Shown piece by piece: positions 1-64,000 of a stretch of DNA of 64,000 nucleotides. Positions within the stretch are counted from its first letter, which is position 1; every line of letters starts with the position of its first letter. The stretch covers positions 868,001-932,000 of the forward strand of contig NC_011674.1 of NCBI RefSeq assembly GCF_000150955.2, read 5' to 3'. This DNA comes from Phaeodactylum tricornutum CCAP 1055/1. Its lineage: Eukaryota > Bacillariophyta > Bacillariophyceae > Surirellales > Neidiaceae. The translations under genes were made by a program, and so were the position numbers. The notes under the pieces are model-generated. The model ran no database searches. It was not told where the DNA came from and saw only the letters and a program-made list of their open reading frames with translations.

Positions 1-456
1 ACCACGAAACGGTATCGAACGGTGTAGCTATCGTCGACGGCATCGATCGGTGCAGACATCGTAGACTCGCTTTGGTCATTTTTCATATGTCGGTGAACTA
101 GAATTGTCCTACGATCGGTCATTGATTCCCGCACACACGTGAACAGAAAAAGACGAAGGACCCTAACCATGATCGAACATATCTGACATCGCTTCGTGTG
201 ACGCAGTTGAGAAAAGGTTGGAAGATCTTTCCGTTCGTCTGTCTATCCGGCCTTGACTGTATGAGTCGGGTGTATTCTTGATTTTGATTGTCTGTGTGTA
301 ACAAACATCCTCACGCCATCACGAAGGCAACGAAAAGCCCAAAAGCGGCTAACCCAACTGTCTAGACTTCCCAACGCAATCGTACGAGTGTCAGGAAACC
401 CAACGCAACATAGCGTCACGTATCAACACATTCCGTCCGTTTTTGCGAACGACACC
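1..456. other. leader region without a recognised gene
   Basis: I see no supported gene here. The short reading frames on both strands are not conserved-looking. The last part should hold the promoter and 5' UTR of the lumenal protein gene that starts at 457. An in-frame upstream ATG at 388 would add 23 residues without signal-peptide character. Confidence 0.5.
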
Positions 457-1200
457 ATGGCACGGTTCCTTCTAGTACTACTGGGTTATAGTCTCGTGGT
501 TCCATCCGTAGCATTCCGCGCATCGGTAGTCTCCCGACGGACCGTTCGCGGCGCCGACGTGTCGCTCGGGGCCGCTTCGCGTCGATCCTTTCTCGTCACC
601 AACGCCGCCGCGGCGGCGGCAGTGTCTGGTTGGGGTTTGTGGACTGCACCAGCAGCACAAGCTGTCGGCCCCGTCAAGATTACGCTGGAAGCCTTGTCGT
701 ACCAGGCCCGTCCGTGCCCACCGGACAAACCCATTCCGGGACAAATGGCCATGAAGGGCATGCGGGGACTCTGTGTCACGGTGGAAGCGAAGCTTAAGGA
801 TGCGGCGCCCAAGGATTTGGAAAAAGTCGGTGTCTACGGATTCATCACCGACGCGAGTACCGGGAATTCTGTACTCGCCAACAACCCCGATCTGTCCACC
901 GATGCTGGACAGTTCGCCATGGTGGAATCCGTCACCCCCAAGGATAAGAAAATCCTTTTTGAATTCGTCGCCGCCGTACCATCGGACAAAGATCTCTCCC
1001 AATACGAAGACGGCATTGGACCTTTGGATTTTGAGAGTCTCCGCATCATCAGTTATCCCGGAGGGCAGCAGTACGGAGCTATTAATCCCTGTGAAATGAA
1101 CGAATTCAGTGAGGAATGCGAAGTGTGGGAGCAGGAGAACGGTAGTTACCAAAAGGCAGAATTTATGGTGAAGAGTAACCCACGTACCAAGGGTGGTTAA
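457..1200 (+). CDS. thylakoid lumen protein with bipartite plus Tat-type presequence
   Basis: A 247-residue single-exon gene. Residues 1-19 form a hydrophobic signal peptide, and F20 follows as the +1 aromatic of the ASAF-type plastid junction. A short Arg-rich transit segment leads to twin arginines (R42-R43), an alanine-rich core and an AQA cleavage site near residue 69, which is a Tat-like lumen signal. The mature part (about 178 residues) starts VGPVK and has a conserved look (CPPDKPIPGQMAMKGMRG), but I cannot put a function on it. I chose the ATG at 457 over 388 because only this start places the signal peptide at the N terminus. Three sorting signals in a row suggest import across four membranes and then the thylakoid membrane. 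The targeting is read from sequence; the biochemical role is unknown. Confidence 0.8.
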   Translation: MARFLLVLLGYSLVVPSVAFRASVVSRRTVRGADVSLGAASRRSFLVTNAAAAAAVSGWGLWTAPAAQAVGPVKITLEALSYQARPCPPDKPIPGQMAMKGMRGLCVTVEAKLKDAAPKDLEKVGVYGFITDASTGNSVLANNPDLSTDAGQFAMVESVTPKDKKILFEFVAAVPSDKDLSQYEDGIGPLDFESLRIISYPGGQQYGAINPCEMNEFSEECEVWEQENGSYQKAEFMVKSNPRTKGG

Positions 1201-1316
1201 TCGAACAACCAATGGGTTTGGGTCCAGCAATGTGATGTGGTTCGTACAGCCTCTCGGGTTGGTTCGATGCCAATTGTATTGACTGTAACAGCCAACGCCT
1301 TCTTATCCATTGCACA

Positions 1317-1322
1317 ATAAAA
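1317..1322 (+). terminator. possible polyadenylation signal (AATAAA)
   Basis: AATAAA lies 117 bp past the stop codon of the lumenal protein gene, in the short gap between two convergent genes. It is only a hexamer match. Confidence 0.3.
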
Positions 1323-1466
1323 ACGCACGCAAGCAAGCAGGCAAACTAAAACAAGGTCCTTTGAAGACATGAGTGATATTAAAATGACTCGCTATTGCTG
1401 ACGAAGTTTGTGATTTACCAATACTTAGATTTGATATACGTTAACGCGACTCGGGATCCGTGGCGT

Positions 1467-3126
1467 CTAGAGCTCACCCGCGGTGCGGCCCGTCAAATCA
1501 CCAATATCCTTGTGCGTTTCGTCCCACAAGCAATGAAAAGTGCCATCACGATCGACACGATTGTAAGTGTGTCCGCCAAAGAAATCGCGCTGCGCTTGAA
1601 TCAGGTTGGCCGGCAAGCGATCACGACGGTACTGGTCAAAGTAGGAAAGAGCAGCGGACAAGGCCGGGGTAGCGATACCGCTAGCGACGCCCAAAGAAAC
1701 CACGCGGCGCCAAGCCATCTGCCTTGCGTTGATTTCTTCAGCAAACGTTTCGTCCACCAACAAATTCTGCAAGTCCTTGTTCTTTTCAAAGGCGGCCGTG
1801 ATCTTGCTCAACAAGCTCGCGCGAATGATGCAGCCTCCACGCCACATTTTGGCACAGAGGGAGAGGTCGACGTCCCACTCGTTCTTGTCGGACGCGGCCT
1901 GGATGATTCCCATTCCCTGCGCATACGAAGTTACCTTGGCGCAGTACAACGCTTGCTGCAGATCCGACAAGATTTGATCCTTGTCGACTTGCGGCATTTC
2001 GTTGGATGGTCCCTGGAGGACTTTGCTGGCAGCGACACGTTCTTCCTTGCGGCCGGAAATGTAGCGACTATCGAGGGAAGCTGCAATGAGAGGGGCTGCA
2101 ACACTCTGTTCGGCAGCTTCTTGTACCGTCCAACGGCCAGTACCTTTCATTCCTGTCTTGTCAAGAATCTTGTCCACCACGTATCCGTCGTCGGTCAAAT
2201 CGTCCTTGCGAGCCAAAATCTTGGCCGTGATTTCAATGAGGTACGACTCGAGATCACCAGAGTTCCAGTCTTCAAAGAGTGTGGCCATTTCATCGTTGCC
2301 CATACCGACAATATTCTGCAACAGGATAGGTGAGAACAAGCTCCAAAGGTTTAGGTGCACAGGCTCCGCTCCGTTGAATAGCCTACCTTTAGAATATCGT
2401 AGACCTCTCCAATCAACTGCATGTCGCCGTATTCGATACCGTTGTGCACCATTTTGACGTAATTGCCCGCTCCGATTGGTCCGCAATAACCCGTGCAGGG
2501 TTCTTCCGGATCCCCAGCCTTGGCGGCACACTTCATGATGATGGGTTCAATCAAGTCGTACGCCTTTCGGGGACCGCCAGGCATGAGAGAAGGTCCGTTG
2601 CGGGCTCCTTCTTCGCCACCAGAAATTCCCATGCCGATGAACATGATACCCTTCTTTTCCAATTCTTCGTGACGACGAATCTGATTCGGGAACCATTCGT
2701 TGCCTCCGTCAATAATGACATCCCCTTCTTCCATGAATTCGCTGATCGCTTCGATGGTCAAATCGACAGGTTTTCCGGCTTGGACGAGAATGACGACTTT
2801 CCGAGGCTTGCTGAGTTTGGAAATAAATTCTTCGGGAGATTTGGTACCGATCAAGGGCAAATCGCCTTCGTCCTTGGCGCGTTGGACCGTCGTATCGACT
2901 TTGGAGGGCGAGCGGTTGCAAACGGCAACGGTGAACCCGTGCGACGCCTACAGAGAAAACGACACAGCAAGGCAAAATCCGTGAGACATGGTTTGGTCGG
3001 TCGCAGTACGGAGTCCACCAGTGCGTCGGTGATTGATTCAACTCGAATGCTCCCTACACGTACCATATTGAGCGCAAAATTCTGTCCCATGACAGCAAGA
3101 CCGTAAAGACCAATATCGCAGCTCAT
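1467..3126 (-). CDS. GND: 6-phosphogluconate dehydrogenase, decarboxylating
   Basis: Oxidative pentose phosphate pathway enzyme that converts 6-phosphogluconate to ribulose 5-phosphate with NADPH. Three exons: 3126-3064, 2947-2387 and 2315-1467, with introns of 116 and 71 bp that have GT/AG ends and keep the frame. The joined protein is 490 residues, the usual family size. It begins with the dinucleotide fold GLYGLAVMGQNFALNM, then shows IIDGGNEWFPN, the substrate loop GISGGEEGARNGPSLMPGG and the KMVHNGIEYGDMQ active-site helix. The exon 2/3 junction restores DILK-NIVGMGNDE. An upstream in-frame ATG at 3213 would add a strongly hydrophobic N terminus (MFLTILLFAAFCTTT), so a secreted or organelle isoform is possible. 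I chose the ATG at 3126 because it lies just before the conserved fold. It converges with the lumenal protein gene. Confidence 0.93.
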
Positions 3127-4171
3127 CCTGTTTATCTCGTTGGTGGAAAGTGTTTGAATAGATTCTAAAGTTGTCGTGCAGAAAGCGGCAAACAGTAGGA
3201 TTGTGAGGAACATGAGTATGCTACACGGTGTACTGTATTGTCGGCTAAGGTACGTCGCCAAAGCCGATCCGGGACGACATCCGCCAACGTAGTCAGAGAG
3301 CGTGGAAGATGAAAGTCATTCTTGGAAGATCCTGTGGTTCGGGTCCTTTGCGTAAATTCCAAATCGCAAAGAATCAAACCAACATTCTCGTCTCTAGAAC
3401 CAACCATCAACCCAGTCAGTATCATCCTGTACTGTTCCGGTGTGTGGAGACATGGTACGCACCTTTTGCGATTGCTTCGCGATTGCAACAGTTCTCGTGA
3501 ACAGCAGTTGCGATGGCCGTTTTATGACGCCATTAGAATGCGGTTGACTGTGAATTCGGTCTGGGAGAACCCTCCAGGATCTCGTGCCCCGTTTCATCGT
3601 CTGCTTGGGAAGTCCTGCACAGAGAAGACGTTACGGTTCTGGAAAGATCCCCATTTATAGAGCGGGAGATTTTCTATTTGGGTGGTGAACCGCAAACAGG
3701 TTCAGCTATTCGGGTGGAACACTAAGTAATGGCTTAATTGAAAACGTGCAAATTCGAATATAATTAGATGTGGTCCAAGGAAGAGGTAATATGGTTAAAT
3801 GACAACTCATCCCGACGACGAGAGAGCGACGTCCTATGCGACTCCATGCAATCTGGCAAGTCATTTTGGCAAGCCAGGTTCTATTCTCCGGGTTTTGCGT
3901 ACCGATGAATTAATGCGATCCGGGTTTCCTGTTGCTCGATTCAAACTTTCGTTGACAGTGAGTAGCCGTCAGTAGAGTCAGTACGGGAACTTCTGTAGAA
4001 AGACACGCGTCAATGACATCCCGGCGACAGCACACGTTCACGCCCAAATTTCGACGATGGCGAACCACGTCCCGTAGGCGCAGACCCCAAAACTACACCG
4101 ATCGGAACAACGGTCGACACCCCGCCTCTGGGTCATTCGAATTCGTCATTCTGTTGATCAAAAGCTCAAAG
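3127..4171. other. intergenic region between divergent genes
   Basis: Promoter space of the 6PGDH gene (minus strand) and of the MIS12-like gene (plus strand). An exact TTGACTGTGAA motif lies at 3544-3554. Short overlapping reading frames between 3309 and 3660 look like chance. The upstream in-frame extension of 6PGDH (3127-3261) also lies here. Confidence 0.5.
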
Positions 4172-5083
4172 ATGTCGCTACCAGATGCACAGGTAGAAGT
4201 ATCCACGGCGTCGAGTGCGGACACTGCGTTGTTTGGATCACTCAATGCGACAATCGCCGATCACTTGAGTAGTCAGGTCGACGAGACTCTCGCCATTGGT
4301 GTGGCTACCTTACCTCTCTTGCAGAGTCAACCGTCGCGAGCCGAAACTCTCCACGCAATGCTACGAAGATGCTACTGGAAGAACGTTGACGTCTTCGAAG
4401 TCTACTGCGATCGTAACGTGTTTACCACGAACATGTTTCCTATCGAACGCCGCACCGCGATTGCTGAGCTCTACACGCAAGCCCAGCGGGAGAACACCAG
4501 TGCTGATACGATTCTGCAGGAAGCCTTCGCCCAGACTGTAGAAGAAGCGACAACTTCGCCAACCGATGCGCCCCGAAAGGTCGAGTCCGCCGTGCCAGTT
4601 CCTTCCGAACAAGATGTACAGGATCTCCACAAAGAACTAGCGTCTCTACGCCTCCGGCTCCGCGACGCCCACCGTCGCAAGCTCCAAGTGACGCAGTCGA
4701 TCAAAGAGCTCGACGTCGCCAATCACTTGGCGAATCTTGCCAACGAAACATTACAGGTCTGCCCCAACCCCGACGGCTCCCCTGCACTCGGTCTGGATCA
4801 GGTACACCAGACGGTTACGGCCACGCTCGTGGGCACGGAAAGGTTGACCACTTTACAAGGAAAAGGCCTTGATGTCATCCAAGAGATGGAACGCAAAACA
4901 CGGGAACGTGGACCGGAAGAGGAGCCCGAGGACACGGTGGACCTCATGCTCGCGTCCGGTACCATCAATCGTCACCATAAGAAGCCCAAGACACTGACCG
5001 AACGGTACGCACAGGAACAGGCGGAAATGGGGACGCATCGGACCGCGGTACGGGCCATTTTGGGAGATAGCAATAATCATTGA
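4172..5083 (+). CDS. probable MIS12-like kinetochore protein
   Basis: A 303-residue protein from the ATG at 4172; an upstream ATG at 4013 would add 53 basic, low-complexity residues. The N-terminal third has LFGSLNATIADHLSSQVDE, then CYWKNVDVFEVYCDRNVF followed by hydrophobic and Pro-containing residues. This resembles the Mis12/Mtw1 signature in which a helix with FE-Y--RN-F precedes a coiled coil. Residues about 150-200 (LHKELASLRLRLRDAHRRK) are predicted coiled coil, and the C terminus is charged. In other eukaryotes MIS12 joins the inner centromere to the outer kinetochore. The match rests on a short motif plus the overall layout, so another coiled-coil protein cannot be excluded. Confidence 0.5.
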   Translation: MSLPDAQVEVSTASSADTALFGSLNATIADHLSSQVDETLAIGVATLPLLQSQPSRAETLHAMLRRCYWKNVDVFEVYCDRNVFTTNMFPIERRTAIAELYTQAQRENTSADTILQEAFAQTVEEATTSPTDAPRKVESAVPVPSEQDVQDLHKELASLRLRLRDAHRRKLQVTQSIKELDVANHLANLANETLQVCPNPDGSPALGLDQVHQTVTATLVGTERLTTLQGKGLDVIQEMERKTRERGPEEEPEDTVDLMLASGTINRHHKKPKTLTERYAQEQAEMGTHRTAVRAILGDSNNH

Positions 5084-5445
5084 TGAGATTGATAGTCATG
5101 ACGAGGGAATAGTAGTAAAAGGTGTTTTACATTAAAGTTTTGTTTTGATTATGTGTTGTGCGGGTGTGTGTATGGATAGAGATGGCTGTCTGAAATCGAC
5201 AAAACCTCTTCTCTGGACTTTTCGCTTTCAATGCAATGGATGCAGCTGCCATTGGACTGCAGCCCTATTTGTGCTACCCTTTGATCCTTGTTATTCTCTC
5301 TACAGTTTTATCCACTATATGTATGGATTGTTGAGTATATATAAATATTAGGTGCATGCGGGTCCCTGTGGTATGGCGTTGGTCTGTGTGTGTATGTGTC
5401 ACAATCATTGCTGAATCGCACGCCGGTGTGTCCTAGAAGAGACTT
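5084..5445. other. intergenic gap between convergent genes
   Basis: Presumed 3' UTRs of the MIS12-like and TIC20-like genes. It is rich in T and TG runs (TGTGTGTGTATG near 5386). No gene or clear repeat is seen. Confidence 0.5.
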
Positions 5446-6618
5446 CTAATCCTTCTTGTCCTTTTTGCGTTCGTCATCTTCGTCGGTTTCGGCATTCGGT
5501 GAATCAGTACGTTTCGGAGTAAAGCGACCTTGGACGTCGAACATGTCCACCGTCGGTATACGGGCATTGACGGCTTCGCTAATGATGGGGATCTTGTCGG
5601 GCGTGCCGCCCAAGAGCGAACTCACGGTACAGTACCCCAGTGTGGCGAGCAGCGTAACGAACATGACGTCGGAACCAATCTCCGTCACACCCTGTGGCAA
5701 GAACTTTCCACCCCCCACTAAACTGAAAACGGCAGCGATCAATCCGGGGAAGAACAAGGCAATGTCCAAAAAGATGGCCTGCTGCATATTGTAACGGATC
5801 AAACGGTTGATGGTGGGGTTCCCGGACAAGAAGGAAAGCGCAAAAAAAGCAATAAAACCTCCAAACGGGATACTCCGGTACAAGGCGTACGAAAGCGCAA
5901 TAATTCCGGAGATCGGATTGTCGGGGTTTTCCAGAACGAGAAAGCGGGCAAACTGGAGACCATCCAGGAGTGGAAATAGGTACGGTAATACCGAGATTAG
6001 CTTGTCTTGCGTGGTGGGTGCGCGGTCGTTAATCATATCGAGACGGGCCTGCAGAAACTTGGAAGCCTCTTCTTCTTGTTGTGCCGCTCGCTTTGCTTGC
6101 AGAGCCTGCGCCTTTTCGTCCCGCGCCAAGGCGTCAAGTTTATTGCGAAACTGTTCGACAGTCACGAATTCTTCCAATTTAAGCGTCCCATCGCCCGTCT
6201 TGTCGAAATCATGCATAAGCATTTTGACCCGGGTCTCTGAAAGTTCCATTTTGAGGTTCTTTTCGAGTCCAGCTTTTAGTTCTGCCAGCGAGATCTCGCC
6301 GTCTTGGTTGGTATCGAACTTGCGAAAGGCTCGTTCAGCGGCGTCGGCAATTTGCTGTTTTTGCGAGGCTTCCAAATTGGCTGCCTCCGAACGCAGTTTG
6401 GCCGCCATGGACTTGAGTCGTTCGATCTCTTCGTCGTCCGTATCGGCGGATTTAAGAACGGGAGCGGATCGGAGTGGGACTTTCGGAACTATTCCGAATT
6501 TGGGCGACGTTACAATCGCTCGGAACGTTGCGGTAGCTGACCGAGACGGGGCGAACGCGTCGGTCGTTGTCGTCAGTACGGCCAGCAATAAGGCAGTCTG
6601 CCTCGTGGATAAATTCAT
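5446..6618 (-). CDS. plastid EF-hand/TIC20-like membrane protein
   Basis: A 390-residue single-exon protein. Residues 1-21 are a signal peptide and the junction TTDAFAPS (F22 at +1) is a classic diatom ASAF motif, followed by a transit-like stretch. Two well-formed EF-hand loops sit at 102-113 (DTNQDGEISLAE) and 139-150 (DKTGDGTLKLEE), with all calcium-ligand positions filled. A charged helix follows. From about 205 to 335 it is a four-helix membrane domain of the TIC20 family (LPYLFPLLDGLQFARFL, LYRSIPFGGFIAFFALSFL, IRYNMQQAIFLDIALFFPG). TIC20 is the inner-envelope protein-import channel component. The C terminus is acidic and Lys-rich (DEDDERKKDKKD). The EF-hand pair fused to TIC20 is unusual and suggests that calcium acts on import; that role is inference. 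Confidence 0.85.
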   Translation of the reverse strand: MNLSTRQTALLLAVLTTTTDAFAPSRSATATFRAIVTSPKFGIVPKVPLRSAPVLKSADTDDEEIERLKSMAAKLRSEAANLEASQKQQIADAAERAFRKFDTNQDGEISLAELKAGLEKNLKMELSETRVKMLMHDFDKTGDGTLKLEEFVTVEQFRNKLDALARDEKAQALQAKRAAQQEEEASKFLQARLDMINDRAPTTQDKLISVLPYLFPLLDGLQFARFLVLENPDNPISGIIALSYALYRSIPFGGFIAFFALSFLSGNPTINRLIRYNMQQAIFLDIALFFPGLIAAVFSLVGGGKFLPQGVTEIGSDVMFVTLLATLGYCTVSSLLGGTPDKIPIISEAVNARIPTVDMFDVQGRFTPKRTDSPNAETDEDDERKKDKKD

Positions 6619-7313
6619 TGCTAATAAGGGTCAGGAATGAAAGTGAACTGTTGGGTTGGCTGGAAAAGAATCACAAGCGCAGCAAATGCAAATTTATGGG
6701 GTGGTATTCACTGTCAGAGCGGATACAATAATCCAGTCGGGTGGTGTTTTACAGCTAATACGTAAATCCGAATGGATCAGCCGAAAGTGGGGGAGGTATC
6801 GGAATGACGGACACGGGCAGAGCAGCAGCGTGCGGATCTTGGGCATGTTTTCTCGCACGCGAACGCAAAACCAGCACATATATGTTTGTGGCGTGGGTCG
6901 CTCTTGGAATCACATCGAAGATCTTCCTCAACAACGTCATACAGCGTGACTCAGTGCCGATTTCCATGACTGACACAGTCAACGTCCCGACCTCACCAAA
7001 GAGCTCAACAGCCTAGTTTACATTGCAATTACACGAATCAAGCTTCGCGGACTGTGAGACCGCAATATCAGGAATACGCAACGGTACGTGTCACCGTGTT
7101 CATTCCAATACATATCCACCATTTCATGTGACCAGTCGGGAACGGCTCTTAAAGGAAGACGTTTGTACCGTGTCTCTAGAGAGAAGCTTTTTGGACTATT
7201 TAGGTCTAGAGTTGCGCTACTCGATCTCTAGTAAAGGCGTAAGCAAAGTTACGTATCGCAAATCATTCACAGTCAATAGGTGTGGTTTACAATGGCTGAT
7301 GACCCAGTGGCGT
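6619..7313. other. intergenic region between two minus-strand genes
   Basis: Promoter side of the TIC20-like gene and 3' side of the RRM gene. An exact TTCACAGTCAA (reverse of TTGACTGTGAA) sits at 7266-7276, inside a longer block (7257-7277) that recurs with one change at 49481-49501. No gene is supported. Confidence 0.5.
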
Positions 7314-8643
7314 TTAGTTGCTGTATTCATCCGAAAAGTCGTCCCCATCGCTGTCGTAATCGTCTTGCTCACGACGTGCGGGTCGGCTGCCCTTGGGCTG
7401 TGCTTCATTGACTCGGATGATGCGTCCGTCCAGCTCGCAGCCATCAATTTCCTCGATCGCACGTTGCGCGGCTTCCTTGTCCATGGTAACGAATCCGAAA
7501 CCCCGAGCGCTGCCGGTTTCCGGGTCTTCCGGCATGTAGCAATCGATCACGGTGCCGAATTCTTCAAACAGCTCCTGCAGCGTCTCTGGGACGGTGTAGA
7601 AAGAAAGATTACCAATGTACATTTTGGTGCGATCCGCGTTGCGGGGACCGCGTTTGCCGGCGGCCTTTTTCCCGGGCGGCAAGGGCACACTCACCACCAT
7701 TTTGCGGCCTTCGTATTCCATACCGTTGGTGGCGTCGATTGCCGCCTGAGCGTCTTCTTCCTTCATGGTGACGAAGGCAAAACCCCGACCGTTACCGGTC
7801 GCGGCGTCGAGCGGAATGTACACTTCGATTACTTCCCCGTAGGCACGGTAGAATTCCATCAGAGCTTCCTTGGTGGCTTCGAACGGGATATTACCAACAT
7901 ACAGCTTCTGTGCGCCATCCTGTTCCCTGCGTTCTTTTTTGGGGACATCTTCCTTGGGAAGAGACTTGTTTACGCGCAACATGCGACCGTTCACTTGCTG
8001 GTTATCGAGGCCAGCAACGGCGGCTTCCATTTCTTCCGGCGAGCCCATGTCTACAAAGGCGAATCCACGAGGCTGTCCCGTCATTTTGTTGCGAGGAATA
8101 CTGACCAATTCAACCTTGCCGAACGGTGTGAGCATGTCGCGGACCTCGTCGTCGGTTGTTTCTAATATGAGCAATGAAACAAAAACAAAAACAGAGTGAG
8201 TACGAATAGTTGTCCACCGGATCGCGGAGTCACGATAGTTGCAGCAGTCAAGCTTATCTGCTCCACAAAGGAATTCAAAGACAACTCGTTTGCGACTAAA
8301 CCACTTTTCCCCTCGGGCTAACGAAAATGGATCGGCTCGGATCGGCGGGCGGCTTACCAAAGGGAAGGTTTCCAACAAACAGAGTGTGTCGTACGCGTTC
8401 GACCACACGCTTGGGGGCTTCCTTTTCCTCATTGTTGATTCCTTCATCCACTACCGGTGATTCGGCGGAGGAATCAATCTCACTCGCGACGAAGAGAGGC
8501 TGTCGGGGAGCAGTGTTGGCGACCGATACCCCGAAGGAAAGCCGAGAGAGGCGTGACGCGGCCGGACGCGCCACAAAGGCCTCGGCCGATGTAGCAAACA
8601 CCAGCAACAGTAAAGTAGAAATAGCTGATGTACTAGAAGTCAT
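7314..8643 (-). CDS. plastid-targeted RNA-binding protein with three RRM domains
   Basis: Two exons, 8643-8358 and 8161-7314, joined over a 196-bp GT/AG intron that splits the first RRM (HTLFVGNLPF-ETTDDEVRDML); the product is 377 residues. The signal peptide ends in SAEAFVARP, an ASAF-type plastid junction. RRM1 spans about 85-165, RRM2 about 180-262 (KLYVGNIPF, GRGFAFVTM) and RRM3 about 280-355 (KMYIGNLSF, ARGFGFVTM), so each has its RNP2 and RNP1 motifs. The tail is acidic (DDYDSDGDDFSDEYSN). Plant chloroplast ribonucleoproteins have two RRMs and bind plastid mRNAs in processing, editing and stability; this one has three. The plastid RNA role is inferred from family and targeting. Confidence 0.88.
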
Positions 8644-9242
8644 GGTAGTGTCTAGGGGGTTTTACACTGTTGCCGCTTGGTGTAACGAAAAGAAAAAAGG
8701 GGCAACGACGATCTTTGACGATTCGAAAGAACGGAAACGTTGTGTGGTTTTGCCTCGCACGAAACTGGTGTCGGCTCTTTGATTGGACTACAACCGTACG
8801 TACACACGGTTGTGTGGTGTTCGATGGTGTCGAGGTCCTCTGTCGTGGTGAGTGTCGCGGTAGATACATTTTTCAGCGAAAGACGTCAGTGACCGGGAGG
8901 GCAGCAGGCGGCTTCCGGACAGGCGGTTTCGATGGACGACTTCCCATTGGTTGAATATTCGTCCCGAACTGACTCTGATTATCAGCAAGTGATAGTAACA
9001 TACATAGGTAGGTTTCCTTGTCTTGCTGAACTACAGGTGGGTGGCTCATCTTTCAAAATTAACCATGGCACAACAGCGCTATTCATAGTCAACTTGGATG
9101 GATATCATGAAAGCACGGAAACACACAAGAAAAGAATGGCTGTTGGGGCCAATATATTTGTTGCTAGAAAGTGCTCCAATTTTATAATTGATGGAAGTAC
9201 AAAAATTGTGGGTCATGTTTTGACTGTGAAGCAAAAGCAATG
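8644..9242. other. intergenic region with Pol III terminator
   Basis: Promoter of the RRM gene (minus strand), then the tRNA-Pro. A run of four T on the minus strand (9233-9236) just past the tRNA 3' end is a likely RNA polymerase III terminator. An exact TTGACTGTGAA lies beside it at 9220-9230. No protein gene is convincing. Confidence 0.45.
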
Positions 9243-9325
9243 GGTCCAAGCCGGGAATCGAACCCGGGACCTCTTCCAAGTTAGGTGTTCCCTAAAGAAG
9301 AATCATACCCCTAGACCACTTGGAC
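9243..9325 (-). tRNA. tRNA-Pro (anticodon AGG) with an 11-nt intron
   Basis: The reverse strand folds as a cloverleaf. The acceptor stem is GTCCAAG/CTTGGAC, the D arm carries GTCTAGGGGTATGAT, the anticodon stem pairs TCTTCT with GGAAGA, and the T arm is CCCGG GTTCGATT CCCGG. The anticodon loop reads TTAGGG followed by an insertion, AACACCTAACT (9289-9279), and then T38. This is the standard eukaryotic intron position after nucleotide 37. The discriminator base is C. The AGG anticodon and the D-arm and T-arm sequences are those of eukaryotic tRNA-Pro. A short T run follows for Pol III termination. Confidence 0.9.
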
Positions 9326-9604
9326 ATCCCATGTTACGCTATTTCTGCGCGTACATTTTACTCTGACTTTATGTATAATAACTGGTTTTAGGAATCATTT
9401 CTGTGTTCAATCACAGGCTAGTTTCTGCGCCGTACAGTAAGTTTCTTGCAAATCATCTCTTGGTTCATGTTGACTTGTGAATGGCAAATGGCAGAAGCCG
9501 CAATACGACCGACCTTGTAACGACACACAAACAGTACCAACACACCTTTTCACAGTCACGCACCGAGATTTTAGTCATACTATCGCACAAGTAGGGAGAC
9601 AGTC

Positions 9605-10711
9605 ATGACGGAGGCATCGAGTGAGAATGCGGGTGACGCTCCGGCCAACGCCAACACGGGCTGCGTTGGGCCCACATCGGAAACGGCCGGCAAGGCTTCG
9701 GCGTGCGACGGTTGTCCCAATCAGAGCGCGTGCTCAACGGGGGCCTTTTCCTCCCCCGAAGCTGTTGCCAAGGCGGAAGCGGAAGTGGAAGCACTCAATC
9801 GAAGTCTTTCCAACGTGTCGCACGTGATTTTGGTCCTTTCCGGTAAAGGTGGTGTGGGCAAGAGTACGGTAGCGGCCCAGCTGTCGCACACGCTGTCCAA
9901 CCAAGGCTACGCCGTGGGGTTGCTGGATGTGGACTTGTGCGGACCGTCGGCGCCGCGGATGGTTCTGGGCGACGCGTGTACGTCACAAACGATACACAAG
10001 TCGGGATCGGGTGCGTGGACTCCCGTGTACGCCAGCGCAAACCTCGCCGTCATGAGTATTTCATTCATGTTGCAGGATACCAATCAGGCTGTTGTCTGGC
10101 GGGGTCCGCGCAAAAACGCGCTAATTCAGCAATTTCTGACGGAAGTAGACTGGACGGGAGACACGGACGGACTCGATTATCTCATCATTGATACACCGCC
10201 CGGTACCAGTGACGAGCACATTTCTACGGTCCAGTACTTGCAAAAGGCTTCCGCTGTAAGTGGGGCCGTTGTCGTGACCACGCCGGAGGAAGTCAGCTTG
10301 GCCGACGTCCGTAAAGAACTCAGTTTCTGTCGCAAAACGGATGTCCCCGTTCTAGGCATCATTGAGAACATGGGATCCTATCAGACACGACTCTCACAAA
10401 TGGAATTTTCCAAAGACGGACAGGATTGCACGGCGCAGATGCTCGCCGTTTTGCGAGAAAAATGTCCGGAAGTACTGGATTGCGTTGCAGCTTCAAACTT
10501 GTTTTCGGTCAATGCGGGGGGAGCCGAACAGATGGCCACAGATTACGGTGTTCCTTTCATGGGACGGTTACCCCTTGATCCTGATTTGCTCAAGGCTTGC
10601 GAACAAGGCAAGTCCTTCGTACAAACACACCCCAATGCGAACGCCGCCGTGGCTCTGAAACAATTTGCTCGTCAGCTCAACAAGGTTCTTCCGGTCAATA
10701 TGGATGAGTAA
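9605..10711 (+). CDS. NBP35: NBP35/NUBP1-type cytosolic Fe-S cluster scaffold ATPase
   Basis: A 368-residue P-loop NTPase of the Mrp/NBP35 family, which assembles Fe-S clusters for cytosolic and nuclear proteins. The N terminus has the exact NBP35 ferredoxin-like signature C20-x13-C34-x2-C37-x5-C43. The deviant Walker A motif GKGGVGKST is at 80-88, followed by DVDLCGPSAPRM, WRGPRKN and DYLIIDTPPGTSDEH. The paired CPxC motif that normally follows ENMS(G/S) near the C terminus is missing: the region reads ENMGSYQTRLSQMEF, with isolated cysteines further on. In yeast that motif holds the bridging cluster of the NBP35-CFD1 heterodimer, so this protein may work differently. The start at 9605 is the only ATG ahead of the Cys motif. 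No targeting signal is visible, so it is probably cytosolic. Confidence 0.9.
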   Translation: MTEASSENAGDAPANANTGCVGPTSETAGKASACDGCPNQSACSTGAFSSPEAVAKAEAEVEALNRSLSNVSHVILVLSGKGGVGKSTVAAQLSHTLSNQGYAVGLLDVDLCGPSAPRMVLGDACTSQTIHKSGSGAWTPVYASANLAVMSISFMLQDTNQAVVWRGPRKNALIQQFLTEVDWTGDTDGLDYLIIDTPPGTSDEHISTVQYLQKASAVSGAVVVTTPEEVSLADVRKELSFCRKTDVPVLGIIENMGSYQTRLSQMEFSKDGQDCTAQMLAVLREKCPEVLDCVAASNLFSVNAGGAEQMATDYGVPFMGRLPLDPDLLKACEQGKSFVQTHPNANAAVALKQFARQLNKVLPVNMDE

Positions 10712-10895
10712 AACATTGGACAAAGTAGGTAGTTTCTCAGCTGTAGAGCTTGTGTAAACGACATTATCATCTGCGGTGTAATATACTTGGAGAGGGGCTT
10801 CTAATGTATGCGAGGAGTTGGGTAGCTTTGATCAAATCTCCTTTCCGGGTTGTATCCAAAACCCGAACCCTCGACGGAAAGCAATCCGATTCCGT

Positions 10896-11006
10896 TGTCA
10901 AGATATAAGTGAATATGCTTGATATACCTTAAATGTGACGAGGTCAAAGGACGTGATTTGGGGATAGCGCTCCGTGGTTCAATTCCATGGCACGTTAATT
11001 TTGACA
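10896..11006 (+). repeat. 111-bp repeat, copy A
   Basis: First of four near-identical 111-bp units in the window. It begins TGTCAAGATATAAG and ends TTAATTTTGACA, so its ends are imperfect inverted repeats (TGTCAARAT). The 3' half holds GGTTCAATTCC, a perfect Pol III B-box/T-loop match inside a 5-bp stem. No target-site duplication is visible. Copies A and B share one set of diagnostic bases (TTGATATACC, CAAAGGACG). Confidence 0.8.
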
Positions 11007-11045
11007 TGGTAACGTCCGGGAGTTCGATACCCGATTTGAAAAAGT

Positions 11046-11310
11046 CTTGATTTGCCGACACCTGACCTGGGGTGGATAAAGAAGAAAGGGGTAGGGGTCA
11101 TCTCCTAAGTGGGGAGGATGGCTCAGGGGCAAAGTAACTTGTCGACACCTTACTCGGGTGGATAAAGAAAGGAGGGGCAGGGGTCATCTCCTAAGTGGGG
11201 AGGATGGCTCAGGGGCAAAGTAACTTGTCGACACCTTACTCGGGTGGATAAAGAAAGGAGGGGCAGGGGTCATCTCCAGCGTGTGGGGAGGATGGCTCAA
11301 GGGCAAAGGA
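11046..11310 (+). repeat. 86-bp tandem repeat, three units
   Basis: Three head-to-tail units. Unit 2 (11138-11223) and the start of unit 3 (from 11224) match almost exactly over CTTGTCGACACCTTACTCGG, GTGGATAAAGAAAGG and GGTCATCTCC. Unit 1 is diverged and slightly longer, and unit 3 degrades near its end. Each unit carries TGGCTCAGGGG, which fits the Pol III A-box consensus (TGGCTCAAGGG in the last). The array runs up to copy B of the 111-bp repeat. Confidence 0.8.
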
Positions 11311-11327
11311 ATATCAAGCAGGGAGGA

Positions 11328-11438
11328 TGTCAAGATATAAGTGAATATGCTTGATATACCTTAAATGTGACGAGGTCAAAGGACGTGATTTGGGGATAGC
11401 GCTCCGTGGTTCAATTCCATGGCACGTTAATTTTGACA
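11328..11438 (+). repeat. 111-bp repeat, copy B
   Basis: Same ends and core as copy A. The 39 bp to its left (about 11289-11327) are also found left of copy D at 51160-51198, while the right flanks differ. That left flank is derived from the neighbouring tandem array, so the shared flank shows that a larger composite block has been copied. Confidence 0.8.
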
Positions 11439-11807
11439 TTCCGTCCGTTAGACGAATCGCAGAATGAGAAAATGTCCCAAAGAAAAAACCCAGCCGTTTC
11501 CCGCGACAAAACAAATTGACAGTGATGCCCAACATTGCATTCGAAACACAACACCATCCTTACTTTTCGTCGGAGTTCTTTGCAGTGCCAACAAGATACC
11601 GTCCACACAACTTGCCTCTGTTCAAGCCTCCCGTTTACTCTAGCAGTCCTAGAGAGGTCCAGTTCGTTCTTTCTTACTGGATAGCGTTATTCCTCGGAGC
11701 GACGGCACAAAACGAGTACCCAGAGGATCGCACTCCGTCCGTCCAAAGTGACGCTATCGTAACCCTTACGAGAGCGTAAGGTAGACGGCGTTTCGTACCA
11801 AAAGTCC
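11439..11807. other. promoter region of the first PhyH/Tudor gene
   Basis: No gene is supported. The only plus-strand reading frame (11516-11779) has no recognisable features. This stretch should hold the promoter and 5' UTR of the gene that starts at 11808. Confidence 0.4.
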
Positions 11808-14504
11808 GTGGCTTTTATCGAAATGTCAACTGCCGAGATGAATATTCGCTTCGCCAGTCCGGGTGCGACACGCTTCGATTCCGTGAATGCCAGTACGGCG
11901 AACTCTTCGAACTTAAAGGTCCGAGTTTCGCCCACAAAGTCGGTCGCATCCACTACTGCACCCGTGTGGACTTTGCTGCGTACTATTCTGTTGGACCTTC
12001 CGTTGGCGCTTCTCTTTGCGTCCTTTTTGTTCGTCTACGCCTGCCAATACATTCACAGCACCTACTATATTCCCTTGTACGATCGGGCCCAACGAACGAA
12101 CGAAGACTTGTACGAAGAGTTCACCTACTACCACCGACACTGCACCAGTTACGATTTATCAACGCACCACTTGCCTGATTTGCTTGTCAACGCATCGGCC
12201 TCGTTGACGTCGGTTGCGGCGGCGAAAGAAGTCGTTGAAGATGCCGTGGATACCATGTTAAGGCACGGCGCCATTGTTCTGCCCGGCTTGTTGACCGCCG
12301 ACGCGGTCCGTGACTTGCGGTCCTACGTGGAACGGCGCAACGCGGCAATTTCCGATACCGAAGTCTATCCCGTGTCGCAAGGAGACCGGCGTCTCAGTTA
12401 CGGGATTGACGCAACGGAAGATCCCGCCGTCGTCCAGGCTATTCGACAAATTGCCAATCACACACCGTTACGGGCCATTATGCAAGCTTTGCTGGGTGAT
12501 CCCGACCCGGCGTCGGCCGAAATTACCGCGATTACGGCCTACCCGGGTGCCGAAGATCAATCGTGGCACGCGGATACGAAAGAAGACGGAAACGCGCTCA
12601 AGTTCGCCCGTACCTATAGTCACTCGTATAGTCTCTTCCTTCCTCTACAGGAAACTACCGCCGCCATGGGGCCGACCGATGTGTGTCCGGGGACACACTA
12701 TTGCGCCAACGATGTGACCGAAATGTGTGACACCAACAAAATGGGCCTGCACGAAGCAAACGAAGATCTGGTATTTCACGCTGGCGATGGAGCCTTGTTA
12801 AACCAACACGTTTGGCATCGCGGATCTGCACACACCGATCCAAACGCAATGGAACGAATCGTTTTTATCGTGAGTTTCCTGGCCCGTCCAAAGTTTGGCA
12901 AAGATCCGCGTCAGCTATCTCGCGGAACGTACTTTCACCAGAAGTGGAACATGTGGGGACACACCTGGAAAGACTTGATGGATCCGATGGCTTCCATGGG
13001 GAAGCCTTTCTCCATTCTCCGTTGTTTGAGTATCTACAAGCCTTGGTCTCGTAATTGGGGGTACGACCTTGTGACATCTGCATTTATGCGGTTTTCCAAT
13101 GAACAATTGGAAAACGAAGACTTGGAATTCCGACTTCTGCCCAGACTGGAGGAAGTCGGTCTGCCATCTTGGCTATGGGGGACCGTCTCCATGGAGGAGG
13201 GGCAACGTGTTGCCTGGCAAACGTTCATTTCCGAGACTTTGAATAACACCTTTACCTTTCTAGCGGAAATCAATGTTAAAGCACACGCTGTGTATGGGGC
13301 TTTGATTGCTTTTTTTGCTTGTATCGCCAGCATCCGTCGCCAATCGGGAGTCTCAGTATTCCGACGGAACTTTCTCCGCGTGTTGTTGACGCACGGCGTT
13401 CTGCTTGGTGTGACGTTCATGATTCTAAGGGGCATTCGCACTTCGGAATGGGGCTCTAGTGTGTTGTTTGGACGGACGCTGCAGCGCCCGTTCCCATCCA
13501 TTGCAATCACCAGGGAAGTCGAAGATCGAATGCCAATACAGGGGCCGACAACCGTCCCGCATCGATCAGATGTACTGATCGGTTCCCGTTATGATGCGGC
13601 CTTTCTTGGAAGTTACGACCGCTGGCTGGACTACCATGCCGGAAACAGCGACTACTTGCAGATTGTGGAAAATCTGGGACCTTTGTACAGGTCGTATCAG
13701 CGCCTGGGTCCCTTCTTTACCACTCAAGTTGAGAACAATCTCCTTTCCCTTGTTGAGGAAAGTGAGGGTCGCTTTTTACAACAGAACTTTCGAACAGGTG
13801 ACTGGCAAATAATGGACGAAGAAGAGGCGAGGCTGGTTGTCCATGACGACCTGATTGCTTGGTCAAAACAGTTGCTATGGGTATTACGTCGTTCCATCGA
13901 CCACATGGTTGCAGATTACCGCTTTGGATTATTTCGACAGACCTCGTTGGCTCGCTATTCTCAGGTTCATTTGCTGCATTTGAGGCGCACGGTACTGGGT
14001 AATCGTCTTGTCTTGTCCAAGTCCAGTCGAAACGGCCGACCTCCTTCTTTACAATCTCAGCTGTCTCTTTCTCCACTTCGCATCGAAGCACTATCACACA
14101 TTACAATTCACAGACGATCGCTGCTACCTCCAGCAGTACCGCTACCTGAGATTCGAGAAGGAAGCCGTGTATGGTGCAACCTTCAAAACATGGAATGGGA
14201 TTGGTATCCCGGGGTCGTCGAGAATGCTGATGAGAATTACGAATTTTTCGACGTTGCGTTGGAGGACGGTTTCATTGTCGAGGATGTTGCCAAGATTGAC
14301 ATTCGCCAGTATCCTCATATAAAGGAAGGGATACGTGTACATGGATGCTTTGGAGATGGCTTGGAAGACTGCTTCCCGGGGACGGTATTTCACGTCATGC
14401 CCAATCGAGATGTGGGAATTGAGTACGACGATGGCGATGTGGAGGACCGTGTGCCACCGAGTCGCTATTTTGTACCGCCGTTTGCGTACGAGTCTCCGTC
14501 ATGA
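11808..14504 (+). CDS. membrane PhyH-like Fe(II)/2OG dioxygenase with tandem Tudor-like repeats
   Basis: An 898-residue single-exon protein. A transmembrane anchor lies near 55-80 (RTILLDLPLALLFASFLFVYA). A phytanoyl-CoA dioxygenase-like double-stranded beta-helix follows, with the iron ligands H254-x-D256 (SWHADTKEDG) and a distal His in HVWHRG (H337, or H334), a CPGTH segment and a downstream Arg (ERIVFIVSF). A Trp-rich stretch (KWNMWGHTWKDL) and two hydrophobic helices (about 500-560) come next. The C terminus has two Tudor/Agenet-like units (EGSRVWCNLQNMEWDWYPG... and EGIRVHGCF...VGIEYDDGDVED). PhyH enzymes hydroxylate lipids or small molecules, whereas Tudor folds bind methylated peptides or act as scaffolds. 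The substrate is unknown. Two relatives lie at 29960-32719 and 62555-63954. ATGs at 11823 and 11838 are alternative starts. Confidence 0.75.
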   Translation: MAFIEMSTAEMNIRFASPGATRFDSVNASTANSSNLKVRVSPTKSVASTTAPVWTLLRTILLDLPLALLFASFLFVYACQYIHSTYYIPLYDRAQRTNEDLYEEFTYYHRHCTSYDLSTHHLPDLLVNASASLTSVAAAKEVVEDAVDTMLRHGAIVLPGLLTADAVRDLRSYVERRNAAISDTEVYPVSQGDRRLSYGIDATEDPAVVQAIRQIANHTPLRAIMQALLGDPDPASAEITAITAYPGAEDQSWHADTKEDGNALKFARTYSHSYSLFLPLQETTAAMGPTDVCPGTHYCANDVTEMCDTNKMGLHEANEDLVFHAGDGALLNQHVWHRGSAHTDPNAMERIVFIVSFLARPKFGKDPRQLSRGTYFHQKWNMWGHTWKDLMDPMASMGKPFSILRCLSIYKPWSRNWGYDLVTSAFMRFSNEQLENEDLEFRLLPRLEEVGLPSWLWGTVSMEEGQRVAWQTFISETLNNTFTFLAEINVKAHAVYGALIAFFACIASIRRQSGVSVFRRNFLRVLLTHGVLLGVTFMILRGIRTSEWGSSVLFGRTLQRPFPSIAITREVEDRMPIQGPTTVPHRSDVLIGSRYDAAFLGSYDRWLDYHAGNSDYLQIVENLGPLYRSYQRLGPFFTTQVENNLLSLVEESEGRFLQQNFRTGDWQIMDEEEARLVVHDDLIAWSKQLLWVLRRSIDHMVADYRFGLFRQTSLARYSQVHLLHLRRTVLGNRLVLSKSSRNGRPPSLQSQLSLSPLRIEALSHITIHRRSLLPPAVPLPEIREGSRVWCNLQNMEWDWYPGVVENADENYEFFDVALEDGFIVEDVAKIDIRQYPHIKEGIRVHGCFGDGLEDCFPGTVFHVMPNRDVGIEYDDGDVEDRVPPSRYFVPPFAYESPS

Positions 14505-14792
14505 AGCCGTGATTCAGTCGCATGTATCCATACCATTGTTTGCTTTTAAACCTAGATAGATGAAAGTGTCTCTTATAGCTCTTAGTTAAGAAAAAGCCTT
14601 TCGGAAGCCTTGTCCCCAGTAGAGTAAAGTGAGTGGCCATAACTGAAAACTGCAAGGAGCAAAAAGGGTCCGTACGCTTTCTATCGTTAGGCACAAGAAT
14701 TGTAGACGACGGAGAGCGGACCCATCAATTGCAATGGCAGGACCAACGTGGACACAGTGTCTGTCTCCGTACCTGTACAAAGCAGCGTATCT

Positions 14793-15788
14793 TTACCGCA
14801 TCTGTCGAGGCCAAGATGACCCTGGCGGCGATTGTCGAGCGGAATGGGAAACCAAGCTGGTACTACTGGCCGCACTAACGTGTTGACATTCTTGGCACCG
14901 GACCGCCAATGCCGTTTTATTCACAATCAAATGTCGTCGGCAACACGCACAGCGCACCAAATGCTGGGTAACGGACAAGGACAATTTGCGCCGGCGATCC
15001 ACTACGACTTGTCCCAGTTCGAGACCCGCCGCTGGATCTTTTGGATATCGCTGACTAGGTCGGGATGGAAAGGATGGAATTAAAATTGGAGAGGCCGAAC
15101 GTAAGTCTCCTTTGCGATGGGCAGGTGGGGGCTCTGCATTTTCACTAATTGGCGGAAACGACTTGGTTGGGAGAAACCGGCTGGTGCTTGCCGAGGCACT
15201 GGCTGTTTGACGGAGACGCCGCATCGACTCTTGCGCCTGAAGGACTTGTGGGTCCATTACGGATGCGGCTGCGCTGTGTTCGTGAGGTATTCTGGGTTGG
15301 TCTTGCATGGCAGTGGGGGACTGTCCGCGTCGAAACCTTTCTGCTGCAACTGTTGACTGTATTAGAGGCTGAGAAAAATCCTTTGGACTTTTGTGCCCGT
15401 CGTAGTTGTGGTAGGCTACACCAATCGCAGTATTGCTATCCGCTGTTAAGCTTGGCTGACCCCACCGATTGTGACTCATCTCTGGGGACACCAGCGAAAT
15501 GTGGCGTCTGCGGTGAGGCTGTGTAGCAGAAGCTTGCGACACCATCGAAGGCGGCAGAGTGTCGTGTTGAGGTTGTGTTTGTGGTTGACACGATAGATTG
15601 GCATGCGCCTGACTCGTTCGTTCAAAGGTACCGGGACGAGTGGGGGCTAACGCTCGGCTCGGAAGGTAAGAGGCCGCATCCGAGGGAGCGCTCGTCCACC
15701 TTCCTTCCGATCGAGACATTCGTCGAACCGCAATCAAAGGAAGCCACAGAGAATCCCAAAGCAAAAGTAAGACTTGTCGATTTTGCAA
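14793..15788 (-). CDS. LSD1-type zinc-finger protein
   Basis: A 331-residue protein, mostly disordered and rich in Ser, Pro and Gln. Near the C terminus it carries one LSD1/LOL-type zinc finger: CACCRRHLIVNKTALAVRC continuing with QEC and QHV. This follows the family pattern CxxCR-x-L...A--V-C--C--V. In plants such fingers occur in LSD1, LOL and metacaspase proteins linked to programmed cell death. The N terminus (MQNRQVLLLLWDSLWLPLIAV) is hydrophobic; a second ATG at 15719 would remove it. Only one finger is present, against two or three in plant LSD1. The rest of the chain gives no further clue. Confidence 0.55.
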   Translation of the reverse strand: MQNRQVLLLLWDSLWLPLIAVRRMSRSEGRWTSAPSDAASYLPSRALAPTRPGTFERTSQAHANLSCQPQTQPQHDTLPPSMVSQASATQPHRRRHISLVSPEMSHNRWGQPSLTADSNTAIGVAYHNYDGHKSPKDFSQPLIQSTVAAERFRRGQSPTAMQDQPRIPHEHSAAASVMDPQVLQAQESMRRLRQTASASASTSRFLPTKSFPPISENAEPPPAHRKGDLRSASPILIPSFPSRPSQRYPKDPAAGLELGQVVVDRRRKLSLSVTQHLVRCACCRRHLIVNKTALAVRCQECQHVSAASSTSLVSHSARQSPPGSSWPRQMR

Positions 15789-16799
15789 TTGGTTTACCGC
15801 AACTATCTATGTCGTTAGGAGAATATGTTCAAAAGCATGCGAAGGAAGAAACTACATCGGTGCTGCGATGGTCATTTTAAACTCCGAACAACAAACAGCC
15901 GAGAAGAAAGAGGAGCTGTGACGACATTCCGGACATTTTTGTCAATTCTTTTCCCTGAATTTTGAAAATAGTCACGAGCCTTGTTACTCCCGACTTTTAC
16001 GTAACGTATTTTACTATTAACGTTAGAGACAGGTTAACAAAGATGAAAATGTTTTTTGGTCCAAAATTGATCCTTCGAACCAGAAACATTGCCACGGAGA
16101 TTTATGGACAATGAAGTCGGTCTACCGGCTGAACCTGATTCACGTCAGAAAGTGAAACAAGCACAGTCTGTTCGCAGTTTTAATGTTCCTGTTCGCTATT
16201 CTCTCTTCAGAAAAAAAGGTCACTTCTTAAAGAACACGTACGCAAGTCCTCGTGAGACCAAGATGGACGACATCACCTACTCTAGAGGACGCTGGATTCG
16301 CCAAGGCAAAACGAATTTTCTGATTGGAAACGACTTGAGATTGTTTAAATATGACCATCCTAGGAAACACGTAGGAAATTCGCCAAAAACCACTCAAGGA
16401 AACGACTTCACAGTCCGATTGTTCAAACATGACCATCCTAGGAAAGACATCGAAAATTCGGCAAAACTACAATGGTCGAGCGGAATTGGGGGTGTCACCA
16501 GGCCACTCGCTGGCCGATATCTTTAAACACTCCAGTTCTGTTGAAGGTACACTTTCAGTGTGTTGTAAACTAAGTAGATTCGCAATCAGACTCCATGTAA
16601 AGTCAGATGAATACCAAAAGAGCTCTTGCACTTAGAATCTACTCAGCGTTTATATTTGTCAAAGCCTGCATTGGAACTGTTTCTAGATCTAGAAGCTATG
16701 TAGAAATGCAAAGCATTCTTCCAAGCATCTCATTGCAGATGAGAAGGAGGAAAAGACGGTATAGCTGGTGTGCCGTAGACGGCCGTCGTCTACGTGTTT
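15789..16799. other. gene-poor stretch with one repeat-bearing reading frame
   Basis: A plus-strand frame at 16089-16526 (145 residues) contains a direct duplication: NDLRLFKYDHPRKHVGNS followed by NDFTVRLFKHDHPRKDIENS. The duplication is also plain in the DNA (near 16330-16380 and 16400-16460, sharing ATGACCATCCTAGGAAA). No family is recognised and no signal or membrane segment is seen, so coding status is doubtful. The rest (15880-16088 and 16527-16799) is AT-rich with nothing supported. Confidence 0.3.
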
Positions 16800-18076
16800 C
16801 TACATAAACTCTAGACCAGTGACAGCCGCGTCGAGCAGTGATTCGCCGACACCCGTCTGCCCGTTCCGACTCGTCGACGCGAGAGGCATCGCGCCCGACG
16901 ATCGGTCGTTTCGGGACACTGGTACCGGAGCAGTGCCGGTCACTGCTGCTTGCTTCAGGAGACGCTTTTGTTCGGCTGCGCTGACCCGCTCCGATTCCGA
17001 TAAAGACCATTGACCAAGCTTTTTACGCTGCGCTTGCGCAACAGCCTGCTCCAGTTCCGCGCGCTTGCCCTGTAGGAATATAAGGAGCAACACAGATAAG
17101 GGTCCGATAGCTCTTTTGCAGTGTTTCATGCCAATCCACAGCCAAGTCGTCTGCCGAACAAAAAGGATCGCAATAGACGTACATTGTACTGGGCACCACC
17201 GCCAGTATAAAGCTCCGCCAACCCAGCCTTGGCCAATTCCAGCGACAAATCTTTCGGCCCGAATCCGGGAATCCAAGAAAGGAATCGTGGTGGTACCGTT
17301 TCCACCGACGCTACCGCCCGGCTGTACTGGTCCTTCCGCAAAAAGGTTACTTTGACCATTTTGTTGTAAACGAGTTTGGAGGTAAAAGATTTGGCTTCTT
17401 CGGAAAAAGGTTGCGAAACTTGTCGTTTATTCTTGCCAATTTCGGGAGTATCGATGCCGTACACGCGAATGCTGAGTGTGTCTTTGGCGATGCCCCGCTG
17501 TTGGAGCGGTTGTGTGGATTGGCGGCGGAGTCCGTAGCCCGGTACATGCCGGACTCGGATAGTATCTCCGTCAATTATACGTTCCACGAAACCATATATG
17601 TAGCGATTGTCGGAAAAGTAGTCGCTGGGAACGTCATCTGCGGTGGAGAACTGAGGAATAAGATTCAGAGATGGCAGATTGAGAATCGCAGTATCATCGG
17701 TGCCGGAGGCAGCCCAAGCGGTGGAATCAACGGGCACGAGACCGGACGAGGCCGCGGTAACGACCAAGGTGGTTGCAGTCACTTTCTGCAAAAACTTCCG
17801 ACGGGAAGGGGTAGCAGGTTGTTGCTCGATTGAGACCAAGCTGGTACAACTTTCATGCTGGGGATCGGAGGGATTTGAGGAAAAACGACACGTATCGATC
17901 TTGCGGTAAGTAGCAGCAGTATGTCTGGTTGAAGAGAAGCTCTTCGAGCGGATAACGAAGCCCTCCGCTACTCTAGAGAAAGCGCATAGGCTTACCAGTA
18001 GAAGAATCTTACAACCCCGGAGGTGAGAGAAAATGTAGAAAGCAGAATCGTATGTAGCGTCATTGGGAAATATCAA
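16800..18076 (-). CDS. plastid, probably lumenal, staphylococcal-nuclease-like protein
   Basis: Two exons, 18076-17183 and 17069-16800, with a 113-bp GT/AG intron; 387 residues. An N-terminal signal peptide (GCKILLLVSLCAFSRVAEG) is followed by F40 as a plastid-type +1 residue. A second, Tat-like signal follows: SRRKFLQKV at 91-99, a hydrophobic run and AWA near 120. The SNase domain (about 155-335) keeps the fold and catalytic residues: IIDGDTIRVRHV, SIRVYGIDTPEIG (Arg and Glu) and RKDQYSRAVASV (Arg). The C-terminal tail after the intron is Lys/Gln-rich. SNase enzymes are calcium-dependent nucleases that cut DNA and RNA. The double presequence points to the plastid and possibly the thylakoid lumen. 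The function there is open. Confidence 0.82.
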
Positions 18077-18157
18077 CCGTAGATGTTGATATAATCAATA
18101 TGAAGCGTCGAAGAAAGGAAGTTCACCAGAGGCACGACAACATATGGACCGCTTTGC

Positions 18158-18439
18158 TTAGGACGCGTATGATGCTTTCTGAATCACGCGACTAGCGATA
18201 TACAACAGAGATGAAAAATCGGGACGTACCTTCTTCCAAAACATCATCTTTACGCGACTTTGCTTCCTAGATCTAGACTGAATCGACACCCCAGGAGAAG
18301 CCAATACGCAAGAAAACGAGGATGAAGATATGGAAAGGAGAGCACTCGCGACTGATATAACAACGAAAATCGTCTGCAGTAGCTGTCGTCGATACACAAA
18401 TGACGGCATTACCATGGTGGCGACGATTCTGATGTTCAC
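18158..18439 (-). CDS. small hypothetical protein with signal-like N terminus
   Basis: A 93-residue frame, or 85 from the ATG at 18415. It starts with a basic then hydrophobic segment (YRRQLLQTIFVVISVASALL) typical of a signal peptide or anchor, followed by a Ser-rich and basic tail with no recognised domain. It lies alone upstream of the SNase gene on the same strand. There is no support beyond its composition, so it may not be expressed. Confidence 0.25.
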   Translation of the reverse strand: MNIRIVATMVMPSFVYRRQLLQTIFVVISVASALLSISSSSFSCVLASPGVSIQSRSRKQSRVKMMFWKKVRPDFSSLLYIASRVIQKASYAS

Positions 18440-18767
18440 TGCACTAAAGTTGTCTTGGATTCTTCAACTTATCTCAAATCCTGAACCGATTGTCGTATGG
18501 ATATCCAAGTAACTAATACAAGAAAAACTTTTACCCGTGAGACATAAACATAAATAGTAAAATGAATGTATTTACAGTTATCAAAAGTTACAGTTAGTCA
18601 AATATCGTCCAAAAAAATTAAAAATTGGTCTGTCCGTCATTCATCACAAACGCCAACCGGAATCGTGGGCCCTCTGGTACATCTGTTGGCCAAACAAACC
18701 TTTACCGTGAGAAAGAAGCTCCAGAAAATGTAGCATCGACTTCATTCTTCCCAAACCACCAAACACC
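18440..18767. other. promoter region of the GCIP-like gene
   Basis: AT-rich sequence (for example 18530-18620) with no gene. It should hold the promoter of the gene that starts at 18768. Confidence 0.4.
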
Positions 18768-19967
18768 ATGGCAGAAAAAACGGCATCCAACAGTTCCCAC
18801 GAGAGTCCCCTAAGCGCCTTGCAAGAGCCACAAGAAATAGCAAATGCTCTTGTGCGACTTGCGGCTTCGCTCAAGGCCATGGCCTCGTCGAATGCGAGTG
18901 CTGTGAGTACTGGTAATTCGCCTCGCATCACCTACTACCGATCATTACCGCCAGTTGTATCGCAGGCCTACGATTTGCTTCAGCAAGGAGCTGCGCTTGT
19001 ACATGGGACGAGTACAAAATACACACTGGTGGGGAAAATCGACCGTTCGGACCAACCCAATCTAGCGCAGGACCTACTACAGGGATGTCAATTGATCGGT
19101 ACGGCCTGTATCATTTGTCACGAACCGGCGTCAGGATGTGGGGTGTCTGCACGATCGCATATATTACAAGCTGCGCGAGCAATTGTTAATACCACGCTGC
19201 AACTGGTGCTATCTTTCATTGATGAGTCGGCCTTGGAGGAAAACGTCGGTGCCCAAAAGACGGGAGCAGTTTGGTCTTCCTGCGACGTCGTGCTCAGCAA
19301 AACGGTTCCGTTAGGCAATCGGAATGCTATTCGACGTGATCTTTTTACGTACATAATGGAATGCAACGAAACAATGACTGAGTTTCAAGACCTTATTGAC
19401 CTGGGCCCATCATCGGCGGAAGAGGTCAGCGCAAACAATCACAGCGAGACTAACGAGCATGGAATTGTAGAAGTGGAAGACGATGGATGGGACGCCTTCT
19501 TGCAAGGCCAGGACAGTCAATTCACAATGGATGAGTTGCCTGTGGCTGTCGCCTCTTTGGCTCTCGTCAAATGCTCTCGAGGCAGTTTGAACGTCACACT
19601 GCAAGCGTGCGAAGCTGCTGCTAGAGATGAGACTTCTTTAGCAGAGTTTCAAGAGCAGGGATGCCAGGACAGATGCGATTGGATTTGTCAACTGGTGGAA
19701 AAAGCTCGGGCTGTTGGAGACGGCATGACAGATCTGGGTGCCTGCATGTATCCACCGTTGAATTTGGACGAGTTGCTGGCACAAATCGAGCGACAGACGA
19801 CGTGCATCGAAACGGTAGTACTGCATATTTTGGACGCAAGTTTGGTGCACGGGATTTTGGAGTTACCAGACGATGTAACGGAATTGGTATCGAAAGTACA
19901 ATCGGCGCTGGCTACTCGACAACGAGAAGCGTTGGAGGCTATTGTGCAAGCGAAAGCCTACCGTTAA
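18768..19967 (+). CDS. GCIP/cyclin-D1-binding protein 1 homologue
   Basis: A 399-residue helical protein in one exon. Segments resembling the GCIP (Grap2 and cyclin-D interacting) family occur in order: the helix RSAHILQAARAIVNTTLQLV-type region at about 130-150, then GAVWSSCDVVLSKTVPLGNR with a following helix ECNETMTEFQDLIDL, and an acidic loop (EVEDDGWDAFL). The conserved turn MDELPVAVASLALVKCSRG follows, which matches the MSPEE--VA--ALLLVK pattern of human CCNDBP1. In animals GCIP restrains cell-cycle entry through cyclin D. The role in diatoms is unknown. The match is by motif order, not a computed alignment. It converges with the TRAPPC9 gene. Confidence 0.65.
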   Translation: MAEKTASNSSHESPLSALQEPQEIANALVRLAASLKAMASSNASAVSTGNSPRITYYRSLPPVVSQAYDLLQQGAALVHGTSTKYTLVGKIDRSDQPNLAQDLLQGCQLIGTACIICHEPASGCGVSARSHILQAARAIVNTTLQLVLSFIDESALEENVGAQKTGAVWSSCDVVLSKTVPLGNRNAIRRDLFTYIMECNETMTEFQDLIDLGPSSAEEVSANNHSETNEHGIVEVEDDGWDAFLQGQDSQFTMDELPVAVASLALVKCSRGSLNVTLQACEAAARDETSLAEFQEQGCQDRCDWICQLVEKARAVGDGMTDLGACMYPPLNLDELLAQIERQTTCIETVVLHILDASLVHGILELPDDVTELVSKVQSALATRQREALEAIVQAKAYR

Positions 19968-20527
19968 AGGGATATACCGAGGTCCCCGCCCTGAATTTGC
20001 TCGTTTAGAACCAGGAAGCGTTTAGTGGCTAGAGTTTGATTCAAAAGTTGAAAAATTGTTGCCAGTTATATACAGAATACTCAAGTTTCATTAATATTGT
20101 TCTTAGCATTTGTGATCTCCAGTTTTAATATATTTGTTCATGGAAAAGCACGCACTGTTCCTCTGCATTCTCTTTACCCATTGAAGCACCCAACCAGATA
20201 GTCTGAAAGCAAAGCAAGGCGTGAACGGCAACTTTCTTTCTAATTATGCAAGCGACAAGGACATTTATGTCAGGTGCGATACAGCCAATAGGCGATCAAG
20301 CCCTCTTAAGCTCATACATCATACGAATAGGAATCGAATGAACACGGTTCTCCCACTCGCTTTATTCTCATGCCATGCCAGCAGATATTCTATTTCGTCT
20401 ACATATTGTTCGGTGCAATGGTGTGCTACAATCATCGATTAGAGATCGTGTATATTGGTCGCAGGGCTGGAAGTTTAAGTAAATTTTGTGTCATGTTAAC
20501 AAATCTTTCCAAAAGAATACACAGATG
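19968..20527. other. intergenic gap between convergent genes
   Basis: Presumed 3' UTRs of the GCIP-like and TRAPPC9 genes, AT-rich. No gene, RNA or repeat is recognised. Confidence 0.45.
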
Positions 20528-23500
20528 CTATCGAGCAAGTAGCTTAGCATTGTCAGCATAGACGCGGGCTGCCACCGGTGCCCACCATACTTCTTCAGAA
20601 TCCTTTCCTCGAGAAATGCGTATACATACAGATAAAAGAAATCGCCCGCCATCGACGAACACAACCCTCACTCGATGTGACCTTGCGGAATTAACGTCTT
20701 CTTCTTCCCAATTCAATCTCTGTCGAAGCTTACCACACCACACATGATCATTCTTGGAGCTAAACGTTCCATCTTGGCGAGCGCAAAAGAACTCGACAGA
20801 AAGGTCCGTAAACTTCAAAACATCAATGGAAACCCAAGATGCTAGTTTCACCTCGACTGCGAGGTCCACCGGACTCCCTAAAGGAGAAGAGATTTCAGTC
20901 GATTTTTCGTCAACAGGTATACCTCCCATGTACAGTTGCATTTCGCAGGGAGAATAGCATATCTTACACAAGAATGCAGGGTTGATACGAATTTGTTCTC
21001 GTAGAGTTTCTGTATTTAGCTGGACAAATCCTTTGCCGATTGAACTGATGGGGTTCTGTGTATCTTTGAGTGTCCACAATAAACGGGTTTGAGATGAAAA
21101 TTCATCCAGGATATTCACCTCAGATCCGTCTTCATTTTTTGGAGCGATTCGGCGTATGCAAACAGGAAAGGAAGTTGAAAGTCCTGCCTTTACAAGAACA
21201 GTAGAAAGCAAGTGGCCGGCAAACCCTCCCACAAAGCCACCTGGACGTGACAAAACAATGTCACAGCCGAATGGATTGGCGACTGTCGCCACGAAAATGA
21301 GAACTTTTGTACAAACATGAATCCCCGTGCTAGTTCCGATACAGTTCGGGGCGTCCAAGTTCTCAATCTCGGAAAATGTACCGCCACTGGACATCTCCGA
21401 GTTCCTTTCTGCACATTTGAGCGGCGAGCGAGCCTGTAAACTATTGCACAATTGATCAAAGCCGCAAGACTTCAAGAGGTTCGGTTGGAAAGTGATCGAT
21501 GATATTGCTGGGCCTTGGATGGAGGTAAGCTGAATCCGAATATCGACTTTTCTCCAGACTTCGGTGGTACGAGTAGCCTTGCCTCGAAATCTGAAGCGAA
21601 TAATAAAACAATAATTCTTCAGCAACTTGACATTGAGATTGTGTGAACCAGCGATTTGCAGAGTCAAAGTATTCGACTCGTTGTCACGGTTATTTATACC
21701 ATCAACGCGCAACGATTGTGTTACAGCCCGAACGCAAACGGCGGGAGCATCTTTTTCATCATTCAAACCTGTTGCAAAAGTTTCCGTGGACTGGACTGCT
21801 TCGCCACCAGCACGTGCGGAAGAATCAAACACAACGCGTTCGCCAATCCCGAGTAGACCCATAACGACAATCTGAAGTTGTTCTATTTTTCCGTGTCCAG
21901 TGGAACCAGCGTAATTGACAAGACGCAGCTCTGGTAATGAGTACACCTCGCAAGGAGACAAACTGATTGCAAATAAGGCTTCTGACTGGAGAGGCACACC
22001 TGTAAGGTGAAAGAAGATCTGAAGCCGCGGCTGATAGTGGAAGGCCTCGAGACGTGGCTTTTCAACTACTTTCTTATCTTCTTTCTTTTCTACAGTCATG
22101 AGAGGATACTTGCCTGCAGCCTCTGTGGCACACAACGGTTTGAAGTCCTTCGTAGTCGGGGCCGTTCCAGCCGAGTACATTGAAACAAAGAACATCCTTC
22201 CCATAAAGTTCAAATTCAACCCTTTGACTTCGAAGAGGTTTGGGACGTCTTCCACTCTGTCGGATGATATCTCTGAGAGAAACATGAAGGGGAATTGAAC
22301 AACAAAGTTTGTAGCTTTTGGTGGAACGACAAACGACAAGGGTGTCGCCTGGATTCGATCATTGGCATTGTCTCCGAAAACGAGATCACATCTTTGAATT
22401 ATCAATGGTATCACCAAGCGATTGCCAAATTGTATGGAAAAGGCCCGCTCCTCACCCCCTGCAACGCGGGTCACCTGCACATTGTTTTCCTTTCTGGAAA
22501 ATGGATTATAGAAGGTTGCCATGGCCCCTTGGTCTTCTGCCGGTAGGGTTGTTGACAACTTCACGCATTCCAGCTCTAATATCGGTTCCGATCGAACTGA
22601 GATCTCTGAGGCGATATATAAAGGCAAGACATCGTTTTGGGTACCTTCCGCTATGGGTGTATTCTTTGCACCCGACCTTGTCGGAAGTGCACGATGCAAC
22701 GCGGCGATCCGGTCTATGCATGCCAGCTGGGCGTCTGCACACTCATCTTTGGTGGCCTGCGACCATACAGAACCCAGGGCCAACTTCGCAGAAGAACATT
22801 TCAAAGAAGGAGAAAAGGGAAAGTTGATTGCCTCGATAGGACCTTCGTCGGCCCATTTCGCTTGAACAGCCAAAAGGGACGAATCCGCCGTCATTGACGT
22901 GAAGCTCTCTTGGATCTTTTTGGCAAAGGCTGATGTTGTCGCAGCTACTGTATCAGTATCAACCCCACTGCGATTGTGCGTATCTTTCGAACCCTCATTT
23001 TCTTCCGAAGGTAAGCTTTCCTTTTCAATGTCCATGTTAATGTTGAGCACCTTCTTGGACATTGTTTTGCCGTCGGGTTTGCCGGAAAGATCCGGCGAAA
23101 TTTCCCAAAGGAGTTCCAAGAGTTGCTCAGCGGCCTGCTGCGAAGCGGTACTGTTGCTCAAGAGCGACAGTGCATGCAGCGTTGAGGCCCGTAATGAGGC
23201 CCAGCCGTAACTACCAGTACCGTCCGCATGGTTGGGTGTAGCGGTATACAAATGCGTTGCCGACAGCCACAAAGCTTCCGCAGCAGCTGCGTTTCCTCTC
23301 CCGCTTTCAACCGAAAGCGCGTCTGCCGCTACAGTGGCAAAGAAAGCGGCTTTGCGGGGCAGACGAATCCGGTTCGTTGTTGATTGAACCCAACACGATG
23401 CTGGGACACCGTCCAAACAACTGCTTGCAGCTTTAGCGGCCACATCTACCCGAGTCTCCGTGTCTAAAGCCCCCGCAGAGACGGCAGCGTGCAAAAGTTC

Positions 23501-25354
23501 GCAAAATTTTTTGATTCGATTCATCTCGTTGATGGCGATTATGTCATTTCCTTCTGCAGTTTTTAACTCGTGAAACTGTAAACGTCGAACCGAGGGCTTT
23601 TCACACCGTGGACTGTCGTTGGCATTTCCCGAAAACGATCCTACCCCTTCACCCCAACGACAACGCAAATGCGCCTCGGCGTGTTCAGATACGTAGTTCG
23701 CCATTCTCAATAAGAGCGAGGTGTAAAAAGAACCTGTATGGGTATGCCGATTCGTAATGTTCAAGGCTTCGTCACACAGTGCCATGACAACGTCTGGTAG
23801 TGTCTGCTTATTGGCCGTGATTCTCTTTTCCGGTTGGGTTTCTTTTTTCACCAACGCCATGATTTCGTCGGGCATTTGAAAATTATTTTCGAGATACTCG
23901 TCGACACCATACCCGCCAGCGTCAGCCATGGCAATGTGCGAGGCGGCGCACCCTTCCAAAGTGAGTGCGTACCAGAGTGGATCCGGAGTGCCCACTTTCA
24001 GTGCTTCCGCGGCCGCCAAGTAACGCTCGTACGCGTCCAATGGCGAACCCGCCAGCAAAGCCAGATCGGCAGTATACTTTTGTCGTCGTCCCAATTCGCG
24101 TTTGCGAACGGCGTGAGCGTCTTTTGGTGACAGCTCGGAGAGATCCCAGACTTCATCCATGGGTGTAAGGAGCTGAGGACCTTTGGCCGTAGACGACGAC
24201 GCGCTATTGCCGTTCATGGGAGTTTTGGGAGGAAAAGCGGGAGGTTTTGCATTCGTATTCTTGGGCTCGACAGACTTGTCGTCCTTGTCTTTCGCCAATT
24301 TTCCCTTTTTGAAATTTCTATCTTTTGACTGATGTGAATCCGTGGCGAGCTTACTCGCCGGGTTGACTAAAGTAACCATGTTACTCAAACTTAACTTGGT
24401 CGATGCACTGGGCAAATCTTCCGTTTCTTTGTCGGAAGATGAAGACCCAGCGGACATAATCCTCGACAAAGTGCGACGAGTCTTTGGTTGATTTGCCGCG
24501 CTACCTGATGTGGTAGTGGAGGCTGCGGGTTCGCTGTGCTTCACTATTTCTTCTGATTCCCGTATTCTCGCTTCCAAGGCACAAAAGATCGCCACTGCCA
24601 AATCGTTAACGACCACATTTAAATGGAGCTCAATCATGGCGGCGTGTGTTTCGTCAGTTGGCGGAAAGGCCAAAACTCGATTGCCCAAATTGGACGCGTT
24701 CAAATCAATTTTTTGACAGGCTTCGTCGAAACTGTCAAAGACAAAGAGCCGCGTGAAGGGTGTATCACGTTCCCAGGTCTGCGCGTGTGCGGTAACGGCG
24801 TAGGGGGGCGTTGCGTAGCGAGAGGCCCAGGACGTGAGTTCTTCTTCGGCTCGGTGGAGGTCGGCCAAGTCGCCACAATCGTGCATGTTGAGGACGCCAA
24901 CGACGGCAGCGACACGAAAACTAGGAACGGCATCGATCCAGTCTCGTGTAAGAGCGTGATTGTAGAGTCGATCGTGGGCACTGCGCGACTGTGTGGGACG
25001 ACCGTCGAAGATTGCGAAGCGCTGACATCCGTGCTGCCAGTGAAAGGCCTTGAGAGGAGTGTCGTTGTAGCGCCAATCTCCGGGACACGTCAAGCTACTA
25101 TTCGGGACGACCATGAGCAGTTCTTGGTGCTTCAGTTCGGAGGTGCTACCGGCATTGGCGTCCGTGTCAATGTTCGCATGCCGAGCCAAGGCAGTCCAGA
25201 GTTCACCGAAGGAATGTGCGGACCGAGTCGTCGAGATATCACCGTCCTTGTTCGAACTTAAGAGAGGGACCAAAGCCACCATATTCACAGCGGAATCCCG
25301 AAAGGTGGGATTCCCCGGGACCATGGACAGTCCCGTCGAGGAAGGGGGCGTCAT
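20528..25354 (-). CDS. TRAPPC9: TRAPP II complex subunit TRAPPC9/Trs120
   Basis: A 1608-residue single-exon protein, a usual size for Trs120. The N-terminal part has RNLILFPP-like sequence (GNRVLAFPPTDETHAAMIEL, then HLNVVVNDLAVAIFCALE), followed by a disordered Ser/Lys-rich insert. The TPR-like core holds YTADLALLAGSPLDAYERY and DPLWYALTLEGCAAS, which correspond to the TRAPPC9 pattern of GDLCLLAGSPxDALExY and LWLAGALEG. The C-terminal half is made of beta-rich, Ig-like segments, as in the family. TRAPP II activates Rab GTPases for Golgi and endosomal traffic. ATGs at 25432 and 25282 are alternative starts; I chose 25354 because the sequence ahead of it looks unconserved. Some annotations might place introns here, but the frame is open throughout. 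Confidence 0.8.
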   Translation of the reverse strand: MTPPSSTGLSMVPGNPTFRDSAVNMVALVPLLSSNKDGDISTTRSAHSFGELWTALARHANIDTDANAGSTSELKHQELLMVVPNSSLTCPGDWRYNDTPLKAFHWQHGCQRFAIFDGRPTQSRSAHDRLYNHALTRDWIDAVPSFRVAAVVGVLNMHDCGDLADLHRAEEELTSWASRYATPPYAVTAHAQTWERDTPFTRLFVFDSFDEACQKIDLNASNLGNRVLAFPPTDETHAAMIELHLNVVVNDLAVAIFCALEARIRESEEIVKHSEPAASTTTSGSAANQPKTRRTLSRIMSAGSSSSDKETEDLPSASTKLSLSNMVTLVNPASKLATDSHQSKDRNFKKGKLAKDKDDKSVEPKNTNAKPPAFPPKTPMNGNSASSSTAKGPQLLTPMDEVWDLSELSPKDAHAVRKRELGRRQKYTADLALLAGSPLDAYERYLAAAEALKVGTPDPLWYALTLEGCAASHIAMADAGGYGVDEYLENNFQMPDEIMALVKKETQPEKRITANKQTLPDVVMALCDEALNITNRHTHTGSFYTSLLLRMANYVSEHAEAHLRCRWGEGVGSFSGNANDSPRCEKPSVRRLQFHELKTAEGNDIIAINEMNRIKKFCELLHAAVSAGALDTETRVDVAAKAASSCLDGVPASCWVQSTTNRIRLPRKAAFFATVAADALSVESGRGNAAAAEALWLSATHLYTATPNHADGTGSYGWASLRASTLHALSLLSNSTASQQAAEQLLELLWEISPDLSGKPDGKTMSKKVLNINMDIEKESLPSEENEGSKDTHNRSGVDTDTVAATTSAFAKKIQESFTSMTADSSLLAVQAKWADEGPIEAINFPFSPSLKCSSAKLALGSVWSQATKDECADAQLACIDRIAALHRALPTRSGAKNTPIAEGTQNDVLPLYIASEISVRSEPILELECVKLSTTLPAEDQGAMATFYNPFSRKENNVQVTRVAGGEERAFSIQFGNRLVIPLIIQRCDLVFGDNANDRIQATPLSFVVPPKATNFVVQFPFMFLSEISSDRVEDVPNLFEVKGLNLNFMGRMFFVSMYSAGTAPTTKDFKPLCATEAAGKYPLMTVEKKEDKKVVEKPRLEAFHYQPRLQIFFHLTGVPLQSEALFAISLSPCEVYSLPELRLVNYAGSTGHGKIEQLQIVVMGLLGIGERVVFDSSARAGGEAVQSTETFATGLNDEKDAPAVCVRAVTQSLRVDGINNRDNESNTLTLQIAGSHNLNVKLLKNYCFIIRFRFRGKATRTTEVWRKVDIRIQLTSIQGPAISSITFQPNLLKSCGFDQLCNSLQARSPLKCAERNSEMSSGGTFSEIENLDAPNCIGTSTGIHVCTKVLIFVATVANPFGCDIVLSRPGGFVGGFAGHLLSTVLVKAGLSTSFPVCIRRIAPKNEDGSEVNILDEFSSQTRLLWTLKDTQNPISSIGKGFVQLNTETLREQIRINPAFLCKICYSPCEMQLYMGGIPVDEKSTEISSPLGSPVDLAVEVKLASWVSIDVLKFTDLSVEFFCARQDGTFSSKNDHVWCGKLRQRLNWEEEDVNSARSHRVRVVFVDGGRFLLSVCIRISRGKDSEEVWWAPVAARVYADNAKLLAR

Positions 25355-26167
25355 GGTGAGCGACACAGAACAGCAAGATGATATTGAAATTGGATGGCCA
25401 TTTCCGCCAAATATCATAAAGTCAAGACGCAAGAAACTTCCTCGCGAGAGCCGGCAGGGGTTGACAGTGCTTCATGGCTGTGGTAGAATCTGGCTGCCCT
25501 ACTGCTAGGAAGGGTAGGTTTGTGGTTGGTTGGCGAGGAACAAGCTGTAAACTATAAGTAGGTTTCCTATCCCGCTGCTGGTTGTGTGCAATGCGCGTCG
25601 CATCTACTTTGCTTGACATCTAAATCAGTCGGACACTCCCAATTAACATTGGCATTAAGTTCCTGGTGTCGCACTTTGCTCTCGGAACGACGCGGTCAGC
25701 GACGTTTACATCTGTCAGCCTTCGAGCGCTCGTATATAGTCACAGAAATACACCCCCCCCCCCCCCCTGAGTGTTTCTTTCCTCGAGAAATAGGCAAGAT
25801 TTTGTTTATAGCCATTGATACTCAGAAATTTCACACGTCATTGCGTCACTGCTTGAAAAAGTACCAATCCGCATCGGATTGGCGTAGAGCGGTCCTCTAA
25901 TTGACATGACATTGATTTGTTCTTCCCAAGACATGATGGATCCATCGGAGCCAGTTCGTTTTCGGTTCCAAAAGTGCCGCGACTTCGAAGAGTACCATAC
26001 ATTAACAGTAACTGTAAAACAAAACCCACACCAAACTAAATCTTGTTTCCTTGACAGATGCCGCTGGCTCACCCTTTGTAGAGGTGTTCACATCATCCTC
26101 CCGACATTGTCCCGACGAACGAACAAGCCGGAGAATCTACACGTACACCCACGGCTTCCCCTGCACT
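25355..26167. other. intergenic region with a 15-base poly-C tract
   Basis: Between the divergent TRAPPC9 and TPR-like genes. It contains an uninterrupted run of 15 C at 25753-25767. A frame upstream of 26168 (from ATG 26051) would add 39 residues, and the sequence TTGACAG before it could be a splice acceptor, so a 5' exon is possible but unproven. Confidence 0.45.
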
Positions 26168-26926
26168 ATGGATCTCTCGATGCGGTTCAACAATGCCGGA
26201 GTTCGCATGCTGGACGCTGGTCAACAGGTCATCGCTATGGACCTTTTTCGCGGAGCGCTCGAGTCCAAGCTTGCGTACGAACGAACGCACCGACCGGAAC
26301 GACCCGACTACATTGCTTCCACCAAACGCTGCGTGACACCGGACTGCGTCACTACCGCCGAAGAGCATCTGGTCAACGAAGACAAGTATGTACACCACGA
26401 ACCAGTAGCCTTTTCCTTGGCGACACCGATGGTAACAGAAGACAACTTCCTTCCTGGAAAGGGCAATGTACCAAAGACCCCCCCTGCATTGTTTGAATCC
26501 GAACCAGAGAATCCGACGTTGATAAGGCAGAGTGGTGATTATCTTTTAGTGGCCAAGCCCTTTGCGCTCCCGCTCAGCGACTGCTCCCGAACGTCCACGC
26601 AGAAACGATCCGCAATCATCGTCTTCAATCTAGGCCTCGTCAATCAGCTCGCGGATGCTAGTTCTTCCAAAGCAGCCGCCTTTTACGAAATATCCGCATC
26701 CTTGCTCGCCAACGAGCTTTACTTCCCCCATTCTAATCTATTGCGGATCGCTATATTGAACAATTTTGCCGTATGGAGCCACGGCTACGGAGACGAACAA
26801 TCGAAGAGAGCCAGTTATGAGCTTCTGATAAATGCCTTGGCCGAGAGCTCCAGTTCTCTCGATCAGACCGTCCGAAAGGCAGTGCAAGTTAATATGGAGC
26901 GGTTTCGCGAAGGGAATACTCGGTAA
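26168..26926 (+). CDS. TPR-like protein, first of a tandem pair
   Basis: 252 residues from the ATG at 26168. It opens with a TPR-like helix pair, FNNAGVRMLDAGQQVIAMDL followed by FRGALESKLA. A variable middle segment follows. The second conserved half has KRSAIIVFNLGLVNQLAD, SSKAAAFYEISASLL and LRIAILNNFAVW with YGDEQSKRASYELL. The same order of blocks is found in the gene at 28203-28940, so the two are tandem paralogues. No enzyme motif, signal or membrane segment is visible. TPR repeats usually mediate protein contacts. An upstream in-frame ATG at 26051 would add 39 residues. Confidence 0.7.
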   Translation: MDLSMRFNNAGVRMLDAGQQVIAMDLFRGALESKLAYERTHRPERPDYIASTKRCVTPDCVTTAEEHLVNEDKYVHHEPVAFSLATPMVTEDNFLPGKGNVPKTPPALFESEPENPTLIRQSGDYLLVAKPFALPLSDCSRTSTQKRSAIIVFNLGLVNQLADASSSKAAAFYEISASLLANELYFPHSNLLRIAILNNFAVWSHGYGDEQSKRASYELLINALAESSSSLDQTVRKAVQVNMERFREGNTR

Positions 26927-28202
26927 GTTGTATCAATAAATCTGGTGGAAGTTCTCTGTCAGAGCTACCTACATTTTTGCAGAGCGTGCTTTTTTTGGAC
27001 TTCCCTGTAGCGCTTCCCTATTGTACAGATGACTCTCTCTAGGAAGGGCAAGAGTTGAATAGGCTGGACTGCGTCGTCTAATTATGTACCAATATCGTTT
27101 ATCCAATCGTACCAAATCATGGAATAAAGCCGATTCAAGTAGTTGCAGGTATTGCGCCATGGATCATTCTGCAATTTGCTACACTCACTGTCAACTTGGC
27201 TTCATTTAAAAGTAACTGATGTTTCTCTATGGGTCAGTTGGACCATGATACGTTCCTGCTCCTACGCAAATACTCAGTTCAACTTGATCCAAAAGTATTA
27301 CTCGACAAGTGAGCCTTTACACAGGTGGTGCATGCTTTTGAGTAGGAGAAAACTTTACCATTTTTCATCAGATGTGGGAAATGCTCTCTTTATACAGCGT
27401 CCCAATTATCGAATCGTCTCGACAGGATCGCGAGGATAGCGGGTCATTGACGAGCCGAGGGCGTTGACAGTGAGCAAGTGTCCACTAAAACTGATATAAC
27501 GCAAACGCGATTGGATGAAAGTCTTTTCGTGATTGATGACATATCTAAACTGATTCTCCTTCGCGTTCCCAACACGAGAGGTTTCCCTTCGGAAAACTTC
27601 CGTATACCTCTCTATAGGCAAGTATGAGAATCAATCAGGGTGCTGACAGTCAAGACTAAAGTTTATTGGAACTCTTGTTTAAGTATGGTTTTCCTGCGAC
27701 GAGCGGAAGTCGACCCAAAGGGATTTTCGAAACGGTTGACTGTGAGAAGCAACCACTTCCCCATTCATCTGTTTGAATATCTTGTACCTATTTCCTGCAA
27801 GTAGTAAATGTACCTGGTATGCAACAACATTTTGGAAAAAACCCTTGCATATATAATACCCAAAGCAATTGTATAGTGCTCTAGAGAAAGAACTTTTACG
27901 GAAATTGTATATATGCAAACGAAACCTCAATAGACTTCGCTTCGCCACTTCTCTGCTATCTACTAACAATGTGAAAATCGTGTATATATATTAATATCAC
28001 GAGAAGGAAAATTGACTCAATGAAAATCGTTAGTTTCAGCCCACGTGGCTTTCTTTAAGTTTGGTGCATCTGCGATACTGGACAGGAGAAGTAAAATAAA
28101 ATGAGGTAGATAGCCTGTGAAAAGCAAGCCTTGGAGTATCTCTAACACAGACCGAAACGTCCGACATCACACAATGCTCCAGACTAAGACAACGAAAAAG
28201 GT
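26927..28202. other. long intergenic region between tandem paralogues
   Basis: AT-rich sequence with no supported gene. A TTGACTGTGA motif lies at 27736-27745. Short minus-strand frames (27406-27621 and 27679-27969) have no recognisable features. Runs of ATATATA near 27850 and 27980 are simple sequence. Confidence 0.45.
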
Positions 28203-28940
28203 ATGAAGATGTGTAGAGAGACAGCTGTCGACAAAGCTACGGCTTTGAACAACGCCGGCGTTTACTGTCTTCAGGCAAGAAAGGCTCAAATGGCATGGGA
28301 TTTGTTCAAAGGAGCGTTAGAAGTCAAACTAGCGATCGCGAGTCACAGAAGTGGTGTGAGTAAAACTTCTCCAGTTTCTAACGACTACATTAGACGAGCC
28401 GAAGTCCATCTGGACAGATTTGAAAAGGACTGTTCTCCCCACCCGTCTGTAAGCAGCACTGGTTTCGGCGAGGTGATAACCTCTGGGAGCAGCAGTCCTG
28501 GATCGCCCATCGATGTTTGGTATGAGCCTTTCCTCTGTGCTCGACCATTTTTCATCCCTGATAGGGCATCCATCAATGACTGTTCATCCCTAAACGATCT
28601 CCGCTTTGATCAATGCGCTAATGCGGCTATTATCTTCAATCTTGCTTTGATAGACCACATCCACAATCGCAAATCAGCGCATGCGATTTCTCTGTATAAG
28701 TTGGCGACGAAGTTGATGGTCGACAATAAAAAGAAGCCTTTAGGAATTGCTCTAATCAACAACATTGGCGTCTGGAATTTTGAAAATGGCGATATCGACG
28801 CTGCACAACGGTGCATGAATCACCTTTTGAGGATTCTTCGAGGGAAATTCACCGAGGAAAACAGTTGCCAACAAAAGGGTTTGCTATCTAACATTATGTG
28901 GGTGCTCAATCCGCCATGCACAGGAAGTGCTGCAGCTTAG
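28203..28940 (+). CDS. TPR-like protein, second of a tandem pair
   Basis: A 245-residue protein (or 243 from the ATG at 28209). It begins KATALNNAGVYCLQARKAQ, then MAWDLFKGALEVKLA, which aligns with the first paralogue's NNAG...DLFRGALESKLA. The second half, CANAAIIFNLALIDHIHN, AISLYKLATKLM, LGIALINNIGVWNFENGD and AQRCMNHLL, follows the same helix order. The middle segment is unrelated in sequence and length. The family looks lineage-specific; I do not recognise a named orthologue. A separate promoter is likely, given the 1.3-kb gap. Confidence 0.7.
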   Translation: MKMCRETAVDKATALNNAGVYCLQARKAQMAWDLFKGALEVKLAIASHRSGVSKTSPVSNDYIRRAEVHLDRFEKDCSPHPSVSSTGFGEVITSGSSSPGSPIDVWYEPFLCARPFFIPDRASINDCSSLNDLRFDQCANAAIIFNLALIDHIHNRKSAHAISLYKLATKLMVDNKKKPLGIALINNIGVWNFENGDIDAAQRCMNHLLRILRGKFTEENSCQQKGLLSNIMWVLNPPCTGSAAA

Positions 28941-29959
28941 CGGCATTAACCACCCTTTGGGCACTGGGTTTCCGATGCCAAAGTAAATCTGATGTTTTGA
29001 ATAACCAGCTGGTCTTTTAGTTTGATCCATCTACATCAACTTGATTTTCTTTGTCGCACCTAAAGTGGCTAACAAAGCATTGCTAGATAAATGTCTATAC
29101 CGCGTTAGCTTTATCTATAGGGTGCAACACTACTTCTTGGCTAACTCGCGAGCAGGTAGCTAATCTGTGCATATCTTGCGCTTTGAGCCGTTAGCCAGAC
29201 ATAAAAGTTGTCGCCCACCCAAAAAAGTCTCCTAAGCAATATACCGGTATATTCGTCTTTACACTCCATAGCTTCAACCAAAGGGCGCATTATACATCAC
29301 CGCTGCAGGGCTGCCACCCGAGCATGTAGCAATAAATCTGTATACATCTTCCTCTTTCGCCCGTTGCCCAGACCCTACAAATGTCTCCTCCCAAAGGAGC
29401 CTTCTCGATTTGGAAAGCTGGACCACTCCGACGATCAATTTCGCGATATCGCCACAGTTTTGGAATTTAAATAATTGTATGGTAGATGCGATCCCAATAT
29501 GTTTTCTGGGTGTTGATAGAGAGGTACTCTGGCGGCCCCGTTTCAATCACATGAAGTAAAGTATGGGATTTCCGTTCTCTTCGGCCAGTAATGTGAGTCA
29601 TTATTTGAAAAAATCTTTAAATACTTTTTATATTTATGGAGGAGGTATTTGCGGACAACATGAAGTTGGAAAATTGAGGGGGACGTGTTCCGACTGAATC
29701 GTGAAATACCGCTGGTCCTTCAAAAACCTGTAAACAAAACCGGCAATGCGAGGGGAGATCTCTAGGATTTCCATACCATTTTCATTGCAATGAAGTGTCG
29801 GAACGATACTTTTTTGAAATTAACAGTATTTAGCCTTGAAAACTTGATAGACTATCGCAACGCGTCTCACGTCGTTTCGTGTTAACTTTGCTTTCAATTC
29901 TTTACTGCTTTCCAGCTTTCGTAGTTCATTACCTTTTGTGCTCGGGTATCTCTCCTCTC
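28941..29959. other. intergenic region with a diverged duplication
   Basis: Holds the 3' flanks of the TPR-like gene and of the second PhyH/Tudor gene. Two blocks about 174 bp apart (around 29143-29220 and 29317-29394) share GAGCA-GTAGC-AAT--TCTGT and a Gly-like TAGCCAGAC/TGCCCAGAC pattern, so they look like an old tandem duplication. No gene is supported. Confidence 0.35.
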
Positions 29960-32719
29960 CTATTCGGGAATTACGTGTTTTGGTGCAACGTTGGTGGCGA
30001 AGTCGCCGTCGTCAAACTCAATGTTGTAGGACCCATCCACATTCACATGCAATATTGTGCCCGTATTGTAGCCTTCATCAACCAGAAATTCAACGCGAGA
30101 TCCTACCTCTATTTCCCCCAACAACGGGACGCGGCGTAGATCGGTAGCTGACGCGTTACTACGTATGCTGCCGTCTTCAAACTTGAGATCGTACACATCA
30201 CCCGACTGAATTTTGACTACACGAGCACGATGAAATATGTCTTCTTCGTCTCTCCACTCTACGTCGTCGTTCAGGGCGTACGGAACAAACGGTCGTACGC
30301 AGTTACGACAGAGTCCAACATCTTCGTCGCCATCGTCGTATTCAACGTCCCATACATCTTTGTCAGCACTCGTGGACACTATGCGTCCACGATACCATTC
30401 TAGGAGAACAATGAAAATGCTGGCTGTGAGTTTTACTTACCAGTCTGGACGTGTGCTTCCTTCTCACAATTACGACGTACCTGGAAAATTACCATGATAG
30501 CGACCTTCCACGACATCCCCCTCTTGCATCCACGCTCCAGCGTACGGCTCAGAAGTAGATGGCCTGGGAGGAAGAACTTGCCGAACTGATCGAAGAGATT
30601 TTTGAGTGAGTAATGGAATCGAATGTCCGCGAAAGAATGGTCGTACGAGGAGAGAGCCGTTTGAGGACGATAGACCGGCTGACGAATTCTTGCTAGTCTC
30701 GTTCCATCCTAGCAGCTTTCGTTCGAGGCGGTCAAGCAGAACAGGATTGTGACGTAGGTACATAGATGTGTGCCGCCAAAAGCCATATATATTTTCCGCC
30801 TTCAAGTAGTCCAGCTGTCGGGATACATGTTCAACACCGGAATTTGATGCTCTTGTCAATTTCTTATGACATGCTTTTTCGGCAGTTTCTTGGGCAACCT
30901 CGGCCCAAGCTCCATCTACGTTCTTTGCTAGAATACGGCTTCCGTCTTGCTTGTTCCATAGCAGAACATCCGCACGCAAACTCCGTTTAAGCGAAAATGG
31001 TAGAGCGGTATATCCTTTGGAGTGCTGCAAGATCATGGTGTTGAACCGTCGATTTCCAGGATGCGCGAAGTCCAGTATTCGATCATACGACCCCAAGTGT
31101 TCCGACTGAAATTGGTCAAGGATCAAAACATCTTCCAAGAGAAGAAGCGTCCCTGGAAGAGGAAGATTTTGATCTGGACTGGGCAACCGATAGAGACGAC
31201 TGCCACGAATGCTTTTGGCCCAATCCGTAACAGCAAGTCGCCGTCGCGCAAACTCCTCGATCGACAATATTACAGCGTGTAGCAATAGGACCCGCAGCAT
31301 GCTTCGACCAATAGCCTTCACTCGAAAATGTCTACGTCCCGCGGCGAACAAAAATCCGTTCCAGATAACTACAAATGAACCGTACCCGAATACAACGGCA
31401 AGATAGAATTTCTGAGTGGTGTGACTGCATAAGCGTAGCGTATCTTCCATGAATTCCACCCAGGCATAACTGGTTTCCTCGTCAGTTGACGCGTGCCCCT
31501 GCAGCCAGTCCGGCAGAAACGTGAGTCCGCCCTTGGATAGCTGCCCGTCCAGACTCTCACGATGAAAACCCTCTTCATCGTTGGCCACGCGTCCCGAAGC
31601 TTGGGATAAATAGTCCCATCCCCACTGTGCATCTCGCGGTTTGTACAAACCCAGCGCACGGAGAGCTCGCCAGGGATGTTTCATGCGAGTGTCCGGGTCC
31701 TGGAAATCCCTCAACGTGTGTCCCCATTGTGACCAGTGTAAGGAGTACGAACCGCCGGTCGAAATCATTCGCGTTTCCAGCTTGGACGGTGTGAACTGGG
31801 GCCGTGGTGCAAAGGTGAGAATAAACAAAACGCGGCTGGGCCCGTGCGGGTCGACATGGGGGGCTCCACGGTGGGTCGTTTGTTGATTGACCAGTGCTCC
31901 CCATCCCAATGGCCAGTTATCGGCCGCCCCGGATACGGGAAATCCCGAGTACTCACAAAAGTGGATCGGTCCGGCAGCGCACATGTGTGTACCCGGGCAA
32001 ATATCGGTGGCACCAATCGCCTTGGTAGTGTTTTGCAGTGGGATAAAGAGACTGTAGGACGGGACAAAACTACGACTGTATTTGGCGGCGCTTCCTTCGG
32101 GTACCACGTCCTGGTGCCAGCGTTGTGCGGTAGCGCCATAGGCACTGGTAATCCCGGTAAACTCAATAATGGCGGGATTCTTACCAAGAATGGCTTCGAG
32201 ACCTTCAACCAGCTCGGGCTTATTGAGAACTTCCTTCAGAGCCTTGGATACACTGGGATGTTGGTCGACTCTTACACCAAAGCTCCAGCGATTGGTGTTT
32301 TCAATCACGTCAATCATGTCTTCGTTTTTAAGATTCTGCGCGAGAATGAAATCGCGCACTTCGTTGGCCGTTTCCGCCGACAAAAGGTTAGGATAGACTG
32401 AAACACCGTGCGTCAGCATGTGTTCCATTTTGTCTCGCTTGGACATGCTGCTGTAGTCTATGACGAGAGGTTCCGTATCGTGCGCGGACTGATCGGATTC
32501 GTCACACCGACGATGAAAATAGGTCACTTCTTGTTCGGCCCGTTCCGGGGTCCAGCGCTGGAGTTCGAGCTGCGGTAGCATGTAGTTGGTCTTTACATAT
32601 TCTAACCAAGATGTCGTAGAATATAGAATCAAGGCTAATAGTAGGGGAACATCCAGCAAGAGGGTGCGAAGCACAACGCCCGTATAGATCAATACGGGAG
32701 AGGTTGTCGTAGGAATCAT
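29960..32719 (-). CDS. membrane PhyH-like dioxygenase with three Tudor-like repeats
   Basis: Two exons, 32719-30481 and 30399-29960, with an 81-bp GT/AG intron that splits the first Tudor unit (RYHGNFP-EWYRGRIVS); 892 residues. An N-terminal anchor (GVVLRTLLLDVPLLLALILY) precedes a PhyH-like fold with RWHQD (the HxD pair), FIPLQ, CPGTH, NQQTTHRG (distal His) and SRVLFIL (Arg). Membrane helices follow near two thirds of the length. Three C-terminal Tudor/Agenet-like units follow: EGDVVEGRYHGNFPEWYRG...VEYDDGDED, DDVEWRDEEDIF...LKFEDGS and GSRVEFLVDEGY...IEFDDGD. It matches the protein at 11808-14504 from end to end but has one more Tudor unit. An in-frame ATG at 32926 would add 69 residues; I prefer 32719, next to the anchor. 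The substrate is unknown. Confidence 0.75.
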
Positions 32720-33394
32720 TGGAGCAGTACGCCGGCTTCCCACAGTGTAAGAATCTTTCTTTGTCTCATTGGCTTTCCAAATGGCATGACTGCCTAGCGC
32801 ATCCTGTTTCTGGGCGTTCTGACAATATGGATGCGTTTCTGGGACGGTATGAGCAACATGCGCACGTACGCATAGATCAGCTGCGTTTCCCACTGGACGA
32901 GGACTCGTCCCGAGGCTCATCTGCAACAGGGACTATCTCCGGTGTTACAGTATCGCTTGGGCAATAGGCATCATTTGGTGGAGCAAATGACTGTTTTAGA
33001 AAATAGTCAGGGATTTGTTCTTTGCCGCAAGGCAAAAGAATCTCACAGACGAGAGCGAATCCGTTCCAACGGCCGAGGTTCACGACAATCCGAACGGTAG
33101 ATGGTTTTGTTTGAACTTTCAACCTTTGCGGGTTCGGATTTCAAGGAAGACCCAATCGCCGGAAATCCCTATAGAAAAGCACAACCACCACATACACAAC
33201 TTCACAATTTTTACGAATTGATGTGAAAGGCGGCGTTCGAAATGTATGGCACTCACAGTGAAGTTTCTGTCATTCTTGTCAGTCCCCTTTGGATATTAGA
33301 TCAAACACAGTGTTGGGAAAAGCTACACAGTCGCTGATTTAGTCTACCTAGCACTACATGGCATTTCATTTTGTTCAATATCAATTGTCAGCTT
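32720..33394. other. promoter region of the second PhyH/Tudor gene
   Basis: Between two minus-strand genes. It includes the optional N-terminal extension to 32926. Nothing else is recognised. Confidence 0.4.
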
Positions 33395-34531
33395 TTACTT
33401 TGGTACTATTTTTCGGGCTGCGGTCCGAATTCCTTCCGTTCGAGCCTCCGTCGGTTCACTCCAGGACGACGAACTTTCGCGAATGAAGTGTTGTACGATG
33501 GATCCGCCACCATAGCCGAACTCCTTCACGGCAAGGACGGGACGTGTAGTGTCGGGAAAAGCGCGAAAACAGCGCTGCAACGGTTGTTGATCGTCGTCCG
33601 CTTGGCCACTTCGTATTCGGGCAATGGAGCGATCGTGCCATTGCTGCCACACTGTAACGACTTGTTCGTGACGGAGATTCCAGAGTGTGACACCAATATT
33701 GACATTCCAAGTATTTGGAGGGTGAACTTCACCCATTTTGGCTTGCTGGGCTACCACCACAACGTCCTTTCCCTTGTCGTCTGTCAGGGAGTACGTCGCC
33801 AAATTGATGCTAAAATCGCGAACCATGGCGTCGGAATCCAGTATCAGCACACGATCGTAATCATGTTGCATCGCGTAGGCCAAGACGGCAATTTTGTTGT
33901 AGGTCGAGCGCGAACCGGCAATAGTGTGCAGGGGTGGTGAGACGAGTCTCCACCAAGGACTGTCGGTCAGGTAAATGCCTCGACAAACGATAAAATCGTG
34001 ATTGAATCGCTCCGCATATGCCTGGTTGACTCGTTGTGTCTCGTTCAATACTACCGTGTAGAAAGCGGAGGCGTACTGGGCAATCAATAGACGTGGAGTT
34101 GAGGGGCTGGTGGATCGTGCTGGTATGTTTGACTGTGAATAGCCGTGAAATTCCCACGTCAAGGACGGCGCGGAATCTTCAATCGCCTGTCCATGATTGA
34201 GGGAATAAACTGTTTCCGGTGTTGTCGAAACTGTGTGCATATGTTTCGTCTGCAACAGGACCAGTGATCCCAGGATTGCCACCGAAAAGAAAAACGAGCG
34301 CTGGCGTCGACGACGTTTGGACTGTACGAGATGGCGAAATGCGATCCAAGTCTTTCTTAGCACCAGTAAGAACGGCATGCCGGAAAGCGGTAGGATTTCG
34401 AGTCCTTCCAAGAGCGCTATATTTGGCAACCAGAACTCTAGTTGTTTGCAAGTCGTGAGACTGTTTCTTCGTCTCGATAAGTTCGGATGCAAAACACCAG
34501 GGCTGACTGCGAACTCAGTGTTTACAAACAT
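33395..34531 (-). CDS. type II membrane glycosyltransferase, GT34-like
   Basis: A 378-residue single-exon protein. A basic patch (RRRRQR) is followed by a short hydrophobic anchor (SFFFSVAILGSLVLL), then a lumenal catalytic domain. Key features are LLIAQYASAF, NQAYAERFNHDFIV, YNKIAVLAYAMQHDYDRVLI, the DSD metal-binding motif (LDSDAMV), WNVNIGVTLWNLRHEQ and a Gly-rich HF-containing end. This order fits nucleotide-sugar transferases of the GT34 (galactosyl/mannosyl) type. An exact TTGACTGTGAA lies inside the coding region at 34129-34139. A Golgi location is inferred. A second ATG at 34378 (MPFLLVLRK) would place the anchor closer to the N terminus and may be the true start. Confidence 0.6.
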   Translation of the reverse strand: MFVNTEFAVSPGVLHPNLSRRRNSLTTCKQLEFWLPNIALLEGLEILPLSGMPFLLVLRKTWIAFRHLVQSKRRRRQRSFFFSVAILGSLVLLQTKHMHTVSTTPETVYSLNHGQAIEDSAPSLTWEFHGYSQSNIPARSTSPSTPRLLIAQYASAFYTVVLNETQRVNQAYAERFNHDFIVCRGIYLTDSPWWRLVSPPLHTIAGSRSTYNKIAVLAYAMQHDYDRVLILDSDAMVRDFSINLATYSLTDDKGKDVVVVAQQAKMGEVHPPNTWNVNIGVTLWNLRHEQVVTVWQQWHDRSIARIRSGQADDDQQPLQRCFRAFPDTTRPVLAVKEFGYGGGSIVQHFIRESSSSWSEPTEARTEGIRTAARKIVPK

Positions 34532-35007
34532 TTAACTGGCGTTTGATTGTGGTTTTGTCCACGCGTTGTACTTCGCCCATGAAATTAAGGGAAAGGACAT
34601 ATATTTTTAGTATCCGATTACGATCGAGAATTCGCGACGTTCTCACTGCTCACGTAAATTATTTTGTTCGAAATCTATAAATATTTCACATGCGTGAAAA
34701 TCATTTGTTGTAATAAAAGTGAGCCCGTTCGTAAATGAATATCTAATAGCACCGCTGTAATCATAGAAGTCATTGAATGATCGAACTAACACTAACTATC
34801 AATTAAATTGCCTATTACTGGGAAAAATTACGCTGGTGCTGCACGACAGCGCGTGTCCAGTAGCAATGCGCTAGTTAGAGTAGCGGCCGTCACATTCAAT
34901 CGTGCACCTGGAAAGCATCACTTTTCCCGGCAAACCCTCCTTTTCCGAAAGAGCGTTCGAAAATCAAAAACTCCGTCCAATCAACTCTTCGCCGGCTGTC
35001 TAGAATA
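34532..35007. other. AT-rich intergenic region
   Basis: Between the GT34-like gene (its promoter) and the 3' end of the FkbM gene. No gene or repeat is recognised. Confidence 0.45.
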
Positions 35008-36410
35008 CTAATGGTCGTATTTGATAGCAGTGCCAGCAGCCAGGGTTTCCTGGAACATTGCTTCCATACGAGCTGCCAGGGCGGGTGCCGACTGTGGACG
35101 CACGCAGGCAACATTCGACCAGAATTTTAGATTATAATGCTCCATCCAACAATCAGTAATGCGCCAAATATGTCCTTGTGCACCGGCCCAGTAACAAACA
35201 AAATCTTTTGATTTGAGAGTCTCCATGGTCGAAGACAGGGCGTTCTTCTTCCAATTCCCTGCGGAGAGAGGATGGTAGTTACGTTAGCAAGTCATTAGGA
35301 ACACGTTGGAGTGCAAACAATCATCTAGCGCAACGCACCTCTCCAGTTGTACTCAAACTCCAAGTACTTTACCCGTTCCAGTACTTTGTCCCCGCCCATG
35401 AGAACGTCCCAGTCGAACCCTTCGACGTCGATGCTCAGAAAATCAATCCAGGCATCCTTTTGGATGAATTTATCGGCGTACGTGTCGAGTGTGTATTGAG
35501 GTATTTCCGTGCAGTGTCGCTTCGTTTTTTCGTTTTGACAGTCCGCGAGGCCCATATTCTCCACACCAATCTTTTGTCCGGCCTGTTTACTCGGAAACAA
35601 CGCAATGCCGTCGGTGGAGGACACGGCTGCGTTGGTGACCACCAAGGAATTTTGCCAGCCGAGCTGATACGACGAACGATTCAATTGATCGGCGGTTTGT
35701 GGCATGGCTTCGATACAGAATACGGAGGCATCGAGGGGGGAGGCTGTACCGGTACCGGATGAGATTGCAAATTGTTCGACATTCTCTTGTCCACAATGAC
35801 CGGGATGTATGGTTTGATTCAGCTTGAGTGCGTTGGCGAAGAATTCCTGTCGCCACGCTGTTTTGTCGAATACGGTATTGGCCGATATCATCCGCAAGGT
35901 ATTGACGGCGTCCATTCCCTTGTTGCATCCGACATAAATCGCGGTAGGGTGTTGCGTTTCTGATAGCGCGGGTTGTTTCCAAAACTCGGTGAGCCAAATG
36001 GCGTCGGGACAGCGAGTCGCGTACGAAAAGGAGCACTTGTTCACCCAGGGCTTTCCTTGGTAAATTTCGCAGTCTTGTGGAGGAAGCTGGGCAAGAATCG
36101 TCTGCCGTTGAGACTCGGTACATTCGGTCCGCATGGATTCCACGAGACTGTTAGTATTCGATTCATCGATAGAGTCCACCGAAGGTGTGGTCGAGAAAAA
36201 CAGAATGCTGGATGCCTGGGACCCGTTGAGTTCCAACAAGTCGGGAGACAGGGCTAGTAGGACCAAGACGACAGTCAACACGGCCACGGTTGATTGGAAG
36301 GTACGCCAAAGCCAGGGCGAGCTTCGTTTGGCGACCTTGGGAAGCATACGCAATACGGTGGGGGGAGAGGAAACACGACGACTTAACTGCAATGTCAAAG
36401 TGTCACACAC
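35008..36410 (-). CDS. membrane-anchored FkbM-family methyltransferase
   Basis: Two exons, 36410-35339 and 35258-35008, joined over an 80-bp GT/AG intron (EYNWR-GNWKKNA); 440 residues. A single N-terminal anchor (TVAVLTVVLVLLAL) is followed by a Cys-containing lumenal region and a SAM-dependent methyltransferase fold: YVGCNKGMDAVN (SAM loop), CIEAMPQTADQL and LSIDVEGFDWDVLMGGDKVL (the FkbM signature, DVEG-D--VL-G). FkbM enzymes O-methylate sugars and related hydroxyls. The neighbour at 33395-34531 is a glycosyltransferase, so both may act on glycans in the Golgi. That pairing is inferred only from proximity. Confidence 0.8.
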
Positions 36411-37092
36411 ACAATAACGACAGCAATATCCGCACCTCCCTGCTACCTGCTCTAGAGTTTCTTTTGGCGGGATGGATCGATCTGGGTCATTCTTGGGCTC
36501 CCGCCCTCGCGCAGTACGACCATGACTTTTCCCGCCGTCGACGAGACGAAGTGGTACTAGGTAGGGACGGGTATTGGATAGAGAAATAGTGACTATTCTG
36601 TAGCCTTATTTCTACTGGTCTTTCGTGATTTCAATGCGATCGATACGAAATGTCGGCGAACCCGTCGCAATTCATATATACAGTCACATCCGCAACGGAT
36701 TTATCGACGAAATAGGGATAGACATTTTCAGTATGGATTGTCCTAGAAGAGACATAGAAAAAAGTCTGGCTATAGAGGGAACACAAGCGAAGGTAACACT
36801 TAAGGACGGATGAAAGGGAAGCAACGGCAGCGATTCCTACTACTACTACGGGGTATCCGTTTTCGTCTGCCCCGCTCCCGCACACAACCCTCACGATTGG
36901 ACGCCACAGTCAATTGTACCCCCGGAATCATCGGCTTGTGCCCATTCGGACATCATTTTGCGATGCGCTGTTGGCGACCAGTGTCCATTTTCTACGGAGC
37001 CACGGACACAATCCAGCGACCACGGCAACTCACTCTGTCCGGACCTTGTTTACAGTTTCCCTCCCCCTTTTTTCTTCTCCGCGACAACGATC
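36411..37092. other. intergenic region between divergent genes
   Basis: Promoter space of the FkbM gene and of TPP2. Frames upstream of 37093 (from ATG 36958) look like 5' UTR. The tract CCCTCCCCCTTTTTTCTTCTCC near 37060 is a pyrimidine run just ahead of the TPP2 start. Confidence 0.45.
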
Positions 37093-40000
37093 ATGACGGA
37101 AACGAACGTACCCACCATTCCGTTTCCTCTCATTGACTTGGTCCCGAAGAAAGAAACCAACGTGCGGCGTTTTCTGGAAGCCTATCCGGAGTACGATGGC
37201 CGGAATGTGATTGTCGGCATTCTGGACACGGGGGTGGATCCGGGTGCGCACGGGCTCGGGACGTTGCCGGACGGCACGACACCCAAGCTATTGAACGTTG
37301 TGGACTGCACCGGATCCGGAGACGTCGACGTGTCGACGCAAGTCGAACTCCAACGGCATGTAAATGCCGACGCCGACGACGGTAGCGACGGAAACGTCCA
37401 CGAGTACTATCACGTGGAGGGGTTGACGGGTCGACGACTCCGCTTACCTACCAGTTGGAATTATCGCGACTTTCCCACACCGAAAGACTCGAACAAAGAC
37501 GAAGCGACGAGCGCCAACGGCAACGACACCGCTGTCGACGATACACCCACGCCACTCACCACACCGCTTCCCCAGGTGCGATTGGGGGTCAAGCGCGCGT
37601 ACGAACTGTTTCCGGCCAAACTCCGGGAGCGTGTGCAAGAAACACGCCGGCAGGCTTTTCAAGCCCAACTCGATCGCTATGTAGTGGACGTCCGTCAACA
37701 GCTGGCCGCCTGGAATGTCGCACATCCCAAACCACCAACGTCTCCGGAAGAAGCCAAAGTACGTGACGATTTGCAGGCTCGTTTGGATGTTTTGTTGGAC
37801 AGTGAGTGGAACGACGACCCGGGCCCACTCTACGATTGTGTAGTCTTCTACGACGGTACTGATTATCAAGCTGTCGTTGACGTACACGAAACGGGTGATT
37901 TGCGAAACGCTCAGCCCTTTACGAGCTTTGCCAAATCTCGACAATTTGGTACCCTGGGAACCATTGATCAAATGAATTACGCCGTACAGTTTTACAACCA
38001 AGGAACCATACTCAGTTTGGTGACGGACGCCTCTCCGCACGGTACGCACGTTGCTGGGATTACGGCCGCCGCCGAAGGTGAGCGCAGCGGAGTGGCTCCC
38101 GGAGCCCAATTGGTTTCGTTCAAAATTGGCGATTCACGACTGGTACGTATCGCTTTCGAGTCCGAGGCACCAACGAGTAGCTACACTTTGTCTGTTTGTG
38201 GTTTGCAACCGGTGGGAAACCAGCAAGCAAGTGGCCAGTCATGGTAGACTCACACACGCACTTATCCTGTCATTCTTTTAGGGAAGTATGGAGACAGGAA
38301 CTTCCTTGACGCGAGCAATGATTGAAGCCGTGCGGCACAAATGCGATGTCATTAATCTGTCATACGGAGAGGGGTGTGCAATGCCCAATCATGGTCGATT
38401 CGTCGAGCTTGCCGAAGAACTCGTGTGGAAACATAACGTGGTCTTTGTTTCCTCGGCGGGAAACAACGGGCCAGCTATTTCCACGGTAGGAGCCCCGGGT
38501 GGGACGTCGTCGGCTTGCATCGGTGTCTCCGCGTACGTGTCACCCGCCATGATGAAAGCTGGTTACAGCATGCCCGTCGACAATGTTGACGACAAGATTT
38601 CGTCCACCGAAACCGGTACTACTCCGGACGAGCCAGATGCAGAGTACCATACCGGTACGACGTATACCTGGAGCAGTGTCGGGCCAACAGCAGACGGTGA
38701 CAACGGTGTTGACGTGACGGCACCCGGTGGCGCCATTACTTCAGTTTCAAACTGGTGTTTGCAGAAATCTATGCTCATGAACGGTACCTCGATGAGCAGT
38801 CCGCACGCCACGGGGTGTGTGGCACTCCTGATTTCCGCGTGCAAGGCTGAAGGCATTCCCGTATCTCCGGCACGCATCCGTCGAGCGCTACAAAATTCGG
38901 CCAAACGTCTGCCAAACCTGTCGACGCTGCAGCAAGGATGGGGCATGATTCAGGTGGATCGTGCATTCGATTATCTGCAGGCCAACAAGGACGACGACAC
39001 CGAAGATATCTATTTTGATGTTCGAGTGGCCAACCGCAGTGGTTCACCTCGTGGAATCTATCTGCGACAAGCAGACGAATCAGCGACTCGACAAAACTTT
39101 GCCATTCACGTGGACCCAAAGTTTCGTCCAGAAGACGACATCAGTACAGATAGTCAGCGACGCAAAATTGACTTCGAAATGCACTTCCAAATCGAAGCGT
39201 CCGAGCCATGGGTGACAGTTCCCGACCACTTCATGCTGATGAATAATGGACGCACGTTCAAGATTGACGTGGATCCAACTGGATTGGAGCCTGGCGTACA
39301 CACGGCGAGAGTGTATGGTCTTGACTCACGAAAGCCAAGCCGTTGCGTGGTGTTCTCGATTCCAATAACAGTGGTTAAACCTATGGAGACGAAGCACGAC
39401 ATCTCACTGGGCGCATTAGAGTTCAAACCAGCCGAGATAAAGCGGTTCTTTGTAAGGCCTCCCTTGGGATCGACGTGGATGGACATTACAATTCGTGACC
39501 TTCGAGATGCGAATATAGATGGGGAGTCGTCGACAAAGCTCATAGTGTTGCATACGGTACAACTGCTGCCACATGCTGCGTATCGCGATTTTGAACAGCA
39601 AAAGCACTACAACCTTCGGCCCTCGCAAACTGTTGTTGCATCCATTGCCGTGGAGGATGGGATAACCTGCGAGATTGACTTGGCAAGATACTGGTCCACT
39701 CTCGGTACAACGAAAGTTGATGTAGAGATTCAATTTCGTGGAGTTCGTCCCGTGCCCAACAAAATGACATTACGCTGCGGGGAGGGCGGTTCACTGGTGC
39801 GGGTACACAGCGACTTGGCGGATGAGACCATCAATCCAGTCGCTAAACTAACAAAATGGCTTACTCCGTTACGTCCCAAAGCTGGTGCCGCAATCAAGCC
39901 AATGGGACCCCGTGACACCCTCCCGTCACGCAACAAAGAAATATATGAGTTGGTGTTGACGTACGAATTCACTCAGGAAGAAAAAGGCTCATTGATTCCT

Positions 40001-41323
40001 CGAGCTCTTGGAATGCAAGGGATCCTATACGAATCTGTCTTTGAAAGCCAAATAATGCTTCTTTTTGACGGTGAAAAGAAATATCTCGGAGTTGCTGATG
40101 CCTTCCCTTCATTCTTAACGGTACCAAAAGGATCGGTCACCATTCGTATGCAAATTCGCCACGACGATCCGTCGAAGCTCGAAAATTTGAAAGACATGCC
40201 AATCTGGATTGAACGCAAATTGGAAAAGGAAATTGCGTTGTCTGTGTATTCGTCCAGAGAAGGAGTCATGTCGGGGGCTGCTACTTTTCGGAAACGTGTG
40301 CTACATAAAGGATCCGGATGCTCCGTCTTTTTCGGCGAACCAGCGTCATCAAAGCTCCCTGCTTCTGCCAAGACAGGAGATCTTTTGACAGGTAACTCCA
40401 CTTTCGGATCCGCCGATGCGTCGCTCCCTGGCACCGGCAAGCGTCCCGGAGGATTTCCTCTCGCGTACTGGATTGGACCAAAAGCAGAAAAAACGACGAC
40501 CGATTCGGAAGCGGTTGAGCCAAAAGATGAACGCACTCCGGAGGAAAAGATGAACGATGCGGTTCGCGATTTGAAGGTCGAGCACTTGGGCAAGATTCCT
40601 GCAACAGATAAAGAAGTAAATTCATTCAATGAGTTGTACGCCAAACTTGAACAAGAATTCTCTGATCACCTACCTTTGCGAATGATCAAGCTCAAGTATC
40701 TTGAATCGCGGAAGGATCGTGTCGCAATTTTGGACGATATTGTTCAAGTCAGTGAGGCTATTGTGGGTTTGATCAATGAAGACGAACTTGCCCTTCACTT
40801 TGGACGAAAAAGTGATTCTGAGGACTCAGCAGCAGTTAGGGTACGAAAGAAATTTTGGCTACCACTCATTATGAACAAATCCAAACTTACACAGCTGCCT
40901 TGTTTTTCCCCAATGTTTAAACAGGATCGTAACGAAATGAAGGAAAAGAAAAGCATCTTGACGGAAGCTCTCGCTCGCATGGCCATGGCATACGCTGACA
41001 TAAAAACAGAGGAGGCCAAGCCAAAGTTTGACGAAACATTGAAGAAATTGAAAGCGTGGGTAGATCTTGATTCGACGTCGAAATACACTCCCTTGGTACT
41101 TGAAAGGGAAGAGCGTGCGGGTCGGTACGGAATAGTATTGAAACTCATCAGCAAATTGCTATCAAAAGAGGTAAAAGAAAAGGACTTTGTGAAACCGCTC
41201 TCCAAGCGCGATCTACTGGAAAAGCGTGCCATAATCTTGGGAACGCTTGGTTACTCAATTTTGGTGGAGCACGATAAGAAAACTCGAGTGATTGCCTGTC
41301 CGAAAGCGTACGCTCTTTTTTAG
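37093..41323 (+). CDS. TPP2: tripeptidyl peptidase II
   Basis: Two exons, 37093-38142 and 38282-41323, with a 139-bp GT/AG intron (IGDSRL-GSMETGTSLTRAM); 1363 residues, the size of plant TPP2. The subtilisin catalytic triad is D45 (GILDTGVDPGA), H316 (SPHGTHVAG) and about S520 (NGTSMSSPHATG), with the long TPP2 insertion between Asp and His. The remaining ~800 residues form the TPP2-specific beta-rich and helical C-terminal region. TPP2 is a giant cytosolic exopeptidase that trims tripeptides from proteasome products. The ATG at 37093 is chosen because the downstream sequence aligns with the family start; no targeting signal is needed. Confidence 0.93.
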
Positions 41324-41398
41324 AAATTTGCGGAACAGCAAACTAGTAAACAAGAAAGCAGTTACAAAAAAAGGCAATTGACTAGCGTAGGAATACAT

Positions 41399-43159
41399 CT
41401 ATTCGCGAACTACATTTTGTCTCCATGCGGCTGGAGTTTCGACGCCATCTACAAGAAAGCCGCCCAACACTTTGAGCTGCAATTGTTCCGAGGCCGCCCT
41501 TTCAAACTGTTCAAGGACGTAGTCTGAAATGTAGCCCTCGTCACAGCAAGATGCGAATACACTTTCTACCACCGCATCGCGTTTTCGACTATGCGGCATG
41601 AGATTGGCGCATCCTCTCAAAAACAACCCAAACATTTTTGAATTTGTCGAAATGGATGGGGATTGGCGGATTTCTTTCAACGCGTCCACGGAAATTTGAA
41701 ACGCGGCCAGCTTGTCGGCTGGTTCACCTTCGGTTGTGTACGCACACGCGTTCAGCAAACTCGTGTATGTGGCTTCATTCGGACGCATGTCTGGATCGTT
41801 ATGCTGCAGATTCATACGGTCCATAAACCTCTTGGCGCGGACGGCCTTTTGCGGATCTTTGGTCCGCGATAGAGCCGCCATGGCGGCGTTGTAGACGCGA
41901 GTTGTCGTTCGAGCTGGATCGTTTGGGTCGTTGCGCTCGACTGCCAAAGCTTCCTGTAACTGTATCAACTTTTCCACCTTGAAGGAAACACCCGCATCCT
42001 TGTCACCCCGGTACGCGTGCAACACGTGATAAAAACTACCCGCGTTCGGCCGCAACGCTTCTTCTCCTTCCCGGAACTGTTCCAGCATGCCGTACAGAAC
42101 GCTTTCCGACTCTTTACCGGATCCCTTTTGAAAGCTCATGGCTTTGAGCAAGGAGTTGTAGGCATCCACACCTGGTTTCCAGTCTGCTTCGCCCTGTCGG
42201 TAGGCCTGTGCCATGCGGCGCAGCAAGGCTTGTATTTGGTCCACGCCCTCTCCATTCCGGACGTATTTTTTGCTGGCAAAGGCCCGTAACACTTGTACCC
42301 AGGTTTTCTGCGTGGGTTTTGTGCTGGTCTCCGCATCCGTCTGGTCGTCCTCTTCTTTGTTGTTGTCTTTCCCTTGGTGTTGCAGCAACAAATCTTCCAG
42401 TACCTGCAAAGCCTGTTCCGCCTTGCCCGCAACCCCGTAGGCTTTGATGAGTTTGTTGTAAGTAGAAATGTTGGGTTGCAATCCCTGTTCGGCTATGCGT
42501 TCCCATACGGCCGTGACCTTATCCAAGCGTTTGCGTTGCGTCCACGCCTCCATAAGTTTGGCGTAGGTTGCGACGTTGGGCCTGGCCACCCCGTGTTCCT
42601 GTTGTTCCATACGGGCAACAATGGCTTCTGCCTCCACTGCACCATTCTTGTGCGGAGAATACGCGTGTGTTTCGAGCAGAAGATTGTAAATATCGGTCCC
42701 GGGCCAGTAGGAGGCGTCTTCCGTCATGATGTACGCCTTGTAGAGCTCGTCAAAGAGATCCTGGGCTTGCTGTACGGCGTGGGGATTTTGGGACGTTTCG
42801 GCGGCGAGTGCTTGAAACTGGGTCCGATACTCGTCCATACTCTTTTGCTGATCGAAATCGTATTCGTCTTCGTCCCATTCAATGTCGGCTTGGGTGGCAC
42901 GGCCATCACGGCTCCCCGTGGCGTGGAGTGGTACTCCCCGTGTCGGTCGGAACGATTGGTCCGTCACTACGAGTTCCCGCAACGGTCCGACGCGATACGA
43001 AGGTCTTCCACGCCAGGCTACGCCAGGATTCCGTGCCGAGGAGTGACGTTGGGGATTGTGGACGAAATGATTCGTCCAGGCTTTCACCACCCCGGACCAG
43101 GACGACAACGAGAGTACGAGTAACGGCGCGCCCAGCCTCGTACATCTACTATCCTTCAT
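41399..43159 (-). CDS. pentatricopeptide repeat (PPR) protein, probably organellar
   Basis: 586 residues from the ATG at 43159. The start has a hydrophobic signal-like segment (LGAPLLVLSLSSWSGVVKA) followed by W, which may be a plastid-type +1 aromatic. PPR helices are clear in NVATYAKLMEAWTQRKRLDK, NISTYNKLIKAYGVAGKAEQ, GVDAYNSLLKAMSF, NAGSFYHVLHAYRG and NEATYTSLLNACAY. PPR proteins bind single-stranded RNA in plastids and mitochondria. No DYW or SMR domain is visible. An upstream ATG at 43291 would add 44 residues. The plastid location is likely but not certain. Confidence 0.82.
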   Translation of the reverse strand: MKDSRCTRLGAPLLVLSLSSWSGVVKAWTNHFVHNPQRHSSARNPGVAWRGRPSYRVGPLRELVVTDQSFRPTRGVPLHATGSRDGRATQADIEWDEDEYDFDQQKSMDEYRTQFQALAAETSQNPHAVQQAQDLFDELYKAYIMTEDASYWPGTDIYNLLLETHAYSPHKNGAVEAEAIVARMEQQEHGVARPNVATYAKLMEAWTQRKRLDKVTAVWERIAEQGLQPNISTYNKLIKAYGVAGKAEQALQVLEDLLLQHQGKDNNKEEDDQTDAETSTKPTQKTWVQVLRAFASKKYVRNGEGVDQIQALLRRMAQAYRQGEADWKPGVDAYNSLLKAMSFQKGSGKESESVLYGMLEQFREGEEALRPNAGSFYHVLHAYRGDKDAGVSFKVEKLIQLQEALAVERNDPNDPARTTTRVYNAAMAALSRTKDPQKAVRAKRFMDRMNLQHNDPDMRPNEATYTSLLNACAYTTEGEPADKLAAFQISVDALKEIRQSPSISTNSKMFGLFLRGCANLMPHSRKRDAVVESVFASCCDEGYISDYVLEQFERAASEQLQLKVLGGFLVDGVETPAAWRQNVVRE

Positions 43160-43714
43160 GATGCACCGCGTTCGTAAACTCGCCTCGCCTCGTAACCAAG
43201 AGTCTGCAAAACCGAGGCAATGGTGAACAATAGCACAGAACTGAAAAGGGTATAGAGCGAAGGTACCAAACCAACAAGTGGGGGCCTTCAACGATGGACT
43301 GGAGTGTGTGGAACAAAAGGTCGGGGATTGTACTACCTATTCTGTTGGATATTCTTGGGATGTTTTTGTGTTTGGTCCGTGATGCCGCGTGATGTGATGC
43401 CAACCGAACACAACGAATGAATGGTTTGCCGCTGATGAAAACCCGGATAATAGTCAATGACGTAGCAATCGTGAACTAGTATAGTTCACGATCGATCGTG
43501 CTCCGGTTTCTCTGTCACTGTCAATTCGAAGTCAAACCCCCCGGAGGCAGAAGTTCGTGGGACTGTGAGAGCCCAGCCCGTGAGTGCCGTTGCGGTGCGC
43601 TACGAATGCACTTTGGGTGCCATTGACTCTATTAGAGATCATTGTTTCACAAGGCATTCTTTTTGTTGCTATTGCGCATTGTATAGTGCATTGGGTTGGT
43701 TGGTTGGTAGGAGG
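43160..43714. other. intergenic region between divergent genes
   Basis: Promoters of the PPR and RING genes. The region 43480-43495 contains the near-palindrome CTAGTATAGTTCACGATCGATCGTG. No gene is supported. An upstream ATG at 43565 could extend the RING protein by 50 residues. Confidence 0.45.
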
Positions 43715-46093
43715 ATGAACTCCCACACGGAAGCCTCCACGGACCTCCCTCGACCGGAGGAATCGTTGACGACAACGACGACGAACGTCATTGCCGTCGA
43801 CGCGGACCGTCCCGTCGTCGAGACACTCGCCGAGTCGGCAACGGAAATACACTCCAACGACGACGATGAAAGAGCATCTCTCAACGTTGTTCCGTCCCCA
43901 CGACGCCGCATCGTACGACGTCGGGTGCCGATTCGTGAGCCCAGTCCGGGCGTTCCGCCGACGGCGCACGGAAGCCACGCGGCAGGGAACGTATTCCGCA
44001 TTCGCGTGCACTCCAACAACAACGATAACAACAATCGACACACGGTTAGTGTGGCATGGGCTTCCGCACAATCTCCGTCTTTGACAACGACGTCGTCGAA
44101 TGGTGTGATCGCGAGTGGTGGATCGCACGGAGACGCTCCGGAAGGGACAGCAAACGAAAACGCACCAGCCTCCCTTTCCAGCTCGATACGTCCCTCGCGA
44201 CTATCCACTGCCACAGGAATCGGACGTGCCGTTCCCGTACAACCCACCACAACCACGACAACGACAGCAACTCCACCTACTTCAACTCCACAACAACAGC
44301 GACAACAATTTCACATACGCATTGGATCGGAACACTTCAACCGTCTCCGACAAAGCCACCGTCGACAGCTCCGCGTGCAACCTCCCGACAGCCTTCCGCT
44401 AGCCGGAATTGCTCCGGGGTACGACGCGACTTTACACGTCACCATCCCGTCACTCGAGCCACAGATCTTACCCGATGCCAAGCAGCTTTGCCGAGACATT
44501 CCGGCGGATGGCAACGACAGCCTCGAACGCTTCCGTTGCGATATTTGTACCGAATTTCTGCAAACACCCACTACCTGCGGACGCTGTACGGGAAGATTCT
44601 GCCACGCATGCCTGGAACGTGCACTCGCCCGCTCGTCGCTCACAGTCAACGGCAGTGACGAAGACACCGGGTCCTGTCCTACCTGTCGGGACCCGGTCCC
44701 CGCCAACGTCCTGCTCCAAACCGACACTGCCCTGCAGCAGGCAATGCAACAAGCTCCGCTTTTACCCTGTCGCTACCAAGGGTGTACGGAACAACTCGCA
44801 CTTGCCCAAGTAGCAGTCCACGAGGCGTCCTGTCCTCACGTGCGGTGTTCCTGCCGCTTCGTGGACTGGGGTTGCGACTGGACTGGGACCCGTCGCGATC
44901 TACCGCAACACGAACTCTCTTGCGACCTGGCCAAGGTGGATACACTCATCCAACGTCACCGCATACTGCAAGCCGAATATCGAGTGCGTGTCGAAGGACT
45001 GGAGACGCAGTTGCAAGCCGTGGGTCATGAACTGGGCATTCAACGCCAGTATGTACGCCAATCGCGACAACTCTCTCTTTATAACCCGCTGGACGTGTAC
45101 CGCTTGTGTGTGACCATTTTGTGTGCCACTCCCCAGTTTATGGCCACCAAGGATTGGTGGGCAACACTCTACAATCCCGCAGAAAAGCACACCGCGATCA
45201 ACAACCTCCTCACCCTGCTCCCGACCTCTTTGGTCACATTGCGAACGGTGTGGGATTGTTTCCGTGTGCAAGAGCGCCTTCTATGGGGTATTACGGAGGA
45301 TCACATCTTGCCTCCAATCCATCCAGACCTTGACGTGCTGGATGTGGCTTTAGTGCTTGTCCTCGTTGGTCTCTTGGCATGTCTTATGGTCATGTGCTTG
45401 TATCTCGACCAAGAATCGAGCCAGCGTTGGAAAGTACACAATTTTCCTAATTTGGTCCCATTCCCAGTGTTTGGTGCGCTCTTTACCGTCTCGTTGATTG
45501 TACTGTACAGTGTGGTGATTGACTTTTACGGAGGGGGACTCTACGCGAGCTTTTTGTGGCTGCGAATCGTCGTGGCGACGCTACTGTTTCCAGCAATTGT
45601 AAGTTCGTGTTTGCTATCCGCAGCGCAAACTCCGCTCTTCGGCACTGGACGAGTCTACAAGCCGCTTCTGGTTGGTCTGCTGTTCGGGTTCACCTTTTCT
45701 TTCTTTGGATTCCAAACAACCGGGGATGCCCTGGCTATTCTCCAACTGGTCTTGCACTGGAAGGTTGCCGAACGCTGGATTGCTGGAAGTGGTGTTTTGA
45801 CGCCGTTGCCAGTGGGACTGTCTTGTCTGTATCTATCACTACGGGTCGGACAGTGGAAGTTTCACGAAGGCACCACCTGGATGTGGCTATTGGCGACTTT
45901 ATCGATTCTGTCCAATTTGGCACTCGTCTTCAATCTACCTTACCTGGGACAGGCAATCAGTGAGTCATTGATGCGTGGAGCCCAAGCATCCCTCACTGCC
46001 GGCCCTTCGCGACAGCCCGATGGCAGTCCAATAGGATGCGCCGTGGCGATAGCCTGGGGTATGACGCTCCTGTCAATTGCTGTTTCCTTTTGA
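43715..46093 (+). CDS. membrane RING-finger/TRAF-type zinc-finger protein, probable E3 ubiquitin ligase
   Basis: 792 residues. The N-terminal third is disordered, with runs of Thr and Gln. A RING finger starts at FRCDICTEFLQTPTTCGRC and continues through FCHACLERAL to SCPTCRDPV. A TRAF-type zinc-finger region (LPCRYQGCTEQL, SCPHVRCSCRFVDWGCDW, HELSCDL) and a short coiled coil follow. The C-terminal half has several hydrophobic helices (for example ALVLVLVGLLACLMVMCLYL), so it is an integral membrane protein. The combination suggests an E3 ligase at an internal membrane. The stop codon TGA (46091-46093) lies within an exact TTGACTGTGAA. The ATG at 43715 follows a poorly conserved 5' extension. 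Confidence 0.75.
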   Translation: MNSHTEASTDLPRPEESLTTTTTNVIAVDADRPVVETLAESATEIHSNDDDERASLNVVPSPRRRIVRRRVPIREPSPGVPPTAHGSHAAGNVFRIRVHSNNNDNNNRHTVSVAWASAQSPSLTTTSSNGVIASGGSHGDAPEGTANENAPASLSSSIRPSRLSTATGIGRAVPVQPTTTTTTTATPPTSTPQQQRQQFHIRIGSEHFNRLRQSHRRQLRVQPPDSLPLAGIAPGYDATLHVTIPSLEPQILPDAKQLCRDIPADGNDSLERFRCDICTEFLQTPTTCGRCTGRFCHACLERALARSSLTVNGSDEDTGSCPTCRDPVPANVLLQTDTALQQAMQQAPLLPCRYQGCTEQLALAQVAVHEASCPHVRCSCRFVDWGCDWTGTRRDLPQHELSCDLAKVDTLIQRHRILQAEYRVRVEGLETQLQAVGHELGIQRQYVRQSRQLSLYNPLDVYRLCVTILCATPQFMATKDWWATLYNPAEKHTAINNLLTLLPTSLVTLRTVWDCFRVQERLLWGITEDHILPPIHPDLDVLDVALVLVLVGLLACLMVMCLYLDQESSQRWKVHNFPNLVPFPVFGALFTVSLIVLYSVVIDFYGGGLYASFLWLRIVVATLLFPAIVSSCLLSAAQTPLFGTGRVYKPLLVGLLFGFTFSFFGFQTTGDALAILQLVLHWKVAERWIAGSGVLTPLPVGLSCLYLSLRVGQWKFHEGTTWMWLLATLSILSNLALVFNLPYLGQAISESLMRGAQASLTAGPSRQPDGSPIGCAVAIAWGMTLLSIAVSF

Positions 46094-46683
46094 CTGTGAA
46101 TACGCAATGAATCCGTGGCTGGTCTTTGCAGTGTCGTCCTGGCGGTGAGCTTTACCAACCCAGTCATACTACACAGTAGGAACCCAACATTGACTAGCCA
46201 ACCACACGTAAAACCACTATATTTTTTGTGCTTACTAACTAAATAGCTGCTCTATGTTCTACCCCACAAAACAGTTGTCGAAAAATCGTGCATTGGAACA
46301 TTGCTAGCTCTCCCAGTGATCTGAGTCTCTGGTACGTGTGGATTTGTCATTTGCTGATTGGAAGCGCTACGGAATACTATAGAGCTAGGTAGTGACTAGC
46401 CCTATCCTGCAGTAGTGTTCTGCCAAGTATATTTCGGAGTCTCAATCAGTAATTGGATTGCTGACATGGGAGTACGAGTCTTGCTTGGTGCAGCAGGTCC
46501 CGTTTGCCAAACGTGCCGTCCTCCCTTCGTGGTTGGGTCGTTCCAGAATGAACGGGACTGTGAACGATTGTTGACTGTGAAGGCTCGTTCCATGTTGCAA
46601 TTCGCAGTTACAAAACAAACACTTCACTCGACCGCCGGCAGAACAGGTCTCAGTGTCACTTCTAACCAAAACCATCCTTCCCC
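46094..46683. other. intergenic region with repeated TTGACTGTGAA
   Basis: Between the RING gene and the proteasome-like gene. Exact TTGACTGTGAA copies lie at its left edge (46090-46100) and at 46571-46581, about 110 bp upstream of the next ATG. A related GGGACTGTGAACG lies just before the second one. No gene is supported. Confidence 0.5.
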
Positions 46684-47658
46684 ATGCCATCGTTACTCTC
46701 CCAGCTTACATTTTGGCTGCTTTTCACTGTAGTTGTCGAGCATACGTTCGCGTCTTCTGCGGCGGGTACGGAGACGCTCGTTGGCATTGTCGGGAAGGAT
46801 TTTGTGTTGTTGGCGGCGGACTCGTCCGTCAGTCAATCGATCGCTTTGACGGCGTCCAACCTCGACAAGATTGCCATTCTTGCCGACCCCTTTCCTTCCG
46901 GTCGTCCGGATAGGGCGTTGACAAACCGCTACGCACAACACGTGATTGCGGCAGCGGCAGCGGGGGATGCAGCCGATGCGGATCGTCTCTTGGGTGTTTT
47001 GCGTGCGCACGCAGCAATCCGCGAGTTCGAGGTCGGTGTAGGATGCGACGTCGAATACATTGATTGCGAAAAGTCCACGGACGATGCACAATCTTCTATT
47101 GCGCAGACTCCGTCGAGTCCGGCGGGGATGACTGTGGAATCCCTCGCCAACTTGGCTCGCGGACAGATTGCGACACAGTTGCGGTCGGCCAGTCCGTTCC
47201 GAGTTTGCCTGTTGGTCGGCGGAATGATGCCCGTTGAAGACAGTATGATTGCGACACATAGTCTCTCTTGTTCGCAATCTGCAGCTGGGTCGCCCTCCGA
47301 TCTGTTGCAGCGGCAAGTTCGATTCGCATCGGCGCCCTTTCTAGTAACTCCGGAAGAACCTCCGATCGCATCCACAGTTTCCTCCCCGTCCGCCGTCGCG
47401 TCGGGCTTGGTCCCGCGGCTGTATTGGTTGGACGAGTACGGTTCGTTGCAAACAGTACCATACGGTGCCCACGGACACGGAGCCAATTTCATTTTGTCTA
47501 TTCTGGATCAGGGCTACCGACCAGATCTGGATCGACAACAAGCCGCGGACCTGTTGCGCCGGTGCTTTGCACAGTTGCGTACACGCTACGTGATTAATTC
47601 TCCCGAGCCACCGTGTATCAAGTGTATCGATGCGAGTGGATGCCGATTGTTGCGATGA
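46684..47658 (+). CDS. proteasome beta-4 (PSMB2)-like subunit with a signal peptide
   Basis: 324 residues against about 200 for normal beta-4. Residues 1-21 (LLSQLTFWLLFTVVVEHT) look like a signal peptide, with F22 just after it. The proteasome fold then starts: TLVGIVGKDFVLLAADSS, ASNLDKIAIL, VIAAAAAGDAADADRL, LANLARGQIATQLRS, FRVCLLVGG, then YWLDEYGSLQTVPYGAHGHG and FILSILDQGYRP with LRRCFAQLRTRYVIN. These match PSMB2 block by block. Two insertions (about 120-150 and 192-243) are Ser/Pro-rich. A Gly28-Thr29 pair stands where beta-4 normally has its start Met. A secretory or periplastidial location would be unusual for a 20S subunit. If the N-terminal segment is not a targeting signal, it may be a propeptide. 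Confidence 0.75.
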   Translation: MPSLLSQLTFWLLFTVVVEHTFASSAAGTETLVGIVGKDFVLLAADSSVSQSIALTASNLDKIAILADPFPSGRPDRALTNRYAQHVIAAAAAGDAADADRLLGVLRAHAAIREFEVGVGCDVEYIDCEKSTDDAQSSIAQTPSSPAGMTVESLANLARGQIATQLRSASPFRVCLLVGGMMPVEDSMIATHSLSCSQSAAGSPSDLLQRQVRFASAPFLVTPEEPPIASTVSSPSAVASGLVPRLYWLDEYGSLQTVPYGAHGHGANFILSILDQGYRPDLDRQQAADLLRRCFAQLRTRYVINSPEPPCIKCIDASGCRLLR

Positions 47659-47837
47659 CGATCACGTCGCGTCCAATGGGACGACGTCCGCTTAATTGCA
47701 CTCGCAGACGAATGCAGCTAGTACGCATTGCGGCACTTTCTTTGGATGCGCGCCCCAGCAACCAACCCGTGACCCTCCTCGTCCACAAATGTCAAAACCA
47801 TGGCTCATCACACACGGGCACAATATATATTTGGCTA

Positions 47838-49283
47838 TTACATGCGAACTACGGAAAACGCTCCCAACTCAACGCATTGTTTCGCGAAGCACAAAATTGT
47901 CAAGTCGCATACAGCGATTGCGTTACTGGTTGCCGGCAGGAGCGCCCGGAGCTCGCTTACCCTGTAGGCTTTGCCGGAATTTCGCTTGACAAGTTGTAGA
48001 ATGTCCATAATAAAATCGCAGCACTCTTCCCGTACGTTCAAACCGCGTGGCTTTGCTGAAATAGGTAGGGTCGCTCTTTCGTCCACAGTGCTGCATCGTA
48101 TCGCGGTTGTCCAAAGGACTCCATCCGCGGCCTGCCTTCCCACCACACCTCCAGGTAACGTATTTTCCACGCAAAGAGCATTTAGCGACGCCTCCAATAC
48201 GAGTCGACGACGAGTTTCCAGGGCGCGTTGATTGTGACGATCAAACTTGGTCCGTAGATTATTGTGTACGGACTCTACCGTAATCTTCTCCCGGAGTATC
48301 CGAAACGCGTCATCCAGTTGCTTCTGTAAACTTTGTTTGTCATCGACTGCAATAGATTCGAACGACCGTCGCCCAAAACACCGAGGCACGGCCTGGCGAT
48401 AGCTGCGTTGCTGCGTTAAGGAAGCTTCGGTAGCGGCGGTGACGAGACCCGCCAAAGTCCAGTCCTGCGTCGCTAACGCCACCGTGACGTGGAAACTGGG
48501 TCCGCCGTCGACCGCATGGGCCTCGTGCACGTAACCTCGAGGCATATACAAGACATCTCCTGGTGCGAGTACTCGATCGGTCAATACTGGTCCGTCCAAA
48601 ACTTGGCCGGGCACCTCCAGTTCCCCTTTGCCGACTTGCTCGTGACTATACGGATACGGCACGGGGATATTTCGGTAAATCTTCCAAGCTTTGCAACCGA
48701 CGAGTTGTATAACGAAAACATCTCGGTCGTCCGCGTGGGCAGGAACTGTTTGGGAACCAGGTGGCGTCAAATATGTGTTGGCGTAGACGTGGGGAAAAGA
48801 TGCTTGCAAATCCTCGCAGAGCGCCGCGATCCAGGGGGATCGTCGATCCGCATGATTCGTCACTACCGAGCATCCGTCCAGAAACGCAGCAAAAAGACTG
48901 TCGTCGTACAAGACTTGCTCTTCAAGAGTGAGCGTCGTTTGGTCTCGAAATAGGAGAGGTATCGATTGATGGGAAAGGTCGGCGTCGTGCTCCGGGCGAT
49001 TGCGGCTCGTTTCCAGAAGCTGTACCAAAACACTCCACCCGTTTCGCACAAGTTCGTGATACGCATTCTGCTCAACTCGTTCCTTGTTCCAAGCACAGCG
49101 TGACATGCTTTCTGCTTTCGGCGGACTGTCCAGAAACGTATTGGGAAAGTAACCGCAGGCTCTTTGCCAAAACGTTTGGAAGAACGTCTCGACGCTTGTA
49201 GTGCCGCTCAACATGGCTTCGAGGGAGCGGGATTCCTCTAGGGGGTGCGATTCCCCTCCATCAGGCTTTACGACACTGTTCAT
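47838..49283 (-). CDS. JmjC/cupin oxygenase of the NO66/MINA (ribosomal oxygenase) type
   Basis: 481 residues; a second ATG at 49214 (MLSGTTSVETFFQTFW) may be the real start. The N-terminal FFQTFWQRACGYFPNTF is the typical entry to this family. The JmjC fold has ANTYLTPPGSQ, the iron ligands H-x-D in PAHADDRDVFVIQ and the later His in PRGYVHEAHAV, with KAWKIY between. A C-terminal winged-helix-like part follows (FIMDILQLVKRN, YRVSELRALLP). NO66 and MINA53 hydroxylate histidines in ribosomal proteins. This gene most likely encodes such an enzyme, although other JmjC activities are possible. No organelle signal is seen. It converges with the proteasome-like gene. Confidence 0.82.
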   Translation of the reverse strand: MNSVVKPDGGESHPLEESRSLEAMLSGTTSVETFFQTFWQRACGYFPNTFLDSPPKAESMSRCAWNKERVEQNAYHELVRNGWSVLVQLLETSRNRPEHDADLSHQSIPLLFRDQTTLTLEEQVLYDDSLFAAFLDGCSVVTNHADRRSPWIAALCEDLQASFPHVYANTYLTPPGSQTVPAHADDRDVFVIQLVGCKAWKIYRNIPVPYPYSHEQVGKGELEVPGQVLDGPVLTDRVLAPGDVLYMPRGYVHEAHAVDGGPSFHVTVALATQDWTLAGLVTAATEASLTQQRSYRQAVPRCFGRRSFESIAVDDKQSLQKQLDDAFRILREKITVESVHNNLRTKFDRHNQRALETRRRLVLEASLNALCVENTLPGGVVGRQAADGVLWTTAIRCSTVDERATLPISAKPRGLNVREECCDFIMDILQLVKRNSGKAYRVSELRALLPATSNAIAVCDLTILCFAKQCVELGAFSVVRM

Positions 49284-50224
49284 GTTGCAAGAGTCCCGTA
49301 CAGCGAGGCCTCTGGGGAGGAGACCTTCGTTGTTTGAAACTCTGCGACGGTGACTCTACTATCCATAAGGTATTGTTGTTTGGTGCCAGACCCTATTGGC
49401 TCGTCGAATCCATGTTCTTGTTGGGCGCACCACATCTCCCAGTAGCTCACATTCTTGATGGATGAAATGGGACAATTTTCCGCAAATCATTCACTGTCAA
49501 TCAATAGTTTTGGTTGGTCCGTCTTTGTCGTCGAGTACACGGGGAACGGACACAGAGCCATGCACGTGTCAAGATATAAGTGAATATGCTTCATATATCT
49601 TAAATGTGACGAGGTCAAACGACGTGATTTGGGGATAGCGCTCCGTGGTTCATTTCCATGGCACGTTAATTTTGACACCGGTGGGACTGGTGTTCGTGAT
49701 GTGAGGTTTTCCAGTTCGGGAAAATAAGAGCAGGGCAGGGTTTAAAGGTCGAACCGTAATCTGTAATCTGTCCCACCGAAACCCTTCTCCCCTAATTGTG
49801 AACAGGAAGGAACGGGTTCCCAATCACGGGACAATTTTCTATCGGTGACAACATTCCTTCCGAGATTCCTTTCATTTGTTTCCATCAGATTCCTGACGGA
49901 GAATGTCCGAACAATGGTTTTTCATGTCGTATTGCGACACATCAGAGCAGAGCCACGTTGCACGCATTAGATCGGTATATGTCGTCGTGTCAGATAGTTG
50001 GACGTCACAAGCGTACAGAATCTTTTCGTGGGCGGGTGCGGTGTAGCGCGGTTCGATTCCTCCGCGACCACGCAAAACGAGAGACAAACGTCAGTGGCTC
50101 TGTTTTCCGATTGACATACGTCGATGTGTATGTATTGGGGTCCGCGCAAGTGAAGCCAATAGCCTTATAGTAAAAGATACAAAGAGAATATACCTGGAAA
50201 CGACAACGAAGACGATAAAATAAC
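49284..50224. other. repeat-bearing intergenic region
   Basis: Upstream of the JmjC gene and of the duplicated-domain gene. It holds copy C of the 111-bp repeat (49567-49677) and the block CGCAAATCATTCACTGTCAAT (49481-49501), shared with 7257-7277. The 10-mer GGGACAATTTTC appears twice (near 49469 and 49829). No gene is supported. Confidence 0.5.
49567..49677 (+). repeat. 111-bp repeat, copy C
   Basis: Same length and ends as copies A and B. It shares with copy D the variants TTCATATATC and CAAACGACG, and it alone has GGTTCATTTCC in the T-loop-like part. The flanks have no similarity to those of the other copies. Confidence 0.8.
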
Positions 50225-51270
50225 ATGAGTCGATTCGCGAGGGGGCTTTTTACAGCCACAACTGTGGCAATGGCGAACCGAGCAATGTGCAACGTGTTAT
50301 ACAATCGTTCATACGTTCAAGAGTCCTATGAACTAGATGCCATGGTAGAAAAGATGTCGCCAGGATTTCTGGCGGCGCTGGAAAATAACAATGGCATTGA
50401 AGTGCCAAGACCTGACGGCAGCGAGTATACTGTCGGGAGCTATGAGTGGTGCAACAGTTACGCTTCGGACGAGTTAAGTGACTATGATTGGGACGCTGCA
50501 TGTGAAAAAGCGTACGGTAGCGGACACAGAGGTCTAGCGCAGAGAAGGGTGATGGAGGCTAAAAGCACCCGTTACCTGAAAATAGAGGGGCCGGGGATAA
50601 GAGATCCAACTTCTGAAAATCTCACAGAGACATATCGGCAGAATTAGACGTGATAGTGGAGACGGTGTCCCCTGGCTTCTGGGGCAACTACAGCTTGCAC
50701 CATAAGGAACAAGTTATACGGGGGTCTAACACCTCGAATTTCCGGGACGATCCGTACGAGTGGTGCAGCTCGGAGGTGGCCGATAAGTTGGATGACACTG
50801 AATGGAACTCCAAGTGTGATAGTCTAGGTCGCCGCAGGTTACAACAAGCACCTATAATACACTGGCACGCAATAGCCACGTCATCCGCTAGCGAGCTGAT
50901 GATCGCACACCACAGGGTACCAAGAGTAAACGGTATGTGGGCAGCACCCGTAGGGATAAGTAATTTAGCTATGTTGACATGCAACAGAAAGTGTGAGAAG
51001 AGTAAAGGAAATAGGCCGTTCATGAAAAAAGGGAAAACCTCGTTCGGGTACGGCGTGCTAACATACGATGTGAGCAATGGTATAAGGACCCCCTCAATAC
51101 ACATACACGATATTGGGCCAGATACAATCGTGGCGGTGACGGGAAATATACGTCGAGGCAGGATGGCTCAAGGGCAAAGGAATATCAAGCAGGGAGGATG
51201 TCAAGATATAAGTGAATATGCTTCATATATCTTAAATGTGACGAGGTCAAACGACGTGATTTGGGGATAG
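50225..51270 (+). CDS. hypothetical protein with a duplicated domain, tail in a repeat
   Basis: Two adjacent frames carry the same domain twice. The first (50225-50647) has YELDAMVEKMSPGFLAALEN and YEWCNSYASDELSDYDWDAA. The second (from about 50642) has ELDVIVETVSPGFWGNYSL and YEWCSSEVADKLDDTEWNSK. So one gene with an intron between them is likely. A GT...AG pair at 50571-50641 (71 bp) keeps the frame, but its donor (GTTACC) is weak. The last part of the second frame (from about 51160) runs into copy D of the 111-bp repeat and its left flank, so the true C terminus is uncertain. No family is recognised; the conserved Trp, Cys and acidic residues suggest a small lineage-specific fold. Confidence 0.45.
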
Positions 51271-51309
51271 CGCTCCGTGGTTCAATTCCATGGCACGTCA
51301 ATTTTGACA
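51199..51309 (+). repeat. 111-bp repeat, copy D
   Basis: Same ends as the other copies. Its left flank (51160-51198) is the same sequence as that left of copy B, 40 kb away, and the right flank is different. It differs from copy B at a few diagnostic positions and instead matches copy C, so block copying or gene conversion has mixed the subtypes. Confidence 0.8.
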
Positions 51310-52173
51310 TGCACGCTCTTCTTGTATTTTTTGGCATTTCACCTGTGCGACAACTAGGATCAAATTTCACGTGACAATGTTGTTAACCCTTTGCGGTTCA
51401 CGTTATGACATTCACATGTAGTTTACCCCAGAGACTGGATTACTTCTGTGCCAGAGACTGGATTACTTCTGTGTCGTTTTTCTCACCACGTTGCCAATGT
51501 ATCGCAAAGGCAGGTTAGGTACTTGTGGAATGTAAACTTCATTCTAATAATATAGCAAAGACGTCCAGCTTACGTACCAGAGCAAAGCTTGCCAAATCGA
51601 GTTCAGTCATTCGCAACGGCTGACCGTGGATGACTTAAAACTGTACGCCTTGCGCCTCACATGTCTTCCGTCAACGTCTCTAAAGTCAAGTGTGCAATGT
51701 TCAGTGAGCTACGCAGTGTTAACTGTAAGCAAGAGTCATTGTTCAAAGATGTAATAGTGCATCCCCTCTAGTATTAAATTGGTACAATATACATGACTAC
51801 ACCGCTTTCCTTGAACTGTGGAAAGCACCCGTGTGTCGTTGTAACGTGCGTAAACATATACAAAGCGGACCCAGAAAAGCAATTTCTGGATCCAACCCAG
51901 TAGCCTTATAGTATCAAAAACAACAGCGCGACAAAAAAGTGTGCGCGTCCGTATGCTTGCGAAATAGATGAAAGTATGTATGGACAGAAGCAGGTCGAAA
52001 AATGTTTCCTGGATAGTTCCTCCGACTCTTTCCAATCCGAACAGTCCACCATTTCGCATATCATCGCTCTGAAGTGATCAGGATCCTACAAAGGTTCACA
52101 CAACGTACAAAACGACCCCCGAAAGCTTTCCGCAACGCCAAAAAGCAAAGCAGAAAGGAATGCCAGGGGGCCG
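51310..52173. other. AT-rich intergenic region
   Basis: No gene is supported. The frame at 51736-52059 (minus) has no recognisable features. A TAGCCTTATAGTA stretch near 51902 also occurs near 50159. Confidence 0.4.
51428..51473 (+). repeat. perfect 23-bp tandem duplication
   Basis: The 23-mer CCAGAGACTGGATTACTTCT plus GTG occurs twice in a row (51428-51450 and 51451-51473) with no mismatch, so it arose recently. Confidence 0.9.
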
Positions 52174-52976
52174 CTAGTACCATGTGATAGATCCACTCCA
52201 GAACGAGTCGTTGTCGAAAAAGTCTTCCGTAAACTCCTTTTTGGGAGCCGTCTTTGGTTCAAAAAAAGTCTCGAGCTTATTGTTGTGTAAAACAACAACG
52301 CGCGAGATAGAGTGACGTGCAGTAGGTTGAGACGTCGATATCAACGCGGATAAGCCGTCGTTGTCCGTCGGGCAAGTCTCGGGATCGATAGATAGCTCGT
52401 TTAGTAGCTTGCGTACCAATCGATACTCTTGACGAAATCTGAATAAGAGGTAGAAACAAGATGTGAGAAAAAAGCCTCACGACAAAGTAAGAAGCACGCT
52501 TCCGCAATGGCTTCGGTTTCGTGTGTATCGGTCCGGACGAACCGAGGCTAAAAAACTAAAAGCGCGAGACATCTGACCGCTGTCGTACAAACCGTACTAG
52601 AGGCTACACACAAGAAAACATACCGTTGGGTTTCCATGGTAGAGTAATACAGATCAGAGATTTCCTCTTTCGGAGTAAATGGTCGAGTCCAGACGTCCGT
52701 CACCAAGTTTTCGGCAAACGATACTCTTCTCTCGCAGGTTGAGTCAACGTCGGAGAACGTGTCAGACAAGGAGGCGGTCGAAATAGTGTATACGGAATCG
52801 TCTTCATCGTCCGTAGGGCTCCGCAGCTTTTCTACGCAGAAGTCGTCGGATCCTATCGGCTTGCAGAAGTCAATCACCAGGTAGTCTTCTTGAGGTCCTA
52901 CCGGTTCGAATGATTGGTGTTGGTGGTGATTTTGCAGTACTTGCAAGAGCGTATCTTGTTCTACCTTGATTGTCAT
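52174..52976 (-). CDS. small acidic protein, possibly lineage-specific
   Basis: Two exons, 52976-52624 and 52438-52174, joined over a 185-bp GT/AG intron (YYSTMETQR-FRQEYR); 205 residues. It has an acidic N-terminal half (SPTDDEDDSVYTISTASLSD), then a well-defined block: RRVSFAENLVTDVWTRPFTP, KEEISDLYYSTMETQR, FRQEYRLVRKLLNELSI. I have the impression that this block recurs in other diatom proteins but cannot name a family. No catalytic motif, signal peptide or membrane segment is seen. The spliced frame supports it as a real gene. Confidence 0.65.
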
Positions 52977-54003
52977 GGTCGAGTACGTACAAGATCGTGA
53001 TTGATCTGTGTGTGTATTTTCTCGGGAAGTCGTAGGAACAAAAAATTATGGCCGTGTCGCGCGGTTCTCGGGCGGGAAAAAAGCGAGAGGCGGAAATTAG
53101 GTATCGATCGCTGGTGGAGAAAAAGAGACGCTGGTCTGTTTGCGAATTTGCCTCGCGGAATCCCACAGAATACTGGCGGAATCGGGGTTGCGGAAGACAT
53201 TGTTTTTCTGGAACGTCATTGAAGTTTACATTGGAGACAAGAATGATCCAATCCAATGTATTGAATCGGATCTACTTAGCAATCCCAGAAGTGAAAACCT
53301 CAACGACCATAAGTCATTTTGATAGCACTGTGTCTAGTTTCGGGAAGGCTTATTGGTCGGAGGAGTCAATTCTTGTTCGTGGATTGGCATCGTGTGTTCC
53401 CGGATTCTGACAACTGGCAACTGTCAACCGTGTCGCTCCGACATATTTGGATCGTTTTTCCAATCGGGAATCCAGTCTCATCGGGTGGATCGTGCACGGG
53501 TGGTCGACTCCGTTTCTTGTCAGGATGTCTCGTTGGGACTGCGGAGATTGTCAATTGCGACCTCGAACTTGTCGAATGGTCTGTCTGCACAACCGGAACC
53601 CAAACCGGAAAGCCCGAAGACATTAGCCAACATGCAACACTCATCTCGCAGCTCACAGTAAATTCAAGAAAATCTGAAAGTGAAGCCTAACATCACAGCG
53701 TACCAAGGATTGGCGATCGCTTTATCAAAGAAAGCAAATCGTTGTTTGTTTGAAGCATAACAGAAGCGCAATCTGGTCCTCTGAAAAAGCTGTGGTACAG
53801 TGTTGCGAAGAGCAAGTTTGTTCGGCTATACTGTTAGTGAGACCTACTGTTGTTGACGCTTGGATTGATCGGCTTGGCCATTTAGATCGTCCACGCTCGG
53901 ATTCTTCCAGGCATTGCCGATCTGCACAAACGACCGATCGTGGGTTAGACTGTGTGGTGATCGGGGAAAGCGAAATTGGAGTCATTGGCACTCTTCTGTA
54001 TGA
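52977..54003. other. intergenic region between divergent genes
   Basis: Upstream of the acidic protein gene and of the SbcD-SbcC fusion. Several overlapping plus-strand frames (53048-53410 and 53319-53690) have no recognisable features and unlikely codon use, so I do not call them. No repeats are seen. Confidence 0.4.
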
Positions 54004-57000
54004 ATGTTCTGGCGATTCTTCGTGAACGGTCGTCGGTGGCGCTGTGGCGTCGGCACTTTCAGTTTGATCGGAATGTTAGGGTTCTGGAACCCGGCGCGCG
54101 GATGGCTGGTACAGCGAGCAGTACGAAACGTGAGAGTCCCTGGACGTCTCAATGACGAAATCTTACGGCAGAAAATGGGCTCTACCCGAAGTTTGACGCG
54201 ACGGAGTATGGTAGCACAGTGGAACGTTGGTGATACCGTCTTGGTCCCTTCCACGAGAAATAAGAACGACCAGTCGCTCGCACAAGGTGTAATCTGCGAT
54301 CACCGGGGTTCGGGATGGTATTCCGTACAACTTGGTAGTGGAGCAGACAAGCGCATCGTCAAGTTCCGTGGTACGCAGCTTGAACGGTATCTTTCCGACG
54401 AAGCAAAGTCTCAAGCTTCCATGGAATCGTCGGCGCCGTTCGGAAATTTCGACAACGTTCCGTTCAATATTTCGTCTCTTCCTGTCATGGACGTTACCAA
54501 TCCGGTTACCAAGACCAAGTCAATTTTGAAAAGTGGAGCACCGGGACCTGCTCCACCGCCACCGACGATCATTGATCTAGACGCTGCTGTTCGGTCTATG
54601 GACGATCCTTTCGATCCTGTGGAAAACGTTGCACAAAGGAACTACTTGCAACACGTAGCGCACCATTCCAGCTTTGAACAATGGGTGGTCTTCACAGATC
54701 TCCATTGCTCAGCATCGACAATGGATGCCACAATAGAGACCTTGCGAACTGTGCACCAGCACGCTGTGAAGAGAAAAGCAGGCATTCTCTTTCTAGGAGA
54801 CTTTTGGCATCATCGACGAACGTTGCGCATCGACTGCCTCAACACTGTTCTACACGAATTATCGACCTGGACCGTTCCCATGGTCATGATCCCAGGCAAT
54901 CACGACCAAGTCACTCTGGGTGGCCTAGTGCATGGACTTACACCATTGGAGCACGCCTACCGCGTTACGGCCAACAAGGGCTCGTTTTCCACAACCTTTC
55001 CCGGGCCGCTCGTCTTTTCACACGCCACCGTATTCGCGAACGCCCTGTTTATACCACACATTCGTGACAATGCTATCATGGAATCTGTTTTGCAGTCCAC
55101 GCACGCTCAGAACGCAGAAGCGCTCTTTGTACATGCCGACATAACTGGTGCTTACATGAACGATCTAATTGTCTCTCTGGGTGGTGTTCCACCACGCATG
55201 TTCCCTGGTAACAAGCCAATCTATTCCGGACATTTTCACAAGCCTCACACCGTCAAGCAAGGCAATAAGGCGATCGAATACTTAGGATCTCCGTACGAGG
55301 TGTCGCTGGCAGAGGCTCAGCAACCGAAAGCTCTCGCCGTGCTGGATGCATCCAATGGTTGGAAATGCATCGAAAAAATTCCTTTGAGCATCGGCCGAAA
55401 GCACTTTCGGCCTCTAAACGAGGACGAATTCTTGGCACTTCGTCCAAAGCAATTTGGAACACGGGACCGGGATACAGATGTGTTGGCTTCTATTAGCGTG
55501 GACTCCGGTGATCGTGTGCTTTTCTCCGTGGACAAGGATAAACTAGAGAAGTTGCGGCGGTCTTCAGAGGTTGGTGAAACCAATCCAATCGACACTCATG
55601 TGAGCATTTTGCGTCAAAAAGGCATCACCGTGGAACTTCGTGAAACACGGGAGTTGCCTGTTGGCCCAATGGAATCTGCATCGCCCGACATGAAGGGTGA
55701 CTACATCAACCTTTCGCTCGAATCCACTTGGACCTCATTTATAGAAGGGGAGGTGCGACGAGGGGCCATGACTGAAGAAAAAGCTGATTTTTTATCGAAG
55801 CCTGGTTTAGATATTTTGGCAGATCTCGATTCCGTGGTAATTGGTAGTATGTCAGGAAATAAAACTGATGTTGAGCTTTATTCGCTGACCGTAGAAGGGT
55901 TTGGCCCATTTCGACAGCCAGTTACCTATCCGCTACTAGAACGAGGGCTAGTTCTGTTGAGAGGGTCGAATAAAGATGGGGGATCTGACAGGTAATTGAT
56001 TGGGATGTATTCTTTTTGCTGAATTGATATGCCGTTTCTGAATTGAAGAGTCAAATTGATATTGCAGCAACGGAAGTGGAAAGTCGTCACTGGCAATGTC
56101 GGCACTTTGGGCTTTTACTGGGAGCATTGATCCCCGCCCATTGCAAGACTCAAAAGTTTCGGACGTCGTGCACGATTCGTGCAAGGTAATTGGACTTCCA
56201 CGCTGTGACGCGTTATGTCTTTCACAAGTGCACTTACTCTTTCGCTCTTTCTTGTAGGCAGCTCGCGTTACGGTGAAGGGAGCTTTCAATGGTGTTGAAT
56301 TTTCCGTCACTCGAACAAAAACGGCAACAAAGGGGAACATTGTATTTACCCTAGGAGGCGAAGACCTGACGACGCAGTCTGCCAAGGAAACGCAAGAGCT
56401 TATCGACGAGACCTTTGGCGTGAATTCACAGATTCTCGCTAGAACAATATTTAATGGGCAGCATGCATTGAATGATTTATTAGAGGCTACCGACTCGAAA
56501 CTAAAAGACGAGCTTGCCACTGTCGTGCCGTTGAGTGGGTGGCAAGATGCGGTAACGCTTGTGCGGAAAATGGGACGCGAAGCTGGTAAAAGGGCATCCG
56601 AAATTGAAGGAATGTTAGCTCTTCGCGAAAAGGATTTGGAAAGGCTCGACCGGCGACTAGAAGACGCTACTTCTGTAGTTTATGAAACGGAAGCCAGCCT
56701 CCGAAGTACAGAACAATCCGTCACAGACGAGTTGGAAGGGTTGTATTTTGCTGGAACCCATTGCATGGAACTAGATGACTGGGATGCTCGGCTTCTTGAT
56801 GCATCTGAAAAGGTAAAGGCTCTTGAAAGGAGCTTGCGGTCCAAGCAGACTGAAAGAGACGAAGTAATGAAATCAGCAGCGGCGGAGGCGACTCGCCGGT
56901 CGAGTTTTCTCGATTCTGCTGCTGATAGCTTCAGGAGGGTCGAAGCCCGATATGGTCGGTTGGCGATGGATTTTGAGACGGCAACCAAAAAGGTCCAAGA

Positions 57001-58117
57001 ACTCGAGAAACTTTGGAGTTTGGATCTGTCCTCAGGAGAGCTTGATACAGCATACGCTCCGGTCCTTTGCCCAACATGTGGTCAAAGCGTTTCAAGTGAC
57101 GACTCCGGACATGATCTCAGAAGCCTTAAGGGGGCTATGGAGGACGATATTAGCGTTGCGCTGCTCCGGCTCCACGAAGCGCAGACCATGGTGCAAGACG
57201 TTGGCGGTGAACTCGCCGCTGCGAAAGCTCAACACGGCGAAGCCCTCTCTTTGGTCAAAGACTTGAATACTCAAAAAGAAAAAGAATCGCAGGTATGGTC
57301 AGAAACCATCTGTAAACAAGAAAGAGCACTTGCTGACGCTCGAGAAGCCCAGTCGGTTGCATCATTTGAGTATACATTGGCAGTCAAGGCTTTCCAGCAA
57401 AAAGCTAGAAGAGATGAACTTCAGTCTCAAATCGATAGACAACACCAAGCCTTGAGCAACGTGCGAGCACACGCAGAAGCTGTAGAAGCGGAGACTATGG
57501 AGTACAGGAACTTGGTGAAGGAGTTACAAGCAAGCCTAGATACAGAAGAGAAACAAGTGGCTCTGATGAGCGATCTGTCAGATGCATTCGGACAAAGGGG
57601 AGTGCAGGCTTTTGTGCTTCAATCGGAGATCGAAATCTTACAAACGTTGACCCAATCCTTTCTCGATGACTTCAGCGACGGGACCCAAAAGCTTAGCCTT
57701 TCGCTTGACGCAGGTGACCGGATTTCTCGGCGGGCTTACGTCCGCTCCCCCGATGGCGCCTATCATGAACGCCCGTTGGCCTCGCTCTCTGGTGGACAAT
57801 GGAGACGATGTTCACTTGCACTCAATCTTGGCTATGCTGACCTTGTTGCTAGACGAGGCAGATTCCGATCGTCTCTTTATATAATGGACGAACCCTTGAC
57901 TCACTTGGATCGCTCAGGTAGAGCGGATGTAGGAAGGGTATTTCGAAAGCTCCTGCGTCGATCTACTACTAGCGGAGAAGGAGGGCTCGCCCCGTCGACG
58001 ATAATTGTCATTTTGCAAGATCTTGCCGCTGAGGAACTTGGAGAGGCCTTCGATTGCATCGATGAAGTTGTAAAATTCCAAGGGACAAGCCAAGTTTTTG
58101 TAGACGAAGAGCTTTAG
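54004..58117 (+). CDS. single-chain SbcD-SbcC (Mre11-Rad50-like) nuclease-ATPase fusion
   Basis: Three exons, 54004-55991, 56068-56185 and 56258-58117, with introns of 76 and 72 bp; 1321 residues. An N-terminal basic, hydrophobic stretch may target an organelle. A small SH3-like part follows (WNVGDTVLVPS). The metallophosphoesterase domain has FTDLHC (D232, H234), LGDFWHH, PGNHDQ, FVHAD and GHFHKPH (409-415). The ATPase follows: Walker A SNGSGKSS at 663-670, split by intron 1, coiled coils, a zinc-hook CPTC (C973, C976), the signature LSGGQ at 1212-1216 and Walker B LYIMDEPLTHLD. In bacteria and eukaryotes the nuclease (SbcD/Mre11) and the ATPase (SbcC/Rad50) are separate proteins; here they are one polypeptide. 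The coiled coils are short. Its partner, if any, is unknown. Confidence 0.88.
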
Positions 58118-58408
58118 ATTGAGGTAAGGAACTGGCAAGGTCTGTTGGTATAGAAATTGGATATTGAAAAATGCTTTCGGTCTTTAAATATTCTCTCGGC
58201 TGCCATGATACGACGAGCTCATAATAGGATAAACCTCTTTCATATCGTATGATGGAAATTTGTCGTAGTCAAATGAACGAAAGGTAAGCTCTGGCAACTG
58301 TAAGTATGCTCAAACACTTCATTATACATCGTAATTCACATGTTAAGCTCGCAACCCATGCCACGAAGACTAGTCCATCGCTGCCGAAGTAATTTGCAAT
58401 CATTGTCG

Positions 58409-59062
58409 TTAAATGGAACCGGCGGCTTTTAGCATGCCATCCAGGTCGCCGGCTTCGTCCAATTTGACTAGACCCCCCATGGGGCCGTCGTTGCAACCAC
58501 CGACAAACTTGCCGTCGATCCAAACGGCCGGAACCGACGTGCGTCCGAGAAGCTCGCCCATTTCCGCACGAATCGCCTGTTATACGACACAGAAAAGCAC
58601 GTGACTGAGTATAAGGGACACATCGAAATGATCTCGATAAACTCATATCCAAATATGCTACTCTGTTTGTCTCTCGCACTCTCTCCGTACCTTGCCTTCG
58701 GGATCCATGTCGAGTTCCACTGCGACGTATTTGGCATTTTTTGCATCAAGAACCTGCTTGGCCTTGACGCAGAAAGGACAGGTGGTAAAGCTGAGCATCA
58801 AAACCGAATTTTCCTTGATGAGACCGTCGAGACGTTCACGAATCGCGACACTATCGTAGTCTCCGGCCAACTTCTTGACGAGGGCTTTTTTGCCTTCGTT
58901 TAAAAAGTCGAAAATATGGAGTCTCGTGGACGACGGCTCGCCTATGCTCACCAGACTACTTACTGTCCCCAAATGAGGCTTGAGGAATGCATTCGTCTCA
59001 TGAGGAATACACGCAAAAGTGGCCGTTAAGACCCCGACAAGAGTTCGCGAGAGGATCGCCAT
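58409..59062 (-). CDS. plastid-targeted glutaredoxin (CPFC)
   Basis: Two exons, 59062-58691 and 58576-58409, with a 114-bp GT/AG intron; 179 residues. The signal peptide ends at residue 25 and the junction HETNAFLKP places F26 at +1, an ASAF-type plastid motif. The glutaredoxin domain starts near residue 75. Its active site is C95-PF-C98 (LSFTTCPFCVKAK), followed by VAVELDMDPEG, the TSVPAVWI cis-Pro loop and GGCNDG. Dithiol glutaredoxins reduce disulfides with glutathione. The ATG at 59062 is chosen because an upstream ATG at 59107 would add a charged segment ahead of the signal peptide. Confidence 0.9.
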
Positions 59063-59379
59063 GGTGAAATTGTCGAACTCGAGACGGCCTTTCGCTCGTG
59101 TTCCCACTCACAGTCACAGTCAGGCAAAACCAAGAGCACCATTCCAAAAGTGACAAACCCACCACACGGACACACTCACACCATTCAAACAAACGGTTTT
59201 GCCAATTGCACTGTACCGTTGTTTACTTTTCGTCGAAAGATAGGTACTACCGTACTACATCGAATAGATCCTATGCTGCGTAACAGCTCTCCATGCAATT
59301 TAATCTTATTTCGAGAGCAAATTACATTAACAATTTACACAGCGATGAGAAAAAGAAACTCGACTTGCTCCTTTTGTTC
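59063..59379. other. short intergenic gap between minus-strand genes
   Basis: Promoter of the glutaredoxin gene and 3' UTR of the PI31 gene. Nothing else is recognised. Confidence 0.45.
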
Positions 59380-60846
59380 TTACATAAACATGTTGTTGTT
59401 CAAATTGTTGGGCGGTCGCAAATGATCTGGATTGGGATTGCCGGAGCCACCTGGACGTCTGCGCTGTTGTCCGTCGGGTACACCTTGTTCCGGATCGGTG
59501 GGACCTCCCGGAGGACCAAACGGATCGAAGCGCGGTCGCATGCCAAAGCCCGAGTTAGGCCCAACACCGCCGATCCCACCGTTAAAGACAGGATGGTTTG
59601 GTCCCATTAGAGACCCCCCTTGACTGGGATCAATGCGCCCAAAGTTTGGCCCAGTAATACCACCCGGCATCAAATCACCGGAAAAATCACCCCGCCGTGA
59701 ATAATTGCCTGGAAATGAGTCTTCAATGGTCGGCGTTCTGTCATGGTCCCAAGGTTGGTTGTCTACATAGGCTGGACGAGCGGGTGGATCCAATCGCGAT
59801 TCACCAGCAATTCTGAAATTCTGTGGTTGTTGTTGCTGCTGTCGGATCGTAGTGTCGACGTACGGCATGTTGAGTTCACTGGCATCGTCACCAACGGACC
59901 CTAGATCAAAGGTATGCGCAAATCGTGATAGCAATGTTCCGAGCGCTTTGTAGTGCAGTGCCGGAGCCACGGACGATTCTTGTCGCAAGGCTCGCGACCA
60001 TGAATCTATATTCAAATGATCCGCCAAGGAAAATATCAAGGAACTGCTCGGTGGCTCGGGAGTACTCGTAGGATACAAGGATATTTCAATCGTGACATCT
60101 TTCAAGGACCCTTCACTGCTCAGCTTTTCCACACGAAGGATCAGTGACCCTGTACTTTGCTTGCGGTAACGAAGCAAAACCAGTTTTTCCGATTTATCCC
60201 AGTCCGTGGGAAGGAACTGATCCTGCGAAAGTTCTCTAATCGGAGCCGCAAAACCCTTACTAAAAACGGTCGGTGGAGAAAGTTCAGGAACCCCCGTGCA
60301 TACAAATACCAAAGGATCGCTCAGCATTGCGGCGTGTAAGCCCAACGCAATAGCGGCAACAGGAGACCTAGTCTTCGTCTGATGCAGTGCCATCAGGGAC
60401 ACCGCATCTTTGGCGAGTTGCTTCCCCAAAAAGCTCAAACCTGTTACGTCCGTCTCTTCGTTGGAAGTATAGTCTTTCAAAGGCGAGTCGTGTTGATCTT
60501 CCGACACATCATGCCAGTCATCCGGCAAAGCACCTATCATTGTGGGACTGCCGCGTTTGACTCTTCCGCCAGAAGCTTTAGTCGTAGCGGCAGATGAACT
60601 TAAGTTGGGTGCGGCGGCGTCTACGGGGGGTAGATTTATCTTTTCTATAGTAACGGGTTCTTCCCGTTCTCTCGTAAACTTTTGACGAAGCTTCCAGTCA
60701 CGTTCTTGGCGTTTGATCTCTTGATCCATGCCATGCAGGGCTGCTTGAATGGCGGGGTGTTCCTTGGGAACTACCGTACAAGCCAGGAGATACTGTTTGA
60801 CGGCTTCAAACTCGTCGCTCAACTTGGGCTTTTTGCTCGTTGACAT
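59380..60846 (-). CDS. PSMF1: PI31-like proteasome regulator (PSMF1)
   Basis: 488 residues from the ATG at 60846; an upstream ATG at 60939 adds 31 residues. The chain has an extended N terminus (coiled, KLSDEFEAVKQYLLAC), then a fold with SRALRQESSVAPALH and LSRFAHTFDLGSV that may be the FP domain. A long disordered Gly/Pro-rich C terminus follows, typical of PI31: GDFSGDLMPGG, SLMGPNHPVF, FGMRPRFDPFGPPGGPTDPE and the last residues NPDHLRPPNN...NMFM. In animals and yeast PI31 (Fub1) binds the 20S core and affects its assembly and transport. The N-terminal extension of about 130 residues is longer than usual. A TTCACAGTCAA lies in the presumed promoter at 61001-61011. Confidence 0.85.
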   Translation of the reverse strand: MSTSKKPKLSDEFEAVKQYLLACTVVPKEHPAIQAALHGMDQEIKRQERDWKLRQKFTREREEPVTIEKINLPPVDAAAPNLSSSAATTKASGGRVKRGSPTMIGALPDDWHDVSEDQHDSPLKDYTSNEETDVTGLSFLGKQLAKDAVSLMALHQTKTRSPVAAIALGLHAAMLSDPLVFVCTGVPELSPPTVFSKGFAAPIRELSQDQFLPTDWDKSEKLVLLRYRKQSTGSLILRVEKLSSEGSLKDVTIEISLYPTSTPEPPSSSLIFSLADHLNIDSWSRALRQESSVAPALHYKALGTLLSRFAHTFDLGSVGDDASELNMPYVDTTIRQQQQQPQNFRIAGESRLDPPARPAYVDNQPWDHDRTPTIEDSFPGNYSRRGDFSGDLMPGGITGPNFGRIDPSQGGSLMGPNHPVFNGGIGGVGPNSGFGMRPRFDPFGPPGGPTDPEQGVPDGQQRRRPGGSGNPNPDHLRPPNNLNNNMFM

Positions 60847-61622
60847 TGTGAACGTTGTAGTATCCCAAGTAGTAAGCAATGGCTGCAGGAGAGACTGACT
60901 GTGAGCTTTTCGTTCGTGAGAATGTGTGTTGTTCGGCAAGCTTCAAACGTAGACCGAATCAGACGTCCGATTCTACAGTGAAGAGAGCAATCACAAAGAT
61001 TTCACAGTCAACTCGAGCACTACCTATTTACTACAAGAGAAAACAGGTACTCTCGTTCCATCGTATGCTGCAAGATTGCTTTCGGTGGTCGTTCTAATTG
61101 CGTGGGTCCAATCCATATCGCCTTCGTGACGACAGCCTTCAGCTAACTGTTAGATAAATCCTTTTGCAAGTATACGACATGATAAATAGAAGAGAAGATT
61201 TCCAATTTATCCATAATTACTAGAATTCAACGGAATGCACGGATTCGCCAACAGAGACAGCTGTGACTTTCAAAATGAATTCATCTCTCCCTCACACAGA
61301 GTACAGAGTTAATCTCACAGGTACGAAACGCTCTATATCTGTTTCAGAGGTCCGAGAGGTGCAAAGAATGAGTTTCCTCTGTTAATTAAATGCGTTGGGT
61401 TTCCAGGCATCCATCATGAAAACGCAACGTACTCTTCCATTGGGATCTGCTAGCAGCACAACGGTTGGACCCGACCTCACAGTTTTGACGACGATCGTTT
61501 TGATTGACAGTATATAAAGGACCGGCACATTCCGGCTATCCTACTCGACGGGCGGTGCACTTCTAAACAGAACACTCTGTTTGTCTATTGTGTTCACTAC
61601 GTGCAGTTGAAATTGAAAAAGG
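60847..61622. other. divergent promoter region
   Basis: Between the PI31 (minus) and EF-hand (plus) genes. It holds TTCACAGTCAA at 61001-61011 and a TATA-like box at 61511-61518. No gene is supported. Confidence 0.45.
61511..61518 (+). promoter_or_regulatory. TATA box of the EF-hand gene
   Basis: TATATAAA lies about 105 bp upstream of the ATG at 61623, in an AT-poor setting (ACAG before, GGACC after). The distance suits a transcription start near 61540. It is a sequence match only. Confidence 0.5.
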
Positions 61623-62513
61623 ATGGGCAATCTCGTCAGTGCATCAGGGCAGAACTTGGCTACGGTGGCCGTTTCCAATTACATGAGTATTACCAAAAAT
61701 CAAGTAGTGCAGATTCGGAATGAAGTCTTGGCATTAACCAACCAGGAGGGGAAAATACGACGTCATTTCTTTGCCATCGCTGTCGCCAAGGCAAGAGTAG
61801 CAATTTATCCAGATGTATGTTTTTTGGGATCTCACGGGAGATTCGATCGTACCGGCACAAGACTTTGTTGCTGGGTTTTGTGTCCTTGCCTGTCCAAACC
61901 ACTCCTTGGCAGATGTTTTGAAATTCGCAATGGAAATTATCGATCTGGAAGAAAGCGAACTGATTACTACGAATGAACTCGTAAATCTCCTGAAGAGTAA
62001 GTGAAAGACCAAATCGCGTCGCGTAATAGCACACATCGAATTAGAAAAGGTGATTCTGACCACCCCGCCTCTTTTCATTCGTTTTCCTCATCAGGCATTA
62101 CATTGACAGCTTCGTTCTTTGGCGATCGGGTGCTCGAAACAAAGCAAGTATACGAAGTCGTTGACGGTGTTTTTGACTGCACAGCGCCCGTCTACGAAAG
62201 TACTGGAACTATGTCGCATCAAGAATGCATTCAGCTGCTTTTGAAGGAACCACTGGTACGGAAGATGGTTAAAACGACTCCGGAGAAAACTACACCCTTT
62301 CCTACTGATCGACCCTTTGTAAAAACGAGGTTGGAGGACGAATCCCTTATGTCGACCGACGTAAGTTCCGTCGGCTTGTCACCGTACGCCATTAAGGCAA
62401 AACAATCCGGTGCGGCTTCTCGACAAATGTCGTCGTACGACGAGAGCTCGATTCGACTGTATCCGTTGGCGAAAATCAACTTACTACCTTCGATGAGTGT
62501 AGAAACAAGCTAG
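61623..62513 (+). CDS. EF-hand protein with N-terminal myristoylation-like start
   Basis: Starts MGNLVSASGQN, a likely N-myristoylation site (Gly2). The frame of the first exon reaches ITKNQVVQIRNEVLALTNQE and then loses agreement near 61800. A second frame holds MYVFWDLTGDSIVPAQDF and the EF-hand-like EIIDLEESELITTNELVNLL. A clear 98-bp GT/AG intron (61997-62094) joins LLKS to ITLTASFFGDRVLETKQVYE, and the gene ends at 62513. Between the first two parts the break is unresolved: an intron from 61704 to 61800 keeps the frame but drops the conserved-looking VVQIRNEVLALTNQEGKIRR, and a simple frameshift is the other option. The family resembles calcineurin-B-like EF-hand proteins, with a Ser-rich tail. 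No clear function is assigned. Confidence 0.55.
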
Positions 62514-62554
62514 AGGTAAAGTTTGCGTGGACGCAGGGGCGCTTAGCGTTTTAG

Positions 62555-63954
62555 TCAATGATTTAGTAAAGAATGAGAGATAGATTGCACCATTAGCGAA
62601 TAAACCGTGCACGTAGCTGCGTACCAAAACACTACCCGTCGAATACTATACCATGCAGGTCGTCCCATTTCGTCCGCCAGACAGTGGTGTTTAGCGGTAG
62701 AACGGGTGTAGAAATAGCGGAAAAGCTCTACCGATAACAAGAAAGTATAGCTCAATAGCAAGACATGGTGGGCTTGACTGAGAGTACTTCTGCACAGAAG
62801 CATTGCACCGACGATGTACCTAAGCCATATGTTCGACACATCAGCGTCCATCCGCAACTCGCTCTGTAAGCTTGAAGACAGAGTGTGTAAGCCACTGTTT
62901 TGGACGAATGTGTCAAAGTCAGCATTCGTCCATCCGAACTCATTATTCGCGATAGATTCCGAAGCAACCGTGACATAGTCCCATCCCCATTGAGAAAGAG
63001 GAGATTTGTACCACCCCACACTCTTTAGCGTTTGCCACGGCTGTGCCATGTGTTGACAAGGCTGTCTCCAGTCGGATACAGTATGCCCCCATTGCGTCCA
63101 ATGCAAATGAGATGTGTTAAGTATAGGTGGTAATGATGTTTTGAAACCAGAGATACATCGTTGAGGTCGGGGCGTGAAGCCCAAAACAATTTGAACAATT
63201 GGTTTCAAGTTTTGTTACCACCAAAATCAATGTACGGCAAAGAACGCGCGCTTGGTTGACTGTGAATACACAAATGGCCGCTACTAGTCGGCCAAATGGG
63301 CACCTCGGGGGAGAGCTCGCCTGAGCTGGTGACAACGTTGGAGTCGTGGAGAGGAATTGTCAACGTGGCAGCTGTGATTCGGCCGGATTCCTCACAAGCA
63401 AGTTTAGGGACAGATTCCTGCTCCAATGATTTTGTGCTCGGGCTTACGGAGACGCGAAATCCGACGACGGCAGCGTCGTCGCCAAGTAGTTGCTTGAGCA
63501 AAGCGTCCAAGAATGGATTATTGAAGAGTTCCTCAAGAAATAGCGAAACCGCTGGATGCTCATCTACAACAAGGGTCCATGACTGTTCACCCACTACGTT
63601 TGTCCTGTGTGAGATAGCGATATCTTCATCCATCGATAAGCTGCCGAGAATATAGCCCCGTAGAAGGTCGGCCTTCGATCGCGAGATCAATTCGGGAAGT
63701 TGTTGCGGACAAAGCGCCGGGCCCGAAGCGGTTGTTGGATACACAGTTGGCGTTTGCATAGTGTTCCTGTACCCCGTTGTCTCTAAGCAGGTCGAGCCAT
63801 CCCGGAAGCGCTTGCTCGACTGTCGGGCTTGGAGGTCCGGTTCGACGACTTGGTGGATGTATAGTTCCAAAGCATGTGTCGTTAAAAGCAGTGCCAACGA
63901 AAGCAACAATGGTGCTTCCAAAAGCACGATTCGGAGGAGCAAAAGTGTCAACAT
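62555..63954 (-). pseudogene. decayed third PhyH/Tudor-family paralogue
   Basis: Two overlapping minus-strand frames (63954-63205 and 63208-62555) match the PhyH proteins at 11808 and 29960. The first has the membrane anchor (LLLRIVLLEAPLLLSLALL), WTLVVDEHPAVSLFLEELF and ITAATLTIPLHDS. The second has IVQIVLGFTPRPQ, HLHWTQWGHTVSDW, WYKSPLSQWGWDY and the membrane helix LLLSYTFLLSVELF. The frames meet near 63205 with no splice site between, so it is frameshifted. The HxD pair (WHAD in its relative) is replaced by LEQES, and the CPGTH segment and distal His are missing. The gene ends after the second membrane helix, so the Tudor repeats are also gone. The start may lie past the window edge, since the frame is open upstream of 63954. 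A TTGACTGTGAA lies within it at 63256-63266. Confidence 0.65.
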
Positions 63955-64000
63955 CTCCAGGCGTCTAAAACTACGAAAGGATCGGAGGGATCGTCGCCTA

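Follow-up and report, generated by a model that had tools for sequence, protein, structure and literature searches.

A question raised by this locus is how the nuclease and the ATPase of the SbcD-SbcC (Mre11-Rad50) system, which are two proteins in E. coli SbcCD and in eukaryotic Mre11-Rad50, come to share one reading frame in the diatom Phaeodactylum tricornutum, and in which compartment such a chain would work. The window, by which we mean the whole 64,000-nucleotide stretch analysed, corresponds to C6:868001-932000 of the genome searched (a 27,450,724-bp assembly of 88 contigs). Splicing of the three exons in Table 1 yields one protein of 1321 amino acids; an in-frame TGA stop lies directly before exon 1 (54001-54003), and retention of intron 1 or intron 2 would bring an in-frame stop at codon 664 or 726, respectively. 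The original prediction had read SbcD and SbcC in this one spliced frame, and the reading is borne out by P0001, a 1253-aa protein encoded without introns on a 4772-bp Logan contig of 79 member sequences. Apart from four substitutions P0001 is identical to residues 69-1321 of our spliced protein, and it runs through both splice junctions without a stop between the halves. Because the introns are missing from this contig, and a genomic contig would hold them, we infer that it represents cDNA. Nor are the two halves always separate in homologues, since fused chains were found in diatoms, brown algae, green lineages and mosses, including P0025 and P0070 from MMETSP transcriptomes. Nothing favours a false join of two neighbouring genes, or an assembly error, beyond the requirement for two introns itself, and with P0001 and the fused homologues against it such an artefact is next to impossible; two genes or mis-splicing are ruled out by the same evidence. 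The fused gene with two introns is confirmed as real in P. tricornutum.

Table 1 Features of the fused gene, in positions of the window
Feature	Position	Strand	Residues and remarks
Exon 1	54004..55991	+	1-662, plus the first two bases of codon 663
Leader	54004..54207	+	1-68; from M1 a signal-like core and then F (GMLG before FWNPARGW); disordered in model
Small SH3-like barrel	54217..54393	+	72-130; predicted model, pLDDT about 90
Metallophosphoesterase motifs I-V	54697..55239	+	232-412
Capping-domain-like beta-alpha-beta unit	55513..55647	+	504-548; predicted model
Helix-loop-helix, equivalent of the Mre11 Rad50-binding element	55717..55842	+	572-613; predicted model
Intron 1	55992..56067	+	GT-AG, 76 bp, phase 2; divides the Walker A loop
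Exon 2	56068..56185	+	rest of codon 663 and 664-702
Walker A GSGKS	56072-56086	+	665-669; exon 2
Intron 2	56186..56257	+	GT-AG, 72 bp, phase 0
Exon 3	56258..58117	+	703-1321 with stop codon; coiled coil, C-terminal lobe of the ATPase
Zinc-hook CPTC	57068..57079	+	973-976; exon 3
ABC signature LSGGQ	57785..57799	+	1212-1216
Walker B LYIMDE	57875..57892	+	1242-1247

Along the chain, the leader and a small SH3-like barrel are followed by an SbcD/Mre11 nuclease with capping unit and helix-loop-helix, and then by an SbcC/Rad50 ATPase with a CPTC hook. The five metallophosphoesterase motifs, Walker A, CPTC hook, LSGGQ and Walker B that had been predicted for one chain were all located, and the catalytic and hook residues are conserved in an alignment of 105 rows, mostly long ones, chosen from 214 proteins among the matches listed. 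The nuclease motifs read DLH (232-234), GDFWH (265-269), GNHD (298-301), H377 and GHFH (409-412), and by the general assignment of metal ligands in metallophosphoesterases all of the ligands are present (101-105 informative rows per column): the motif-I Asp is kept in 101/101 rows with a letter there, the motif-I His in 102/103, the motif-II Asp and the motif-III Asn and His in 104/104 each, and the motif-IV His and both motif-V His in 105/105. The ATPase half carries Walker A, signature and Walker B, with the Walker A Lys and the Walker B Asp and Glu kept in 105/105 rows, and a CxxC hook at the coiled-coil apex, the cysteines of which are kept in 104/104 and 103/104 rows. Such conservation of catalytic residues is far beyond chance. 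The second nuclease motif takes the form GDxxH in 99/104 rows; canonical Mre11 has GDLFH here, its His being linked to exonuclease activity, and SbcD has Asp at that position. The region that connects the nuclease to the ATPase contains, in predicted models only, a capping domain and a helix-loop-helix, the capping-like unit within the SbcD/Mre11 structural alignment of residues 223-550, and the helix-loop-helix within matches to 6s6v_A (to residue 610, 6.5 Å) and 3tho_B (to 615, 7.1 Å). The fused protein shares fold, metal ligands, Walker motifs and hook with E. coli SbcCD and eukaryotic Mre11-Rad50, whereas it has the shorter coiled coil and misses the curated cut-offs of those families. For the SH3-like barrel, ten pieces compared with Pfam gave no family above cut-off (best, a P0022 piece against RsgA_N, 20.2 bits where 27 are required), and a Foldseek match at row 50 to 6l7o chain S, presumably NdhS, is too weak for naming (E 0.01).

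The ATPase half has features of its own. Its Walker A context had been proposed to mark a distinct lineage, and SNG.GK is indeed kept in 105/105 rows, preceded by an extended loop in the rows displayed, with the same layout in five viral contigs (L090, L092, L093, L010 and L011). The coiled coil, also predicted to be short, is about half as long as that of E. coli SbcC (E. coli 466/446). Six diatom-like ORFs (P0059, P0061 and P0063-P0066) diverge from the conserved sequence directly after GGSD or GGTD, at the position of intron 1, as would be expected if an intron in the Walker A loop were conserved. Intron-1 donors other than 55992 also preserve the frame; one of them uses GC, while the alternative GT sites would remove the conserved loop, and they were rejected in favour of the GT at 55992, which yields the conserved GGSDSNGSGK. 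In T4 gp46 and in phage LP65, a pattern search of the stretch from P-loop to signature gave no CxxC, so the hook is not general in phage SbcC.

The fusion has been described before. In the available parts of their paper, Yoshida, Claverie and Ogata (2011; PMC3175470) catalogue a P. tricornutum fusion, B7FXD6_PHATR, within a 'moss-diatom-prasinophyte group', term the distribution sporadic, propose a viral origin and mention unidentified intermediates, and the P. tricornutum fusion has thus been known since 2011. The fusions described there share their domain order with the window protein and include the same species. A Marchantia fused protein matches the P. tricornutum genome five times, always at C6:922664-925967; because the genome therefore shows one such locus, the window gene is almost certainly B7FXD6_PHATR, by comparison of species and domain order rather than of sequence. 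In our concatenated tree (see below) the protein likewise groups with the mosses Ceratodon and Sphagnum and the prasinophytes Ostreococcus and Bathycoccus. In the open-access literature searched, this paper alone treats Mre11/Rad50 fusions, the word 'chloroplast' is absent from its available parts, and we found no title or abstract opening that mentions a plastid location or a viral relative of the type of L090, described below. Compared with that account, as far as it was available, the family described here extends broadly over plastid lineages, has a close relative in a virus that keeps the two genes separate, and bears plastid-type leaders, three points that we did not find in the open-access literature searched.

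How widespread, then, is the fused family? Three protein searches, each scoring about 8000 candidates, gave 67, 384 and 229 matches (67, 120 and 120 listed). Among the matches listed there are 214 distinct proteins. An organism name or a recognised genome code (SM0000.., Chlat1, Mesvir1, Psemu1 and CCRYP, for example) is attached to 60 of them, some being gene models that cover one half only, and the other 154 have no organism label. All 60 labelled proteins among these matches come from plastid-lineage organisms. The prediction had directed attention to stramenopiles and algae, and the relatives are not limited to stramenopiles: labelled sources among the matches listed comprise pennate and centric diatoms, Ectocarpus, Scytosiphon, Tribonema and Chromera on one side, and chlorophytes, prasinophytes, streptophyte algae, liverworts, mosses and one lycophyte on the green side. 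No seed plant, fern, animal, fungus, oomycete or prokaryote is among the 60, and none is by name a red alga, haptophyte or cryptophyte. One match listed is from Nitzschia sp. Nitz4, a diatom that does not photosynthesise yet has a plastid genome. This spread suggests a family that is widespread in algae and mosses rather than sporadic.

Diatom plastid proteins carry a signal peptide followed by a transit peptide with F at +1 (ASAFAP), as described in the available part of PMC4329603. From M1, the P. tricornutum leader reads MFWRFFVNGRRWRCGVGTFSLIGMLG followed by FWNPARGW, and of the candidate starts M1, M24, M58 and M69, three (M1, M24 and M69) were submitted to a home-made leader test that looks for a hydrophobic core, a small residue then F, and a basic, low-acid stretch; only M1 passes. 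The test was devised after the N-termini had been inspected, and rows, many of them unlabelled and starting at gene-caller guesses, were sorted by us into ochrophyte/alveolate and green. It is passed by 21/81 ochrophyte/alveolate rows (shuffle mean 2.3), or by 27/81 when F, W or Y is allowed (shuffle mean 3.8), and by 0/49 green rows (shuffle means 1.1 and 1.8); a first version with another row filter gave 22/72 (shuffle mean 2.6, maximum 7 in 500). It fails in the other 60/81 ochrophyte/alveolate rows. As positive controls, it was passed by two neighbouring plastid-type proteins of the window. These signal-plus-phenylalanine leaders are suggestive of a plastid location. An organelle signal at the N terminus, as originally proposed, would be compatible with the leader read from M1, and the leaders fit the proposed organellar repair enzyme, while the location itself is something that we infer.

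Our best explanation, held with moderate confidence, is a nuclear gene for a single-chain, phage-type SbcD-SbcC (Mre11-Rad50) enzyme that is most likely imported into the plastid and processes broken DNA there. The same enzyme might instead act in mitochondria or be dually targeted: several leaders (P0007, P0012 and P0050, for example) seem mitochondrial by eye, being basic without a signal-like core, and in the green rows the leaders are rich in basic residues and in Ala (means of 0.151 and 0.156), a composition compatible with either organelle that does not separate the two. We consider this unlikely, given the excess of signal-like cores with F over shuffled leaders and the restriction of all 60 labelled proteins among the matches listed to plastid lineages, though mitochondria are far more widespread. 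Still less probable is a nuclear paralogue that aids or replaces canonical Mre11-Rad50 in the nucleus. A start at M69, as called for P0001, would drop the leader and give a protein suited to that reading, but the leader counts again argue against it, and the genome already holds a separate Mre11 on C12 (PF04152, E 3.8e-37) and a gene on C7 that we take to be canonical Rad50 from its AAA_23 match, its CPCC hook and characteristic sequence marks. In the same genome the Pfam hook model finds no match, and the SbcD model TIGR00619 finds none at cut-off, its one weak match being another phosphoesterase on C61. Separate Rad50 and Mre11 genes in diatoms are also given in the available parts of a survey of diatom meiotic genes (PMC4647503) and of Yoshida et al. 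2011 (PMC3175470).

On the plastid reading, the enzyme would combine an Mn-dependent nuclease with an ATP-driven clamp. By analogy with solved complexes, two chains would dimerise by way of nuclease domains and ATPase heads, and their CPTC apices could join through zinc. ATP would clamp the heads on a DNA end and its hydrolysis would open the nuclease site, allowing blocked or hairpin ends to be trimmed or cut for RecA-dependent recombination. A candidate partner is encoded in the same genome, where a bacterial-type RecA on C1 (E 2.2e-123) begins with a leader of similar type, its end reading SSCHG before FGLLGG. Fusion would secure a 1:1 ratio of the two activities, and import would involve a single precursor where separate proteins need two. 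If algae and early land plants have retained a fused enzyme of phage type for break processing alongside canonical Mre11-Rad50, it would matter as a concrete and testable candidate for plastid DNA break processing in algae and bryophytes.

Where did the two halves come from? The nuclease half matches the phage SbcD profile phrog_100 at 72.7 bits and the ATPase half the SbcC profile phrog_77 at 131.3 bits (PHROGs carries no curated cut-off), and these are the best-scoring PHROGs for both. NCBIfam cellular models give at most 31.2 and 59.9 bits for the two halves, far below their cut-offs, and the cut-offs for canonical cellular SbcD, SbcC and Rad50 are reached neither by exon 1 and exon 3 apart nor by full-length P0022 and P0119; Mre11_DNA_bind (PF04152) was not found in the spliced protein at E 1. 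Both halves fit phage SbcCD profiles better than cellular ones. The nearest non-eukaryotic relative found, at 38% identity and E 5e-101, is on the IMG/VR viral contig L090, where SbcD (2965-3993) and SbcC (3990-6071) are separate genes with a 4-base overlap, a RecA/UvsX gene before sbcD and a RuvC-like gene after sbcC. Phage cassettes of this kind (L090, L009 and L092) have the extended Walker A loop of the fused protein, and in L090 the hook spacing is nearly the same; they differ in being two genes with no leader and no SH3-like barrel seen.

For phylogeny, 38 of the 214 proteins among the matches listed were picked by hand together with the window protein, 28 of the 80 viral loci with both halves, and L035, L089, T4, E. 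coli and diatom Mre11 and Rad50, so that E. coli and P. tricornutum were the only cellular outgroups. The concatenated tree (55 rows, 681 columns) leaves out E. coli, diatom Mre11 and Rad50, T4, L035, L191 and L166 for their long branches, and Parachlorella, Mesostigma, Bryopsis, L186, L179, L110, L108, L177, L170, L147 and L089, in which one half was not separable by motif rules. It unites the 36 eukaryotic rows (14 of them unlabelled and assumed to be eukaryotic) with L090 at 100/100, the eukaryotic rows alone at 83/88, the greens at 98/94 and the stramenopiles with Chromera at 100/100. The single-half trees disagree on the placement of L090, which lies inside the green group in the nuclease tree (22-row fork, 95) and groups with the unlabelled P0178 and P0194 in the ATPase tree. 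The nuclease tree also places canonical diatom Mre11, whose branch is very long, in the unresolved fork that holds the fused family.

The nuclease tree, together with a nesting of L090 among the greens that is not rejected (p-AU 0.467), would allow the virus of L090 to have acquired SbcD-SbcC from a green alga and then separated the two halves, in which case the eukaryotic family would not be of phage descent. This is improbable, since the order RecA-SbcD-SbcC-RuvC is shared by L009, which branches well outside the eukaryotic group in the concatenated tree, and relatives of its SbcC are frequent among phage records (990/50,697), as they also are among plasmid records (750/72,556); the SbcC meant here is that of L090. 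The shared gene order favours an original phage cassette, and the transfer would then run from phage to alga. Tentatively, a phage SbcD-SbcC cassette may have entered an early plastid-bearing eukaryote, become fused and been kept as the plastid's own Mre11-Rad50 across green and red-derived lineages, up to bryophytes and lycophytes. If so, the fusion would add to the small number of enzymes of phage descent on which organelle genomes depend, and may exemplify the capture of a phage recombination module by an organelle.

Other donors were considered. A GTDB scan with two short peptide patterns, which excludes no cellular donor, found a single relative, L089, with SbcD and SbcC as two separate ORFs on a contig with RecA-like and other phage-like genes (by eye), and a cyanobacterial or bacterial host origin was set aside. 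A giant-virus origin was also set aside after an IMG/VR scan gave four loci, L090-L093, all two-gene arrangements (L090 and L092 examined as ORF tables, L091 and L093 for nuclease and P-loop ORFs). Fusion itself is not confined to the eukaryotic rows: the viral contigs L183 and L184 carry fused SbcD-SbcC ORFs with the domain order of the algal protein, as does L179, cut at its contig end. Because a clade of the fused L183 and L184 with the eukaryotic rows that excludes L090 is rejected (p-AU 2e-8, 38 rows), the algal fusion is probably independent of the viral one, unless L090 split a fused gene; a clade of the fused viral ORFs and the eukaryotic rows that includes L090 is not rejected (p-AU 0.269).

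A small SH3-like barrel is seen in residues 72-130 of the fused SbcD-SbcC protein and in its ochrophyte relatives, with the pattern GDxV..G..e.rg.GWytV..K.R..qL. By eye, the barrel was spotted in diatoms, in the brown-alga-like homologue P0087 and in the unnamed homologues P0096-P0098, P0103 and P0115, and none was noticed by eye among the green or moss members of the fused family. Searching this region and its counterparts in relatives against Pfam returned zero families above the cut-off.

SbcD and SbcC also share one ORF on three viral contigs (see the table), and the L183 frame extends further upstream of the interval listed. The contig L089 is assigned to a Brevinema genome bin but is probably phage: RecA-like, SbcD and SbcC genes lie on it, and further genes there were judged phage-like by eye. 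For the viral contig of L090, which encodes SbcD and SbcC separately, the protein rich in CDGLDNDCDGLVDEG repeats hints at a host among Myxococcota or relatives, bacteria in which this repeat pattern occurs. In the diatom itself, a bacterial-type RecA is the probable recombination partner of the fused protein.

Features in the window and on other contigs
Feature	Location	Strand	Remarks
Tic20-like plastid import protein	window 5446-6630	-	PF16166, E 2.1e-13
Apparent paralogue pair, member 1	window 11763-14504	+	DUF6824, slightly below cut-off
Apparent paralogue pair, member 2	window 30470-32932	-	DUF6824, slightly below cut-off
Staphylococcal-nuclease-like protein	window 17126-18094	-	PF00565, E 4.7e-14
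Bacterial-type RecA	L211, G000:C1:1654764-1655534	-	plastid-like leader
One-ORF SbcD + SbcC	L183 1684-5928		viral contig, 104-105 kb
One-ORF SbcD + SbcC	L184 2980-5904		viral contig, 104-105 kb
One-ORF SbcD + SbcC	L179 2806-4929		viral contig, 8 kb; truncated by contig end
CDGLDNDCDGLVDEG-rich protein	L210 7859-9832		contig of L090

Among the window neighbours, the Tic20-like protein has a clean plastid leader (TTTTDA followed by FAPSRS) and paired EF-hands in its N-terminal part (PF13499, E 9.3e-13); it combines a calcium-binding unit and an import channel protein within one chain. Judged by eye, the leader of the Staphylococcal-nuclease-like protein (RVAEG followed by FVIRSK) also appears plastid-type. 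The two DUF6824 proteins look like paralogues; the DUF6824 score is slightly below the cut-off for both, and a PhyH match is found in the plus-strand member, versus none in the minus-strand member.
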